Shown piece after piece: positions 1 through 64,000 of a stretch of 64,000 bases of DNA. Each line of letters starts with the position of its first letter. Within the stretch, counting starts at the first letter, position 1. The notes under the pieces were generated by a model that worked only from the letters and a program-made list of their open reading frames with translations, ran no database searches and had not been told where the DNA came from. Source of the stretch: Desulfarculus baarsii DSM 2075 (GTDB taxonomy: Bacteria; Desulfobacterota; Desulfarculia; Desulfarculales; Desulfarculaceae); NCBI RefSeq assembly GCF_000143965.1, contig NC_014365.1, positions 3,561,501-3,625,500 on the forward strand. Reading direction: 5' to 3'. Both the position numbers and the translations under genes were made by a program.

Positions 1-2
1 TG

Positions 3-830
3 TGCGTGGTGGTGCACAACACCGACGCCCGCTCCAAGGACTATGGCGAGTTGCTTGGTGTCTTTCGGCCCGGCCACGCCGATTTCGCCTATCACGCCAA
101 GTACGGCGCGCCGCCCCAGCCCGGCGGGGGCGCCGGCCGCTCCTCGGGCCGCGAGACCGTGGGCCGCGTGGCCGCCGGGGCCGTGGCCCGGGCCATCCTG
201 GCCCCGCTGGGCGTGGTCATCCGCGCCTGCACCGCGGCCGTGGGCCAGGTGCGCGCCGCGCGCCTGGACTGGGATTTCGCCGCGCAAGACCCCCTGCGCT
301 GCCCCGACCCCGACGCGGCCCCGGCCATGGCCGAGCGGATCGCCCAAGCCAGGGCCGAGGGCGACAGCGTGGGCGGCCTGGTGCGCCTGGTCGTCAGCGG
401 CGCGCCGGCCGGCCTGGGCGATCCGGTCTTTGGCAAGCTCGACGCCCGCCTGGGCGGGGCGATGTTTTCCATCGGCGGGGTCAAGGGCGTGGAGATCGGC
501 GCGGGCTTTGCCGTGGCCCAGCGGAGCGGCGGCCAGAACAACGACGCCATGGACGAAAATGGCTTTCGCGGCAACAACGCCGGCGGCGTGCTGGGCGGCA
601 TTTCCACCGGCCAGGAGATCACCATGCTCCTGGCCGTCAAGCCCACCCCCAGCATCGGCCGGCCCCAACAAACCATCGGCCTGGATGGCCAACCACGCCT
701 CATCCAGATCAAGGGCCGCCACGACCCCTGCCTCTGCCCGCGCATCGCGCCGGTGGCCGAGGCCATGGCCGCCCTGGTCCTGGCCGACGCCTACCTGGCC
801 CAGCGGGCCCTTGCCGGAGCGGCGCGATGA
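3..830 (+). CDS. aroC: Chorismate synthase, 3' part (5' end outside window)
   Basis: Last 275 residues of chorismate synthase, which converts EPSP to chorismate (last step of the shikimate pathway, FMNH2-dependent). The frame is open to the left edge, so the gene starts upstream. Family signatures seen: NTDARSKDY near the visible start, RSSGRETVGRVAAGA, GDPVFGKLDA, the QNNDAMDENGFRGNNAGG loop and the late RHDPC motif. Its stop overlaps the aroQ start by 4 bp (ATGA), so the two shikimate genes are very likely co-transcribed and translationally coupled. Identity is secure; only the N-terminal part is missing. Confidence 0.95.
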   Translation, partial: CVVVHNTDARSKDYGELLGVFRPGHADFAYHAKYGAPPQPGGGAGRSSGRETVGRVAAGAVARAILAPLGVVIRACTAAVGQVRAARLDWDFAAQDPLRCPDPDAAPAMAERIAQARAEGDSVGGLVRLVVSGAPAGLGDPVFGKLDARLGGAMFSIGGVKGVEIGAGFAVAQRSGGQNNDAMDENGFRGNNAGGVLGGISTGQEITMLLAVKPTPSIGRPQQTIGLDGQPRLIQIKGRHDPCLCPRIAPVAEAMAALVLADAYLAQRALAGAAR

Positions 831-1261
831 AAATACTTTTGCTCAACGGCCCCAACCTGAACATGCTCGGCCAGCGCGAACCCGGCCTCTACGGCAGCCA
901 GACCCTGGCCGACATCGAGGCCCAGACCGGGGCCCTGGCCGCCCAGCACGGCCTGGAGCTGGAGTGCCTGCAATCCAACCACGAGGGCGTGCTGGTCGAT
1001 GCCATCCAGCGGGCCGGCCGCGAGATGGCCGGAGTCATCCTCAACGCCGGGGCCTACACCCACACCTCGGTGGCCCTGCGCGACGCCGTGCTTTCCTGCG
1101 CCGCGCCGGTGCTGGAGGTGCACCTGACCAACCCCCACGCCCGCGAGAGCTTCCGCCAGGTTTCGCTGCTCTCGGGGGCGGCCAAGGGCGTCATCGCCGG
1201 TTTCGGGGCCGAATCCTACGCCCTGGCCGTGCTCTGGCTGGCCCGCAACCTGCCCCGCTAA
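827..1261 (+). CDS. aroQ: 3-dehydroquinate dehydratase, type II
   Basis: 144-residue type II dehydroquinase (3-dehydroquinate to 3-dehydroshikimate, cytosolic dodecamer in the family). Seen: LLNGPNLNMLGQREPGLYG at the N-terminus with the flexible loop Arg and catalytic Tyr, the SNHEG motif, NAGAYTHTSVALRDA, and EVHLTNPHARESFR. Length is normal for the family (about 145). The ATG overlaps the aroC stop (ATGA), which fixes the start. The type I enzyme is unrelated, so there is no ambiguity. Confidence 0.96.
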   Translation: MKILLLNGPNLNMLGQREPGLYGSQTLADIEAQTGALAAQHGLELECLQSNHEGVLVDAIQRAGREMAGVILNAGAYTHTSVALRDAVLSCAAPVLEVHLTNPHARESFRQVSLLSGAAKGVIAGFGAESYALAVLWLARNLPR

Positions 1262-1279
1262 AAAAAGGAGCCCACAGCC

Positions 1280-2182
1280 ATGGCCATGGTCGAACTGCGG
1301 CGGATGGACAACCGGTTCCAGGCCGACCTGTGGCGCGACGCCTTGCTGGGCCGGGGCGTGGACTGCCGCTTGCGCGGTTTTCACGATACGGCCTACGACG
1401 GGCTCTACGTCACGCAAAAGGGCTTTGCCATGCTTTTGGTCGACGAGGCCCAACTGGAGCTGGCCCGCCAGATCGACGCCGAATTGCTGGCCCTGGAGGC
1501 CCCGCCGGCGGCCGATGTTCTGGCCCTGGCCCAGGCCATCGAGCACACCCTGCTGGGCGCGGCGGCCAGCCAGGCCGATCTGGAGGGCCACGTGGCCCAG
1601 TGCCTGGAGCACGGCTTTGGCGCGGCCTGCCTGAGCCCCTGGCTGGTGGGCCGGGCGGCCCGGCTGCTGGAAGGCTCGGCGGTGACGCTGTGCTCGGTGG
1701 TGGGCTTTCCGCTGGGAATCCAGACCAGGGCCGGCAAGCTGCAAGAGGCCCTGGAGCTGGCCGGGCTGGGCGCGGCCGAGCTGGACGTGGTGATCAACCG
1801 GGGCCTGGTGGCCTCCGACAGGCTGGATGAGGCCGTCGACGAGATCGCCGCCATTGTCGCGGCCGTGGCGCCGCTGGTGGTCAAGGTGATCCTGGAGACC
1901 TCGGAACTCGGCCCGGAGCTGACCGCCCGCGTGGCCCGGGCCATGGCCCACAGCGGGGCCGCCTTCCTCAAAACCGGCACCGGCCACTTTGGCCCGGCCA
2001 CCACGGCCGACGTGGCCCTGCTGAGGCAAAACGCCCCCGGTTTGGGCGTCAAGGCGGCCGGCGGCATCCGCGAGCTGGACCAGGCCGTGGCCCTGCTGGA
2101 GGCCGGGGCCAGCCGCCTGGGCACGAGCTCCGGCGTGCAAATCATCGAACAAGCCAGGCTGCGGTGGCCCGCCGAAGACTGA
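1280..2182 (+). CDS. deoC: Deoxyribose-phosphate aldolase with N-terminal DUF2007-like domain
   Basis: 300 residues against about 220-260 for a usual DeoC. Residues about 75-297 are a class I aldolase (deoxyribose 5-phosphate to acetaldehyde plus glyceraldehyde 3-phosphate): Asp169 in LDVVINRG, Schiff-base Lys231 in FLKTGTGHFG and Lys258 in VKAAGGIR are all present. Residues 1-70 (VELRRMDNRFQADLWRDAL, then GLYVTQKGFAMLLVDEAQ) resemble DUF2007, a small domain often annotated as a putative signal transducer; this assignment is by eye. ATG at 1280 follows AAGGAG with good spacing. The 3' end overlaps the next gene by 19 bp. Aldolase identity is firm; the role of the N-domain is unknown. Confidence 0.88.
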   Translation: MAMVELRRMDNRFQADLWRDALLGRGVDCRLRGFHDTAYDGLYVTQKGFAMLLVDEAQLELARQIDAELLALEAPPAADVLALAQAIEHTLLGAAASQADLEGHVAQCLEHGFGAACLSPWLVGRAARLLEGSAVTLCSVVGFPLGIQTRAGKLQEALELAGLGAAELDVVINRGLVASDRLDEAVDEIAAIVAAVAPLVVKVILETSELGPELTARVARAMAHSGAAFLKTGTGHFGPATTADVALLRQNAPGLGVKAAGGIRELDQAVALLEAGASRLGTSSGVQIIEQARLRWPAED

Positions 2183-3528
2183 TCTTCGTGGGCCTCGACG
2201 GCGTGGGCCTGGACCTGGCCCGCCACCTGGCCCAGGGCGGCGTCATGCCCAATCTGGGGCGGATCATGGCCGAGGGCGCGGCCTGGGCCACGGATTCGCC
2301 CCTGCCCGACGTCTCACCGGTGTGCTGGACAAGCCTTTTCTGCGGCGAGGAGCCCGGCGTCCACGGCGTCTATGGCTTTGCCCACCCCCGGCCAGGGGCC
2401 CACGGCGTGGCCTGCGCCGACAGCCGCGACGTGCTGGCCCCGCGCCTGTGGGAGCTGGCCGACCGCCAGGGCCTGCGCGCGGCCGTGCTGGGCGTGCCGC
2501 TGACCTATCCGGCCCAGGCCCTGGACGGCGTGATGATCAGCGGCTTTGTCTGCCCGGAGCTGGCCGGCGGCGTGCATCCGCCGGCCCTGCTGGCCCGCCT
2601 GGACGCCGCCGGCTATCGGCCCGAGGCCGACCTGGAGCAGGGCCGCCACGACGTCGCGGCCTTGCTGGCCGACATCGACCAGGCCCTGACCACCCGCCTG
2701 GCCGTGTTCGAGGATATCTGGGCCCAAGAGCGCTGGCCGCTGTTTATCGCCGTCATCACCGACACCGACCGCGTCAACCACTTTGCCTGGCCGGCCCTGT
2801 GGCAAGACGAGCACCCCTTGGCCCCGGCGGCCACGGCGATCTATCGCCGCATCGACGACTATCTGGGCCGCCTGCGGCGCGAGTTGGCCGCCGAGTTGGC
2901 CGACGGCCGGGCGCGGTTGGTCCTGGCCGCCGATCACGCCTTCGGGCCCATCCGCTCCGAGGTCTACCTCAATCCCTGGCTGCGTGAGCAGGGCCTGCTG
3001 GCCGTGGAGGGCCAGCCGCCCAACGAACGCATCCTGCCCGAGACCCTGGCCCTGGCCCTGGACCCGGGGCGCATCCACCTGCACTGGGCCGGGCGCTTTG
3101 CCGGCGGGCGGCTGCGGCCGGGCCGCCAGGCCCAAGAACTGCTGGAGCGCATCGCCACGGGGCTTCTGGAGCTGCGCTTCAACCGCCTGGAAGACGGCCC
3201 CGCCGGCCCGACCCTGCGCCAGGAGCGGCCCATCGCCCAGGTTCACCTGGGCCAGCGGCTCTACCACGGGCCCAACCTGCAAAACGCCCCCGATCTGGTG
3301 GCCGTGGCCGCCCCCGGCTACAGCCTGCGCGCCGGCCTGGACCGGCCGGGCGTCTTTGGCCTGAGCCATCTTTGCGGCACGCATCGGCCCCACGGGGCCC
3401 TGGCCTGCTGCCTGCCGGCCAGCCAGCAAGCCCCGCCGACCACCGTGGCCGGCCTGGGTCGCTGGCTGGCCCAGGGGCTGGCCCTGCGCGAGCCGTTTGC
3501 CATCGGCGGTCAAATCGCGTTAAACTGA
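2164..3528 (+). CDS. Alkaline-phosphatase-superfamily hydrolase (type I phosphodiesterase/nucleotide pyrophosphatase-like)
   Basis: 454 residues. N-terminal FVGLDGVGLD supplies the first metal Asp (residue 12); the segment SPVCWTSLFCGEEPGVHG is the usual nucleophile region (WTSL..G..PG.HG); later DTDRVNHFAW and AADHAFGP carry the remaining metal-binding Asp and His residues. This is the fold of type I phosphodiesterases and phosphoglycerate-mutase-like enzymes; substrate cannot be read from sequence. GTG start at 2164 lies inside the end of deoC (19-bp overlap), implying coupling. No signal peptide, so a cytoplasmic enzyme is likely. A paralogue lies at 14527-15882 beside cysC. Confidence 0.8.
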   Translation: MARRRLIFVGLDGVGLDLARHLAQGGVMPNLGRIMAEGAAWATDSPLPDVSPVCWTSLFCGEEPGVHGVYGFAHPRPGAHGVACADSRDVLAPRLWELADRQGLRAAVLGVPLTYPAQALDGVMISGFVCPELAGGVHPPALLARLDAAGYRPEADLEQGRHDVAALLADIDQALTTRLAVFEDIWAQERWPLFIAVITDTDRVNHFAWPALWQDEHPLAPAATAIYRRIDDYLGRLRRELAAELADGRARLVLAADHAFGPIRSEVYLNPWLREQGLLAVEGQPPNERILPETLALALDPGRIHLHWAGRFAGGRLRPGRQAQELLERIATGLLELRFNRLEDGPAGPTLRQERPIAQVHLGQRLYHGPNLQNAPDLVAVAAPGYSLRAGLDRPGVFGLSHLCGTHRPHGALACCLPASQQAPPTTVAGLGRWLAQGLALREPFAIGGQIALN

Positions 3529-3584
3529 AACAATGACGCTCGCGTCACATCAGTTCACCGCGAAAAAAGCGAGACGCCAAGGAA

Positions 3585-4925
3585 ATGCTCGACCCCGCAA
3601 CGCCCAGCCCCGTCGATTTGAAAGACTTTTCCGCCTATATCGCCTCCTGCGCGGCCATCGCCGATCAGCGCCTGCAAGGCTACGCCGGCATCGAGGCCGT
3701 GGCCCGCGACGAGGCCGCGCTCAACGAATATCCGCGCCTGGGCCGCCTGCGCCCGCCCCAGGACGTGCTGATCATCGACCAGCCATCGCCGGCCGCCCTG
3801 GACGCCGCCCGCCAGAGCCTTTTGCGCGGCGAGGTGCTCTTGGAGCACGCCTGCGCCGGCGAGGCCACCCGCCTGGGCCTGGGGCCCAAGTATCTGCTGA
3901 GCCCGGCCAGCGACCTGACCCCGGCGGTTTTGCGCGACATGGGCCTGGGCAAGCTGGCCGTCAAGCCAACGGCCCTGTCGGCGATGTCCCTGGGCCGGCG
4001 GCACATGCTGCAACTGGCCTGGGACTTGGGCGTGCTGGCCCAGGAGGCCGGCCTGAGCCCCGATACGGTGCTGGGCCGGCAGTGGCTGCTGATCATCGTC
4101 GGTGAGACCTCGGCCGAACGCATCATGGCCGATTTCAGCCAGGCCAATTTTTATGGCTTCGATCCGGCCAAGGCGCTGTTCATGATCCAGCGCTCCTTCC
4201 ACGGGCTGGACCTGCGGCCCGGCGGCGGCTGGGCCTACGACTTGGCCGCGCCCAAGCGCCTGCACAACCACGGCCAGATGCTCATGCAATCGACGATGAA
4301 TCGCCAGATCCTCCGCATCGATAGCGGCGGCAAGCGTTTCCTGGAATGGGACGAATATCGCATGCTGCTGGAGGGCATGGTCGACAAGGTCTCGTTCAAT
4401 ATCGAGGACTTGGGCTACCTTAACGGCGCGCTGGACCTGACCGGCCTGGCCACGGCCCTGGAACTGGGCGGCCAGGGCTTCGGCATGGTCATGGAGGTGG
4501 TGGCCAACAACCCGCGCAATCCGCAAAAAGGCGGCGCGCTCTACCACGACCCCCAGCTCGGCCGCGACGTGATGATCGAGTCGTTCCAACTGCGCGGGGT
4601 GCGCAACGAAGACATCGCCTTTTTGAACAAAAACATCAACCACTACCCCAACCCGGCCAAGATGGCCGCCGAGGTGCGCCGACGGGGCCTTTCCATGCCG
4701 GTGTCGGTCAAAAACGGCTATCTATACTTCCAACCCGTGCAGGGCGACGTAAACTTCCTGCTGCCCACCGCCTTCGTGCGTCGGGCGTTGCTGGAGCCCA
4801 TCAGCGCCTGGAAATCGGCCGCCGACACCGAGGCGGCGCTGAAGGCCATGCTGATGCAGGAGCGACGGCCGGGCTTCATGACCTGGGCCGAAAACATCAC
4901 GGGCCTGCGCCTGCAAAAGGTCTGA
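3585..4925 (+). CDS. UDPGP-like nucleotidyltransferase-family protein
   Basis: 446 residues. The order of segments resembles UTP-sugar-1-phosphate uridylyltransferases of the UDPGP family: a GEATRLGLGPKYLL stretch where the family has its glycine-rich GTRLG nucleotide loop, then LLIIVGETSAERIMADF followed by NFYGFDPAKALFMIQ (family: S.AT.......FGLD....FF.Q), then KVSFNIEDLGYLNGAL and a lysine-containing end. The usual double glycine before TRLG is absent (ACAGEATRLG), so activity is uncertain. ATG at 3585 has AAGGA very close upstream, so the start is only fairly sure. It precedes a small secreted protein by 16 bp. Could be a divergent pyrophosphorylase or a non-catalytic relative. Confidence 0.5.
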   Translation: MLDPATPSPVDLKDFSAYIASCAAIADQRLQGYAGIEAVARDEAALNEYPRLGRLRPPQDVLIIDQPSPAALDAARQSLLRGEVLLEHACAGEATRLGLGPKYLLSPASDLTPAVLRDMGLGKLAVKPTALSAMSLGRRHMLQLAWDLGVLAQEAGLSPDTVLGRQWLLIIVGETSAERIMADFSQANFYGFDPAKALFMIQRSFHGLDLRPGGGWAYDLAAPKRLHNHGQMLMQSTMNRQILRIDSGGKRFLEWDEYRMLLEGMVDKVSFNIEDLGYLNGALDLTGLATALELGGQGFGMVMEVVANNPRNPQKGGALYHDPQLGRDVMIESFQLRGVRNEDIAFLNKNINHYPNPAKMAAEVRRRGLSMPVSVKNGYLYFQPVQGDVNFLLPTAFVRRALLEPISAWKSAADTEAALKAMLMQERRPGFMTWAENITGLRLQKV

Positions 4926-4941
4926 CAACGAGAGGACTATT

Positions 4942-5397
4942 GTGGCCAAGCGGTTGTTGTTACTGATGATATTTCTGTTGGTCTCCGCCAGCGCCTGGGC
5001 CGCGCCAGCCCCCGACGCGGCCGTGACGCCGCCGTTGGAGAGCCTGGCCCAATGCCGCGCCCTCTGCGATCTGGCGGCCCAAGGCGTAGCCAAGGGCGAT
5101 CTGAACGCCGTGCTCGAACCATTGCGGCCCCACTACGCCATCGGCCAAGACGAGGAACGCATCCTGGCCATGCAGTTTTTCAGCCAGCGCGAGACGATCA
5201 GGGCCAAGGGCGACGCGCTCATCAGCGTGACCTACCTGGGCCGGCAAGAGGCCGGCGAAGGGCTGGTTCGTTTCAACTATCTGGAAAACTACAACAAAAC
5301 CTCGCTGGTCTGGCAGTTTACGTTCTATAAGCCCGCCGACCGCTGGCTGGTGCGCCAACTGCGCTGGCAGGAAAACCTGGACGCCCTCTTCCGATGA
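4942..5397 (+). CDS. Small secreted protein of unknown function
   Basis: 151 residues with a clear signal peptide (MAKRLLLLMIFLLVSASAWA, cleavage after AWA predicted). The mature part ends with alternating hydrophobic strands (VTYLGRQEAGEGLVRFNYL, LVWQFTFYKPADRWLVRQL) that suggest an NTF2-like alpha/beta-barrel fold of the kind seen in periplasmic DUF4019-type proteins; that is inference from pattern only. GTG start at 4942 with AGAGGA upstream. The stop overlaps the priA start by 4 bp (ATGA). No function can be assigned. Confidence 0.75.
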   Translation: MAKRLLLLMIFLLVSASAWAAPAPDAAVTPPLESLAQCRALCDLAAQGVAKGDLNAVLEPLRPHYAIGQDEERILAMQFFSQRETIRAKGDALISVTYLGRQEAGEGLVRFNYLENYNKTSLVWQFTFYKPADRWLVRQLRWQENLDALFR

Positions 5398-7646
5398 GCG
5401 CCGCCCAAAACCTGGGCTGGCGAGTGGAGGCGGCGGTGGCCGCGCCGCTGTGGAAGGCCCTGAGCTACGCCGCGCCCGATGATCTTGTCCCGCTGATTGG
5501 GCCCCTTTGCCGCATGATCGCGCCGCTGCGCGGCCGGCGCGCGCTGGCCTTCGCCCTGGCCCGGCCCGAGCGCGGCGACGTCAGCGGCCTGCGGCCCATC
5601 CACGACGTGCTGGAGGCCGCCGGCGGCCCGCAGATGATCCCACCGGCGCTTTTGAATTTTTATCAACGGGCGGCGGCCCACTATCACGCGCCCTTGGGCC
5701 AGATGCTGGCCATGTCGCTGCCGGCGGGCTTGGGCGCGCTGGGCGCGGCCGGCGTGCCGGCGGCCAGCCAGGTCGCCGTGGCGCGGCTTTCGGCCAAGGC
5801 CCTGGGTCAGCCGCCGGAGCTGCGCGGTCAAGCTGGCGAATTATTTGACTATCTGCGCCAAAATGGCCCCACCGCCCTGCCCGAGCTGCGCCGTCGGTGG
5901 CCCCGGGCCACGGCCCTGGTCAAGGGCCTGGAGTCGGCCGGTTGGCTGGCCGTGGGCCAGCAGCCGGTCTGCAAGGATATCCTGGGCCGGCCCATCGGCC
6001 ACGAGCCCGCGCCAGAGCGCCTTAGCGCCGAGCAAGAGGCCGCCGTGGCGGCCATCGGCGCGGCGGCGCGGGCGCGGCGCTTCGAGCCGTTTTTGCTCTA
6101 TGGCGTGACCAGCTCGGGCAAGAGCGAGGTCTACGCCCAGGCCTGTCGCCAGGCCTTGGAGCAGGGGCGCGCCGCGCTGGTGCTGGCCCCGGAGATCGGC
6201 CTGTGCCTGCGCCTGCAAGGGCTGCTGGCCCAGCGCCTGGGGGCCGAGACGGTGGCCGTGCTGCACTCGGGCCTGAGCCCGGCGGCCCGGCGCGATCAGT
6301 GGGCGCGCATCGCCGCCGGTCGGGCGCGGGTGGTGGTGGGCGCGCGCTCGGCGGTGTTCGCGCCGCTGGACGACCCGGGCGTGATCTGCGTCGACGAGGA
6401 ACAGGACGAGGCCTACAAACACGAGGACGGCCCGCGCTATCACGCCCGCGATCTGGCCCTGCTGCGCGGCCAGGAACAGGCCTGCCCGGTAGTCTTGGGC
6501 ACGGCCACCCCGGCGCTGACCACCCTGGCCCGGGCCAGAAACGGCGGCCTGACCACCCTGGCCATGACCAGCCGCGTGGCCGGGGCCAGCCTGCCCAAGG
6601 TCGAGGTGGTCGATCTGCGCTCCTGCGGCCGGCTGACCGCCGGCTTTCTCAGCCCGCGCCTGCACCAGGCCCTGCGCCAGGAGACCGCCGCCGGCCGTCA
6701 GGCGGTGTTGTTCATCAACCGTCGCGGTTTCGCCCCGGCCCTGCTTTGCCCGGCCTGCGGCAAGACCGTGGGTTGCCCCCATTGCAGCCTGGCCCTGTGC
6801 CTGCACCTCGATCCGCCCCGGCTGATCTGCCACGCCTGTGGCCACCTGGCCCGGCCGCCGGCCCAATGCCCCAGTTGCGGGGCCGACGGCGCGCAAATGA
6901 AACCCCTGGGCCTGGGCTCCGAGGCCGTGGTCCAGGCCCTGGCCCGGTTGGAGCCCCAACTGCGCCTGGCCAGGCTCGACCGCGACGCCGCCGGCAGCCC
7001 GGCCAAGCTGGGCGAGATCCTGCGGGCCATGGCCGATCGCCGCCTGGACGTGATCGTCGGCACCCAGATGATCACCAAAGGCCATCACTTCCCCGGCATC
7101 GGCCTGGTGGGCGTGCTGCTGGCCGATCAGGCCCTGGGCATGCCCGACTTCCGCGCCGCCGAACGGGCCTACGCCCTGCTGACCCAGGCCGCCGGTCGGG
7201 CCGGCCGCGGCCAGGACCAGGGTCGGGTGATCATCCAGACCTACGACCCGGCCCACCACGCCGTGCGCGCCGCCGCCAGCCACAAGCCCGAGATCTTCTA
7301 CGACCACGAGTTGGCCGAACGCCGCGCCCTGGGCTATCCGCCCTTTTGCCGCATCACGCTGTTGCGCCTGGAGGCCAAAGACCAAGCCGTCGCCCAGCAA
7401 ACGGCCCTGGCCCTGGGCCGTGAACTGCGCGCCGCCCAAGGCGACCTCGCCGCCGACATCCAGACCCTGGGCCCGGCCCCGGCCCCCCTGGCCAAGGCCA
7501 AGGATCACTTCCGCTGGCAGATCATGCTCAAGGCCCCCAGCGCCGCGGCGGCCTCGCGCCTGCTCAACCTGGCCCTGCACCGCCTGGGCCCGCTGCCGGC
7601 CGGCGCGCGGCTGCTGGTGGACGTGGACCCGCTGAACATGGCCTGA
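5394..7646 (+). CDS. priA: Primosomal protein N', replication restart helicase
   Basis: 750-residue PriA, the 3'-to-5' helicase that reloads the replisome at stalled forks. Seen in order: N-terminal DNA-binding region (WKALSYAAP), Walker A variant GVTSSGKSEVY near residue 238, Walker B DEEQ where most homologues have DEEH, the zinc region of eight cysteines (CPACGKTVGCPHC, then CHACGH and CPSCGA), helicase motif GTQMITKGHHF, and QAAGRAGRG. Length matches the family. Starts in a 4-bp overlap with the secreted protein. The DEEQ and SSGKS variants are the only oddities. Confidence 0.95.
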   Translation: MSAAQNLGWRVEAAVAAPLWKALSYAAPDDLVPLIGPLCRMIAPLRGRRALAFALARPERGDVSGLRPIHDVLEAAGGPQMIPPALLNFYQRAAAHYHAPLGQMLAMSLPAGLGALGAAGVPAASQVAVARLSAKALGQPPELRGQAGELFDYLRQNGPTALPELRRRWPRATALVKGLESAGWLAVGQQPVCKDILGRPIGHEPAPERLSAEQEAAVAAIGAAARARRFEPFLLYGVTSSGKSEVYAQACRQALEQGRAALVLAPEIGLCLRLQGLLAQRLGAETVAVLHSGLSPAARRDQWARIAAGRARVVVGARSAVFAPLDDPGVICVDEEQDEAYKHEDGPRYHARDLALLRGQEQACPVVLGTATPALTTLARARNGGLTTLAMTSRVAGASLPKVEVVDLRSCGRLTAGFLSPRLHQALRQETAAGRQAVLFINRRGFAPALLCPACGKTVGCPHCSLALCLHLDPPRLICHACGHLARPPAQCPSCGADGAQMKPLGLGSEAVVQALARLEPQLRLARLDRDAAGSPAKLGEILRAMADRRLDVIVGTQMITKGHHFPGIGLVGVLLADQALGMPDFRAAERAYALLTQAAGRAGRGQDQGRVIIQTYDPAHHAVRAAASHKPEIFYDHELAERRALGYPPFCRITLLRLEAKDQAVAQQTALALGRELRAAQGDLAADIQTLGPAPAPLAKAKDHFRWQIMLKAPSAAAASRLLNLALHRLGPLPAGARLLVDVDPLNMA

Positions 7647-7666
7647 GTTTGGCCGCGAAAAATGCC

Positions 7667-7716
7667 TTGACAATGAAGCCCAAAGGGCGCTAATCTCCTG
7701 ACTGTCCGGTCAGTCA
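7667..7716 (+). promoter_or_regulatory. Promoter and TetR-type operator upstream of xsc
   Basis: A perfect -35 TTGACA at 7667-7672 is followed after 18 bp by a weak -10 TAATCT (7691-7696). Directly downstream, at 7699-7716, is the near-palindrome TGACTGTCCGGTCAGTCA (one mismatched pair), in the style of operators bound by TetR-family repressors. It covers the expected transcription start, so repression by occlusion is the simple reading. No TetR gene is in the window. Confidence 0.6.
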
Positions 7717-7846
7717 AGGAGCGGCGCGAGGTGCTTTTCAACGGCGGCGCGCGGCGGAACCGGCCGGCCAAAGCGCGTCAACAACCAGGCGCGGCCCGCG
7801 AGCGGCCGTGGCCCGTGGCCTTTTTTTGGCATTGCAGGAGGATAAA

Positions 7847-9571
7847 ATGCCCAAGATGACCCCTTCCGAGGCGCTGGTGGAAACCCTGGTCGCCGAAGGC
7901 GTGCAGAACGTCTTCGGCATCGTGGGCAGCGCCTTCATGGACGCCCTGGACCTGTTCCCGGCGGCGGGCATCCGCTTCATTCCCGTGGCCCACGAGCAGG
8001 CCGCCGCCCACGCCGCCGACGGCCTGGCCCGGGTCAGCGGCCGGCCCCAGGCCTGCATCGCCCAGAACGGCCCCGGCGCGGCCAACTTCGTTTCGGCGAT
8101 GGTGGCGGCCTATTGGGCCCACTCGCCGGTGGTGGCCATCACCCCCGAGACCGGGACCATGGGCATCGGCACGGGCGGCTTTCAAGAGCTGGACCAGATG
8201 GCCATGTTCGAGAAACAGACCGTCTATCAGGTGCGGGTCAACCAGCCCCAGCGCATGGCCGAGTTGGCCCGGCGCTGCTTCTACATGGCCAAAAACTTGA
8301 ATGGCCCCACCCAGCTCAACATCCCCCGCGACTTTTTCTACGGCCTGTGCCACGACGAGATCTATCCCACCGCCCGCGTCAGCCGGGGCCTGGGCTCGGT
8401 GCAAAGCCTGCGAGAGGCCGCCCGCCTGCTGGCCGAGGCCAAGTTCCCGGTGATTTTGGCCGGCGGCGGCGTCAGCCAGGCCGACGCGGTCGAGGAGCTG
8501 ACGGCCCTGGCCGAATATCTCAGCGCGCCGGTGGTCAACAGCTATCTGCACAACGACACCTTCCCGGCCGAGCACGCCCTGGCCGCCGGGCCCATCGGCT
8601 ATTGCGGCTCCAAGGCGGCCATGCGCCTGATCGCCAAGGCCGACGTGGTCCTGGCCCTGGGCAGCCGCCTGGGGCCCTTTGGCACGCTGCCGCAATACGA
8701 TATCGACTATTGGCCCAAGACGGCCAAGATCATCCAGGTGGACGTCAACATCGAGGTGCTGGGCCTGAGCAAGCGGGTCGACGTGGCCTCCTGCGCCGAC
8801 GTCAAGGAATACACGCCGGCCCTGCTGGCGGCCGTCAAGGAGCTGCGGCCCGGCCTGGCCGCCGACGCCGCGCGCCTGGCCGACGTGGCCCGCGAAAAGC
8901 AGATCTGGGCCGACGAACTGGCCCAGTGGAGCGCCTCCAACGAAAAGCCCATGCACCCCCGGCGTTTTCTGAGCGAGCTGAGCCAAGCCATCCCAGCCGG
9001 TTCGATCATCGCCACCGATATCGGCAACAACTCCTCGATGTGCAACGCCTATTTCCGCTTCAACGGCCCGCGCCAGCACATCTCGGCCCTGAGCTGGGGC
9101 AACTGCGGCTTTGCCTACGGCGCGGCCATGGGCGCCAAGATCGGCGCGCCCGAGCGCCCGGTGTTCTGCTTCCAGGGTGACGGGGCCTACGGCATCAGCG
9201 GCATCCAGGAAGTCATGACCGCCGTGCGCGAGGATATTCCGGTCATCGCCGTGGTGGCCAACAATTTTGAATGGGGCGCCGAGAAGAAAAATCAGATAGA
9301 TTATTACGAAAGTCGTTTTGTCGGGGCCAACCTGCCCGCCAACCCGGACTACGCCGCGCTGGCCGAGGTGATGGGGGCCAAGGGCTACGTGGTCGAGGCG
9401 CCCGATCAGGTCGGCGACGTGGTGCGCGAGGCCGTGGCCTCGGGTAGGCCCTGCGTGATCAACGCCAAGATCGAGGGCGGCGCGCGGGTGTTGGCCGAGC
9501 CCTTCCGCCGCGACGCCCTGAAAATGCCCGAGCGGCATCTGGAAAAATACGCCCACTTGCGGGCCAAATAA
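7847..9571 (+). CDS. xsc: ThDP-dependent enzyme, sulfoacetaldehyde acetyltransferase-like
   Basis: 574 residues, acetolactate-synthase fold. N-domain FGIVGSAFMDALDLFPAAGI, HEQAAAHAADGLAR with the ThDP-activating Glu, IAQNGPGAANFV and GGFQELDQMAMF follow the Xsc pattern rather than acetolactate synthase; C-domain has the ThDP motif GDGAYGISGIQEV...NNFEWGAEK. Xsc converts sulfoacetaldehyde plus phosphate to acetyl phosphate and sulfite, the last carbon step of taurine/isethionate/sulfoacetate use. ATG at 7847 is preceded by AGGAGG with ideal spacing; an in-frame upstream GTG is less likely. No phosphotransacetylase or sulfonate transporter is adjacent, so the exact substrate needs testing; related oxalyl/glyoxylate-type enzymes are the alternative. 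Confidence 0.75.
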   Translation: MPKMTPSEALVETLVAEGVQNVFGIVGSAFMDALDLFPAAGIRFIPVAHEQAAAHAADGLARVSGRPQACIAQNGPGAANFVSAMVAAYWAHSPVVAITPETGTMGIGTGGFQELDQMAMFEKQTVYQVRVNQPQRMAELARRCFYMAKNLNGPTQLNIPRDFFYGLCHDEIYPTARVSRGLGSVQSLREAARLLAEAKFPVILAGGGVSQADAVEELTALAEYLSAPVVNSYLHNDTFPAEHALAAGPIGYCGSKAAMRLIAKADVVLALGSRLGPFGTLPQYDIDYWPKTAKIIQVDVNIEVLGLSKRVDVASCADVKEYTPALLAAVKELRPGLAADAARLADVAREKQIWADELAQWSASNEKPMHPRRFLSELSQAIPAGSIIATDIGNNSSMCNAYFRFNGPRQHISALSWGNCGFAYGAAMGAKIGAPERPVFCFQGDGAYGISGIQEVMTAVREDIPVIAVVANNFEWGAEKKNQIDYYESRFVGANLPANPDYAALAEVMGAKGYVVEAPDQVGDVVREAVASGRPCVINAKIEGGARVLAEPFRRDALKMPERHLEKYAHLRAK

Positions 9572-9587
9572 GCTTATCGACCCCTCT

Positions 9588-9625
9588 GTTCGCGCCCGGC
9601 CCCGCCTGCCTGGCCGGGCGCGAAC
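9588..9625 (+). terminator. Strong hairpin after xsc
   Basis: A perfect 14-bp inverted repeat (9588-9601 with 9612-9625) around a 10-nt loop, 16 bp after the xsc stop. There is no T-tract after it, so it may be a Rho-independent terminator lacking U's, an mRNA-end stabiliser, or a partial attenuator that lowers expression of the downstream ferredoxin-nitroreductase gene. Confidence 0.5.
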
Positions 9626-9650
9626 AACCTCCAAGCGGGAAAGGCGGGCC

Positions 9651-10565
9651 GTGGACCGGCAAATCAGCACCGTTATCGACGCGCAAAAGTGCATCGGCTG
9701 CGGCCGTTGCGTGGTCACCTGCCCGGCCCAGGCCTTCACCCTGGCCGCCGGCAAAAGCGTGGTCAGCGGCCAGCGCTGCATCCTTTGCGGCCACTGCCTG
9801 GCCGTCTGCCCCACGGGCGCGGTGGGCGTGCCGGCCATGGGGCCGGGGGCCGGCGCGGTGAGCATGCGCGGCTTTGCCCTGGACCGCTCCAGCCTGGCCC
9901 CCGGCGATTTCGACGCGGCCCACCTGGCCCGGCTGATGGGCTCACGGCGCTCGTGCCGCGATTTCGCGCCCCAGCCAGTGGACCGGCGCCTGCTGGAGGA
10001 TCTGGCCGCCTTTGGTCGCCTGGCCCCCTCGGCCAGCAACTATCAGCCCTGGGCCTTCACGCTGCTGGCCACCAGGCCGGCGGTGGAACGGCTCGTCGAC
10101 GAAGTGGCCACGGCCTTCGCCGCCGTCAATCGCCTGGCCCAAAACCCGGCCGCCCGTGCGGTCATGGCCTTGCTGGGCCGTCGTCAGTTGGCCGACTATC
10201 GCCGCGATTATCTGGAATCGATGATCTTGCGGGTGGGCCTGTGGCGCGGCCGGCGGGTGGACCGCTTTTTCTATGGCGCGCCGGCGGCCATGATCATCAG
10301 CGCCGCCGACGAAGGCGGCATGCCCGCCGCCGACTGCCTGCTGGCCGGCCAGAACGTCATGCTGGCCGCCCACGCCCTGGGCCTGGGCTCGTGCTTCATC
10401 GGCTTTGCCGTCAGCGCCCTGGCCCGTCGGCCCAGGGCCAAGGCCGTGCTGGGCCTGCCCGCCGCCGAGACGGCCCACGTTGTCTTGGCCCTGGGTTATT
10501 GCCGCGAAAGGTTCATCAGCCAGGCCGGCCGCCTGAGCCGACCCGTGCGTTGGGTCGAGGGCTGA
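9651..10565 (+). CDS. Ferredoxin-nitroreductase fusion oxidoreductase
   Basis: 304 residues. Residues 1-65 hold two 4Fe-4S motifs (CIGCGRCVVTCP and CILCGHCLAVCP) of bacterial ferredoxin type; residues about 90-300 form an FMN-binding nitroreductase domain (SRRSCRDFAPQPV, APSASNYQPWAF, then ADCLLAGQNVMLAAHALGLGSCFIGF). Such fusions are common in anaerobes and are thought to pass electrons from ferredoxin clusters to FMN; the substrate is unknown. GTG start at 9651. It lies 79 bp after xsc with a hairpin between, so co-transcription is possible. Confidence 0.85.
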   Translation: MDRQISTVIDAQKCIGCGRCVVTCPAQAFTLAAGKSVVSGQRCILCGHCLAVCPTGAVGVPAMGPGAGAVSMRGFALDRSSLAPGDFDAAHLARLMGSRRSCRDFAPQPVDRRLLEDLAAFGRLAPSASNYQPWAFTLLATRPAVERLVDEVATAFAAVNRLAQNPAARAVMALLGRRQLADYRRDYLESMILRVGLWRGRRVDRFFYGAPAAMIISAADEGGMPAADCLLAGQNVMLAAHALGLGSCFIGFAVSALARRPRAKAVLGLPAAETAHVVLALGYCRERFISQAGRLSRPVRWVEG

Positions 10566-10763
10566 GCCGCGCGGGCCGAAAAAGCCGTTTCTAAATCCTT
10601 CCCCGGACGCTTATGATTGAAGATGTGGCCCGTTGCTCGGCGCGGGGCGGTGGCGCTTGCATTTTTCGGGCCGCCCGCCCTGGCCAAGGCGGGGGGCAGT
10701 GCTTATGTTAACTGAACATTTGGCCATTGGGCCGTCGACGCATACGCCCACGGGGGAGTTAGA

Positions 10764-11144
10764 GTGAGACTACGCCAGATTCTCCAAGGCTTGGATCAGC
10801 AGGACCAGTCCGACCACGGCGGCTGGACCCCGGCGGTGGACATCTACGAAACCGATACGGAAGTGGTGCTGGTGGTCGAGGCCGCCGGCGTTTCGGTGGA
10901 TAACTTCAAGGTCATCGTCGACGGCGAGGTGGTGCGCGTCTACGGCACGCGGCAAGCCACTTGCTCCGAGCCCGGCGCCAAGTTCCACCGCATGGAGATC
11001 CACTCCGGGGCCTTTGTGCGCTCGTTTCGCATCAAGGTGCCGTTTTTGGCCGACGGCGTCAGGGCCAAGGCCGACGACGGCATCCTGCGCGTACGCCTGC
11101 CCAAAGCGCCCTTGTGCCACAAAGTCATCGTGGACATGGCCTGA
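10764..11144 (+). CDS. Small heat-shock protein, Hsp20/alpha-crystallin family
   Basis: 126 residues. Alpha-crystallin core from WTPAVDIYETDTEVVLVVEAAGV to the closing DGILRVRLPKA, the position of the family's A-x-x-x-N-G-V-L motif. ATP-independent holdase chaperone for unfolding proteins in the cytoplasm. GTG start at 10764 after GGGGGAG. The lon protease gene begins 27 bp downstream, so the two proteostasis genes probably form one heat-inducible unit; no sigma-32 or CIRCE site could be recognised in the 198 bp upstream. Confidence 0.88.
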   Translation: MRLRQILQGLDQQDQSDHGGWTPAVDIYETDTEVVLVVEAAGVSVDNFKVIVDGEVVRVYGTRQATCSEPGAKFHRMEIHSGAFVRSFRIKVPFLADGVRAKADDGILRVRLPKAPLCHKVIVDMA

Positions 11145-11171
11145 TTTACCCGCGACCTACGGAAGGCTGTC

Positions 11172-13608
<2,437 letters not shown>

Positions 13609-13610
<2 letters not shown>

Positions 13611-13820
13611 GGCCGCTGCACGGTGAAACATAACAAATGTTGTAAAAACAGATGGTAACCTGTGAAACATGAATTTCACCGTGCGGCGGCCGAAGCGCGC
13701 CATGGACGGCGCGCCAAATCGCGAGCCTGATTAGGCTAGCGATTTGCGAGGCTTGGCAAAACCGCGCTTTTGCCAAGCCGATGCTGCACGGGGCAGGACG
13801 CCCCCGTGCGGCGCTCTCAA
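13609..13820 (+). repeat. 212-bp structured dispersed repeat, copy 1
   Basis: Nearly identical to 26977-27188 (about a dozen differences and no indels by eye). Contains a series of inverted repeats: a long outer stem (GCACGGTGAAA pairing with TTTCACCGTGC), GCGCGCC/GGCGCGC around the hexamer ATGGAC, AAATCGC...GCGATTT with inner AGCCT/AGGCT, a perfect 12-bp stem ending GGCAAAA/TTTTGCC, and CACGGGG/CCCCGTG. Lies between convergent lon and cysC. No transposase-like ORF; it could be a mobile miniature element or act as an RNA. Confidence 0.85.
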
Positions 13821-13840
13821 GTAGAGGCCGCAAGCCCCTC

Positions 13841-13884
13841 AAAAAAGATCGGCCGCCCTTTTCCGCGTGGGAAGAGGGCGGCCG
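13841..13884 (-). terminator. Rho-independent terminator of the cysC operon
   Basis: On the minus strand a 10-bp GC-rich stem (13875-13884 with 13850-13859, AGGGCGGCCG on the plus right arm) and 15-nt loop is followed by a T-rich run (plus-strand AAAAAAGA at 13841-13848). It lies 28 bp past the cysC stop. Confidence 0.8.
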
Positions 13885-13912
13885 CTTGACTTTGGGCGAG
13901 GCGCCCCGGCGG

Positions 13913-14530
13913 CTAGAGGTAGCCCAGGTCGGCCAGGCGACGCCGGATCAGGGCCTCCTGCTCGGGGGTGTAGGCCGCCTCTTGCCCGGCCGGCGCGGCC
14001 GTGGCCAACAAGCCGGCGCGCAGCAGATACTCCAGCACCTGGGCCAGGCTATCCTGGGGGCTCTGGCGGTCGGTGCGGCAGTGGACCTCCGGATCCAGGG
14101 GCGGCTCGTAGGGGTCGTCAACGCCGGTGACGCCCTTGAGCTGGCCGGCCAGGGCCTTGGCGTAGATGCCCTTGTAGTCGCGGTTGATCAGCTGCTCCAG
14201 GGGGCAGTCCATGAACACCTCGACGTAGTCGGCCAGGCGGCGGCGCACTTCCTGGCGATCGGCGGCGTAGGGGGCGATCTGGGCCACCAGGCAGCAGACG
14301 CCGTGATCGTTTAACAGCGAGGCCACGTAGGCCGTGCGCAGGTTGTTGGCCCGGCGGTCCTGGCGGCTGAAGCCCAGGTCGGCGCAGAGGACTTTGCGCA
14401 CCTCGTCGCCGTCGAGCACCTGGACCTGACGGCCCAGTTCACGCAGGGCCTGGGCCAGCAGCCCGGCCAGAGTGGTCTTGCCCGAACGCGGCGGCCCGGT
14501 CAGCCAGACGGTGAAGCCTTTTTCGGTCAT
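13913..14530 (-). CDS. cysC: Adenylylsulfate kinase with C-terminal tail
   Basis: 205 residues. APS kinase makes PAPS from APS and ATP. Seen: Walker A GPPRSGKTTLA, DGDEVRKVL, the lid region FSRQDRRANNLR, and DCPLEQLINRDYKGIYAKA. After the kinase core (about 175 residues) comes an extra tail ending RRRLADLGYL, of a type more often seen at the C-terminus of alkaline-phosphatase-superfamily proteins (my recollection of the pattern, not checked). ATG at 14530 overlaps the stop of the upstream hydrolase gene by 4 bp. No ATP sulfurylase gene is adjacent, so PAPS here may serve sulfation rather than assimilation. Confidence 0.92.
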   Translation of the reverse strand: MTEKGFTVWLTGPPRSGKTTLAGLLAQALRELGRQVQVLDGDEVRKVLCADLGFSRQDRRANNLRTAYVASLLNDHGVCCLVAQIAPYAADRQEVRRRLADYVEVFMDCPLEQLINRDYKGIYAKALAGQLKGVTGVDDPYEPPLDPEVHCRTDRQSPQDSLAQVLEYLLRAGLLATAAPAGQEAAYTPEQEALIRRRLADLGYL

Positions 14531-15882
14531 AGCAATACGCGCCCATCCATGCTCTGTGGCGCGGCGATGTTCATGATTTTGAGTATCGTCGGCGTCACGT
14601 CGATGATCGAGAAGGTGTTGTGGGCCGGCAGGGCGGCGGCGCTTTGGATGAACAAGAAGGCGTCGTCGTAGGTGTGCACGCCGCCCAGATCGGGCGGGCG
14701 CACCACGGCCGGGGCCGAAAGGTTGGCCTTGAGGTCGAAGCCGGCGGCCGGGGCGATGATCAGGTCGGCGGCGCGGCTGGTGTGCGGGCCGCTGTAGATC
14801 TCCTCGCGGCGCAGCACCGCCTCCACCACGGGTTGGCCGGTTTCGGGGTGGCAAAGGGCGGCCAGGCGGTGGATCAGTTCGTCGCGCAGGTCTTCGTAGG
14901 CCTTGCCGGCGTTGACGCGGCCCCGCTCCTCGCGGCCTTCGAGGTTGATGTAGATGCGCCCCGGCACCAGGCTGTAGGCCCGGCTGTCGGGGTGCATGTT
15001 TTTCAGCTCCTTGCGGCCGCGGCCAAAGAGCAGGTAGCCGTTTTCCTCCAGCCAGCGGTTGACGAAAACATTGCCCTTGGCCCTGGTGAAGCCGTGCTCG
15101 CTGAGGATCATCAGCCGGCAGCCCGGCGGCAGGTGCTCGGTCAACTCGCCGATGTAGGAGTCGAGCCGACGATAGAAGTTCTCGAAGCCGGCCGCGCCGG
15201 GCGCGTTGTCTTCCCAACTGCCCCAATGAAAGTGGTTGACCCGGTCGCTGCCCATGACGTGCAGGTGGAAAAAATCCCACGATTGCGAATGGATCAGTTG
15301 GAATGCCGCCTTGAAGCGACGGGCCATGGTGTCTTGCAGATCGGCCAGGTAGGCGTTCTGGTCGTGGCCGGCCAAGGCGCTCTCGGCCTCGATGCGATAA
15401 TCCAGCTCCAGCAACTGGGGCGTCAACTCGGGCGGATAGGTGGCGCTGGCCAGATCGGGGCTGAGAAAGCAGGCCACCATGAAGCCGTTGACCTGGCGCG
15501 GCGGGTAGGTCAAGGGCACGTTGATCACGCCCACTTCCTTGCCCGTGCGGCCGATCAGCTCCCAAAGCGTTGGGGCCTTCAGGTCGCGGGCGGTGGGCAC
15601 CCAGGTGGCGAAGGGGCTGGGCACGCGGTCGACAAAGCCGAAAATACCGTGCTTGCCAGGATTTACTCCGGTGGCGTAGGAGGCCCAAGCCACCGAACTG
15701 ACCGTGGGCAATACGGAGTTCATCCGACCCATGGCCCCGCTGGCCGTCACCGCCGCCAGGTTGGGCATGAGCATGCGCCCGCTGGGTTCGGCCAGGAAAG
15801 AATGGGGCAGGCCGTCGATGCTCAGAACGAACAGCCGCTCGCGGATTTTTTCCCGCTTGAGGAATTTTTTGAATATGCCCAC
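14527..15882 (-). CDS. Alkaline-phosphatase-superfamily hydrolase (type I phosphodiesterase-like) coupled to cysC
   Basis: 451 residues. LSIDGLPHSF gives the first metal Asp, TVSSVAWASYATGVNPGKHGIFGF the nucleophile and HGI signature, then GSDRVNHFHWG and LSEHGFTRAKG the other metal ligands, and GGVHTYDDAFLF a late His. Same family as the 2164-3528 product. Translationally coupled to cysC (ATGA overlap), which suggests a nucleotide-sulfate, PAP/PAPS or sulfated/phosphorylated glycan substrate; this is inference. No signal peptide. Starts with ATG at 15882 preceded by a purine-rich stretch. Confidence 0.8.
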   Translation of the reverse strand: MGIFKKFLKREKIRERLFVLSIDGLPHSFLAEPSGRMLMPNLAAVTASGAMGRMNSVLPTVSSVAWASYATGVNPGKHGIFGFVDRVPSPFATWVPTARDLKAPTLWELIGRTGKEVGVINVPLTYPPRQVNGFMVACFLSPDLASATYPPELTPQLLELDYRIEAESALAGHDQNAYLADLQDTMARRFKAAFQLIHSQSWDFFHLHVMGSDRVNHFHWGSWEDNAPGAAGFENFYRRLDSYIGELTEHLPPGCRLMILSEHGFTRAKGNVFVNRWLEENGYLLFGRGRKELKNMHPDSRAYSLVPGRIYINLEGREERGRVNAGKAYEDLRDELIHRLAALCHPETGQPVVEAVLRREEIYSGPHTSRAADLIIAPAAGFDLKANLSAPAVVRPPDLGGVHTYDDAFLFIQSAAALPAHNTFSIIDVTPTILKIMNIAAPQSMDGRVLL

Positions 15883-15926
15883 CTAACCCCCTTGATCCAA
15901 TGACATTTCGTCTGCCAAAGACTAAC

Positions 15927-15943
15927 CTTGACCCGTTGTCAAG
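15927..15943. promoter_or_regulatory. Short palindrome between divergent genes
   Basis: CTTGAC (15927-15932) and GTCAAG (15938-15943) flank a 5-bp centre, between the divergently read hydrolase-cysC operon and the cheX-like gene. It could be an operator for either. No convincing -10 was found next to it, so this is a weak call. Confidence 0.3.
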
Positions 15944-16098
15944 TCAAGTGGCTTTGGCTGGCGGCGGTGCTTTGCCATCCTGCCCGCCCACCCTTTCACA
16001 AGGTATTTTTTTGGTTTTCTTGTCGCCACTAATATTGTAACATCGTTTAACATTCTGATTGACAAGGCAAATCCGGCCCGTCGCCGAGGGAAAACGCC

Positions 16099-16569
16099 GT
16101 GGATCAACGTTTCATCGAGGCATTCAAATCGTCGGCCGCCAGCGTCCTGGGCTCCATGGCCTTCACCCAGGCCACGGCCGGCGTCCACTACGTCAAACAG
16201 GACGAGCAATCCACCGGAGACGTTTCGGCCATCGTCGGCCTGACCGGCCAGTGGGAAGGCTCGCTGTCGGTCTCCTTCGCCGAGGCCTGCATCTGTGGCG
16301 TCGTCGGCAACATGTTCGGCGAGGAGATCCCGGCCATCAACGACGAGGTCGAGGACGCCGTGGGCGAGCTGACCAACATCATCAGCGGCGACGCCAGGCG
16401 GCGCATCGCCGAACTGGGCGTGATCATCGAGGGCGCGGTGCCCCTGGTCGTGGCCGGCAAGGGCCACCGCGTGCGCCACATGACCAGCGCGCCGATCTGG
16501 GCCATCCCCTTCGAAACGCCGGTGGGCGGTTTCGTTATCGAGCTGTGCCTGACGCCCGCCGCCCTCTAG
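16099..16569 (+). CDS. cheX: CheX-like chemotaxis phosphatase
   Basis: 156 residues of the CheC/CheX family, which dephosphorylate CheY-P. The signature DEVEDAVGELTNIISGDAR contains the E-x-x-N catalytic pattern of CheX; flanking VGLTGQWEGSLSVSF and the C-terminal strand PVGGFVIELCL fit the fold. GTG start at 16099 with GAGGG upstream. It stands alone, with no other che genes nearby; the MCP at 60-62 kb is the only other chemotaxis gene in the window. A stand-alone CheX-like regulator of another response regulator is also possible. Confidence 0.75.
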   Translation: MDQRFIEAFKSSAASVLGSMAFTQATAGVHYVKQDEQSTGDVSAIVGLTGQWEGSLSVSFAEACICGVVGNMFGEEIPAINDEVEDAVGELTNIISGDARRRIAELGVIIEGAVPLVVAGKGHRVRHMTSAPIWAIPFETPVGGFVIELCLTPAAL

Positions 16570-16594
16570 GCCAGGCCTTTGCGCCCAAACAAAA

Positions 16595-16631
16595 CCCCCG
16601 GAGGCCAGCGGCGCTCCGGGGGGTTGCTTTT
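16595..16631. terminator. Bidirectional terminator between cheX-like gene and oxidoreductase
   Basis: 9-bp stem CCCCCGGAG (16595-16603) with CTCCGGGGG (16614-16622), followed by GTTGCTTTT on the plus strand and preceded by AAAC-rich sequence that gives T's on the minus strand. It lies between two convergent genes. Confidence 0.8.
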
Positions 16632-16648
16632 CGGATCGTGGCCGGCGG

Positions 16649-18655
16649 CTAGAGCTCGGCGGCCAGCTTGTAGCCCTGGGCAATGGCGTCAAGGACGGTC
16701 AGGCCTCCGCCGGCGTCGCCAATGACGCTGACGTCAAGGCCCTTGGCCCGCAGCGGCTCCAGCAAATCGTTGACCGGCGCGGCCCCGGCGGCGACGATGA
16801 CCGTGTCGGCCTTGATGGCGATCTGGCCGTCGCTGGAGTCGAAGGTGACCTTGCCCGGCTCCACCGAGAGCACCTTGACCCCGGTGATGGGCTTGATCCC
16901 GAAGCGCTTGATCAGCAAATAGACGATCCAGGCCGTGGAGCGGCCCACGCCCTTGCCGATCTTGGGCAGCATCTCCAAAACCGTCACGTTGTGGCTGCCC
17001 GTGGTCAGCAACCTGTCGATGGCCTCGGGGCTTTCGCCACGGAACAGCGTCAGGTAGTAGGCCTGCTCCGGGGTCAGCGCGCCGCGCTTGGCCACGTTGA
17101 TCGCCGTCTCCAGGCCCACCGCGCCGCCGCCGATGACCACCACCTCGCGGCCGATCACCGGGGCCTTGCCCTTGAGCACGTCCCAGGCGTGGACCACGCC
17201 CGGCCCGCTCAAGCCGGGGATGGGCGGCATCACCGGCCGCGCGCCGCTGGCCAGCACCACGTGGTCGGGCCCCAGGGCGGCGATGGAGTCGGCCTCGGCC
17301 CTCTGGCCCAGGCGCACATCCACGCCAAGCTCCTTGAGATAAGCCCCCTGCCAAGCCGGAATCGCCGCGAAATCGGGCTTTTCGGTCGAGCGCCAATACC
17401 AGGCGATCTGGCCGCCCAACGTATCGGCCGCCTCGAAGAGCGTGACCTTGTGGCCGCGCTCGGCCGCGGTGATCGCCGCCTGGGCCCCGGCCGCGCCACC
17501 GCCGACCACCACCACTTTTTTGGCCGCCGCCGCCGGGCCGGGCTTGCCCAAGGCCTCGTGACTGGCCCGGGGATTGACCATGCAGCCGATGGGGCCAAGG
17601 GTCATGATGGCGTCGAAACAACCCTGGTTGCAGGCCACGCAGCGCTTGATCAGATCGACGCGGCCGGCCTTGGCCTTGTTGGGCAGTTCGGGGTCGGCGA
17701 TCAGGGGCCGGCCCATGCAGATCAGATCGGCGTCGCCACGGGCCAAAATCTCCTCGGCCAGGCCGGGGCCGTGGATGCGGTTGCTGGAGGCCACCGGCAC
17801 GCTCACCGCCCGCTTGACGCCACGGGCCAGATAGGCGAAACCAGCCGCCGGCAGCTCGTGGGTCAACTGGGGCACCTTGGTCTCGTGCCAGCCGCCGGTG
17901 ACGTTGATCATGTCGGCCCCGGCGTCCTGACAGGCCTTGGCGAACAACGCCGCCTCCTCGTTGGTGTGGTTGCCGGGCACGAAGTCGTTGCCGGCCACGC
18001 GCACGCCCACGCAAAAATCAGGCCCCACGGCCGCGCGCGTCTTGCGCACCACCTCCAGGCCAAAACGCATGCGGTTTTCCAGCGAGCCGCCGTACTCATC
18101 GGTGCGTTTATTGATCGTCGGCGACAAAAATTGACAGATCAGATAGCCGGCCGAAGCCAGAATCTCGACCATGTCCATGCCCGCTTTTTGCGCCCGCAAC
18201 GCCGCCTGGACAAAGTCGTCCTGCACCTGGGCAATCTCCTCCAAGCTCATCTCGCGGGCGTCCTGCTTGGTGAACTTGGAAAAATGCGGCGAGGAGCTGA
18301 TGGACTGCTGGCCGATGGCGAAAGAATGGGCGTAAGCTCCGGCCATGTAAAGCTGCACGCCGGCCCTGGCCCCGCCATCCTGGATGGCCTTGGCCAGGCG
18401 GGTCAGGCCGGGGATGTCGTCGTCCTTGAGGATATTGACCATGAACGGGCCGCCCGAACGGTCGTTGATCACGCAGCCGCCGACGATGCACAGGCCCGCG
18501 CCGCCCTCGGCGCGCTCGCGGTAAAAGGCGACGAGTTGGTCGCTGACCGCGCCGTCGGGGGTGTAGTTCAGATGCATGGCCGGCATGACGATGCGGTTGG
18601 ACATCTGCATTTTGTTGATCGTGATGGGCTCAAACAGCAATGGATAGTTGCTCAT
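16649..18655 (-). CDS. NADH:flavin oxidoreductase, old yellow enzyme / 2,4-dienoyl-CoA reductase type
   Basis: 668 residues. N-terminal OYE-type TIM barrel ([22 protein letters not shown]), the 4Fe-4S cysteines [12 protein letters not shown]...GCMVNP, then a C-terminal FAD/NAD module with two dinucleotide motifs ([30 protein letters not shown]) and GDAGGG near the end. This is the FadH/BaiH/enoate reductase architecture, reducing alpha,beta-unsaturated acids or their CoA esters. ATG at 18655 has GGAG six bases upstream; in-frame codons further upstream lack a ribosome site. Stands alone; its substrate is not deducible. Confidence 0.88.
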
Positions 18656-18915
18656 GGCAGACTCCGGCGCTGAATTTTCGATTCGTGGGGATAATCCTTG
18701 ATACTTTATGCGCGGCCAGCCTTCAACCAAAAAGATTGCCCCTGCCATTTTCACGACGGGCCGAATCCGGGTCGGGCTGGAATATGGCCGGCCAAATCAG
18801 AGGGCTACGAAAAATCATCGCCATCAGCCCAGGCAAAAAATACTTTTCACACCCCGGCCGGCCGGTTCACAATGACCTCTATCGTCGCCCCCCCCCGACA
18901 AAAGGACAAACCGCC

Positions 18916-19635
18916 GTGCAAGACCATTTCGCCGAAAAATTGGCCCGCATCCAGGCCATCCTCGACGCCGGCCTGGACGCTCCGGCCGCCATAGCCATCT
19001 TCGAGCTGCTGGGCGGCCAAGGCGTCAGCGCCGCCGATCTGGAGCACGGCCGGCTCTACTCCGAGCTGCTGCCCAAGGGCCGCGAACCAGGCTTCACGCC
19101 AACCCAGCGGCATCTGCATTTCCTGTGGGACGCCCTTGATCGCCTGCCATCATGCCTGGTCGTCTCGCTGGCCTTTCCCCTGCGCCAGATGCTGGCCCGG
19201 CGCCTGTTCGCCGGCGTCGGCCGCGATTTCCTCTGCGAGGAGCACGTGCGCTTCAACTTCGGCCAGTTCATCAGCCTGGGCGACAACGTCTTTTTCAACC
19301 GAGGCGTGTTTCTCGACAGCAAGGGCGGGCTGAAAATCGGCCACTCGGTGGCCCTGGCCGAGGACGTGCGGGTGTTCACCCACGGCCATTCCGAATCCTC
19401 GCACAAGGAACGCTCCTACGCCGGCGTGGTCATCGAGGACTACGCCAAAATTTACAGCGGCGCGGTGATCTTGCCCGGCGCGCGGGTGGGCCGCGAAGCC
19501 ATCGTCGCCGCCGGCGCGTTGGTCAGCGGCGACGTGCCCGCGGGCATGGTCGTGGCCGGCGCGCCGGCGAGGGTGATCAGGCCGCGGCGCGATGAGGGAC
19601 GACATGGCGAGGAGTTGGATCATCTTTGGTTGTGA
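18916..19635 (+). CDS. Left-handed beta-helix acyltransferase (hexapeptide repeat)
   Basis: 239 residues from the GTG at 18916, chosen because AAAGGA lies 9-10 bases upstream and the longer open frame lacks coding character. N-terminal helical part ([13 protein letters not shown]) then hexapeptide turns typical of maltose/galactoside O-acetyltransferases: [61 protein letters not shown], ending with [15 protein letters not shown] catalytic-type His is present in FTHGH. Probably O-acetylates a sugar or glycan; acceptor unknown. Confidence 0.85.
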
Positions 19636-19667
19636 GGGGGGTCCGCTGAGGCGAAAGATTGGGGAGA

Positions 19668-19735
19668 AGAGAAGAGAAGAGAAGAGAAGAGAAGAAAAGA
19701 AAAGATTAAGAAGGGAAAAAGATGAAGAAGAAGCC
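19668..19735 (+). repeat. Polypurine AGAAG tract
   Basis: Pure A/G run built of AGAAG-like repeats, just after the acyltransferase gene. Its 3' part (AAAAGAAAAGATT) recurs at about 19975 and 20300 at the end of the two 325-bp repeats, so it appears to be a module of the same array. Confidence 0.7.
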
Positions 19736-19737
19736 AT

Positions 19738-19789
19738 GCGGGGCGGGGAGGGGGCTCTTTACGCTAAACCGCCCCCTCGCCCGCCCCGC
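19738..19789. terminator. Very GC-rich 18-bp hairpin
   Basis: Inverted repeat of about 18 bp with one bulge (19738-19755 with 19771-19789) around a 15-nt loop. May terminate transcription of the acyltransferase gene although no T-run follows; it opens the repeat array. Confidence 0.5.
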
Positions 19790-19792
19790 TCC

Positions 19793-20470
19793 CCACCCCA
19801 CCCCCGCAAAGCAAGGTGGCCGACTTTTAGTTTCGTGTTTGTAGGGATAACGACCATAGGGACGGTCATGAGCATTGCCGCGCCGCGAAGATTGTTGCCG
19901 GTTGCCGGTGGCGTTACTGGAAGCTGACGCGCGGGGCGCGCGCCAGCTACGGCCAAGGTTGGTTGCCCCCGGAAAAAGAAAAGATTTAAGAAAGAAGAAA
20001 GAAGAACAATAAGCTTCGTCGTCTGCGGCTGCTTTGATAGCGGCCTATCACCGGGAGCTACGGACGGTAGGTGTTAGCCTGGCCTGGTCGACCCGCTCTG
20101 CCTGGCCGGGCGCCGGCCCACCCCACCCCCGCAAAGCAAGGTGGCCGACTTTTAGTTTCGTGGTTGTAGGGATGACGACCATAGGATCGGTCCTGAGCAT
20201 TGCCGCGCCGCGAAGATTGTTGCCGGTTGCCGGTGGCGTTACTGGAAGCTGACGCGCGGGGCGCGCGCCAGCTACGGCCAAGGTTGGTTGCCCCCGGAAA
20301 AAGAAAAGATTTAAGAAAGAAGAAAGAAGAACAATAAGCTTCGTCGTCGCGGCTGCTTTGACAGCGGCCCCGCACCGGGAGCTACGGACGGTAGGTGTCA
20401 TTGCGGCCTACTCGACCCGCCTTGCCTGGCCGGGCACCGGCCCACCGGGAGCTACGGACGGTAGGTGTTA
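19793..20470 (+). repeat. Tandem duplication of a ~325-bp non-coding unit plus partial third copy
   Basis: Two head-to-tail copies, about 19793-20117 and 20118-20441, almost identical (offset 325, then 324). Each runs from CCCCACCCCCGCAAAG through a GC-rich hairpin (AGCTGACGCGCG...CGCCAGCT), a polypurine tract and ends with GGGAGCTACGGACGGTAGG. That end motif recurs a third time at 20444-20470. No frame shows coding behaviour in both copies on either strand. No repeat-spacer regularity, so not CRISPR. Confidence 0.8.
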
Positions 20471-20571
20471 AGCTGGCGTTCTCGACCCGCTCTGCCAGGC
20501 CAGGCACTGGCCCCGCTCTGCCAGGCCAGGCACTGGCCCCGCCTTGCCTGGCCGGGCGCCGGCCCAGGAAA
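20087..20571 (+). repeat. Short GC-rich modules (TGCCTGGCCGGGC...GGCCC), five copies
   Basis: About 30-bp units beginning TCGACCCGC(C/T)(C/T)TGCC and ending in CCGGCCC or CTGGCCC occur at about 20087, 20411, 20481, 20514 and 20539. Each contains a short palindrome (GGCCGGGCGCCGGCC in the best copies). They flank and extend the 325-bp duplication up to the promoter region of the next gene. Confidence 0.6.
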
Positions 20572-20671
20572 ACGATCAACAAGTCTCTTTGAGCGGACAA
20601 CCCGGCCCATCGGCATGGTATATTGCAAGCCCCTGCCCGCGCGTCGTCGCCTCATGCTTAGGGTTTTGTCC

Positions 20672-21835
20672 ATGCCGTTTCGCCAAATCGTTGTGTGGTT
20701 GTTGGGCCTGGCCGCCGTGGCTCTTTCGGGCAACGTCCTGTGGGTGCTGTGGAGCCAGGGCCTGGCTGACAGCGAAGACCTGGGCTTGGCTTTGTTTTAC
20801 TGCGCCTTGGCAATGATGGCCTGGCTGTTTTGCCTGTTTGGCCCGCGCCTGGCCATCGGCGGCAGGGCCGTGCTGAAGGGGTTGTTGCTGATTGTTTCGT
20901 TGGGCCTTTCGCTGGTGTTGTTCGAGCTTCTGATGACGCCGTTTCATCTGGTGTTCAACTCGGCCCACCAGGCCACCCTGCATGCGCCCCAGTCCGCCAA
21001 GCGCCATGTCGGCGACAAGTATCGTTTCGACCTGGAAGTCGACCCGGAGTTGGGCTACGTCCCGCGCCGGGGCGGGCAATACGCCTACGACCGCCATGGC
21101 GCGCAGCGTAACGCCCACCAGGCTCAAAAGCCGCCCGGCGTCAGGCGCGTCGCGCTGGTGGGCGACTCCATCGCGGCCATCGGTTATCTGGGCGGCTGGC
21201 TGGAGCGGCTGGGTCCGCGGGGGGTGGAATATTGGAATCTGGGCGTGGACGGCTTCGGCGCGTGGCAGGAGCTGAAATATTTCGAGCGCCACGGCCGCGC
21301 CTTGCGGCCCGATCTGGTGTTGATCGAGTTTTGCCTCAACGACTTCGACGGCACGCCGATGATCCTCAAGGACCAGGACGGCCAGGCCGTGGTGGCCAAC
21401 CTCTACCTGGGCAGCGAGCAGTTCAATCCCTGGCTTTATCGACGCTCGACGATCTACCGAGCCTATCTGTCGCTCAAGGCCTCGCTGACCGACCGCGACG
21501 GCCTACGCGCCGACGTCAAAAACGCCTTGGCCGCCTTTCAGCGTCACGCAGCCAACGATCATTTCACGCTGAAGGTGGTGGTTTATCCGCTGATGAGCCC
21601 CTACGAGCAGTGGCCGGAATCATATAAAAAACAGCGTCAGGATATTCTGGTGATTTTGCGCGAGCTGGGCGTGGAGCACTTCGACGCCACGGGCCTGTTG
21701 GCCCAGGCCCTGCAAGGCCGGCCCCTGGCCTGGGCGCGCATGGCCGAGGGCGACTATTTTCATCCATCGGAGGCCTTTGCCGAGCTGCTGGCCCGGCGTT
21801 TGCTGGCCGATGGTTTCCTGGCGGCGGCCAACTGA
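20672..21835 (+). CDS. Membrane-anchored SGNH-hydrolase-like protein
   Basis: 387 residues from ATG 20672 (TTAGGG eight bases upstream; ATGs at 20615 and 20654 have no ribosome site). Three N-terminal membrane spans (IVVWLLGLAAVALSGNVLWVLW, LGLALFYCALAMMAWLFCLFG, LLLIVSLGLSLVLFELLM), then an extracytoplasmic SGNH-type domain: RVALVGDSIAA with the nucleophile Ser, LIEFCLNDFDG with the Asn, and DYFHPSEAF with the closing Asp/His. Such proteins esterify or de-esterify cell-envelope glycans. Follows the non-coding repeat array, whose last module ends about 100 bp before the start. Confidence 0.72.
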   Translation: MPFRQIVVWLLGLAAVALSGNVLWVLWSQGLADSEDLGLALFYCALAMMAWLFCLFGPRLAIGGRAVLKGLLLIVSLGLSLVLFELLMTPFHLVFNSAHQATLHAPQSAKRHVGDKYRFDLEVDPELGYVPRRGGQYAYDRHGAQRNAHQAQKPPGVRRVALVGDSIAAIGYLGGWLERLGPRGVEYWNLGVDGFGAWQELKYFERHGRALRPDLVLIEFCLNDFDGTPMILKDQDGQAVVANLYLGSEQFNPWLYRRSTIYRAYLSLKASLTDRDGLRADVKNALAAFQRHAANDHFTLKVVVYPLMSPYEQWPESYKKQRQDILVILRELGVEHFDATGLLAQALQGRPLAWARMAEGDYFHPSEAFAELLARRLLADGFLAAAN

Positions 21836-21847
21836 GCCTCGCCGGGC

Positions 21848-22870
21848 CTAGAAAAGCCGCTCCGACCGACGCGTGAAACCAAAAAGCTCCAGGGCCCGGC
21901 CCGTGGCCACGCGGCCGGCCTTGGTGCGTTTGAGCAGACCCTGCTGGATCAGATAGGGCTCGTAGACCTCCTCGATGGTCTGGGCCTCCTCGCCCACGGC
22001 GGCGGCCAGGTTGGAAAGGCCCACCGGCCCGCCGTCGAATTTTTGCACGATGGCCGAGAGCAGATCGCGGTCCAGGCGGTCCAGGCCGTTCTGGTCCACG
22101 CCCAGACGGCCCAGGGCATAGTCGCACAGGGCCAGATCGGCGTGGCCGGCGGCCTCGACCTGGGCGAAATCGCGCACGCGTTTGAGCAGGCGGTTGGCCA
22201 CGCGGGGGGTGGCCCGCGAGCGTCGGGCGATTTCTGCGGCGCCCTCGGGCGAAATATCCAGGCCCAGCAGGCGCGCCGAGCGGCCGACGATGCTGGCCAG
22301 CTCCTCGGGCGTGTACATGTCCACGCGCACCTGCACGCCAAAGCGATCGCGCAGGGGCGGGGTCAGCAGGCCGGCCCTGGTGGTGGCCCCCACCAGGGTG
22401 AAGGGTTCGAGGTTGAGCTTGACCGTGCGGGCGCTGGGCCCCTGGCCCACGACTATGTCCAGGTGGAAATCCTCCATGGCCGGATAAAGCACTTCCTCGA
22501 CGACGTGGTTGAGGCGGTGGATTTCATCGACGAACAAGACATCGCGGGGGCCCAGATTGGTGAGGATGGCCGCCAGGTCGCCGGCGCGCTCCAGCACGGG
22601 GCCGCTGGTGGCGGTGACTTCCACGCCCAGTTCGCGGGCGATGATGTGGGCCAGGGTGGTCTTGCCCAGGCCGGGGTGGCCGTGCAGCAGCACGTGATCC
22701 AGGGCCTCGCCGCGCTGGCGGGCGGCGGCGATGAACACGCGGAGGTTGGCCTTGGCTTCTTCCTGGCCGACAAACTCGGCCAGGGAGGTGGGCCGCAGCG
22801 AATCCAGGGCGCGGTCTTCCTCGGCGGCCGCGCCGCAAACCAACCTGGGGCCAAAGGGATCGTCGGACAT
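21848..22870 (-). CDS. ruvB: Holliday junction branch migration ATPase RuvB
   Basis: 340 residues. AAA+ helicase of the RuvABC resolvasome: Walker [12 protein letters not shown], Walker B FVDEIHRL, sensor [18 protein letters not shown] with the arginine finger, and a C-terminal winged helix ([12 protein letters not shown]...YEPYLIQQG, then [11 protein letters not shown]). Third gene of ruvC-ruvA-ruvB. Converges with the SGNH gene with a 12-bp gap. Confidence 0.97.
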
Positions 22871-22951
22871 GGGCGTCTCCGCTGGCGCGTCAAGGGGCCG
22901 TGGCCTGGCGTCGATAAGGCCCAGCGCCGGCCGGCTTGACGGCTGTTTGGG

Positions 22952-23533
22952 CTAGGCCAGTTCCTTGAGGGCCAGGCGCAGCAGATCTTCCAGGGCCGCG
23001 CCGTCGCCGGCGACGGCCAGGGCCTTGTCCACGGCTTTTTTGGCCTTGGCCTCGGGGTAGCCCAGGTTGCACAGGGCGCTTTGGGCGTCGTCGGCGGCCG
23101 TGCCGGGGGCCACGGCGGCGGCCGGTTGCTCGCCCACGGGCAGGCGGCCGGCCAGATCGACCACCAGGCGGCCGGCGGTTTTTTTGCCCACGCCTGGCGT
23201 CTTGGCCAGGCGCGCGGCGTCGCCGGCGCGGATGGCCGCCCACAGCTCGCCGACCTCCAGGCCGCTGAGGATGGCCAGGGCCAGCTTGGGCCCCACGCCG
23301 GCCACGCTCACCAGCAGGCGAAAGGCCTCCCACTCCTGTTCGTTGATGAAGCCGTAGAGGTGGATGGCGTCGTCGCGCACGATGGTGTGGGTCAACAGGC
23401 TGATCTCGCCCGATTGCGGCAGGCGGCAGAACGCGCCCAGCGAGACGAAGACGCGGTAGCCCACGCCGCCCACGTCGACGACCACGTGATCGGGCCGGCG
23501 CGCCGCCAGTTGGCCCCTGAGGCGGGCGATCAT
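22952..23533 (-). CDS. ruvA: Holliday junction DNA-binding protein RuvA
   Basis: 193 residues. OB-fold N-domain (MIARLRGQLAARRPDHVVVDVGG cut short here for length; VGYRVFVS), two helix-hairpin-helix motifs (VAGVGPKLALAIL and TPGVGKKTAGRLVVDL), acidic-pin region between strands, and the C-terminal RuvB-contacting domain (ALCNLGYPEAKAKKAV). ATG at 23533 overlaps the ruvC stop by 4 bp. Confidence 0.96.
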   Translation of the reverse strand: MIARLRGQLAARRPDHVVVDVGGVGYRVFVSLGAFCRLPQSGEISLLTHTIVRDDAIHLYGFINEQEWEAFRLLVSVAGVGPKLALAILSGLEVGELWAAIRAGDAARLAKTPGVGKKTAGRLVVDLAGRLPVGEQPAAAVAPGTAADDAQSALCNLGYPEAKAKKAVDKALAVAGDGAALEDLLRLALKELA

Positions 23534-24036
23534 CGCATGCCCTCCCGCCGCAGGGCCCGGCCCTGCAGGTGGCAAATGGCGATGGCCAAGGCGTCGGAGG
23601 CGTCCAGGCCCAGGGGCTCCTCGACGCCCAGCACCACGCGGACCATGCGCTGGACCTGCTCTTTGTCGGCGCGGCCCACGCCGGTGAGGGCCTTTTTGAC
23701 CGCCGCCGGCGAGTACTCGAAGACTTCCAGGCCGGCCTGGGCCGCCGCCAGCAGGGCCACGCCCCGGGCCTGGCCCAGCATGATCGCCGTGCGGGCGTTT
23801 TGCGCGGCGAAGACGCCCTCCACGGCCATCTCCAGGGGCTGTCGCCGCTCGATGACCTGGCAAAGCTCCTGGTGAATCTTGCGCAGCCGCCAAGGCGGGG
23901 CCAGGCTGGCCGGGGCGCTGATCACCCCCGCGGCCACGAAAACGGCCCGCCCGCGCGGCCCGGCCTGCACCAAGCCGTAACCGGTGCGCTGGGAGCCGGG
24001 GTCGAGCCCCAGCACGCGGACCGGCGCGGTCTCCAA
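23530..24036 (-). CDS. ruvC: Crossover junction endodeoxyribonuclease RuvC
   Basis: 168 residues. RNase-H fold nuclease that resolves Holliday junctions. Catalytic acids: Asp in LGLDPGSQRTGYG, Glu in MAVEGVFAAQN, and two Asp in LDASDALAIAICH. Start is a TTG one base after the yebC stop, supported by GGAG (inside the end of yebC) seven bases upstream; a GTG seven codons later is the only alternative. Coupled to ruvA by ATGA overlap. Confidence 0.95.
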   Translation of the reverse strand: METAPVRVLGLDPGSQRTGYGLVQAGPRGRAVFVAAGVISAPASLAPPWRLRKIHQELCQVIERRQPLEMAVEGVFAAQNARTAIMLGQARGVALLAAAQAGLEVFEYSPAAVKKALTGVGRADKEQVQRMVRVVLGVEEPLGLDASDALAIAICHLQGRALRREGMR

Positions 24037-24037
24037 G

Positions 24038-24790
24038 CTACTGCTCCAACTGGGCCATCACGTCGTCGTCGATGTCGAAGTTGGAGTAGACGTTCTGCAC
24101 GTCGTCGGCGTCGTCGAGGGCTTCGAAAAGCTTGAGCACCTTGCCGGCCTCGACCGGATCCTTGATGTCGACGGTGGTGGTGGCGATCTTGGTGAACTCG
24201 GCGCTCTGGGGCTGCAAGCCGGCGGCCTCGAAGGCGGCGGCCACCGCGCTGAAGGCCCCGGGCGCGCAGGTGACCTGCCAGGCGTCGTCCTCGTCGCTGA
24301 CGTCGTCGGCCCCGGCCTCCAGGGCCACCTCCATGAGTTGGTCCTCGCCCACGGCCGCCTTGTCGAAGCTGAAGACACCCTTGGCCTCGAACATGAACGA
24401 CACCGCGCCGTTTTTGCCCAACGAGCCGCCGCGCTTGTTGAGGATATGGCGAACCTCGGCGGCGGCGCGGTTTTTGTTGTCGGTCAGACACTCGATGATG
24501 AAGGCCACGCCGCCGGGACCGTAACCTTCGTAGACGATCTCCTCGTAGGAGACGCCGTCGAGTTCACCGGTGCCTTTTTTGATAGCCCGTTCGATGTTGT
24601 CCTTGGGCATGTTCTGGGCCTTGGCCGCGGCCACGGCCGAACGCAGGCGCGAGTTGCCCTCGATGTCGCCGCCGCCCATGCGCGCGGCCACGGTGATCTC
24701 TTTCATCAGCCGGGTGAAGATCTGGCCACGCTTGGCGTCGGCCGCGCCCTTCTTGCGCTTGATGGTGCTCCACTTGGAGTGACCGCTCAT
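24038..24790 (-). CDS. yebC: YebC/TACO1-family translation/transcription regulator
   Basis: 250 residues. Starts [19 protein letters not shown], the family hallmark, followed by [23 protein letters not shown] and [20 protein letters not shown]. Family members relieve ribosome stalling on poly-proline or act as DNA-binding regulators. Sits directly upstream of ruvC as in many bacteria, in the same operon, one base after rlmE. Confidence 0.95.
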
Positions 24791-24791
24791 G

Positions 24792-25415
24792 CTACCCCTC
24801 CGTTTGGGTATCGACCTGGGGCAGCGCGTTTTTCAGTTCGCGGCCCAGGATATATATTTCCTTGCTGGCCGCCTTGGAGGCGGCCGGCTTGTGCCCCTTG
24901 CCCAACTTGAAACGGCCCTTGACCTGGTGGATGAGCTGATCCACGCCCGGGCCGAAATAGACCTTGGCCAGAAACGAGCCGCCCGGACGCAACACCGCCA
25001 GGGCCAAATCGAAAACGGCCTCCAGCATGGCCAGGCTGGCCGCCTCGTCGGCGTGGCGCACGCCGGTGGTGCGCGGAGCCACGTCGCTGAGCACCACGTC
25101 GAAGGCCGGGGCCACGGCCAGCACCTCGGCCGGCGTGAGCTTGAGCACATCGGCCTGGATAAAGCGCCCCCACCTGGGCAGATCCACGGCCAGCTCCTGG
25201 ATGTCCACCCCCAGCACCAGCCCGCCAGGGCCCACCCGGCCGGCGGCGTATTGCAGCCACGAACCAGGGTGACAGCCGATGTCCAGCACGCGCATGCCCT
25301 GTCGCAACAGGCCGTAGCGTTGGTCCATCTCCTGGAGTTTATAGACGCTTCTGGCGGCGAAGCCCTCTTGCTTGGCCCGGCGATAATATGAATCTTGGTC
25401 TTTGCGGCTGCCCAT
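24792..25415 (-). CDS. rlmE: 23S rRNA (uridine-2'-O)-methyltransferase, FtsJ/RlmE family
   Basis: 207 residues from ATG 25415 (a TTG three codons upstream is possible). SAM-binding motif [15 protein letters not shown], catalytic K-D-K-E tetrad residues represented by YKLQE, VLSDVAP, FLAKVY and the late KEIYILGRE. RlmE methylates U2552 in the ribosomal A loop. First gene of rlmE-yebC-ruvCAB. The ending [13 protein letters not shown] is typical of the family. Confidence 0.93.
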
Positions 25416-25477
25416 AGCTGGCAAAATCTAGCATAGCCGCGCCAACGGGGCAAGCGCCCTCGAAAAGGCGGCCCACG

Positions 25478-25903
25478 CTATTGGGCCGGCGGGCCGGGCC
25501 CCAGCAGGCCGAAAACGCCGCTGACCCTGGCCAGGCGCTTGGGCCCCACGCAGATGAAGGCGTTGGCGAAGGCCGTGTCGCCATCGGCCCGGATGATGTC
25601 GACCTTGACCTCCAGCCAGTCGCCCAGGCGGGCGGCGCTGGCGAAATCGGCGGTGAGGTTGGCGGTGATCAAGGGGATCGGCGGATCGTGGGTGATGGCC
25701 GTGGCGTAGCCCAGGGCGATGTCGGCCAGGGTCATCAACAGGCCGCCGTGGGCCGTGCCCCGGGCGTTGGCGTGGCGCGGCTCCACCCGCAGGCCAAAGC
25801 GCGGACCGTCGGGCTCCTGGCGCACGTAGACCGGCCCGATGAATTGCAAAAACGGGCTGGGAAAATCCAGGGGCTGGTAGCCCTCGGGCGGGCCGTCGTT
25901 CAT
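25478..25903 (-). CDS. PaaI-type hotdog thioesterase
   Basis: 141 residues, single hotdog fold: HGGLLMTLADIALGYA is the thioesterase-superfamily helix with the conserved HGG and Asp, followed by TANLTADFASAARLGDWLEV. Hydrolyses an acyl- or aryl-CoA; substrate unknown. ATG at 25903 overlaps the stop of the upstream epimerase gene by 4 bp, so the pair is coupled. Confidence 0.88.
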   Translation of the reverse strand: MNDGPPEGYQPLDFPSPFLQFIGPVYVRQEPDGPRFGLRVEPRHANARGTAHGGLLMTLADIALGYATAITHDPPIPLITANLTADFASAARLGDWLEVKVDIIRADGDTAFANAFICVGPKRLARVSGVFGLLGPGPPAQ

Positions 25904-26862
25904 GACCGCCTCTTTTTTCGGCCGGCCTTGACGTGCTCGGCAAAGGCCGCGAAGGCCTGGCGGGTGTCGTGGGCGTAGGCAAAGCCCAGCTCGCGCTCCA
26001 GCTTGCCGCTATCGACCACCCACGGATGCTGCATGAGCTTGAGCGCCGGGCTGGGAAACTCGGTGATGAAACCCAGCCGCAAGGCCCAGGCCAGGGCGTT
26101 GAGCGGGCGCAACAGGCCCACCGGCACGGGCAGCGGCCGCCCGCCCAGGGCGCGCACCATCTCGCTGGTGGTCATCACGCCGCTGGCCCCCACGTTGTAG
26201 GGCCCCCGCGCGCCGGCCCGCAGCAGCTCCACGATGGCCCGCGTCAGGTCGTCCTCGTGCACGAACTGCATGGCCGCGCTGGGCCGGGGCAGCACGGCCA
26301 GGCGCTTTTGCAGGTGCCGGGCCAGGGGGTTGTTGAAACCGGGGCCGACAACAAAGCACGGTCGCGCCCAGCAGACGGCCATCGCCGGGTTTCGCGCGGC
26401 GAACTCGGCGATCAGGCCCTCGACGATGCGCTTGGTCTTGCTGTAGGTGAAGTCGTCGTTGCCACGCAGGGGGCTGTCCTCGGTCAGGGGGCATTGGTTG
26501 TCGGCGTGAAAGCCATAGGCCGTGGCGCTGCTGGTGTAGAAAAAGCGCCGCGCGCCGGCCCGGCGGCTGGCCTCCAGGACGTTGGTCGTGCCGCCGAGGT
26601 TGATGTCTTCCATCAGGCCCTTGTCGTGGATCGGCGGCAAGACCCAGGCCGCGTGCACGACGGTGTCGATGCCGTTTTCGGCAAAGATGTCATCCAGGGG
26701 CTGGCGCGCGTCGGCGCGGACGAAAAGCAGCTTTTCGGGCGTGGCGGCCGGGGCCTTGATGTCCAGGGACACCACTCGCTCGACGCCTTCCATGGCGCAG
26801 AAGCGCTGGGCCAGCTTGGAGCCGAAATAGCCGGAACCGCCCGTGATCAAAATGTTTTTCAT
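25900..26862 (-). CDS. NAD(P)-dependent epimerase/dehydratase (extended SDR)
   Basis: 320 residues. N-terminal Rossmann motif TGGSGYFGSKLA, the DxDI after strand two (SLDIKAP), VVHAAWVLPP, SSATAYG and the catalytic YSKTK. Extended SDR proteins act on nucleotide sugars, sterols or other ketone/alcohol substrates; nothing here fixes which. Coupled to the thioesterase gene, suggesting a role on a CoA-linked or lipid intermediate (inference). The copy-2 structured repeat lies about 115 bp upstream. Confidence 0.87.
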   Translation of the reverse strand: MKNILITGGSGYFGSKLAQRFCAMEGVERVVSLDIKAPAATPEKLLFVRADARQPLDDIFAENGIDTVVHAAWVLPPIHDKGLMEDINLGGTTNVLEASRRAGARRFFYTSSATAYGFHADNQCPLTEDSPLRGNDDFTYSKTKRIVEGLIAEFAARNPAMAVCWARPCFVVGPGFNNPLARHLQKRLAVLPRPSAAMQFVHEDDLTRAIVELLRAGARGPYNVGASGVMTTSEMVRALGGRPLPVPVGLLRPLNALAWALRLGFITEFPSPALKLMQHPWVVDSGKLERELGFAYAHDTRQAFAAFAEHVKAGRKKRRS

Positions 26863-26976
26863 GGCCTCACCCCCAAAAGACGGCCCGCCTGGCGGGCGCT
26901 GGCGGCCCAAACGTCAAGCCGCAATGTAGCATGGCGACCGTTGCCGACGCCAGCCGCTTGCCGCCGCGCCAAAAAA

Positions 26977-27188
26977 GAGGCCGCTGCACGGTGAAACATA
27001 ACAAATGTTGTAAAAACAGATAATAACCTGTGAAACATGAAATCTACCGTGCAGCAGCCGAAGCGCGCCATGGACGGCGCGCCAAATCGCGAGCCTGATT
27101 AGGCGAGCGATTTGTGAGGGTTGGCAAAACCGCGCTTTTGCCAAGCCGAAGCGGCACGGGGCAGGACGCCCCCGTGAAGCACCCTCAA
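26977..27188 (+). repeat. 212-bp structured dispersed repeat, copy 2
   Basis: Second copy of the element at 13609-13820, in the same orientation with no indels. Lies between the upstream side of the epimerase gene and the terminator of clpB. Differences fall mostly at stem tips and loops, while the GGCAAAA/TTTTGCC stem and CACGGGG/CCCCGTG stem are kept. No transposase-like protein and no obvious target duplication. Confidence 0.85.
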
Positions 27189-27216
27189 AAAGCGAGGCCC
27201 CTTACCGGGGCCTCGC
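27187..27216 (-). terminator. Rho-independent terminator of clpB
   Basis: Minus-strand perfect 10-bp stem (GCGAGGCCCC at 27192-27201 on plus with 27207-27216) and 5-nt loop, followed on the minus strand by five T's (plus AAAAA). It is 21 bp past the clpB stop. Confidence 0.9.
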
Positions 27217-27237
27217 GGGCGGGGGCGGCGCGAGTCG

Positions 27238-29823
<2,586 letters not shown>

Positions 29824-29925
29824 ATTTTCACCGCCTGTCTGGGGATTTTCGCGCTTGGCTTCGCTTTTATAAAGCTAAACACCACCAGGGGCGATGCAAG
29901 CGCGGCGGTGACGGGGCTGGGTCGT

Positions 29926-31368
29926 TCAGGGCAGGCGCAGGTCGAGCTTGGCCGCGCGTTGGCCGTCGACCGTCACCCGGCTGGGCGCGGCCTGGCCACA
30001 ACTCACCTCGTAGACGCCCGGCGGCATGTTCAGCCGGCTGAGGGTGTAGTAGCCCTGGCGGTCGGTCTGGTCGCTGGCCACGGTCTTGCCGCCCTGGGCG
30101 GCGGCGACGGTGGCCCGCCAGACTGGCCGGCCCTGGTTGTCAAGCACGCGGCCATGGGCGGCGCAGGCCTTGTCGCGCAGGGTTTCGAGCAGGGCGAAAC
30201 CATAGCCGGCGTAGCTGAAGCCGTCGGTGTATTCGCGGCCCGAGGGGCTGAGGTCGCGGCTGGTGGCCGGGGCCGGCTTGGTCGGCTCGAGGGCGGTGTC
30301 CTCGTTCCATTCGTTGAACGAGGTGATCAAAAGCATGTTCAGGCGCGGGTCCAGAAAGGGCATGGCCAGGCGGTCGAAGTTCTCGGCCAGAAACGAGCCC
30401 TCGGCCGCGCCCTGATCCCACTGACGGGGGATGATGAACTGTTGCAGGCTCCGGCGGCAACCGCGATCGTTGTAGCCGGGCAGGATGTTGGGCACGAAGT
30501 TGACCTTGGGCCCGCAGAGGTCGTAATAACGGCGGAAAAGCCCGGCCACGTCGGCGACGAAAGTGCTTTTTGCGCCGTAGCCGCCGTGGTCGTGGCGCAC
30601 CGAGAGATAGGGGTTGTAGGTGGTGACGGCGTCGAACAGGGCGATGCGCTCGGGCTGGGGCTCGGGCGCGAGATAGGGCTGGGGCTGACGGTCCTGGTCG
30701 GCCGACATCACGCTCCAATAGATCTCGTCGGCGACGAGGTAGACGTCGTGGCCCCGGGCCAGGAGCTTCTGGCGCAAGGTGGCCAGGGCCCGGGCGTAGT
30801 CGCCGGCAAAGGTGCGCGTCAGGTACAAAAACAGCACCGGCCGTCCGTTGACGCGCAGATAGGCCGGGTTATCGAAGTATTTGTCGGCGATGGCCAGAAC
30901 ATCGGCGATGAAAAAGTCGCTGGCCTGCTTGTCGAAGACCGTGGCGCTGTATTCCTTGCGCCAGCCCACGCTCCAGGTCTCGTAAAAGATGCAGAACTTG
31001 ATGTCTTGCAGGTTGGCGGCCTGAACAAAGGCCTGGTCGACGACGACGTTCTGCTGGGGCCGCTTGGGCCACCAACTCACGGCCAAAAAATCCACGCCGT
31101 GGCGCGAGCACCAGGCGATCTGTTCCTCCACCGCCTTGACGTCGTCGGAGCGATATTGGCCCAGCAGCGGCTCCTGGGGCGGATCGAGGAAGGCGCGCAG
31201 ATAGCCCTGGCGGAAGTTGGATGGATACCAGGTGTAGTAGGTCGCGCCCACCAAGAGGCGTTCGTTTTGCAGCACCGGCCCGTCCTTGGCCCGGGGGTCG
31301 GCGTTTTGGCAGGCGGCCGCGGCGGCCAAAATGATCAGGCAACTCAGGGCGACAAAAAGCTTTTTCAT
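29926..31368 (-). CDS. Lipoprotein with WbsX/GH99-like domain and CarboxypepD_reg-like C-domain
   Basis: 480 residues. Type II signal peptide with lipid-accepting Cys20 (LAAAAAC). Main domain has YYTWYPSNF near the start, HGVDFLAVSWW, and the late SFNEWNEDTALEP, the signature of WbsX/glycoside-hydrolase-99-like proteins. The last 80 residues (GRVLDNQGRPVWRATV, TDRQGYYTLSRLNMPPGVYEV) form a carboxypeptidase-regulatory-like beta sandwich. Likely an exported or periplasmic glycan-processing enzyme. ATG at 31368 overlaps the GT2 stop by 4 bp; third gene of a coupled trio with a glycosyltransferase and a polytopic membrane protein. Confidence 0.78.
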   Translation of the reverse strand: MKKLFVALSCLIILAAAAACQNADPRAKDGPVLQNERLLVGATYYTWYPSNFRQGYLRAFLDPPQEPLLGQYRSDDVKAVEEQIAWCSRHGVDFLAVSWWPKRPQQNVVVDQAFVQAANLQDIKFCIFYETWSVGWRKEYSATVFDKQASDFFIADVLAIADKYFDNPAYLRVNGRPVLFLYLTRTFAGDYARALATLRQKLLARGHDVYLVADEIYWSVMSADQDRQPQPYLAPEPQPERIALFDAVTTYNPYLSVRHDHGGYGAKSTFVADVAGLFRRYYDLCGPKVNFVPNILPGYNDRGCRRSLQQFIIPRQWDQGAAEGSFLAENFDRLAMPFLDPRLNMLLITSFNEWNEDTALEPTKPAPATSRDLSPSGREYTDGFSYAGYGFALLETLRDKACAAHGRVLDNQGRPVWRATVAAAQGGKTVASDQTDRQGYYTLSRLNMPPGVYEVSCGQAAPSRVTVDGQRAAKLDLRLP

Positions 31369-32078
31369 GGCGCGTCCAGCGGTCGATCGACCATGGCCAG
31401 GGGCGACAGTCGCAGTTTGATCAGCGTCCACACGGCCAAAAGGCCGTCCTTGGCCCGCAGCTTCTTGCCTTCGCGGACCTGGCGCGGGCGATATGTGATG
31501 GGCCTCTCGACGATGCGCACGCCCCGGCGCAACAGCTTGGCGGTGATCTCGGGCTCCCAATCGAAGCCGTTGGCCTGATAGCCCACCCGGCCGATCAACT
31601 CGCGGCGAAAGACCTTGTAGCCGGTGGGCGCGTCGGTCAGCCGCGAGCCGTAGAGCAGGTTGCAGACCATGGTCACCAGCCGGCCGCCCCAATAAAATGG
31701 GCTGTTGGGCGAGGGATTGGCGCTGTTCAAGATGCGCGAGCCATAGACCACCTCGGCCCGGCCCTCGACAATGGGCCGGATCAGCGAGGGGATCTCGGCC
31801 GGCTCCAGCTCCAGGTCGGCGTCCTGCACCAAGACGATCTGGCCGGTGGCGTGGATGAGGCCGGTGCGCACGGCCCCGCCCTTGCCCAGGTTGCGCGGAT
31901 GATGGATCACGCGCAGGCCCGGCAGCTCCAGGTCGGCCAAGATCTCGCGCGAGCCGTCGCTGGAGCCGTCGTCAACGGCGATGATCTCTTTTTCCACATC
32001 CACCGCGGCCACGCGGCGCAGCAGCTCGGCCACCGTGGCCCGCTCGTTGAACACCGGCACGATGATCGAGACCTTCAC
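31365..32078 (-). CDS. Glycosyltransferase family 2 (DPM/GtrB-like)
   Basis: 237 residues. GT-A fold: SIIVPVFNERATVAELL, IIAVDDGSSDGSREIL, the metal-binding LVQDADLELEP, and PTGYKVFRRELI. This pattern matches polyprenyl-phosphate mannosyl/glucosyltransferases that charge a lipid carrier. GTG start at 32078 in a 4-bp overlap (GTGA) with the upstream membrane protein gene; its end overlaps the lipoprotein gene. No C-terminal membrane helices. The lipid-linked sugar would logically be used by the neighbouring GT-C-like protein. Confidence 0.9.
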   Translation of the reverse strand: MKVSIIVPVFNERATVAELLRRVAAVDVEKEIIAVDDGSSDGSREILADLELPGLRVIHHPRNLGKGGAVRTGLIHATGQIVLVQDADLELEPAEIPSLIRPIVEGRAEVVYGSRILNSANPSPNSPFYWGGRLVTMVCNLLYGSRLTDAPTGYKVFRRELIGRVGYQANGFDWEPEITAKLLRRGVRIVERPITYRPRQVREGKKLRAKDGLLAVWTLIKLRLSPLAMVDRPLDAP

Positions 32079-33700
32079 GACGGCTCTCCCGGCCGGCGGA
32101 CGCTGGCCCCCAGCCAGGCCAGGCCGCCGCAGAGCAGCGCGGCCAGGCTCAGGGCCAGGCCCAGGGGCTTGCCCAGCAAGTAGAAATCGGGCGTGGCCCC
32201 CATGACCAGCATGCGATAGTTGCCCATCACCGGCGAATAATGAGGGATATAGTGCAGAAGCGGCATGTTTTTCTGGTTTTCGCCGACAATGGCCGAAAAT
32301 TGCAGCTCGAAATGCTGGGCCATGCCCAGGCCCTGCACCACCAGGCCAAAGGCGATCACCCCCAGCAACGCCGCCTTGAACAGCGGCCCGCGCTTGTTCC
32401 ACAGCTTGAAGGCCTGGGCCAGGGGCAGCATGGCCAGACAAGTCACCGGCACCATGTAGCGCGGGCCCCAGGCGATGTCGCCGTGCCAGGCCCACCACTT
32501 GGCGTAAAACAGCAGCCAGCCCAGGCACAACAGGCAGATCAGCGTGGCCTCGGCCCGGCGGCGCACGAAAAAGCCCCGCAGATACAAAAGCGCCGCCATC
32601 AGCGGCGGGCTGAACAAAAACACGCTTTTGCCGGGGCTGAACAGCAATCCGTGGACGCCGATCCAGGCCGCCAGGCTGAAGCCGGCCCGGCCATCATAGA
32701 TGAAGTTGGGAAAGCCCCGGTCGCCCTCGTAGCCGGTGAGAAAGGGCGAGCCATAGCGAAACCAGTTGAACCACAGCACCCACAGCCCGGCCACGAAGAT
32801 CGGCCCGGCCCAGCACAGGGCCAGGCGGATGGCCTGGGGCCAGCTCGTGCAGACGCCCGCCCGCCGGGGCCACAACAGCCAGGCCACGTAGAGCCCTATC
32901 AGCGGCATGGGCACGACCAAAAACATCGTCGTGTTGCTCGCGCCCAGGCCAATGGCCAGGCCCGACCAGAACAGATGCCGCCCCTTCAGGCGCAGCCGAA
33001 AGCGCAGCAACTGCCACACCGCGATCATCAGGCACAAGGCCAGGCCCGGCTCGGCCAGGTGATAGCGGGCGTAGGGCCAGGCAATGGTGGCCAGGCCAAA
33101 GGTCAGCATCGTGGCCAGGGCCACCCGCCGCGCATAGCCCCAGTCAAGTAATGTCAGGTAAAGCACCAGGGCGATCAACGGCGTGGTGAACTGATGCAGG
33201 GTGGAGGCCATCAGCTCGTCGGGCTTGACCGGGCCCTTGAGGTCCATGGGCGGGTCGATGTCCGGGGGCAGGGCCTTGCTGATCAGATAGAGCGGGATGG
33301 CGGCCAGGGGCTGGAGGATGCCCGTTTTGCTGTAGAGCGGGCGCAAACGGCCGGGGATGGGGTCGATGATCAGCTCGCCGCGATCGACGATGGCCTTGGT
33401 GGTCAGAAAGCGAAACCACGAGTCGAACGAATAGAAATGCCCGCCCATCGAGGCCAGATAGCAAAACATCAAGCAGCCGGCCGCCAGCAGACCCACCGCG
33501 CGCCGGCCGGCCAGCCGACGGCCAACGCCCGCCCAGCCCGGCCAGAACGCACGGCCGCTGAAACGCGCCCACAGCCAGATCAGCCCCCGCGCGGCCAACC
33601 AGCCGCCGATCAGGCCGCCGGGCAGACGCAGCCACCACAACTGGGGGCCGTGGGCGAACATCCAATTGATTTGCAGCAGCAGGCCCAACAGCCCGCTCAT
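32075..33700 (-). CDS. Polytopic membrane protein, GT-C glycosyltransferase-like
   Basis: 541 residues with ten or more predicted membrane spans (LVVWSL-type hydrophobic stretches throughout, such as LIALVLYLTLLDWG and LLGVIAFGLVVQGLGMA). A large outer loop after the first spans (HFYSFDSWFRFLTTKAIVDRG) resembles the acidic loop of GT-C enzymes that use polyprenyl-phosphate sugars. Start chosen at ATG 33700; the open frame continues upstream but lacks membrane-protein character. Coupled to GT2 by overlap, so a two-step lipid-carrier glycosylation is plausible. Family assignment is by topology, not strong motifs. Confidence 0.65.
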   Translation of the reverse strand: MSGLLGLLLQINWMFAHGPQLWWLRLPGGLIGGWLAARGLIWLWARFSGRAFWPGWAGVGRRLAGRRAVGLLAAGCLMFCYLASMGGHFYSFDSWFRFLTTKAIVDRGELIIDPIPGRLRPLYSKTGILQPLAAIPLYLISKALPPDIDPPMDLKGPVKPDELMASTLHQFTTPLIALVLYLTLLDWGYARRVALATMLTFGLATIAWPYARYHLAEPGLALCLMIAVWQLLRFRLRLKGRHLFWSGLAIGLGASNTTMFLVVPMPLIGLYVAWLLWPRRAGVCTSWPQAIRLALCWAGPIFVAGLWVLWFNWFRYGSPFLTGYEGDRGFPNFIYDGRAGFSLAAWIGVHGLLFSPGKSVFLFSPPLMAALLYLRGFFVRRRAEATLICLLCLGWLLFYAKWWAWHGDIAWGPRYMVPVTCLAMLPLAQAFKLWNKRGPLFKAALLGVIAFGLVVQGLGMAQHFELQFSAIVGENQKNMPLLHYIPHYSPVMGNYRMLVMGATPDFYLLGKPLGLALSLAALLCGGLAWLGASVRRPGEPS

Positions 33701-33800
33701 CAGCGATGTCCAAACGACGGCGGTCAAGTCCTTCCCCGATGCAATGGCAGAGGTCGACGGCCCGTAACTATAACCCGAGCCCGGCGGCCCACGCCAGCAA

Positions 33801-34568
33801 TTATGCCTGGCGCGACGGGTCGTGGGGCGATTTGCGCAAAATGTAAAAAACATAGCCGTAGGCCTGGCCGTGCCGACGGTAGAGGTCCAGCTCCAGGCGG
33901 GTTTCGTCCAGGGCCTGGGCCAGGGCCAGCTCTTGCCGGGCCAGGGGCGTCAGCTCCGCCATGCGCCGGACCAGCGGCCCGTAGTAGCCATCGAGCCAGG
34001 CCTCGGCCGACAAGGCGAAATGCGCGACGACCGCAAAACCGGCCTGGCGGGCCGTGGCCAGGTTTTGCGCCACGCCAGCCATGCCGGGGTAGGCCTGGCC
34101 CCAATGGGCGGCGGCCTCGGCCGGCGGATCGTCGACCAGCCAACTCAGCTCGGTGACGGCCAACAGGCCGCCGTCACGCAGCATGGGCCGCCACAAGGCC
34201 AAGCCCCGCCCGAATCCCAGCACGTAGATGGCCCCCTCCGACCAGATCAGATCCAGCGAGGCCGGCGCGTAGCCCGGCGCGGCCATATCGGCCCGGCGCG
34301 TGGCGACGCGCCCGGCCAGGCCCTGGGCCTGGGCGCGGGCGGTCAACTCGTCCAGAAACGGCTGGTGGATGTCCACCGCCTCCAACGGGCCCAGAGCCCT
34401 GGCCAACACCAGGCTCTGGCGGCCCGTCCCGCAGCCCAGATCGACGATGCGCGGCGCGGGCGGCAGGGGCGGCAAGAGTTGGACGGCCCGCATGGTCTCG
34501 GCGTCGCTGCCCGGCCCGCACTGGGCCAGGCCTTCATGAAGCAGAAAAAGCGCTTGCATCTGGTCCAT
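33801..34568 (-). CDS. SAM-dependent class I methyltransferase
   Basis: 255 residues. Motif I VDLGCGTGRQSL, followed by AVDIHQPFLDEL and the post-motif SLDLIWSEGAIY. ATG at 34568 has AAGG eight bases upstream. Small-molecule methyltransferase fold; the substrate is unknown. Lies upstream of the glycosyltransferase trio but separated by 100 bp, so not necessarily co-transcribed. Confidence 0.82.
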   Translation of the reverse strand: MDQMQALFLLHEGLAQCGPGSDAETMRAVQLLPPLPPAPRIVDLGCGTGRQSLVLARALGPLEAVDIHQPFLDELTARAQAQGLAGRVATRRADMAAPGYAPASLDLIWSEGAIYVLGFGRGLALWRPMLRDGGLLAVTELSWLVDDPPAEAAAHWGQAYPGMAGVAQNLATARQAGFAVVAHFALSAEAWLDGYYGPLVRRMAELTPLARQELALAQALDETRLELDLYRRHGQAYGYVFYILRKSPHDPSRQA

Positions 34569-34707
34569 TTTTGTTACCTTGCCCACCATAAAGCCTATTA
34601 TTTATGTATGTATTATGCGTCGACCCTCGACAAAGCGGCCGGATTCATAGTATGTTGGATTCGTCCATCTTCGGACGCGAGATGCCCCCTTGTCTGCCGG
34701 AGAAGCC

Positions 34708-35208
34708 ATGAAACGGCGAATAATTGTAACCATGCTGGCGCTGGCGGCGTTTTGCCTGGCCGGCGCGCCCGCCCTGGCCGACGACGCGGCCCTGCTGCGG
34801 GCCATCAAGGACAAAGTTCACGCGGCGGTGCGGATTTTGGCCGAGGAAGGTCGCGACGGCCTGGAGCAGTTCAACGACGTCGACGGCCGCTGGGGCCAAG
34901 AGCCCTATGTTTTCGTTTTTGACGAAAAAGGCGTGATCCTGGCCCACGCCAACGATCAGGCCCTGGTCGGCAAGACGTTGCTGGGCATCACCGACGTCAA
35001 AGGCCGCCGTTTCATACAAGACGCCATCGACATCGTCAAGGGCCCCGGCCGTGGCTGGAGCGAGTATTGGTGGTACGAAAAACCCCATAACGAGCACAAG
35101 CACAAGCTCAGCTACATCATGGCCGTGCCCGGGCAACCGATGGGCGTGGGCGCCGGCGTCCGGAGCGACATCACCGCCCAGGAGGCCAACCGCCTGGTCG
35201 CGCCATGA
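34708..35208 (+). CDS. Periplasmic single Cache (sCache_2-like) protein
   Basis: 166 residues with a signal peptide (TMLALAAFCLAGAPALA). The rest is one Cache-type sensor domain: PYVFVFDEKGVILAHAN, LVGKTLLGITDVKGR and SEYWWYEKP match the sCache_2 pattern found in chemoreceptors and as free periplasmic proteins. No transmembrane signalling domain follows, so it may bind a ligand for a partner receptor. ATG 34708 with GGAGA upstream. Tandem 43-bp repeats start six bases after the stop. Confidence 0.82.
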   Translation: MKRRIIVTMLALAAFCLAGAPALADDAALLRAIKDKVHAAVRILAEEGRDGLEQFNDVDGRWGQEPYVFVFDEKGVILAHANDQALVGKTLLGITDVKGRRFIQDAIDIVKGPGRGWSEYWWYEKPHNEHKHKLSYIMAVPGQPMGVGAGVRSDITAQEANRLVAP

Positions 35209-35213
35209 GCCCC

Positions 35214-35345
35214 GGCTGACGCGAGTCAAGTACGACCGTCCGTTCAAACCCGGCCCGGCTGACGCAGGCCAGGTGCGGCCGCCTGTTCAAGCCGGCCCGG
35301 TTGACGCGAGTCAAGCGCCTGGCCCGGCGCGAATCAAATCCGGCC
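35214..35345 (+). repeat. Three degenerate ~43-bp tandem units
   Basis: Units start GGCTGACGC or GGTTGACGC at 35214, 35257 and 35299, each followed by a (C/G)-rich arm ending in GGCCCGG. The spacing is 43 then 42 bp and a remnant continues to about 35370. Located between the Cache gene and the 3' end of glnS, in otherwise empty sequence; no hairpin with a T-run was found. Confidence 0.55.
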
Positions 35346-35436
35346 GTTCGTCAGGCCCCTCGCCCCTTAAGCCCCGCCTGGCCTCCGCGCCCGCTTCGCC
35401 GGCTCCGTCAGGCTCTCGCCTGCCACCCGGCCGGGG

Positions 35437-37137
35437 TTAGTTCACCTCGTTTTTGCGCACCATCTTGGCCCACGAATCGCGCAGGCCCACGATGCGGTTG
35501 AACACCAGGGTTTCGTCCGGCTGGTGCTCCTTGGCGTCGGCGATGAAGTAACCTTTGCGTTCAAACTGGAAGCGCTCGCCGGGCTGGGCCTGGGCCAGGC
35601 TGGGTTCGAGCTTGGCCGTTGGCATGACAACCAGCGACTGGGGGTTGATGTTTTCGCGCCAGTCGCCCTCGACGTCCTCGGGCCTGGGGTCGAGAAAGAG
35701 CCGGTCGTAGAGGCGCGCCTGGGCCTCCAGGCAGTGGCGCGCCGAGACCCAGTGGATGGTGCCCTTGACCTTGCGGCCGTCGGGAGCGTCGCCGCCCTTG
35801 GTGGCCGGGTCGTAGGTGCAGCGCAGTTCGACGATTCTACCCGTGGCCGGATCCTTGACCGCCTCCTGACAGGTGATGAAGTAGGCCCAGCGCAGGCGCA
35901 CCTCGCGGCCAGGGGCCAGGCGGTGGTACTTGCGCGGCGGGTCTTCCATGAAGTCTTCGCGCTCGATGTAGAGCTCGCGGCAGAAGGGCACGGTCCGCGC
36001 GCCCATCTTGGGCGGATCGTCGGGGAAATAGGGCGCGGAAAGCTCGTCGACCTGGTCGTCGGGGTAGTTGGTGATGACCACCTTCAGCGGGTCCAGCACG
36101 GCCATGACCCGGGGGGTCTTGGTGTTGAGGTCGTTTCGAATGGCGTTTTCCAGCTTGTCCAGGCCGATCCAGGCCTGGCTCTTGCCCACGCCGATGACCT
36201 CGCAGAAATCGCGGATGGCCTGGGGCGTGACGCCCCGGCGGCGCAGGCCGGCGATGGTGGGCATGCGCGGGTCGTCCCAGCCGCTGACGTGGCCGCCCTC
36301 GACCAGGGTCAGGAGCTTGCGCTTGCTCATGACGGTGTAATCGAGGTTGAGCCGGGCGAACTCGATCTGCTGGGGGTGATAGACGCCCAGTTGATCGAGC
36401 ACCCAGTCGTAAAGGGCGCGGTTGTCCTCGAACTCCAGGGTGCAGATGGAGTGGGTGATGCCCTCGATGGAGTCGGAGAGGCAGTGGGTGAAGTCGTACA
36501 TGGGATAGATGCGCCACTTGTCGCCGGTGCGATGATGGCTGACGCGGCGGATGCGGTAGAGCGTGGGGTCGCGCAGGACGATGTTGGGCGCGGCCATGTC
36601 GATCTTGGCCCGCAAGACCTTGGCCCCGTCGGCAAACTCGCCGTCGCGCATGCGCCGGAAAAGGTCGAGGTTCTCCTCGACCGAACGATCGCGCCAGGGG
36701 CTGTCGACGCCCGGCGCGGTGAGGGTGCCCCGCGTGGCGCGGATCTGCTCGGCGCTCTGGTCGTCGACGTAGGCCTTGCCGGCCTTGATCAGCCGCTCGG
36801 CGAAATCGTAGAGCTGGTCAAAGTAATCGGAGGCGTAGAAACGATTCTCGCCCCAGTCGAAGCCCAGCCAGCGCACGTCTTCCTGGATGGAGTCGACGTA
36901 CTCGACATCTTCCTTGGTGGGGTTGGTGTCGTCGAAGCGCAGGTGGCACTTGCCTTGATAATCGCGGGCCAGGCCGAAATTCAGGCAGATGCTCTTGGCG
37001 TGGCCGATGTGCAGATAGCCGTTGGGCTCGGGGGGAAAACGGGTGACCACCCGCCCGCCCCATTTGCCCGAGGCCATGTCTTCGTCGATGATGTTGCGGA
37101 TAAAGTTGCTCGGCGGCGTGTTTTCGGCCGTGCTCAT
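35437..37137 (-). CDS. glnS: Glutaminyl-tRNA synthetase
   Basis: 566 residues, class I synthetase. HIGH in [17 protein letters not shown] variant VMSKRKL, and GlnRS-specific [14 protein letters not shown] plus the anticodon-binding beta-barrels at the C-terminus. ATG at 37137 starts [19 protein letters not shown], matching the family N-terminus. Presence of GlnRS means that charging of tRNA-Gln here can be direct. A good promoter lies upstream at 37209-37236. Confidence 0.97.
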
Positions 37138-37208
37138 AACGGGCGCTCCGTCGGGTGATTGCTGGGGGGCTGGTTCGCGCCTGAACGCGCGGAATTCATC
37201 ATGGTGGC

Positions 37209-37236
37209 ATGTTAACCCAACCAGCCGTTTTGTCAA
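37209..37236 (-). promoter_or_regulatory. Sigma-70 promoter for glnS
   Basis: Minus-strand TTGACA (plus 37231-37236), 16-bp spacer, and TAACAT (plus 37209-37214). The predicted start gives a leader of about 65 nt to the glnS ATG. Confidence 0.55.
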
Positions 37237-37295
37237 CCTGTCCGACCGCCGGGCCCCGCCGCGAAAAAATCCATGGTTTTTGATGGAGAAATATC

Positions 37296-37347
37296 TTGAC
37301 GCCGCGAAAACGCCGTTGATACATTAACGTTGACGTAAACGTTAATG
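37296..37347 (+). promoter_or_regulatory. Promoter and palindromic operator of the MerR/acyl-CoA operon
   Basis: TTGACG (37296-37301), 18-bp spacer, extended -10 TGA-TACATT (hexamer at 37320-37325). A 26-bp palindrome CATTAACGTT-6-AACGTTAATG (37322-37347) overlaps the -10, with the MerR-family regulator gene starting 21 bp downstream. It resembles the ACGTnnACGT-type sites reported for LiuR regulators of branched-chain acid catabolism; this link is from memory of that regulon, not tested. Confidence 0.65.
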
Positions 37348-37368
37348 TTGGCCAGCAGGGGAGACAAC

Positions 37369-37776
37369 ATGACCGACGACGGCGGCTGGACGATCAGCCA
37401 ACTGGCGACCGAGTTCGACGTCAGCACCAGAAGCATCCGGTTTTACGAGGAAAAGGGACTGATCTGCCCCGAGCGCACGCCGGGCGGCTATCGGCTCTAC
37501 AACAAGCGCGACCGGGCGCGGCTCAAGCTGATCCTGCGCGGCAAGCGCTTTGGCATGACCCTGGACGAGATCCAGGACATCCTGGGCCTGGGCTCGGTGG
37601 ACATGGACGAGGCCGAGCAGATCCGCAAGGCCATAACCTATGGCCAGCGCATCATGGCCGATGTTCAGCAGCGCATGGACGAGCTGAAGATCATGCACCA
37701 GGACTTGATGGACATCGGCGACAAACTACAGGCGCGTCTGGACGAACTGGACGGGCGCGCCGCCAACGAGGCGTGA
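37369..37776 (+). CDS. liuR: MerR-family transcriptional regulator, LiuR-like
   Basis: 135 residues from ATG 37369 (GGGAG seven bases upstream). N-terminal winged helix WTISQLATEFDVSTRSIRFYEEKGLI, the MerR signature, with TPGGYRLYNKRDRARLKLI, then a dimerising coiled coil. No cysteine metal site, in line with regulators of organic-acid catabolism such as LiuR. First gene after a strong autoregulatory operator, followed by an acyl-CoA catabolic operon, so it probably represses the whole cluster in the absence of a CoA ester. The symbol is by analogy. Confidence 0.8.
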   Translation: MTDDGGWTISQLATEFDVSTRSIRFYEEKGLICPERTPGGYRLYNKRDRARLKLILRGKRFGMTLDEIQDILGLGSVDMDEAEQIRKAITYGQRIMADVQQRMDELKIMHQDLMDIGDKLQARLDELDGRAANEA

Positions 37777-37841
37777 GACCCGCCGCGCCGACGGCCGCGG
37801 CAAATGGATTTTTCGACGCGAAAGCGCAAAGCGAGGTCGTG

Positions 37842-38987
37842 ATGGATTTTGCTTTTACCGACGAACAATTGATGTTCAAGGAGCAGGTGATCCGTTTCGC
37901 CAAAAAAGAGATCGTGCCTCGTTGCCAGGAGCACGATTTCCGGGGCGAATTTGATTTTCAATCCTTCCGGGCCATGGGCGAGTTCGGCCTGTTGGGCCTG
38001 CATTTTCCCGAGGAGTATGGCGGCGGCGGGGCCGACGTGGTCACCACGGTGCTGGCCGGCGAGGCCCTGGGCGAGGCCGGCGTGGACGGCGGCCTGACCC
38101 TGGCTTATGGCGCGCACACGTTTTTGTGCGCCGACACCATTTTCGTGCATGGCGCCGAGGAGCAGAAAAAGCGCTACGTGCCCAAGCTGCTTTCGGGCCA
38201 GTGGATCGGCTGCATGGGCCTGACCGAGCCCGACGCCGGCAGCGACGTGGCCGGCATGAAGACCCGCGCCACGCGCCAGGGCGACGAGTGGGTGCTCAAC
38301 GGCTCCAAGATCTTCATCACCAACGGGCCCATCGCCGACGTCTGCCTGGTCTACGCCCGCACCGAGGCCGAGGGCGATCGCCACGCCGGCGTATCGGCCT
38401 TTATCGTCGAAAAAGGCGCGCCCGGCTTCACCGCCGGCAAGCCGCTCAACAAGCTGGGGGTGCGCACATCCCACACCTCCGAGCTGTTTTTCGAGGATTG
38501 CCGCGTGCCGGCCTCGGCCATGTGCGGCCCCGAGGGCGCGGGCTTTTTGATGAGCATGCAGACGGTGGAGTGGGACCGCAGCGCCCTGTTGGCCCCATTT
38601 TTGGGCGGCATGACCAACCTGATCCAGCGCTGCGTCAAATACGCCAAGGAGCGCCAGCAGTTTGGCCGGCCCATCGCCCAGTTCCAGGCCATCAAGCATA
38701 AGCTGGCCGACATGCGCCTGTTTGTCGACGCGGCCCGGGGCCTGGTCTATCGCATCGCCTGGTGCAAGGACCAGGGCCGGCCCCTCAACCACCTGGAGGC
38801 GGCCGTGGCCAAGCTGTTCATCGGCGACTGGAGCCTCAAGCCCACCAACGACGGCGTGATGATCCACGGCGGCTACGGCTTCTGCCACGAATACGACGTC
38901 GAGCGTATCTTCCGCGATTGCCGCCTGGCCCCCATCGGCGGCGGCACCTCCGAGATCCAGAAAATGATCATCTCCAAGATGATCTAG
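37842..38987 (+). CDS. Acyl-CoA dehydrogenase 1
   Basis: 381 residues. Flavoprotein that introduces the alpha,beta double bond into an acyl-CoA. FAD and substrate motifs CMGLTEPDAGSDV and FITNGPIADVCLVYA; C-terminal PIGGGTSEIQKMI shows the Glu of MCAD-type enzymes replaced by Gly, and the helix-G position used by isovaleryl-CoA dehydrogenase shows Asp (VEWDRS) instead of Glu. ATG 37842 preferred; GTG one codon earlier possible. First enzyme gene after the regulator, 65 bp downstream. Confidence 0.85.
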   Translation: MDFAFTDEQLMFKEQVIRFAKKEIVPRCQEHDFRGEFDFQSFRAMGEFGLLGLHFPEEYGGGGADVVTTVLAGEALGEAGVDGGLTLAYGAHTFLCADTIFVHGAEEQKKRYVPKLLSGQWIGCMGLTEPDAGSDVAGMKTRATRQGDEWVLNGSKIFITNGPIADVCLVYARTEAEGDRHAGVSAFIVEKGAPGFTAGKPLNKLGVRTSHTSELFFEDCRVPASAMCGPEGAGFLMSMQTVEWDRSALLAPFLGGMTNLIQRCVKYAKERQQFGRPIAQFQAIKHKLADMRLFVDAARGLVYRIAWCKDQGRPLNHLEAAVAKLFIGDWSLKPTNDGVMIHGGYGFCHEYDVERIFRDCRLAPIGGGTSEIQKMIISKMI

Positions 38988-39024
38988 GGCGGCGCGATCA
39001 ATCCAAGCGAAAGAGATGGAAGCC

Positions 39025-40131
39025 ATGAACTTCGATCTGACCGATAGACAAAAAGAAATGAAAAAGGCCCTCGAAGGCCTGCTGGCCGACGATGGGGCCA
39101 AGGCCGATCTGGCCGATCTGCGCGGCCAACGCGTCCGCCCGGCCCTGCTCGGCCTGACCGGGCGTCTGGCCGGTGCGGGCTATCCGGGCCTGAGCGCGGG
39201 CGACCCCGCCCTGACCGTGGCCCAGGAAACCGTGGCCAGCCTCTGCCCGTCGTTGTTTCTGGGCCTGGAATACAGCGCCCGGGTCTTTGGCCGGCTGGTG
39301 GAGGAGCTGGGTTCGGCCGCGCAAAAGCAGGCCATCCTGCCGGCGCTGACGGCCGGGCGGGCCATCGGCGCGCTGGCCATGGCCGAACAAAACACCAGCC
39401 TGGAGAAAAACGCCTCGCAAACCACGGCCACGCCGGCCGCGGGCGGCCTGCTGTTGCGCGGCCGCAAGGGCCCGACCATCAACGCGCCCCTGGCCGACTG
39501 GCTGGCCGTGGTGGCGACTGGCCCCGACGGCCCGCTGTGCTGCCTTGTGCCGGCCGACGCGCCGGGCCTGAACCTTGGCCCGCGTCTGGCCACCGTTGGT
39601 CTGGACGGCCTGGCCGTGGCCGAGCTGGAGCTCGACGGCTGCCTTGTGCCGGGCGAGATGACCATCCCCCTGGGCGCGGCGGGCCCGGCGACCATCCGCG
39701 CCTTCGAGGATCAGGTGCTGGCGGTGGCCGCCCTGGGCGTGGCCTGGCGGGCCTATCACGCCGCCCGGTTGCGGGCCAAGGAGCACAAAAGCGGCGGCAA
39801 ACCGATCATCGCTTATCAGGAAATCGGCTTTAAGCTGGCCGAGATGCTCACTTATGTGCAATCATCCCAGCTTTTGGCCTACCGCGCCGCCTGGCTGCGC
39901 GAGGCCGGCGACCGCGAGGCCGCCGTCACCGCCCTCAGCGCCAAGGTCTACATCGCCGAGTCGGCCGAAAAGGTGGCCTCGGAGGCCATGCAGATCATGG
40001 GCGGAGCGGGGTTTATCCGCGGCAACGCCGCCGAGGAAAGCTACCGCGACGCCAAGTTCCTGGGCCTGGCCGGCACCTCCAACGAGATCGGACGGATGAA
40101 GATCGCCGACACTCTGCTGGATTGGTATTGA
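39025..40131 (+). CDS. Divergent acyl-CoA dehydrogenase-like protein
   Basis: 368 residues, clearly of the acyl-CoA dehydrogenase fold (MNFDLTDRQKEMKK start, KVYIAESAEKVASEAMQIMGGAGFIRGN, TSNEIGRMKIADTLLDWY end) but with key segments degraded: the usual LTEPxAGSD FAD/substrate motif reads AMAEQNTSLEK, and the MCAD catalytic Glu is Ala (LAGTSNEI). It may partner with dehydrogenase 1 as a regulatory or structural subunit, as seen in some heteromeric enzymes; inference. Start ATG 39025 (ATG 39016 nearby). Confidence 0.72.
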   Translation: MNFDLTDRQKEMKKALEGLLADDGAKADLADLRGQRVRPALLGLTGRLAGAGYPGLSAGDPALTVAQETVASLCPSLFLGLEYSARVFGRLVEELGSAAQKQAILPALTAGRAIGALAMAEQNTSLEKNASQTTATPAAGGLLLRGRKGPTINAPLADWLAVVATGPDGPLCCLVPADAPGLNLGPRLATVGLDGLAVAELELDGCLVPGEMTIPLGAAGPATIRAFEDQVLAVAALGVAWRAYHAARLRAKEHKSGGKPIIAYQEIGFKLAEMLTYVQSSQLLAYRAAWLREAGDREAAVTALSAKVYIAESAEKVASEAMQIMGGAGFIRGNAAEESYRDAKFLGLAGTSNEIGRMKIADTLLDWY

Positions 40132-40183
40132 TCGGCCGCGCCGACCCTAACCGCGGGCAAACAGTTTTGCAAGAGGCAAGCAC

Positions 40184-41800
40184 ATGCAAGTAATCGAGAC
40201 CAGGATCGACACCAAAAGCGAATCCTACAAGGCCAACTACGCCCATAACGAAAACCTGGTGGCCCAGCTCAACGCCGAGCTGGACAAGGCCGCCAACGAG
40301 CGCTCGGAGCGGGCGCTCAAGCGCGCCGCCGAACTGGGCAAGCTGCCGCCGCGCAAGCGCCTGGAGCTTTTGCTCGACCGCAACAGCCCCTTTCTGGAGA
40401 TAGCGCCCCTGGCCGCGCGCAATCAATACGACAAGAAGGTCCACGGCGCGGGCATGATCATCGGCATCGGCGTGGTGGCCGGCCGCGAGGTGCTGGTCAG
40501 CGCCAACGATTATCTGATCAAGGGCGGCACGGTCTATCCGCTGGGCGTCAAGAAGAGCTTGCGCGCCCAGGAGATCGTCATGGAAAACCATCTGCCCATG
40601 ATCAACCTGGTCGACTCGGGCGGCGCGTTTCTGCCCTTGCAGTCGGAGATCTTCCCCGACAAGGATGACGGCGGCCGCACCTTCTTCAACCAGGCCCTGA
40701 TGTCCAAGATGAACATCCATCAGATCACCGGCGTGTTCGGCCTGTGCACCGCCGGCGGGGCCTACGTGCCGGCCATGAGCGACGATGTGGTCCACGTCAA
40801 GAACACCGGGGCCATCTTCCTGGGTGGGCCGCCGCTGGTGCGCGCGGCCACCGGCGAGGAGGTCAGCGCCGAGGAGTTGGGCGGGGCCGATCTGCACTGC
40901 CGCGAGTCCGGCGTCAGCGACTATTTCGCCGAGGACGACGCCCACGCCATCCAGATCATCCGCGACATCGTGGCCAATCTGCCCCCGGCCCGCAAGACCG
41001 ACATCGGCCTGCGCCAGGCCAAGGCCCCGCTCTACGAGGCCAAGGAGATCTACGGCATCGTGCCGCCCCAGCTCTCCACGCCCTACGACGTGCGCGAGGT
41101 CATCGCCCGCATGGTCGACGGCAGCGAGTTTCTGGAGTTCAAGGAGCGCTTCGGGCCGACGCTGGTCTGCGGCTGGGCCTATATCCACGGTTATCCGGTG
41201 GGCATTCTGGGCAACAACGGCGTGCTGTTCAGCGAAAGCTCGCAAAAGGCCACCCAGTTTATCCAGCTCTGCGACCGCCGGGGCATCCCGCTGGTTTTCT
41301 TGCAGAACATCAACGGCTACATCATCGGCCGCGAATACGAGCGCGGCGGCATCACCAAGGACGGCCACAAGATGGTCGCCGCCGTCAGTTGCGCCACCGT
41401 GCCCAAGTTCACCGTGATCGTCGGGGCCAGCTTTGGCGCGGGCAACTACGGCATGTGCGGCCGGGCCTATGGCCCGCGCTTTTTGTGGATGTGGCCAAAC
41501 GCCCAGATCGGCGTGATGGGCGGCGAGCAGGCCGCCGGCGTGCTGGTCACGGTCAAAAACGACCAGTTGGCCCGCGAGGGCAAGCCGCCCATGAGCCAAG
41601 AGGAAGTGGAGGCCATCAAGGTTCCGGTGATGCAGGCGGCCCTGGCCGAGGGCGACGCCTATTACTCGACCAGCATGCTCTGGGACGACGGCGTCCTCGA
41701 CCCGGCCAAGACCCGCGACGTCCTGGGCCTGGCCATTTCGGCCTCGCTCAACGGCCCTCTCCACGCCGACCGTCAGGGTTTCGGCGTTTTCCGGATGTAG
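40184..41800 (+). CDS. Acyl-CoA carboxylase carboxyltransferase (MCC beta/LiuB/AtuC type)
   Basis: 538 residues. Crotonase-fold CT subunit: NLVDSGGAFLPLQSEIFPDKDDGGR, GLCTAGGAYVPAMSD, and the oxyanion loops VGASFGAGNYGMCGRAYGPRF typical of biotin-dependent carboxyltransferases; ends FGVFRM as in methylcrotonyl-CoA carboxylase beta. Transfers CO2 from carboxybiotin to an acyl-CoA, probably 3-methylcrotonyl-CoA or geranyl-CoA. Works with the biotin carboxylase at 41814 and carrier at 45072. Confidence 0.92.
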   Translation: MQVIETRIDTKSESYKANYAHNENLVAQLNAELDKAANERSERALKRAAELGKLPPRKRLELLLDRNSPFLEIAPLAARNQYDKKVHGAGMIIGIGVVAGREVLVSANDYLIKGGTVYPLGVKKSLRAQEIVMENHLPMINLVDSGGAFLPLQSEIFPDKDDGGRTFFNQALMSKMNIHQITGVFGLCTAGGAYVPAMSDDVVHVKNTGAIFLGGPPLVRAATGEEVSAEELGGADLHCRESGVSDYFAEDDAHAIQIIRDIVANLPPARKTDIGLRQAKAPLYEAKEIYGIVPPQLSTPYDVREVIARMVDGSEFLEFKERFGPTLVCGWAYIHGYPVGILGNNGVLFSESSQKATQFIQLCDRRGIPLVFLQNINGYIIGREYERGGITKDGHKMVAAVSCATVPKFTVIVGASFGAGNYGMCGRAYGPRFLWMWPNAQIGVMGGEQAAGVLVTVKNDQLAREGKPPMSQEEVEAIKVPVMQAALAEGDAYYSTSMLWDDGVLDPAKTRDVLGLAISASLNGPLHADRQGFGVFRM

Positions 41801-41813
41801 GGGGAGGCCAGCC

Positions 41814-43301
41814 ATGTTTAAAAAAGTGCTTATCGCCAACCGTGGCGAAATCGCCGTGCGCGTCATGCGCTCCTGCCGTGAAATGGGCCTGGGGACCGTG
41901 GCCGTCTATTCCGACGTGGACGCCCACGCCCTGCACGTGCTGGAGGCCGACGAGGCCGTCTGCCTGGGCCAGGCCGAACCGGCGGCCAGCTACCTGAACA
42001 TCGCCAAAATCATTGAGGCGGCCAAACAGACCGGGGCCGAGGCCATCCACCCCGGCTATGGCTTTTTGGCCGAAAACGCCCACTTCGCCACGGCCTGCGC
42101 CAAGGCCGGGCTGGTGTTCATCGGCCCCTCGCCCCGGGTCATCGAGGAGTTGGGCTCCAAGACCCGCGCCCGCCAGATCATGGAAAAAGCCGGCGTGCCG
42201 CTGATCCCGGGCATGCTCGAACCCACCATGGACGCCGACGTGCTGTTGGCCGAGGCCCAGCGCATGGGCTATCCGGTGTTGATCAAGGCCGTGGCCGGCG
42301 GCGGCGGCAAGGGCATGCGCATGGTGGCCAAGGCCGAGGAGATGCGCGAGGCCTGCGCCTCGGCCTGCGGCGAGGCCCAAAAGGCCTTTGGCGACGGCAA
42401 CGTCTATCTGGAAAAAAACCTGATCCAGCCCCGCCACGTCGAGATCCAGATTTTGGCCGACAGCCACGGCAACGTGGTGCATCTGTTCGAGCGCGAGTGC
42501 TCGATCCAGCGCCGGCACCAAAAGATCGTCGAGGAGACGCCCTCGGTGGCCCTGACCCCCGAAACGCGCCAGGCCATGGGCCGGGCCGCCGTGGCCGCGG
42601 CCAAGGCCGCCGGCTACGTGGGCGCGGGCACGGTGGAGTTTCTGCTCGATCACGACGGCCGGAGCTTCTATTTCCTGGAGGTCAACACCCGGCTGCAAGT
42701 CGAGCACCCCATCACCGAACTGACCACCGGCGTGGACCTGGTGCGCTTGCAGGTCGAGATCGCCGCCGGGGCCGCGCTGCCCTTTGGCCAGGACGACCTG
42801 GCCCAGCGGGGCCACGCCATCGAATGCCGCGTCTACGCCGAGGATCCCGAGGCCGACTTCTTTCCCTCGCCGGGCCGGCTGCTGGTCCACCGCGAGCCCA
42901 AGGGCCCCGGCGTGCGCAACGATTGCGGCGTCTACGAGGGCTTTGAAGTGCCCATGGACTACGACCCCATCCTGGCCAAGCTGGTCACCCACGGCCGCAC
43001 CAGGGAAGAGGCCCGCCAACGCATGATCCGCGCCCTGCAAAACTATGTCGTGCTGGGCGTCAAGACCTCCATCGGCTTTTTGACCGACGTGCTGGCCTCC
43101 GAGCCGTTCATCGCCGGCCAGACCTACACCGACTTCATCCCCCGCCATTTCGCCGGTTGGCGGCAAAGCGCCGACGATCTGGAACTGGCGGCGCTGGCCT
43201 ACGCGGCCGGCGAGAGCAGCCAGACAAACGTGGCCAGCGGGCCGGGCAAGGCCGCCGGCTGGCCCACGCCATGGCAGACACTGGGCGGCTGGCGCTTGTA
43301 G
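41814..43301 (+). CDS. Biotin carboxylase subunit (stand-alone)
   Basis: 495 residues. ATP-grasp biotin carboxylase: KVLIANRGEIAVRVMRSC, HPGYGFLAENA, the glycine loop KAVAGGGGKGMRMV, ECSIQRRHQKIVEE and EVNTRLQVEH. It stops after the BC domain, so the biotin carrier is on a separate polypeptide (45072-45584), with the acyl-CoA synthetase gene in between. Starts 13 bp after the carboxyltransferase stop; ATG 41814. Confidence 0.93.
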   Translation: MFKKVLIANRGEIAVRVMRSCREMGLGTVAVYSDVDAHALHVLEADEAVCLGQAEPAASYLNIAKIIEAAKQTGAEAIHPGYGFLAENAHFATACAKAGLVFIGPSPRVIEELGSKTRARQIMEKAGVPLIPGMLEPTMDADVLLAEAQRMGYPVLIKAVAGGGGKGMRMVAKAEEMREACASACGEAQKAFGDGNVYLEKNLIQPRHVEIQILADSHGNVVHLFERECSIQRRHQKIVEETPSVALTPETRQAMGRAAVAAAKAAGYVGAGTVEFLLDHDGRSFYFLEVNTRLQVEHPITELTTGVDLVRLQVEIAAGAALPFGQDDLAQRGHAIECRVYAEDPEADFFPSPGRLLVHREPKGPGVRNDCGVYEGFEVPMDYDPILAKLVTHGRTREEARQRMIRALQNYVVLGVKTSIGFLTDVLASEPFIAGQTYTDFIPRHFAGWRQSADDLELAALAYAAGESSQTNVASGPGKAAGWPTPWQTLGGWRL

Positions 43302-43345
43302 CCCCGGCCCCTTCAACCGCGGCGAAAATCAAGGAGTATCGGCCC

Positions 43346-45040
43346 ATGATCTACGGTCCCGAAAGGTGGTTGAAATCCTACGACCCCGGCGTGCCGGCGG
43401 ATATCGAACCACAACGCGGCTCCATCGGCGGGCGCTACCGCCAGACGGCCGGCCGTTATGGCTCCCAGACGGCGCTGTTGTTCATGGGCGCGACCATGAC
43501 CCACGGCCAGGTGCTGGAGGCGGCCAAACGCTTCGCCGCGTTGCTGCGGGCCCACGGCGTGGGGCGTGGCGACGTGGTGGGCGTGCATCTGCCCAACACC
43601 CCCCAATACGTCATCGCCGTGCTGGGCGCGTTGCTAAACGGCTCGGCGATCACCGGCGTTTCGCCGCTTTTGATGCCAGACGAGCTGGCCCACCAGCTAA
43701 ACGACTGCGGGGCCAAGGCCCTGGTCACCCTCGACGCCCTGTTTCAAGAGCGCTTCAAGGGCGTGGCCGGCCGCATCCCCGGCCTCAAGCTGGTGCTGGC
43801 CACCAGCATCGCCGACTATCTGCCGGGCCTCAAGCGGGTCTTGGCCAAGCTGCTGAAAAAAGTGCCCAGCGGCAAGGTCGAGCCCCTGGCCGGCAAGACG
43901 GTGCTGGATTTCCGCCGGGCCGTCAACGCCTCGCCGGCCGATGACCTGGAAGTGCTGGTCGAGGAAAACGACCTGGCGTTCATTCAATACACCGGCGGCA
44001 CCACCGGCCTGCCCAAGGGGGCCCAGCTCACCCACGGCAACCTGTTGGCCAACCTGGCCCAGTTCGGCGCGTGGTATGGGGCCAAGATGGGCCAGGGCCG
44101 CTATCTGTCGGGCTATCCCATGTTCCACATCGCCGGGCTGTTTCTGGCCCTCAACGGGCTGATGTTCGGCGGGGCCCAGTCGCTGATCCCCGATCCGCGC
44201 AACGCCAAGCACATCGTCGCCGAGATGGCCGCCTTCAAGCCCAGCCTCATGGCCAACGTGCCCTCGCTGTGGATGATGCTCCTGGCCGAACCGGGCTTCA
44301 AGGATCTGGACTTCAGCGGCCTGGAGGTGTGCATCACCGCCGCCGCGCCCATGCCGGTGGAGTCGCTCAAGGCGCTGGAGGCGGTCATCGGCCAGGGCAA
44401 GATCTCCGAGCTGGTGGGCATGACCGAGACCAGCCCGGTCATCGCCTGCAACCCGGTGCGCGGCCCCAAAAAGCCCGGCTCGGTGGGCCTGCCCATCCCC
44501 GGCACGCTGGTGCGCCTGGTGGACCTGGCCGAGGGCAAGGACGAGGTCGCCCTGGGCCAGGCGGGCGAGTTGTGTGTTTGCGGGCCCCAGGTCATGCGCG
44601 GCTATCACAACAAGCCCGACGAGAGCGCCGGCGTCCTGCGCCCCCACGACGGCAAGACGTGGATGCACACCGGCGACGTGGCGGTGATGGACGAAGACGG
44701 CTACCTGTTCATCGTCGATCGCACCAAGGACATGGTCAATGTCTCGGGCTACAAGGTTTTCCCCCGCGAGGTCGAGGAAAAATTCTACACCCACCCGGCG
44801 GTGCAGGCCTGCGCGGTGGTCGGCGTGGTCGATCCCGACCGCCCCGGCTCCGAGATCGTCAAGCTGGTGGTGCAGCTCGACGAGGCCCACAAGCAAAAAC
44901 CCGGCCCCGAAATGGAAAAGGAACTGCTGACCTTTATCAAGGACAAGGTCGCGCCCTACAAGACGCCCAAGCTGGTGCAGTTCGTGGAGCAGATTCCGCT
45001 GACCTCGGTGGGCAAGGTCGATAAAAAGGCCTTGCGCTAG
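43346..45040 (+). CDS. AMP-forming acyl-CoA synthetase
   Basis: 564 residues. ANL superfamily: P-loop YTGGTTGLPKGAQLTHGN, GMTETSPVIACN (A5), hinge and A8 region HTGDVAVMDEDGYLFIVDRTKDM, catalytic Lys in SVGKVDKKALR at the C-terminus. Activates a free acid to its CoA ester, the logical entry step of this cluster. ATG 43346 has AAGGAG nine bases upstream. Sits between the biotin carboxylase and the biotin carrier genes. Confidence 0.92.
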   Translation: MIYGPERWLKSYDPGVPADIEPQRGSIGGRYRQTAGRYGSQTALLFMGATMTHGQVLEAAKRFAALLRAHGVGRGDVVGVHLPNTPQYVIAVLGALLNGSAITGVSPLLMPDELAHQLNDCGAKALVTLDALFQERFKGVAGRIPGLKLVLATSIADYLPGLKRVLAKLLKKVPSGKVEPLAGKTVLDFRRAVNASPADDLEVLVEENDLAFIQYTGGTTGLPKGAQLTHGNLLANLAQFGAWYGAKMGQGRYLSGYPMFHIAGLFLALNGLMFGGAQSLIPDPRNAKHIVAEMAAFKPSLMANVPSLWMMLLAEPGFKDLDFSGLEVCITAAAPMPVESLKALEAVIGQGKISELVGMTETSPVIACNPVRGPKKPGSVGLPIPGTLVRLVDLAEGKDEVALGQAGELCVCGPQVMRGYHNKPDESAGVLRPHDGKTWMHTGDVAVMDEDGYLFIVDRTKDMVNVSGYKVFPREVEEKFYTHPAVQACAVVGVVDPDRPGSEIVKLVVQLDEAHKQKPGPEMEKELLTFIKDKVAPYKTPKLVQFVEQIPLTSVGKVDKKALR

Positions 45041-45071
45041 GGGCGGCGCGCCAAAACAAAGGAGACTGTCG

Positions 45072-45584
45072 TTGGACTACCGACTGGAAATAGCCGAGGA
45101 AAACATCGAATTGCAACTGACGCCCGCCGACGGCGACAAGGCCGTGGCCACCCTGGGCGAGCAGACCCGCCAGTTGGCCATGACCCGCCTGGCCGACGGC
45201 TCGCTGGCCCTGTTCGTCGACGGCCGGCCCTTGCGGGCCTATCACGCGGCCACGGCCGAGGGCGGCTGGGTCCACGTGGCCGGCCGGGCCTACCAGGTCA
45301 AGGACCACGACAAGGCCCCGGCCCGGCGCAAAGCCAGCGCCGACGACGGCCCCGGCCAGGTCACCCCGCCCATGCCGGCGGTGGTGGTGCGCATTGCCTG
45401 CGCCGTGGGCGACGAGGTGATCAAGGGTCAGGGCCTGGTGGTGGTCAGCGCCATGAAAATGGAAACGACCCTGGCCGCGCCCTACCCCGGCAAGGTGACG
45501 GCCGTCAATTGCCAGGTCGACGGCAAGGTCATGCCCGGCGACATTTTGGTCGATATCGAACCATACGCCGAGGAGGAGGCCTGA
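45072..45584 (+). CDS. Biotin carrier subunit with BT-like domain
   Basis: 170 residues. N-terminal ~90 residues resemble the BT interaction domain of MCC/PCC alpha subunits (YRLEIAEENIELQL, HVAGRAYQVKD); C-terminal biotinyl domain has biotinylation site SAMKMETTL. TTG start at 45072 with GGAGA six bases upstream. The alpha chain of the usual carboxylase is thus split in two. Start of the next gene is two bases past its stop. Confidence 0.9.
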   Translation: MDYRLEIAEENIELQLTPADGDKAVATLGEQTRQLAMTRLADGSLALFVDGRPLRAYHAATAEGGWVHVAGRAYQVKDHDKAPARRKASADDGPGQVTPPMPAVVVRIACAVGDEVIKGQGLVVVSAMKMETTLAAPYPGKVTAVNCQVDGKVMPGDILVDIEPYAEEEA

Positions 45585-45586
45585 TC

Positions 45587-46363
45587 ATGACCGACGAGCT
45601 ACTGCTTGCCATCGAAAACCGCGTGGCCGTGATCACCCTCAACCGGCCCGACAAGCGCAACGCCCTCAGCCCCCAGATGATCGAGGCCTTCCACGCCTAT
45701 CTGGACCAGATCGACGCCGATGACCTGGCGCGGGTCGTCTGCCTGCGCGCCGCCGGCGAAAAGGCCTTTTGCGCCGGGGCCGACCTGGGCGGCGGCCTGG
45801 CCGGCGCGCCCGACGACGCATCGTCGCCGCCCCGGCGCTACGCGGCGCTGCTGGGCCGCATGGCCGGCTTTGGCAAGCCCATCGTGGCCAAGGTCGGCGG
45901 GCCCTGCCTGGCCGGCGGCACGGGGCTGATGCTGGCCAGCCACATCGTGGTGGCCCGCGCCGACGTCTATTTCAGCCTGCCGGAAGTGAACGTGGGCATC
46001 TTTCCCTTCATGGTCGGAGCGCTTTTGCTGCGCAACGTCTTGTGGAAAAAGGCCCTGGAAATGGCCCTGACCGGCCGCAAGGTCGGCGCCGAGGAGGCCG
46101 AGCGCATCGGCATGATCACCAGCGCCGTGGCCCCCGAGGACTTCGAGCGCCACGTGGACGGCCTGCTCGGCGGCCTGAGCGGCCGTAGCCCCGTGGGCAT
46201 GCGCCTGGGCCTGGAGGCCTTCCGCCGGCTGATCGACATGCCCCTGGAGGCCGGGTTGCAAGATCTTAGCCTGACGCTACTCAAGGCCGCCAAGACCGAC
46301 GACGCCCGCGAAGGCGTCATGGCCTTTCTGGAAAAACGCCAGCCCAACTTCACCGGCAAGTAG
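45587..46363 (+). CDS. Enoyl-CoA hydratase/isomerase (methylglutaconyl-CoA hydratase-like)
   Basis: 258 residues, crotonase fold: ITLNRPDKRNALSPQM, CAGADLGGGL with oxyanion hole, and GGPCLAGGTGLMLASH. Catalytic acid region SLPEVNVGIFPF. In Liu/Atu-type clusters this position is filled by methylglutaconyl-CoA or isohexenylglutaconyl-CoA hydratase. ATG at 45587 is two bases after the carrier stop. Assignment of substrate rests on context. Confidence 0.85.
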   Translation: MTDELLLAIENRVAVITLNRPDKRNALSPQMIEAFHAYLDQIDADDLARVVCLRAAGEKAFCAGADLGGGLAGAPDDASSPPRRYAALLGRMAGFGKPIVAKVGGPCLAGGTGLMLASHIVVARADVYFSLPEVNVGIFPFMVGALLLRNVLWKKALEMALTGRKVGAEEAERIGMITSAVAPEDFERHVDGLLGGLSGRSPVGMRLGLEAFRRLIDMPLEAGLQDLSLTLLKAAKTDDAREGVMAFLEKRQPNFTGK

Positions 46364-46373
46364 GAGGGTTCCC

Positions 46374-48134
46374 ATGGCCGACAAGCAAAAACTCATCGTC
46401 GCCAATTGCAGCGGCTTTTTCGGCGACCGCTTCAGCGCGGCCAAGGAGATGGTCTCGGGCGGGCCCATCGACGTGCTCACCGGCGACTACCTGGCCGAGC
46501 TGACCATGGCCATCCTCCTGCGCGCCAAGCAAAAAGACCCCTCCGGCGGCTATTGCTCCACCTTCCTCAAGCAGATGGAGCAGGTCATGGGCCCCTGCCT
46601 GGACAAGGGCGTCAAGGTCGTCTCCAACGCCGGCGGGCTCAACCCCCAGGGCCTGGCCGAGGCCCTGATCAAGGTCGCCGCCGAACTGGGCCTGCACCCC
46701 AAGATCGCCTACATCACCGGCGACGACCTGGCCCCCCGGCTCAAGGACTTGCAAGAGCAAGGCGAGGAGTTGGCCCATCTGGACACGGGCCTGCCCCTGG
46801 CCCGGAGCGGGGCCTTCCCCATCTCGGCCAACGCCTATCTGGGCGGCTGGGGCGTGGCCGCGGCCCTGGCCAAGGGCGCCGACATCGTCGTGGCCGGCCG
46901 CCTGGCCGACGCGGCGGTGGTCATGGGCCCGGCGGCCTGGGCCTTTGGCTGGCGGCAAGACGACTGGGACGCCCTGGCCGGCGCGGCCGTGGCCGGCCAT
47001 ATCGTCGAATGCGGTTGCCAGGCCAGCGGCGGCAATTATTCCTTCATCGACGAGGTGCCCAGCTTCCGGCGGGTGGGCTTCCCCATCGCCGAGATATACC
47101 CCGACGGCTCGTCGGTGATCACCAAGCACCCCGGCACGGGCGGCCTGGTCTCGCTGGGCACGGTCACGGCCCAGCTCTTGTACGAGGTGCGCGGGCCCAT
47201 CTACCTCACGCCCGACGTCGGCGCGCGCTTCGACACCATCGAGCTGACCCAGCAAGGGACCGACCGCGTGCTGGTCCAGGGCGTCAAGGGCCTGCCCGCC
47301 CCCGAGACGACCAAGGTCTGCATCAATAATTTTTATGGCCATCGCAACACCATGACCGTGTTGCTCACCGGCCTGGACATCGAAAAGAAGGCCCGCATCG
47401 TCGAGGAGAGCCTCTTTGACGTGCTGGGGCCCAAGGAGTCCTTCGCCGTCTGCGACGTGCAACTATTGCGCTACGACAAGGCCGACCCGCCCAGCAACGA
47501 GGAGGCCTGGGCCCATCTGCGCGTCTCGCTGATGGACCCCGACAAAAAGAAGGTCGGCCGCGCCTTCAGCAGCGCCGTCGTCGAGCTGGCCCTGGCCAAC
47601 ATCCCCGGCTTCACCCTGACCAGCCCGCCCTCCGATGGCTCGCCGGCCATCCAGCACTGGCCGGCCCTGATCGGCGTGGACAAGATCAGCCAGCATGTGT
47701 TCATCGACGGCCAGGAGATCGTCGTGCCGGCGGCCGGGCCGCGCACCCCGGCCAAGGACGTCGCCGCCCCGGCCATCGACATCCCGCCCGCGCCAGGCGG
47801 CAAGCTGGTCAAAGCGCCCCTGGGCCGGGCCTTCGCCACGCGCAGCGGCGACAAGGGCGGCAACGCCAACCTGGGCGTCTGGGCCAGGACGCCCCAGGCC
47901 TTTGCCTGGCTGCGCCAGTTTTTAACCACCGAAAAGCTGGGCCAGCTCTTGCCCGACTGCGCCGGCTTCGCCACCGAGCGCTACGAACTGCCCAACCTGC
48001 TGGCCCTGAATTTCTACATCAAGGGCCTGCTGGGCGAGGGCGTGGCCGCCTCGATCAAGGCCGACCCCCAAGCCAAGACTCTGGGTGAATACCTGCGCGC
48101 CAAGATCATCGAGATGCCCGAGTCCATTATCTGA
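46374..48134 (+). CDS. AtuA-like protein (DUF1446 plus C-terminal AtuA-type domain)
   Basis: 586 residues. The N-terminal ~450 residues match the DUF1446/AtuA family: NCSGFFGDRFSAA near the start, GDYLAELTMAIL, GGLNPQGLAEAL, ECGCQASGGNYSFID, then TGLD and other conserved loops; the C-terminal ~110 residues begin GRAFATRSGDKGGNANLGV, the separate AtuA C-terminal module. Essential in acyclic terpene and some other acid pathways but with no established reaction. Starts 10 bp after the hydratase. Confidence 0.85.
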   Translation: MADKQKLIVANCSGFFGDRFSAAKEMVSGGPIDVLTGDYLAELTMAILLRAKQKDPSGGYCSTFLKQMEQVMGPCLDKGVKVVSNAGGLNPQGLAEALIKVAAELGLHPKIAYITGDDLAPRLKDLQEQGEELAHLDTGLPLARSGAFPISANAYLGGWGVAAALAKGADIVVAGRLADAAVVMGPAAWAFGWRQDDWDALAGAAVAGHIVECGCQASGGNYSFIDEVPSFRRVGFPIAEIYPDGSSVITKHPGTGGLVSLGTVTAQLLYEVRGPIYLTPDVGARFDTIELTQQGTDRVLVQGVKGLPAPETTKVCINNFYGHRNTMTVLLTGLDIEKKARIVEESLFDVLGPKESFAVCDVQLLRYDKADPPSNEEAWAHLRVSLMDPDKKKVGRAFSSAVVELALANIPGFTLTSPPSDGSPAIQHWPALIGVDKISQHVFIDGQEIVVPAAGPRTPAKDVAAPAIDIPPAPGGKLVKAPLGRAFATRSGDKGGNANLGVWARTPQAFAWLRQFLTTEKLGQLLPDCAGFATERYELPNLLALNFYIKGLLGEGVAASIKADPQAKTLGEYLRAKIIEMPESII

Positions 48135-48188
48135 AAAAAACAGGGTGTGTGATAAGTCGGCCGCCCGCCGGCCGGAGGAGACGACCCG

Positions 48189-49358
48189 ATGGACCTGAGC
48201 CTGAGCGAAGAACAGATCATGCTGCGGGAAACCGCCCGGCGCTGGGCCGCCAACGAGCTGGCCCCCATCGCCGAGCAAGTCGACGAAGAAGACGAGATGC
48301 CCCTGAGGCTGTTTCAGTCGGCCGGCGCGGTGGGCCTGATGGGCATCGCCATCGACCCCGAGTACGGCGGCTCGGGCCTGGACGTGCTCTCGGAGGTCAT
48401 CGCCGCCGAGGAGATCTCGGCCATCAGCCCGGGCATGGGCCTGAGCCTGGGGGCCTCCAGCAACCTCTGCGCCGGCAACATCCAGCGCAACGGCAACGCC
48501 CAACAAAAGGCGCGCTATCTGCCCGACCTGGTGGCCGGCAAGACCATCGGCGCCCTGGGCCTCACCGAGCCCAACGCCGGCTCCGACGCCATGAGCATCG
48601 CCACCCGCGCCACCCGCCAGGGCGACCACTACGTGCTCAACGGCTCCAAGATGTTCATCACCAACGGCCCCATCGCCGACGTCGTCCTGGTCTACGCCAA
48701 GACCGACCCGGCCGCCGGGCCTTTTGGCATCAGCGCCTTCATCGTCGAGACCAAGTGGCCGGGCTTCAGCGTCTCGCGCAAGCTCAAAAAGGCCGGCCAC
48801 CGGGGCTCGCCCACGGGCGAGCTGCGCTTCGACAACCTCGAAGCGCCCGCCGAAAACCTGGTCGGTGAGGAAAACGGCGGCATCGCCGTGGTCATGCGCG
48901 GGCTGGATATCGAACGGGTGGTCTGCGCGGCCGGCTGCGTGGGCATCTGCCGCCAGGCCATCGATCTTTCGCTAAAATACGCCAAGGAGCGCGAGCAGTT
49001 TGGCCGGCCCATCGCCAAGTTTCAGATGATCCAGGCCAAGCTGGCCGAGATGTACGCCCTCTACGAGGCGGCCAAGAACATGACCTACGCCGCCGCCGTC
49101 ATGGCCGAGCAGAGCCAGCGCGGCGGCAAAGGCACCGAGCTGACGCGCATGGCCGCCGCCGCCGTGATGTTCTCGGCCGAGGCCGCCACCAAGGTCGCCT
49201 CCGAGGCCGTGCAGATCCACGGCGGCTATGGCTATTGCCTGGAATACGCCGTGCAACGGCTGTGGCGCGACGCCAAGCTCTTCGAAATCGGCGCGGGCAC
49301 CACCGAGATTCGCAAGCTGATCATCGCCCGCGAGCTGCTGCAACGGGGCCGCGTGTAA
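48189..49358 (+). CDS. Acyl-CoA dehydrogenase 3, isovaleryl-CoA dehydrogenase-like
   Basis: 389 residues. LGLTEPNAGSDAM and MFITNGPIADVVLVYAKTD; the helix-G segment GLDIERVV has Glu in the position of the catalytic base of isovaleryl-CoA dehydrogenase, and the C-terminal IGAGTTEIRKLI has Gly where MCAD has Glu, exactly the IVD arrangement. Best candidate for the enzyme that produces the methyl-branched enoyl-CoA for the carboxylase. Last gene of the operon; the 47 bp to the convergent rimO gene shows no clear terminator. Confidence 0.9.
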   Translation: MDLSLSEEQIMLRETARRWAANELAPIAEQVDEEDEMPLRLFQSAGAVGLMGIAIDPEYGGSGLDVLSEVIAAEEISAISPGMGLSLGASSNLCAGNIQRNGNAQQKARYLPDLVAGKTIGALGLTEPNAGSDAMSIATRATRQGDHYVLNGSKMFITNGPIADVVLVYAKTDPAAGPFGISAFIVETKWPGFSVSRKLKKAGHRGSPTGELRFDNLEAPAENLVGEENGGIAVVMRGLDIERVVCAAGCVGICRQAIDLSLKYAKEREQFGRPIAKFQMIQAKLAEMYALYEAAKNMTYAAAVMAEQSQRGGKGTELTRMAAAAVMFSAEAATKVASEAVQIHGGYGYCLEYAVQRLWRDAKLFEIGAGTTEIRKLIIARELLQRGRV

Positions 49359-49405
49359 GAGGAACAAAACGCCGGGAAAATTGTTTCGCCGCGCTCGATC
49401 GGGCG

Positions 49406-50719
49406 TCACGCCACGGCCACGGCCTCCAGGTCGTAGTCGTGGCTGGCGCTGATGCGGCAGAGGTGGATGCGGCCCGGCGCGGGATCGCCGTCGGTGACGA
49501 TGGTCTGGCCGTCCACCTCCGGGGCCTGCCGCCAGGTGCGTCCCCAGCGCACGTAGGGGTGATCGGGGTGGGGGCCTTGGGCCAGCAGGGACAGTTGTTG
49601 GCCGACCTGCGCGGCCAGCTTGCCCGCCGAGATGGCCCGCTGGGCCGCCATCAGCGTTTCCAGGCGCTCCTGGGCCAACTCGGGGCTTGGGGCGGGCAGA
49701 CGGGCGCTGCGCGAGCCGGGCTCGGGGCAAAAGGCAAAGGCCCCCAGGTGGTCGAAAGCTATCTCCTCCACGCCCCGCATGAGCCGCGTGAACTCGGCCG
49801 CGCCCTCGCCGGGGTGGCCCACCAGCAAGGTGCCGCGCAGCACGGCCTCGGGCCGCATGGCGCGGATTTCGTCTATCAGCGCCAGCAGTTGGGCGCCAGT
49901 GCGCCGACGGCCCATGGCCCGGAGCACCGGGTCGGCCAGATGCTGCAAGGGCAGGTCGAAATAGGGCAAAACACCCGGCGTCTGGCAGATGGCCCGGATC
50001 AGGCGCGTCTCCAACACGTCGGGGTGCAGATACAATGGCCGGACCCAGGCCACGCCGGGCACGGCGGCGATTTGCGGCAAGAGCGCGGCCAGGTCGGGGC
50101 CGTCGGGCCGGTCGTGGCCATAGGAGCTGAGATCCTGGGCCACCAGGTTCAGCTCGACCACGCCGCTCTGGGCCACGGCCTCGGCCTCGGCCAGGATGTC
50201 GGCGGCCGGCCGCGAGCGCAGCGGCCCGCGAATGGCCGGGATGGTGCAGAAATGACAGCGGTGCCGGCAGCCGTCGGACAGGCGCAGATAGGCCCAGCCC
50301 GGCCCGGTGCTGAGAGCCCGGGGCGTGGCCGCGTCGAAGATCGCCCGGGGCGGCGCGATGGCCAGGCGCTGGGCCGGCGGCGCGGCCAACAGCGCGGGCA
50401 GATCACCCAAGCGGCCCGGCGCGACCAGCAGATCGGCCTCGGGCAGGCTGCGGGCCAGCTTGCGGCCGTAACGCCCCACCAGGCAGCCGACCACGGCCAG
50501 GCGCTGGCCCGGCCGCCGCTCGTCGTGCAGCTCCAGGATGTTGTCGATGGCCTCGTCCACGGCCGGGCGGATGAAACCGCAGGTGTTGACGATGAGCCAG
50601 TCGGCGGCCTCGGGCCGCTCGCTGGCCAGCCAGCCCTCCGCCAGCAACATGCCCGCCAGGTGCTCGCCTTCCACCAGATTTTTGGCGCAGCCAAGGTTGA
50701 GCAGATAAAAAACAGCCAT
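49406..50719 (-). CDS. rimO: Ribosomal protein S12 methylthiotransferase RimO-like (radical SAM)
   Basis: 437 residues. N-terminal UPF0004 domain with three cluster cysteines (NLGCAKNLVEGE, NTCGFI, GCLVGRYG), radical SAM CRHRCHFCTIP, and a C-terminal TRAM domain. Order and motifs separate it from MiaB (NLGCAKNLVEGE is RimO-like). Adds a methylthio group to Asp of S12. ATG at 50719; a small membrane protein gene lies 8 bp upstream. Confidence 0.93.
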   Translation of the reverse strand: MAVFYLLNLGCAKNLVEGEHLAGMLLAEGWLASERPEAADWLIVNTCGFIRPAVDEAIDNILELHDERRPGQRLAVVGCLVGRYGRKLARSLPEADLLVAPGRLGDLPALLAAPPAQRLAIAPPRAIFDAATPRALSTGPGWAYLRLSDGCRHRCHFCTIPAIRGPLRSRPAADILAEAEAVAQSGVVELNLVAQDLSSYGHDRPDGPDLAALLPQIAAVPGVAWVRPLYLHPDVLETRLIRAICQTPGVLPYFDLPLQHLADPVLRAMGRRRTGAQLLALIDEIRAMRPEAVLRGTLLVGHPGEGAAEFTRLMRGVEEIAFDHLGAFAFCPEPGSRSARLPAPSPELAQERLETLMAAQRAISAGKLAAQVGQQLSLLAQGPHPDHPYVRWGRTWRQAPEVDGQTIVTDGDPAPGRIHLCRISASHDYDLEAVAVA

Positions 50720-50727
50720 GTCCGCGC

Positions 50728-51009
50728 CTAGATCAGGTTGATCAGCCAAAAGCCCAGATGGGTCAGCGCCAGGCCTATGCAGGCCGCCGACAGCACGTGC
50801 AACGGAAAAAATGACGCCGACTGCCGGGGAAACAGGTCCAGGATGCGCAGCAGCGTCACCTCGATGGGCACCGCCAACACGTAGCCCACCACGATCGGCC
50901 CCAGCAAAAAAAACAGTCCGCCCTTCAAAGAGACAATGGGCACGCCGCCGGCGATGAACAGATAAAGCCCATAGCCCAGCCAGACCACAACCTGCACCAA
51001 CTCGAACAT
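50728..51009 (-). CDS. Small three-span membrane protein, unknown
   Basis: 93 residues, mostly hydrophobic: LVQVVVWLGYGLYLFIAGG, LKGGLFFLLGPIVVGYVLAV and PLHVLSAACIGLALTHLGFWLINL. A DUF4282-type or similar small integral protein is possible but I do not recognise a family. Eight bases upstream of rimO and probably co-transcribed with it. Confidence 0.65.
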   Translation of the reverse strand: MFELVQVVVWLGYGLYLFIAGGVPIVSLKGGLFFLLGPIVVGYVLAVPIEVTLLRILDLFPRQSASFFPLHVLSAACIGLALTHLGFWLINLI

Positions 51010-51071
51010 GGGCCATCCACTCGCGCCGCCACGCCGGGCGCGCCCCCTCGGGGTGAAACGATCGTTTGAGG

Positions 51072-51464
51072 TTATTTGCCGCGACCCAGCCGACCCAGGC
51101 CCAGATCCAGCGGGCCCTCGCCCTTGACCAGGCCCAAACGCCGCCGCAAGGCCTGCTTGTCGGGCGAAAGCAGCAGCAGCTCCGCGCCGGCCGGCTCGTC
51201 GTCGTCGGCCACCAGCAGCGCCGGCTCGGAAGGCCTGGGCGGCGTCTCGCCAGCAGCCACGGCCAGGCCCAATTCGGCGGTGAGGGCCTCGACGCCGTTG
51301 GCCAGGGCCACGTCGCGATCAGCGCCATAGGCCTTGGCGCGGGGCAGATTGGGGAAGATCACCTCGAAGCCGCCCTCGGCCGTGGGCAGCAGCATGGCCG
51401 GATAGGCGGCCAGGCCCTCGATGGCCCGCAGCAACGCCGGGCGGTCCGGTTTGTTTTTGTTCAT
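51072..51464 (-). CDS. HicB-like protein (no HicA partner seen)
   Basis: 130 residues. YPAMLLPTAEGGFEVIFPNL, followed by ALANGVEALTAELGL and PPRPSEPAL, is the HicB-like fold of the partial RNase-H type found in HicAB antitoxins. No HicA toxin gene or other DNA-binding tail is visible on either side; the C-terminal 55 residues have an unrelated acidic/Leu-rich segment. ATG 51464 is preferred (GAGG seven bases upstream). May be an orphan antitoxin or a separate HicB-fold protein. Confidence 0.6.
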   Translation of the reverse strand: MNKNKPDRPALLRAIEGLAAYPAMLLPTAEGGFEVIFPNLPRAKAYGADRDVALANGVEALTAELGLAVAAGETPPRPSEPALLVADDDEPAGAELLLLSPDKQALRRRLGLVKGEGPLDLGLGRLGRGK

Positions 51465-51613
51465 GGGCAACCTCGCGGCGAAATTGGCGCGTTCCCGGCC
51501 GGCCAGGCGGCGCGGCCCCTGGTCTGATTGTTGCCCAAATCCCTACGTTGGAGCCAGCATTTTTCCGGTCACGGCCCCGCATGCGTAATTTGTTTTCGCG
51601 CAAGCGCGCCGGC

Positions 51614-53941
51614 TCATGCGCGGTGCCAGCGCGCCCCGCTGGGCGTGTCGGCCACCTGCACGCCCATCTCGGCCAATTGCTCGCGCAGGCGATCGGCCAG
51701 GGCGAAATCGCCGTCGGCCCTGGCCTGCTCGCGCTTTTGCACCAGTTCCTCGATGGCCGGATCCCACGACGAGCCATCGAAATTCATCACGCCCAAGACG
51801 CTGTCCAGGCGCTGCATGAACTCCAGCACTTTCTGGATCTGGGCCATGGTCAGGCCCTCGCCGGCGGCCAGGCGATTGATGGCCTTGATGAAGGCGAAGA
51901 TGTGGCCCTGGGCCTTGGCCACGCCCAGGTCGTTGTCCATGGCCTCCTGAAAACGATAGCGCGTCTCGTAGATGAGCTGATCGACGTCCTCGGCCTGGGC
52001 GTCGTCGGGCGCGGGGGTCAGGAAGCGCAGGCGGGCCACGAAATCGTTGAGCCGGCGCACGGTGCGCTCGGCCAGGTCGAGCTGTTCGGGCGCGAAACGC
52101 AGGGCCCGGCGATAGTGTTGCGAAAGCATCCAATAACGCACGGCCTGGGGGCTGTGGCCCTGCTCCAGAAGCTCGCGCAGCGAGACGTCGTTGCCCTGGA
52201 CGCGGTTGGCCTTTTTGCCGTCGACCACCACCACCTCCGAATGCAGCCAGAGGTTGGCCAAAGGCTTGCCGTAGAGGCTCTCGGCGATGGCGATCTCGTT
52301 GTCGCCGTGGGGGAAGATCAGGTCGCTGCTGGCCAGGTGGATGTCAAAAGGCTGGCCCAGGTGGCCGGCCGACATGCAGGCGCACTCCACGTGCCAGCCG
52401 GGCCGGCAGTTGCCCCAGGGCGTGGGCCAATAGACGCCGGCCTTGAGCTCTTGCAGGCTGGCCCGCTTGAACAGCGTGAAATCGCTGGGATTTTCTTTTT
52501 CGTAATAATCGAAATCAACCGTCTTGCCCTTTTGGATGGCGTTCAGGTCCACGTGGGAGAGCTGGCCGTAGTTGGGGTAGCGGCTGATGTTGAAATAGAC
52601 CGAACGCAGCTTTTCGTAGGCCAAGTCCTTGGCCAGAAGCTTGCGCGTCTCCTCGATCATCTCGGGGATGTGCTCGCTGGCCTTGGGGTAGTCCGAGGCC
52701 GGCAGGACGTTGAGCGCGGCCATGTCCTCGTGGAAGGCCTTTTCCCAGCGGGCGGTGAACTCCTTGAGCTCGGCCCCCTCGGCCAGGCACTGGTTGACGG
52801 TGCGGTCGTCGATGTCGGCGATGTTGACCACCAGCTTGACCTCGAAGCCGCGCAGCTCCAGGTAGCGCCGCAAAAGGTCGGCGAAGATCATCCGCCGGCA
52901 CAGGCCCAGATCGGGCGGGCCATCCAGGCTGGGCCCACAGGCGTAGATGCCCACCCGGCCCGGCCGCACCGGGCGCAGCTCGTCGATGCGCCGGGTGAGG
53001 GTGTTGAAGAACTTCAGCGGCTCGGGCACCTTTTCCGAGACGAACAGCGGGGTGGAAAGATAACGCTCGCCGCCGTCGGGCAAAATGGCCACGACCATGC
53101 CCTCGCTGAGCCCACGGGCCTGCTCCACCGCCGCCACCACCGCCGCGCCGGCGCTCATGCCCACGAAGATGCCCTCCTCGCGGGCCAGGCGGCGGGCCAT
53201 GGCGTAGGCCGCGTCGTCGTCGACGTTGACGATCTGGTCGGGCAGATGGGGGTCGAAGATGCCGGGCCGCAGCGATTCCTTCATGTTTTTGAGGCCCTGA
53301 ATCTTGTGGCCCTGATATGGCTCCACCGCCACCAGCTTGATGGCCGGGTCCAGCTCGTGCAGGCGCTTGGCCAGGCCCATGGCCGTGCCCGAGGTGCCCA
53401 GGGTGGCCACCACCACCCGCGCCCGGCCCTGGGTGGCGCGGTGGATCTCGTCGGCGGTGCCGTGCTGGTAATGGGCCATGACGTTGTTGTAATTATTGAA
53501 CTGATCGACGAGAAAATAGCGCTCGGGCTCCTCGCGGGCCAGGCGGTAGGCCTCCTCGATGGCCCCGTCGGTGGCCAGGTGGGCCGGCGTCAGCAGAATG
53601 TCGGCCCCGTAGGCCCGCAGGATCTTGCGTCGCTCCTCGCTGGCCGATTCGCTCATCGTAAACAGCATGCGGTAGCCCTTGACCGCGCAGACCATGGCCA
53701 GGCCGATGCCTGTGTTGCCGCTGGTGGCTTCCAAAACGATCTTGTCGCGGGTCAGCTCTCCGCTGACCTCGGCGGCCTCCAGCATGCGTAGCGCCGCCCG
53801 GTCCTTGACCGAACCGCCGGGGTTAAGGTACTCCAGCTTGGCGTAGATGGGCGCGCCGCCCAGGGGAGTCACCCGGCCCAGACGCACCAGCGGCGTCTCG
53901 CCAATGAGCTCCAGCACGTTGTCAACCATGCGCAGGGTCAT
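51614..53941 (-). CDS. Cysteine synthase fused to a degenerate cysteinyl-tRNA synthetase-like domain
   Basis: 775 residues. Residues 1-305 are a complete PLP fold type II cysteine synthase: PLP Lys46 in GGSVKDRAAL, EATSGNTGIG, GTSGTA. Residues ~308-775 align throughout with cysteinyl-tRNA synthetase (FFNTLTRR, NIADIDDR, CRPGWHVEC, DIHxxxSDLIFPH.DNE). Zn ligands are kept (C335, C520, H545, E549) but HIGH reads DLGL (344-347) and KMSKS reads KANRV (577-581). Thus CysK activity is likely, while aminoacylation by the second half is doubtful. ATG at 53941. A separate true CysRS would be expected elsewhere in the genome. Confidence 0.88.
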   Translation of the reverse strand: MTLRMVDNVLELIGETPLVRLGRVTPLGGAPIYAKLEYLNPGGSVKDRAALRMLEAAEVSGELTRDKIVLEATSGNTGIGLAMVCAVKGYRMLFTMSESASEERRKILRAYGADILLTPAHLATDGAIEEAYRLAREEPERYFLVDQFNNYNNVMAHYQHGTADEIHRATQGRARVVVATLGTSGTAMGLAKRLHELDPAIKLVAVEPYQGHKIQGLKNMKESLRPGIFDPHLPDQIVNVDDDAAYAMARRLAREEGIFVGMSAGAAVVAAVEQARGLSEGMVVAILPDGGERYLSTPLFVSEKVPEPLKFFNTLTRRIDELRPVRPGRVGIYACGPSLDGPPDLGLCRRMIFADLLRRYLELRGFEVKLVVNIADIDDRTVNQCLAEGAELKEFTARWEKAFHEDMAALNVLPASDYPKASEHIPEMIEETRKLLAKDLAYEKLRSVYFNISRYPNYGQLSHVDLNAIQKGKTVDFDYYEKENPSDFTLFKRASLQELKAGVYWPTPWGNCRPGWHVECACMSAGHLGQPFDIHLASSDLIFPHGDNEIAIAESLYGKPLANLWLHSEVVVVDGKKANRVQGNDVSLRELLEQGHSPQAVRYWMLSQHYRRALRFAPEQLDLAERTVRRLNDFVARLRFLTPAPDDAQAEDVDQLIYETRYRFQEAMDNDLGVAKAQGHIFAFIKAINRLAAGEGLTMAQIQKVLEFMQRLDSVLGVMNFDGSSWDPAIEELVQKREQARADGDFALADRLREQLAEMGVQVADTPSGARWHRA

Positions 53942-54032
53942 TTGCCTCGTCCAGTCGTGGCGGTTGATGGCTTGGGCCGCTAAAACATACTGCCAGGCCG
54001 GCCGGCTGTAAACATCGGCCCGGCCCGGCCGT

Positions 54033-54740
54033 TCAATCGGCGCGATCGCCGCCGGCGGCCAGCCGGCGCAGTTCGGCCAGGTAGGCCTTCATCCGCTCGA
54101 CCTGCTCGGGCGACAGGCCTTCCTCGGCCGCGGCCACGGCCGCTTGCTGGGCGGCGACGGCCTGGTCGTAGCACTGGGCCTGAGCCTGAACCTGGGCCTC
54201 GAGCATGTGGCCCATGGCCCGGCCGCCGGCGTTGTCGGCCGCTTTTTGCGCGCGCCGAGCCAGTTCCAGGGCCTGGGCGCGGTCGCGCATGGCGTCCTCG
54301 GGGCATTTGAGGCGCAGCCGGCCCAGGCCCAGCAAGGCCCCGGCGTTGGCGGGGTTGAGCCCCAGGGCGGCCTGATAGTCGGCCACGGCCCGATCGAAGC
54401 GCCAGGCCCGCTCGTGCAGCATGCCCCGGCAGAAAAAATAGGCGTCGCGGTTTTCGTCGTCATCGGCCATGGCCCGGGTCAGCAGGCGCTCGGCCTCGTC
54501 GTCCAGGTCGGCCTTGAAAAGCAGGTTGACCAGCAACACGATGGCCTGGGCCCGCTCCCGGGCCGGCACGTCGTTTTGGCCCAGCACCGCCACGCAGGCC
54601 TTGTCCACGCCCAGACCATAACGCCCGGCGCTGATGTCCTCCAGGCCGGCCTTGTATTCCTCTTGCCAGCCAGCCCAGACCGGCGCGGCCCCGCCCAGCA
54701 GGGTCACGCACAGCGCCAGCGCCGGCCACCACGCGGCCAT
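54033..54740 (-). CDS. Secreted TPR protein
   Basis: 235 residues with a signal peptide (ALALCVTLLGGAAPVWA). Two to three tetratricopeptide-like repeats: RDAYFFCRGMLHERAWRFDRAVADYQAALGLNP is the clearest, then GALLGLGRLRL. Probably a periplasmic protein-protein interaction scaffold. Last gene of a minus-strand group headed by the TtuA-type gene at 57121; 12 bp from its upstream neighbour. Confidence 0.75.
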   Translation of the reverse strand: MAAWWPALALCVTLLGGAAPVWAGWQEEYKAGLEDISAGRYGLGVDKACVAVLGQNDVPARERAQAIVLLVNLLFKADLDDEAERLLTRAMADDDENRDAYFFCRGMLHERAWRFDRAVADYQAALGLNPANAGALLGLGRLRLKCPEDAMRDRAQALELARRAQKAADNAGGRAMGHMLEAQVQAQAQCYDQAVAAQQAAVAAAEEGLSPEQVERMKAYLAELRRLAAGGDRAD

Positions 54741-54752
54741 CGTCGTTCCTCG

Positions 54753-55307
54753 CTAGGGTTCATCGCCGGCCGCGGCGGCCGGCTCGGCGGCCAAGCGGCG
54801 GGCCAGCGCGCGCAGGCGGCCGGCCATCAGCGGCGCGTGATCCAAAACATTGCGGCCGCCCCAGCGGGCCATGGCCAAGACCAGGCCCTCGGGCTCCAGG
54901 TCGATCCAGGCGCAGCCCTCGGCCCCGCCCAGCAGAAAAGCGAAAACGCCCCGCCCGCTGGAGGCCTCCGGCTCGCCCCGAACCATCCGCCGCCTGTCGG
55001 CGGGGCTTGCCAAAAGCGGCCGCGCCTCATCGGAGCCCAGGCCGCTGGGGGCCAGGGCCAGCAGGTCGATGGCGTCATTTTGGTCCAGGCCGTCCAGAAT
55101 GGCCAGGGCAATCGGCCGTCGCGGCCGTGTGACCAGATAAAGCCGCAGGCGCTCGGCCACGGCCAGGGCCTCCATCTGGGGCCGAAGCGCCGTCGGCAGG
55201 CTGCCCAGCCGCCCCGGCCGGAAAAGCCCCCGCCACAGCTCGGCCAGATCGGCGATGCGCGCCAAGTCGGCCCCAGGGTCGAAATCCACCGCCCGCAGCA
55301 GCGTCAT
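54753..55307 (-). CDS. Hypothetical protein
   Basis: 184 residues, no signal peptide and no family I recognise. Has a conserved-looking hydrophobic block RPIALAILDGLDQNDAIDLLAL and a later VFAFLLGGAEGCAWIDLEPEGLVLAMARWGG. The composition (Ala, Arg, Leu rich) and the tight spacing to its neighbours (9 and 12 bp) show it is translated as part of the operon. It could be a regulatory or binding partner of the periplasmic neighbours, but this is only context. Confidence 0.6.
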   Translation of the reverse strand: MTLLRAVDFDPGADLARIADLAELWRGLFRPGRLGSLPTALRPQMEALAVAERLRLYLVTRPRRPIALAILDGLDQNDAIDLLALAPSGLGSDEARPLLASPADRRRMVRGEPEASSGRGVFAFLLGGAEGCAWIDLEPEGLVLAMARWGGRNVLDHAPLMAGRLRALARRLAAEPAAAAGDEP

Positions 55308-55316
55308 CGGCCGCCC

Positions 55317-56126
55317 CTAACGCCGCCCGGCCGTCACCGCCGACTTGGCCGGCGGCAGATAGCGGGCCGTCACCGCCGAAAGGATGCCCAGCGCCGAGTC
55401 CAGGCCGTCCTTGTCGAAGGTGATCCGGCCGCTTTGCCCGCCGGGCGCGCCATGTCCCACCGGGTGCAGGCGGGCCTGCGAGGCCGCCGCCCCCACGGTC
55501 AGCTCGCCCTGCCACAAGACCGACGGCTGGCCCGATTGCCCATTATAACCCGGCGAGTCGGGTTCGGTGTCCTCGGGATAGGCCTGGTTGTAGTCCCAGG
55601 AATGATTGACCTCCAGGCGGATCAGGTAGCGGCCGGGCGCGAAATCGGCCGGCAAGTTGACGTTGCGGCTGAAAGATGTCTGGGGCGTGGCCCCGCTGAT
55701 GGCGTCCAAGGCCTTCCTAGCCGCCGGGTCGATCTCCTCGCGCTGGTGCTGGTCGTGGCAGGCGGCGCATTGTTGCCGTTCCGGCCGGCCGCTTCGTTGA
55801 TGGGCCGCCGCCCAGATGGGCAGGGCCTCGGGCCGGCGCACGTCGCGCTTGTCGGTGAAGGGGCCGGTGACCCAGTCCTGGACGGCCACGCGGTGGCTGA
55901 CGTAGATGGTCAGGGCGTGGCTGCCGTCGGGCCGGGCCAGCCAGATGGCCATGGAAGGCGTTTTTTCCACCGGCCAGAGCATCACCGAGGCCTTTTGCAC
56001 ATAGGCCGGGCCGGCCTCCACCCGCACCTGGATCACGGCCGGGGCGGCCAGGGCCAAGGGCGCGGCGGCCAGGCCGAGCAGCAGGGAAAGAAAGGTCAAG
56101 ACGCTTTTGGGCCGAAAGATCATCAT
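55317..56126 (-). CDS. Exported DUF2271-like protein with a CXXCH motif
   Basis: 269 residues with signal peptide (FLSLLLGLAAAPLALA). Contains ALTIYVSHRVAVQDW, KRDVRRPEALPIW and ISGATPQTSFSRNVNLP, a pattern I associate with the DUF2271 family of periplasmic proteins; in the middle it has CAACHDQH, a c-type heme-binding motif. Start at the first of two adjacent ATGs (56126) with CGGAG seven bases before. Twenty bases downstream of the ttuA-type gene. A heme-bearing periplasmic redox protein is possible, but no other cytochrome genes are near. Confidence 0.6.
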   Translation of the reverse strand: MMIFRPKSVLTFLSLLLGLAAAPLALAAPAVIQVRVEAGPAYVQKASVMLWPVEKTPSMAIWLARPDGSHALTIYVSHRVAVQDWVTGPFTDKRDVRRPEALPIWAAAHQRSGRPERQQCAACHDQHQREEIDPAARKALDAISGATPQTSFSRNVNLPADFAPGRYLIRLEVNHSWDYNQAYPEDTEPDSPGYNGQSGQPSVLWQGELTVGAAASQARLHPVGHGAPGGQSGRITFDKDGLDSALGILSAVTARYLPPAKSAVTAGRR

Positions 56127-56146
56127 CGACAAACTCCGATCGACGC

Positions 56147-57121
56147 TCACGGGGTTGGCGCGGCGGCCTCTTCGGCCGCCAGGCGCGCGCGGCGCTTTTC
56201 GCGCCATTGGCGGGCCTGGGCCAGCATGCGGCAGACCCCGCAAAGCTCGCTCATGGTCGGCGCGCCGCAGATCTGGCAGCGGCCGCCAAGCTGGGGCGGC
56301 GGCGGCGGCGCGGCCTTTTGGCGCAGAAACTCCAGGTAAAAATTGTGCTTGGTGCCGGGCATGTCGGCCTCGAGCTGGTCCATGGCTTTTTGATAATACA
56401 AAAGCGTGGCGCCCTTGGATCCGGCGCACTTGCCTTGGGCCACGGGTAGCTCGTGCACCTGGGCGAAGGCCCTGATCTCGGCGCCCTCCAGGCGGCAAAG
56501 CGGCTTGACCTTGCGCGCGAATCCGGTTGCGGCGTCGCCGCCGGACTCCAGCACCGGCCACATCGCTTGCAGGTAATCGAGGTGATTATGAATGAGATTG
56601 CCCAGCAGGCGGCCGGCCTCGTCGTCGAGATGGTGGCCGGTGGCCACGGTGTCGAAGCCCAACTCCAGGCAGAGGCGGTTGAGAAAATGACGCTTGAACG
56701 TGCCGCAGACGCTGCAAAACTGGCGACGGGTGGCCCAGACGATCTCCTGCATGGAAAGCCCATCGGTGAGTTGGCCCAGGGAGGCCTCGTGCAGGGGCCG
56801 GCCCAGGCGGGCGGCCATCTGGCGGCAGCTTTGCAGCGAGGCCTCGGAAAACTCGCCCATCTCCAGGCACAGATGCACGCCGGCCGTCCGATAGCCCAAC
56901 TCCTCCAGCGTCAGCCACAGGGCCAGCGAATCCTTGCCGCCGCTGACGGCCACCAGCACCTCCTGGCCCGGCCGCAGCATGGCGTAGTCCTTGATGGCCT
57001 TTTGCACCTGGCGCTTGAAGAACAGATCGAGGCATGGGTCGCAAAAATGGGCGTTGTGGGCCGGCAGGCGGAAACGGGCCGGCTGGCGGCAGCGGGTGCA
57101 TTTCATTCCGGGATCGGTCAT
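56147..57121 (-). CDS. ttuA: TtuA/NcsA-type tRNA 2-thiolation enzyme
   Basis: 324 residues. N-terminal zinc finger CTRCRQPARF...CDPCLD, PP-loop SGGKDSLALW, a central CSVCGTFKR with a third Cys at GKCAG (the Fe-S ligand pattern of TtuA), and a C-terminal zinc finger CQICGAP...CGVC. TtuA-family enzymes thiolate uridine-54 (or wobble uridine in CTU1/NcsA); TtcA for cytidine-32 lacks the terminal zinc fingers. ATG 57121, GGAAGAGG upstream. First gene of a four-gene minus-strand group. Confidence 0.85.
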   Translation of the reverse strand: MTDPGMKCTRCRQPARFRLPAHNAHFCDPCLDLFFKRQVQKAIKDYAMLRPGQEVLVAVSGGKDSLALWLTLEELGYRTAGVHLCLEMGEFSEASLQSCRQMAARLGRPLHEASLGQLTDGLSMQEIVWATRRQFCSVCGTFKRHFLNRLCLELGFDTVATGHHLDDEAGRLLGNLIHNHLDYLQAMWPVLESGGDAATGFARKVKPLCRLEGAEIRAFAQVHELPVAQGKCAGSKGATLLYYQKAMDQLEADMPGTKHNFYLEFLRQKAAPPPPPQLGGRCQICGAPTMSELCGVCRMLAQARQWREKRRARLAAEEAAAPTP

Positions 57122-57230
57122 GACCTCTTCCGTGGGGGCTGAACGGAACGCCGAGACTATGCTATCTTCTATATCTTATATGGCCCGCCAGCGCACGAGC
57201 CAAGTTGACGCGCGGGCGATGGAGGTTGTT

Positions 57231-57992
57231 TTGACCAGGTTGCTGTCGAGGCTTTTGCTTGTAACGGCGGTTTTTTGGGCGCTGGCGGCCCCGGCCTGGG
57301 CCGGCGACGGCCCCTGGGCCGGACGCGGGGCCGACGGTGCGGCCATGGACGGGGCCGGGTTGGCCCAGGCCCTGGCCGGACACCGGGCCTGGCTGCAAAG
57401 CGGCGGCGCGCAAGGCCGCAAACTGGACATGCAACGGGCCGACCTGAGCGGCGCGCCCCTGGAGCGAGCCAACCTGGCGCGGGCCGTGCTGGCCGGGGCC
57501 AGATTGGCCGCCGCCAAGCTGAACGGCGCGCATCTGGCCGGGGCCTCGCTGGACTACGCCGACTGCCAAAAGGCCGACCTGCGCGGGGCCGACCTGCAAC
57601 GAGCCGAGGCCTGGGGCTGTCGCCTGATCCAGGCCGACCTGCGCGGGGCCGACCTGCGCGGGGCCCAACTCACCGAGGCCAACCTCTATGGCGCCGACCT
57701 GCGCGGGGCCGACCTGCGCGGCGCGGCCCTGGTCACCGCCCGGCTGATCCAGGCCCGGCTGGAGGGCGCGCGGATGAAAGGGGCCGACCTGGATGGCGCC
57801 CAGCTCAGCGGCCAGGATCTGCGCCGCCTCGACCTGGCCGGGGCCAAGCTGCGCTGGGCCGAGTTGGACGGCTGCGATCTGCGCGGCGTCGACCTGCGCG
57901 GGGCCGACCTGCGCCAGGCCAACCTCAAGGGCGCGCGCCTGAATGGGGCCAAGCTGGAGGGCGCGTTGCTGGAGGGCGCAAGCCGCGATTGA
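57231..57992 (+). CDS. Secreted pentapeptide-repeat protein
   Basis: 253 residues from TTG 57231, chosen because a perfect GGAGG lies five bases upstream and the sequence then begins with a signal peptide (LLSRLLLVTAVFWALAAPAWA). From about residue 55 there are some 30 A(D/N)LxG-type pentapeptides (ADLSG, ADLRG, AKLNG), forming a right-handed quadrilateral beta-helix. In-frame ATGs upstream are possible. A perfect terminator follows at 58081. Function unknown; exported members may contact the envelope or mimic nucleic acid. Confidence 0.82.
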   Translation: MTRLLSRLLLVTAVFWALAAPAWAGDGPWAGRGADGAAMDGAGLAQALAGHRAWLQSGGAQGRKLDMQRADLSGAPLERANLARAVLAGARLAAAKLNGAHLAGASLDYADCQKADLRGADLQRAEAWGCRLIQADLRGADLRGAQLTEANLYGADLRGADLRGAALVTARLIQARLEGARMKGADLDGAQLSGQDLRRLDLAGAKLRWAELDGCDLRGVDLRGADLRQANLKGARLNGAKLEGALLEGASRD

Positions 57993-58080
57993 TTTTTCGC
58001 CGGCCACGGCCCGGCGTCCGGGGCGTCGGGCGGGCTTGTTGCTAGGTTTTGTTTTTATTTTAAGCAGATGGCTCGGCACG

Positions 58081-58108
58081 AAAAAATCGCCTCCGATGGC
58101 GATTTTTT
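58081..58108 (+). terminator. Terminator after the pentapeptide-repeat gene
   Basis: Perfect 11-bp stem AAAAAATCGCC / GGCGATTTTTT with a 6-nt loop, ending in a T-run. The A-rich left arm also lets it act on the minus strand. Confidence 0.85.
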
Positions 58109-58109
58109 A

Positions 58110-58139
58110 TTGACACGCCGGGGGCGGTTTATTTATATT
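58110..58139 (+). promoter_or_regulatory. Consensus sigma-70 promoter
   Basis: TTGACA (58110-58115), 18-bp spacer and TATATT (58134-58139, 5 of 6). One of the strongest promoters in the window, immediately after the preceding terminator. Transcription is predicted to begin near 58146. Confidence 0.8.
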
Positions 58140-58145
58140 GGGGGA

Positions 58146-58302
58146 ATCGCATAAGCGCAAAGGGCTACGATTGCCCGGCATTAAGGCAATCCGTAGCATC
58201 CATCACGGGGAAACTATATCAGAAACCTTTTGGCCCGGCCAACCCCAAATGTTGGGGTTTGCGTGACAAAATCCTCCAGCGGAGGTGGGCGGGCCGTTTT
58301 TT
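58146..58302 (+). ncRNA. Candidate small structured RNA (~157 nt)
   Basis: Bounded by the consensus promoter and a terminator. A hairpin GCTACGATTGCC / GGCAATCCGTAGC (58164-58175 with 58185-58197, one bulge) is followed by a compact 3' domain: outer stem GGCCCG/CGGGCC (58232-58237 with 58290-58295) enclosing AACCCCAA/TTGGGGTT (3-nt loop) and CCTCC/GGAGG (3-nt loop), then TTTTTT at 58297-58302. No ORF with a ribosome site. It may be a trans-acting sRNA or a leader attenuator of the sigma factor gene; I could not match it to 6S, SRP, tmRNA or RNase P RNA. Confidence 0.6.
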
Positions 58303-58586
58303 CGGCGACCAATGGCCCGGCGATGAGGCCGGCCGGGGTTGCATCGGGCCGAGCCAAGCCTTAGCTTATGGCCAAAAGCGCCCGGCCCAGACGGCCAGGC
58401 GCGGCAAGACGGCTTGGCGGCAACAAAAATATCGCCCCCAGAGGGCTTCAGCTAGAGCGATCCGCCGCGACCCGGCAATAAACAGGGCCCCAGGTTGGGC
58501 ACATTAAAAAAACAACGGGAACGCCGCGGAAAAGACAACTTGGCATGGGGTCGGCCCGCGGGCCGACCGACGGAAAGGGATTAGCC
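58303..58586 (+). other. Untranslated leader region of the sigma factor gene
   Basis: About 280 bp without a credible ORF between the candidate sRNA terminator and the sigma gene. It contains a further long-range complementarity GCCAAGCC (58353-58360) with GGCTTGGC (58411-58418). No second strong promoter was seen, so the sigma gene may be read by leakage through the upstream terminator. Confidence 0.4.
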
Positions 58587-59678
58587 ATGGCTGCCAGCCG
58601 TGAAGAAAGATTCGTCGATCCGGGTCTTGACACGCCGGTGACCTATTTCAAGGAAGTGGAAGGCCGCGACCTGCTCACCCCCGAAAGGGAGCTGGAGTTG
58701 GGCAAGACCATCCACGACGGGCGCAACGAGATCCTGACCAAATCGCTGGTGATCATCAGCCGCTTCCAAGAGGCCGAGGACACCTGCCGGCGCATCACCG
58801 ATTGGCTGGAGGACTCTCACAAGTCGCCGCTGTCGGTGGAGGACGTCATGGCCGAGGCCAAGGACCAGGTCTCGCGTTGCTGCCGCCGCCTGGGCGAGAA
58901 AAAGGTCGATGTCGAGCAACTGGTGCGCGACATCAACCGCGCCCGCCGTGAGGTGGAGGCCGCCGTCAGCGAGATGGTCGAGGCCAACCTGCGCCTGGCC
59001 GTGTCCATCGCCAAGAAATACACCTTCCGGGGCCTGTCGTTCGCCGACCTGATCCAGGAAGGCAACATCGGCCTGATGAAGGCGGTCAACCGTTACGACT
59101 ATCGCACCGGCTACCGCTTCAGCACCTTCGCCTCGTGGTGGATCCGCCAGACCATCAGCCGGGCCATCTACGACCAGGCGCGGACGATCCGCATCCCCAT
59201 CCACCTGTTGGAGCTGCGCAGCAAATACTTCCGCGTCTACTACGGCCTGCTCAAGGAGCTGGGCCGCGAGCCCACCCCCAAGGAGGTGGCCGAAAAAGTC
59301 GGCATCACCGAGGACAAGGTCAAGGAGATCATCAACCTGACCCTGGACTCCACCTCACTGGAGACCCCGGTGGGCGAGGACGGCGACGAACTGGGCGACT
59401 TCATCGAGAACAAGGACGCCGAGGATCCCTTCTCGATGGTCGGCGAGACCGAGATGCACGGCCACCTGGAGGCCGCCCTGGATTCGCTGGACGGCCGCGA
59501 GCGCCGCATCCTCGAGATGCGCTTCGGTCTGGGCGACGAGGACGAGCACACCCTCGAGGAAGTTGGCCAGGTCTTTGGCCTCTCGCGCGAGCGCGTGCGC
59601 CAGATCGAGAAAAAGGCCCTGCAACGCCTGCGTCATCCCCAGTGGCGCACCATCCTCGAAGACCACGTCGGCTGCTGA
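58587..59678 (+). CDS. Sigma-70 family RNA polymerase sigma factor (RpoD/RpoS-like)
   Basis: 363 residues. Region 1.2 ([21 protein letters not shown]), region 2 ([27 protein letters not shown] and [15 protein letters not shown]), region 3, and region 4 with the helix-turn-helix [19 protein letters not shown]. Size and lack of region 1.1 point to a group 1/2 factor: either an RpoS-like alternative factor or a short RpoD. ATG 58587 has GGAAAGGG upstream. The short linker after region 1.2 ([16 protein letters not shown]) is unlike E. coli RpoD. Confidence 0.9.
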
Positions 59679-59687
59679 TCGACCATC

Positions 59688-59731
59688 GGCGTGAAAGGCT
59701 CCCAAGACGGGGGCCTTTCACGCCGTCTTTT
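59688..59731 (+). terminator. Terminator of the sigma factor gene
   Basis: Stem GGCGTGAAAGGCTCCC / GGGGGCCTTTCACGCC (59688-59703 with 59709-59724, mostly paired) followed by GTCTTTT. It lies ten bases past the stop codon. Confidence 0.85.
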
Positions 59732-59808
59732 GCACGACAATCGTCACATCGCAGCATAGATCCATCATCGCCGGGGCGCGGCGCGCGCCTTGGGCCGGGA
59801 GCGTTGGC

Positions 59809-60123
59809 ATGGCTTGGCTTTACGTGTTTTTGGCGGGCCTGTTGGAAGTGGCCTTCGCGGTGTGCCTCAAGCTTTCCGACAGCTTCAGCCGCTGGCCCTA
59901 CACCGTGGCCTTCATCTGTCTGTCGGGCCTTTCGCTGTGGTTGCTGACCCTGGCCATGCGCGCGATCCCCTTTGGCGTGTGCTACGCGGCGTGGACGGGC
60001 ATCGGCGTGCTGGGCACCACGCTCATCGGCGTGGTCTGGTTTGACGATCCGCTCAACTGGACCAGAATCGCCTTCACCCTGACCCTGCTGGGCTCGATCG
60101 TCGGCCTGCGCCTGACAGCCTGA
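59809..60123 (+). CDS. SMR-family small multidrug/guanidinium transporter (SugE/Gdx-like)
   Basis: 104 residues, four membrane spans. Essential Glu in LAGLLEVAFAVCLKLS (residue 13 region) and the motif WTGIGVLGTTLIGVVWF, which is closer to the SugE/Gdx guanidinium exporter branch than to EmrE. Proton-coupled antiporter in the inner membrane. ATG 59809 with GGGAG upstream. No ykkC-type guanidine riboswitch was recognised in the 77 bp upstream. Confidence 0.85.
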   Translation: MAWLYVFLAGLLEVAFAVCLKLSDSFSRWPYTVAFICLSGLSLWLLTLAMRAIPFGVCYAAWTGIGVLGTTLIGVVWFDDPLNWTRIAFTLTLLGSIVGLRLTA

Positions 60124-60137
60124 GCCTCCGCCGAAAA

Positions 60138-60188
60138 GCCGCGGGGCGCGACCATTCCAGGCCGCGCCCCGTGGCGTTGTTTTTTTGC
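60138..60188. terminator. Bidirectional terminator between SMR and MCP genes
   Basis: GC-rich 13-bp stem (60138-60150 with 60163-60175, one mismatch) followed by GTTGTTTTTTT on the plus strand and preceded by AAAA, so it can serve both converging genes. Confidence 0.85.
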
Positions 60189-60196
60189 TATACCGG

Positions 60197-62206
60197 CTAG
60201 AATTCCGAGAAGCTATCGTCGTCGACCTCGTGGCTGGCGCTGCGCGCCGCGCTGGCCGGCAGGCGCAGGGTGGCCGCCGGCTTGACGGCCTTGGCCGACT
60301 GGGCGGCGGGCAGGGCCTGGTGGGCCGGCGCGACCGGACGGGCGGCCGCCGGCGGCAGTTGATATTGGGCGCTGGATGCGCCATTGCCGCTGGCTCCGCC
60401 GACCAGGGCGGCCAGGTCGTTGACGTGGCCCAGCATCTGTTCGGCCTGGGCGCTGAGCTCCTCGGAGGCGGCGGCCGATTCCTCGGCGTTGGCGGCGTTG
60501 AGCTGGGTGACGCGGTCCATCTCGGAGGCGGCCATGTTGATCTGCTCGATGCCCTGGGCCTGCTCGCGGCTGGCCGCGGCGATCTCGCCCACCAGCTCGC
60601 CGACCTTCATGGCCGACTGGCTTACCCGGCCAAAGGCGTCATCGGTGCGGCCCACCAGTTGGGAGCCCTCGCGGATGTTGGAAAGGCTTTCCTCGATGAG
60701 GGCGGTGGTGTTCTTGGCCGCCTCGGCGGCGCGCATGGCCAGGTTGCGCACCTCGTCGGCCACCACGGCAAACCCCGCGCCCGCCTCACCGGCCCGGGCG
60801 GCCTCCACGGCGGCGTTCAAGGCCAGGAGGTTTGTCTGGAAGGCGATCTCGTCGATGGTCTTGATGATCTTGGAGGTCTGATCACTGGTGGCGCTGATGC
60901 GGTCCATGGCCACGCGCAGGTCGCTCATGGCCTGGACGGCCTCGTGGACGGTGGCGATGGTCTCGCGGGTGAGGGCGTCGGCCTGGCGGGCCGAATCGGC
61001 GTTGTGCTTGGTCATCGAGCCCATCTCCTCCAGCGAGGAGCTGGTCTCCTCCAGCGAGGCCGCCTGCTGGGAAGCGCCCTCGGCCAGGGACTGGCTGGCC
61101 CCCGAGACCTGGCCGGCCGCCGCGGCCACCTGGGCCGAGCCGTTGCTGAGGCCGCGGATGACTTCGTTGATGGGCTTGGTGACGCTGCGAGTGATGAAGA
61201 AGGCCAGGAGCAGGCCGGCCACCAGGCCCACGCCGGCCCCGCCGCCCATGGTCAGCTTGGCCGAAGCCGAGGCGGCGTTCAGCTTGCCCTTCTGGTCCTC
61301 CAGGGCGGCCGCGCACATTTCCTGGGTCTGGCGGGCGGCGGCGATCATGGCCTGGTCGGCCTGCTTCTGCTGGCCAATCAGCTCGGAGTATTCATCGAAG
61401 TTTTCGTGATAGTCGTGCAGGGCGGAGGCGATGCCGGCCATCTGGTCCTTGTGCGCCTGCTGGACCAACCGGGCCTCCATGGCCTTGGCCAGGGCGATGA
61501 TCTGGTCGATGAGCTTTTCGTTTTCCTCGTGCCATTTTTGTTCGCCGTGGCTGATGATGTATTCCTTTTCGGCCTTGCGGGCCTCGAGGAACCATTCGAC
61601 CATCTGGTTGGCGTCGCGCAGGTTGGCCAGCTTGGCGGCGGTGAAAGATTCGGATTTGGCGCGCAGGGCGGCCATCTCCTCGGGCGTGTGCTCGCGGGCC
61701 AGGAGTTGGTCCATGGCGGTCTTGTCGGCGGCCATGCTCTCGACGAGTTGCTTTTGCTGATCGACGACGATGGCCTCGGTGTCGGCCAGGGCCTGCCTGG
61801 CCTTGGCCCGCATGGCCTCCATGACCTGGTCGCACTTTTCGCCCATGGCCACGTAGCCGGCAAAAACCTTCTCGTAGTTTTCAGCGGCGGCCACGACCTG
61901 GTCCATCTGCCGGCGGTTGATTTCGTCCTCGAAGACGTCCTTGGTGGCCAGGGCCTGGGCCTTGATCCGCTCGGCGTTTTCCAGGGTGGCGGTGGCGGAT
62001 TGTTTGTCGCCGCGGATGATGAAGTTTTTCTCGTTGCGGCGGGCCTCGGCCATCAGCGCGGCGATCTTGTTGACGTCTTCGCGGTTTTCCACGCGGCCGG
62101 CAACCGCCTGCAGGCTGACCCACCCCGCCCCCGCCACAATCACCAGCAGCAGCAGAATGACGGCGAATCCACTGAACATCTTGGCGCCAAGAGTCATCTT
62201 CTTCAT
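60197..62206 (-). CDS. Methyl-accepting chemotaxis protein with HBM-like sensor
   Basis: 669 residues. Transmembrane helix 1 (FSGFAVILLLLVIVAGAGWVSL), a long mainly helical periplasmic domain of about 275 residues containing ARRNEKNFIIRGDK and similar helices of the HBM type, helix 2 (GVGLVAGLLLAFFITRSV), a HAMP segment, and the cytoplasmic signalling hairpin with the conserved tip IDEIAFQTNLLALNAAVEAARAGEAG. The C-terminus ends DDDSFSEF after a proline-rich linker and shows no CheR-docking NWETF. ATG 62206 with AAGGAAGG upstream. Ligand unknown. Confidence 0.93.
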   Translation of the reverse strand: MKKMTLGAKMFSGFAVILLLLVIVAGAGWVSLQAVAGRVENREDVNKIAALMAEARRNEKNFIIRGDKQSATATLENAERIKAQALATKDVFEDEINRRQMDQVVAAAENYEKVFAGYVAMGEKCDQVMEAMRAKARQALADTEAIVVDQQKQLVESMAADKTAMDQLLAREHTPEEMAALRAKSESFTAAKLANLRDANQMVEWFLEARKAEKEYIISHGEQKWHEENEKLIDQIIALAKAMEARLVQQAHKDQMAGIASALHDYHENFDEYSELIGQQKQADQAMIAAARQTQEMCAAALEDQKGKLNAASASAKLTMGGGAGVGLVAGLLLAFFITRSVTKPINEVIRGLSNGSAQVAAAAGQVSGASQSLAEGASQQAASLEETSSSLEEMGSMTKHNADSARQADALTRETIATVHEAVQAMSDLRVAMDRISATSDQTSKIIKTIDEIAFQTNLLALNAAVEAARAGEAGAGFAVVADEVRNLAMRAAEAAKNTTALIEESLSNIREGSQLVGRTDDAFGRVSQSAMKVGELVGEIAAASREQAQGIEQINMAASEMDRVTQLNAANAEESAAASEELSAQAEQMLGHVNDLAALVGGASGNGASSAQYQLPPAAARPVAPAHQALPAAQSAKAVKPAATLRLPASAARSASHEVDDDSFSEF

Positions 62207-62672
62207 CGCGGACCTTCCTTTTATCGGAACCGGGCCCACCCCGGCTTGACTCGGGGCGCGGGCATCGGGCATGGACCCGGTTGGTTTCGTTTGTGCTTAC
62301 GCGCCACGAGCATTGCAACCGACGTGCCATGTGAAAATTGGGACCGGCTACCAAGCCAGGCTTTTTTTCGCGTTGGCCACTCTTGGTGTTAGTGAATATA
62401 ACCACCAGCCATGAATGATGAATCTCCGTTCATGACCGCGGCGCGAATCGGTCACCGCCTGTGGCTGCTTGGCAATGGGGCTGTGCCTAAAGGCGTGGGC
62501 AAGCCTTGGCGGTCCTAATCTTCTGGACGGCGTCCAGAAATCCGGGATTGCGGTATGACTAAACTGGATTCGTGTCCGGTCTGGCGGGAAAATGACGCGG
62601 CCCCAGGCCGGGGAGCCGGGGGCCGCTATGAATTCAAGCGCGGTCGGACGCCGAGAGTTCGGCTATCCGCCC
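62207..62672. other. Non-coding gap upstream of the MCP gene
   Basis: About 465 bp with no credible gene. It holds a perfect 8-bp hairpin TTCTGGAC-GGC-GTCCAGAA at 62521-62539 and, at its right end, the terminator of the CoA-transferase. No clear promoter for the MCP could be identified. Confidence 0.5.
62590..62626 (-). terminator. Probable terminator of the CoA-transferase gene
   Basis: GCGGCCCC (62597-62604) pairs with GGGGCCGC (62619-62626); on the minus strand it is followed by GTCATTTTCCC. The U-run is short, so strength is uncertain. It is 47 bp after the stop. Confidence 0.5.
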
Positions 62673-64000
62673 TTAGAGGCGCTTGTTGCTCTGACGCCAG
62701 ATGCCCATCTTTTCCGCCTCTTTGATCAAGTCCTCGCGGAAATCGGGGTGGGCGATGTTGATCATGCCTTCGGCGCGCATCCAGGTGGGCATGCCGGGCA
62801 TGCGCGCCGCGCCGTATTCGGTGACGATGTAGTCGACCATCTGGCGCGGCACGGTGACGACGCTGCCCGGCTTGAAGGTGGGCACGATGCGGCTGATGAC
62901 GTTGCCCTTGGAGTCCTTGCGCGTGCTGGTCATGCACAGGAAGCTCTTGCCGCCCTCGGACCACTGGGAGCCCAGGACGAAATCCCACAGACCGCCGTTG
63001 CCCGAGATCTGGTGGTAGCCGGTGCTCTCGGCGTTGACCTGGTTGAACAAGTCGGCCTCGACGATGTTGCAGATGGAGATGAAGTTCTTCATCGCGCCGA
63101 TGCGCCGGGGGTCGTTGGTGTATTCGACGTTGTAGGAGGCCAGGCCGGGGTTGTTGTGCATGAAGTCGTACATGCGCTGGCTGCCGATGGCGAAGGTGTA
63201 GGCCACGCGGTAGCGGTCGAACTCCTTCATGGCCCCGTTCATGCGGCCCGACTCGATCATGTCCACGTAGGAGGGCACGAACATCTCGGTGTGGCCGCCC
63301 AGATTTTTCAGGTCGCTGTCGGCGATGAGCTTGCCCACGGCGCTGGGCATGCCGCCGATGCCCAACTGCACCGTGGCCCCGTCGACGATGTGCTTGAGGA
63401 TGTGGCCGGCGATGGCCTTGTCCTCGGGCGAGGGCTCGGCCTCGGGGGCGTTGAAGGGCCCCTCCTCGGCCCGGCCGTCGATGATGTAGTCGACCTCGGA
63501 GATGTGGATGGCCTCCTCCGCGCCGCCCAGGCACACCGGCAGCTTGTCGCTGACCTCCACGACGGTTTTTTCGGCCACCGCCAGCTTGACCCTGGTCTCG
63601 CTGTTCTGCGGGCCCAGGTTGAACCAGCCGTGCTCGTCCATGGGGCAGACCCGCGCCGCCGTCACCCGCGGCGAAACGCCGATGTGGCCGCGAAAGATCT
63701 TGGGCGACATGTGATAGAGCACCGGGCAATAATAAACGCTGTTGGGCCCCAGCTTGAGCAGGCGGGTGAGCTTGCTGTATTGCAGATCGACGTAGATGAA
63801 CGAATCGGGCTTTTGCGCCACCTCGGGCACCGGCGGCGTGGTCACCGCCGTGATGATGATCACCTCGGAAAGCTCTTCGTGGCGGGCGGCCAGGGCCCGG
63901 TCGAAGGCGATGGGTTTGCCGTTGAAAAAGCCATAGGCCACGGCGTCGCCGCTGTTGACGACCTTGGCCGCCTCTTCGGCCGAGACCAATTTTTGCTTGT
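62673..64000 (-). CDS. Acetyl-CoA hydrolase/4-hydroxybutyrate CoA-transferase family protein (5' end outside window)
   Basis: About 442 residues visible; the frame is open past position 64000. [18 protein letters not shown] at the left of the visible protein is the standard N-terminal segment of this family, only a dozen or so residues from the usual start. [15 protein letters not shown] and [11 protein letters not shown] (with the catalytic Glu) and [23 protein letters not shown] support it. It moves CoA between carboxylic acids such as 4-hydroxybutyrate, butyrate or acetate. The TTG at 63989 is unlikely to be the true start. Confidence 0.9.

Follow-up and report, generated by a model that had tools for sequence, protein, structure and literature searches.

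Organisation of the sigma factor locus

The window, a stretch of 64,000 nucleotides of the Desulfarculus baarsii DSM 2075 genome (3,561,501–3,625,500 of a single-contig genome of 3,655,731 bases, 99.98% complete), contained the candidate unit between a pentapeptide-repeat gene, which ended at 57992, and a sigma-70 family gene (58587–59678, + strand). The latter encoded an RpoD/RpoS-like protein of 363 amino acids from 58587, with an in-frame ATG also present at 58545, which confirmed the position ahead of a sigma factor gene that had been given in the first-pass annotation. The upstream unit was closed by a bidirectional-type intrinsic terminator (58081–58108) consisting of a perfect 11-bp stem (AAAAAATCGCC-TCCGAT-GGCGATTTTTT; loop TCCGAT) and each strand carried a T6 run, at 58103 and 58086. 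A search for tRNA and tmRNA genes found none.

Directly after this terminator, as had been described, lay a promoter which we have designated P1 (58110–58139, + strand). It consisted of TTGACA (58110–58115), an 18-nt spacer and TATATT (58134–58139), matched the consensus at 11 of 12 positions and had a predicted start near 58146. Genome-wide, TTGACA-N16-18-TATAWT occurred at 6 sites in 3.66 Mb, compared to 2 for a reversed-pattern control. The other five sites were upstream of dnaJ-like, tRNA-Leu, aminotransferase-like, acyltransferase-like and mnmA-like genes, the names being assigned by reading translations. A near-perfect TTGACA-17-TATAAT promoter at L112 (G000:C1:399142–399170) was followed by approximately 250 nt of apparently non-coding leader and an aminotransferase-like gene.

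A second promoter, P2 (58339–58368, + strand), with the sequence TTGCAT-N15-CTTAGCTTA, matched a motif found upstream of sigma orthologs, and 1 of 100 shuffles was as good. In eight relatives (G002, G003, G004, G005, G007, G008, G009 and G010) the corresponding motif, TTGACT-N14-CTTAGTTTA, was located 157–256 nt before the matched sigma start, with 0–1 of 100 shuffles as good; these counts flatter the members of genus g3 because the motif was read off the same sequences, of which the window was not one. P2 was downstream of the end of the candidate unit at 58302, the putative terminator of the unit being 37 bases ahead of it, so the sigma gene could be transcribed without P1.

Predicted transcript and terminator

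From P1 and a downstream T6 run we infer the existence and both ends of a transcript of approximately 157 nt (58146–58302, + strand). Its computed fold contained the inner design that had been described, with two tight hairpins in a closing stem and a long bulged hairpin. The bulged 5′ hairpin (58164–58197, + strand; GCTACG.ATTGCC/GGCAAT.CCGTAGC) was, when isolated, the sole part of the RNA with outstanding fold stability (z −3.1). The whole RNA folded with an unexceptional z of −1.78 to −1.97 (16.6% of 800 segments from the same 64 kb folded at z ≤ −1.78).

The 3′ domain (58232–58302, + strand) formed a putative terminator in which a GC-rich 6-bp closing stem (58232–58237/58290–58295) surrounded a 52-nt loop of two hairpins, one of which was CCTCC-AGC-GGAGG, and was followed by a G and the T6 run (58297–58302). 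Of the compact structured 3′ end reported in the first-pass annotation, the T6 run and the closing stem were present, but the structure was not a compact hairpin and was not among the entries of a consensus terminator scan. The closing structure at the 58302 T run (−34.4 kcal/mol) was the most stable of those at the 38 runs of T6 or longer in the window, yet −30 kcal/mol was reached by 4.5% of random positions, and the terminator is therefore judged likely but atypical. With its bifurcated 52-nt loop it may be inefficient. No competing upstream antiterminator fold was seen in the unit; CGGGCC (58290–58295) had an alternative pairing at 58311–58319, but that site follows the T run. P1, the upstream terminator, the T6 run and the fold elements are themselves real features of this DNA.

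The same region also holds a TTG-started open frame (58138–58266, 42 amino acids) which, from its first or its inner TTG, could encode a short leader peptide or small protein, and an SD-like AAAGGG precedes the inner TTG by a few bases. Such a product is highly improbable, as the start is a TTG, the translation had no Pfam match (best E 0.069) and lacked the kind of amino-acid run seen in leader peptides, the search of the order returned no related DNA, and at 67% G+C open frames are frequent.

Search for relatives of the RNA

A match to a known Rfam family would have spoken against the proposal of a new small RNA; none was found in the window at either gathering or permissive thresholds. BLASTN against the 20 other genomes of the order returned only chance-level matches of approximately 16–40 nt, and a single-sequence covariance model searched against 21 genomes gave a best non-self match of E 0.06, also at chance level. 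A partial minus-strand self-match of this model corresponded to the near-palindromic 3′ domain. When the unit was aligned pairwise with the upstream regions of 17 sigma genes, no score exceeded that of the best shuffle, and no relative of the RNA was found upstream of the sigma orthologs. BLASTN of 297 genomes drawn from the phylum revealed no relative of the RNA, and BLASTN of plasmids revealed no match.

A 6S RNA control with the same model design was positive in 19 of the 21 genomes, including D. baarsii itself, each at E 2e-20 or better, and hence in 18 of the 20 other genomes of the order. The search was therefore powerful enough to find a well conserved RNA of such size; as 6S RNA is under strong constraint, a fast-evolving RNA could still escape it. 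The nearest sigma ortholog had 84% protein identity, and D. baarsii was the only member of its genus among the 21 genomes. Conservation of the stems in relatives, which had been proposed as a check, was sought by covariance model in a set with no second congeneric genome, and no relative was found in the 20 other genomes of the order. This result, by both DNA and covariance-model search in the order, did not bear out the suggestion that the inner design is that of a selected RNA. As judged by sequence comparison, the RNA candidate is lineage-specific, with no relative in any genome searched. Among the papers searched, none linked Desulfarculus baarsii to small RNA.

Its own strong promoter, its own putative terminator with a U6 tail and an unpaired, A/U-rich middle would all suit an independent, lineage-specific sRNA gene whose product acts in trans by pairing with mRNAs, for example via the unpaired region around 58198–58228 or the CCUCC segment. 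We consider this unlikely, since no match to Hfq (PF17209) was found in the 99.98% complete genome, whereas the same search was positive in five controls, since the order and phylum searches found no relatives of the RNA, and since pairing with the sigma leader was at background, 70% of random segments doing equally well.

The sigma locus in related genomes

In ten relatives (G001, G002, G003, G005, G006, G007, G008, G009, G015 and G016) the sigma gene directly followed an HTH/4Fe-4S gene. The copies of this gene were 51–82% identical to the G007 copy, which was used as the reference; G014 also had the gene, its sigma neighbour not being seen. The upstream ends, which were read in all relatives with the 4Fe-4S gene but G006, showed a TTGAC promoter followed approximately 20–35 nt on by a GC-rich hairpin in which the 5′ arm was pyrimidine and the 3′ arm purine. 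The HTH/4Fe-4S gene was absent at the locus from D. baarsii, G004, G010, G012, G013 and Dethiosulfatarculus (G011), and despite this all six retained a TTGACA promoter ahead of their sigma gene. A hairpin and T run lay between P1 and the sigma gene in G004 (T5) and in Dethiosulfatarculus (T8), with no sequence similarity to those of the window. On the tree of the sigma proteins four presence changes of the 4Fe-4S gene were needed, two of them forced by well-supported branches; the gene has therefore been lost or gained more than once at this locus.

Alignment of the window's P1 with the P1 of the relatives gave a summed score of 699, compared to a mean of 445 (sd 35, maximum 568) for 125 TTGAC-anchored control segments, which were somewhat easy to beat as they were mostly coding sequence. 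The best single alignments were to G015, G013 and G002. We conclude that P1 probably descends from the distal promoter that this locus had ancestrally.

Possible origin and function of the unit

Taken together, the best-supported reading, which we hold tentatively and at a little under an even chance, is that the unit is a discrete leader transcript of P1 which terminates early and lies beside the sigma gene, a lineage-specific 'leader sRNA'. It is preferred because the P1 RNA is predicted to be terminated at 58302 and because G004 and Dethiosulfatarculus likewise have a hairpin and T run between P1 and the sigma gene. Computation established the quality of the promoter, the similarity of P1 to that of the relatives, the presence of P2, the absence of the gene at the locus and the absence of RNA relatives. 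P1 would be the old distal promoter of a locus of 4Fe-4S gene and sigma gene; as this lineage no longer has the 4Fe-4S gene at the locus, P1 would now make a free RNA of approximately 157 nt ending at the bifurcated terminator, and the sigma gene would be served mainly by its own promoter, P2.

A serious rival to the terminated leader, although a rather unlikely one, is a functionless relic, in which P1 outlived the loss of the 4Fe-4S gene and was silenced by a fortuitous terminator. The missing gene, the unconserved RNA and its ordinary fold stability would all be expected of a relic, but P1 was closer to the consensus in the window than in the relatives read and was kept in several lineages without the gene, where a useless promoter would not need keeping.

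For the terminated leader we infer that any regulation would most likely act in cis: transcription from P1 would stop at 58302 unless termination fails, and as P1 RNA would reach the sigma gene only in that event, the terminator would set the read-through from P1. The released RNA may be no more than a by-product, or may regulate weakly in trans. Attenuation in cis has somewhat better odds than action in trans, a trans role being made less likely by the lack of an Hfq match and of unusual pairing with the sigma leader. The candidate would plausibly be a fairly ordinary regulatory leader. That an orphaned operon leader has been freed as a stand-alone regulatory RNA beside the sigma gene in a genome with no recognisable Hfq, with parallel cases at the locus in other genera of the order, is improbable.

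The independent small RNA proposed in the first-pass annotation stands in part. The promoter-to-terminator unit, the lack of an Rfam match, the distinction from 6S RNA and the separate P2 agree with it. P1, however, resembles the promoter of the 4Fe-4S gene found ahead of the sigma gene in relatives, so that a leader deprived of its first gene is a more probable origin for the unit than the independent emergence of an sRNA gene. If there is such a transcript, it would be a worked example of gene loss turning an operon leader into a small RNA, the earlier arrangement of leader and gene being still visible in relatives, and it would place a leader RNA beside an RpoD/RpoS-like sigma factor in a group whose RNA control has been little studied. 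If it does not exist, the locus would hold a strong promoter with a fortuitous terminator.

Comparison with known regulatory RNAs

The E. coli rpoS leader, a long one that runs on into the mRNA, is subject to Rho-dependent premature termination and to control by sRNAs. It resembles the unit in being a leader upstream of an RpoS/RpoD-type sigma gene, but the window has a predicted intrinsic-type terminator 37 bases before a second promoter, and there is no homology between the two.

6S RNA (RF00013) has a similar length and a sigma-factor context, but had no gathering-score match in the window, the true 6S RNA being at G000:C1:327902–328084 (66.5 bits). A CsrA-sequestering RNA of the CsrB/RsmZ type was rejected as the 157 nt contained only two GGA triplets, neither in a stable hairpin loop, and an Hfq-dependent sRNA as the host genome had no PF17209 match. 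The window's unit does not belong to a sequence family.

The closest described case found was UpsM of Rhodobacter sphaeroides, a small RNA which a Rho-independent terminator within a long 5′ leader sets free ahead of the conserved dcw cluster, which was mapped by RNA-seq and Northern blot and which is linked to Hfq and RNase E (PMC5089854). The window's unit is likewise predicted to be a small RNA released by a terminator in a leader ahead of a gene; UpsM differs in its link to Hfq and in preceding the dcw cluster (PMC5089854), whereas the D. baarsii genome has no Hfq match and its sigma gene has its own downstream promoter. The window's unit would work similarly if it is functional.

A conserved leader hairpin in related genera

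In genus g3 a GC-rich hairpin (CCCCTTCCC-loop-GGGAAGGGG) was found directly after P1 of the 4Fe-4S/sigma locus, enclosed by an outer stem of variable sequence in which a conserved UUUU takes part in the pairing. The sites were L131:2405–2525 (G007), L140 (G008), L144 (G003), L142 (G009), L141 (G005), L064:2680–2800 (G004) and L066:549–665 (G010). A covariance model of this hairpin (R3) matched eight genomes at E 5e-8 or better, in single copy and always at the sigma locus; weaker matches elsewhere look like chance. In six sequences every position of the inner stem was paired, and at one pair both bases had changed, which is modest evidence as 39 of 500 shuffles reached the covariation score. 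The outer stem differed yet still paired (GGCUAA/UUAGCC in G004, CAAAAC/GUUUUG in G010). Rfam gave no match at the leader of five loci with the element or its equivalent (L139, L142 and L064 in g3; L145 and L149 outside it). As a conserved structured leader, the g3 hairpin is a stronger candidate than the RNA of the window.

This C-rich hairpin occupies the same position as the window's hairpins, directly after P1 and upstream of the sigma gene, but the latter are unrelated in sequence: the best R3 score in the predicted transcript was 3.4 bits, and there was no R3 match in G000. Related genera showed a comparable hairpin of the CCCCTC type after P1, with a TTAGCGC-like sequence before it, at L145 (G016), L146 (G002), L147 (G015), L148 (G014), L149 (G001), L074 (G012) and L062 (G013). 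Although missed by R3, it is probably the same element.

The sigma upstream regions of the Desulfobaccales (L080, L083, L088, L090, L091 and others) had two consecutive TTGACA promoters, approximately 440 and 340 nt before the matched sigma start, the first of which was followed by a conserved TTGAAAAAATTGCCGATA leader motif; apart from the two promoters and a GCCGATA motif, they held no unit comparable to that of the window. At L064, from the SURF_10 MAG, a 16S rRNA fragment (1–1073, − strand, 1026.7 bits), cut by the locus end, was located approximately 1.6 kb upstream of P1 and on the opposite strand to it.
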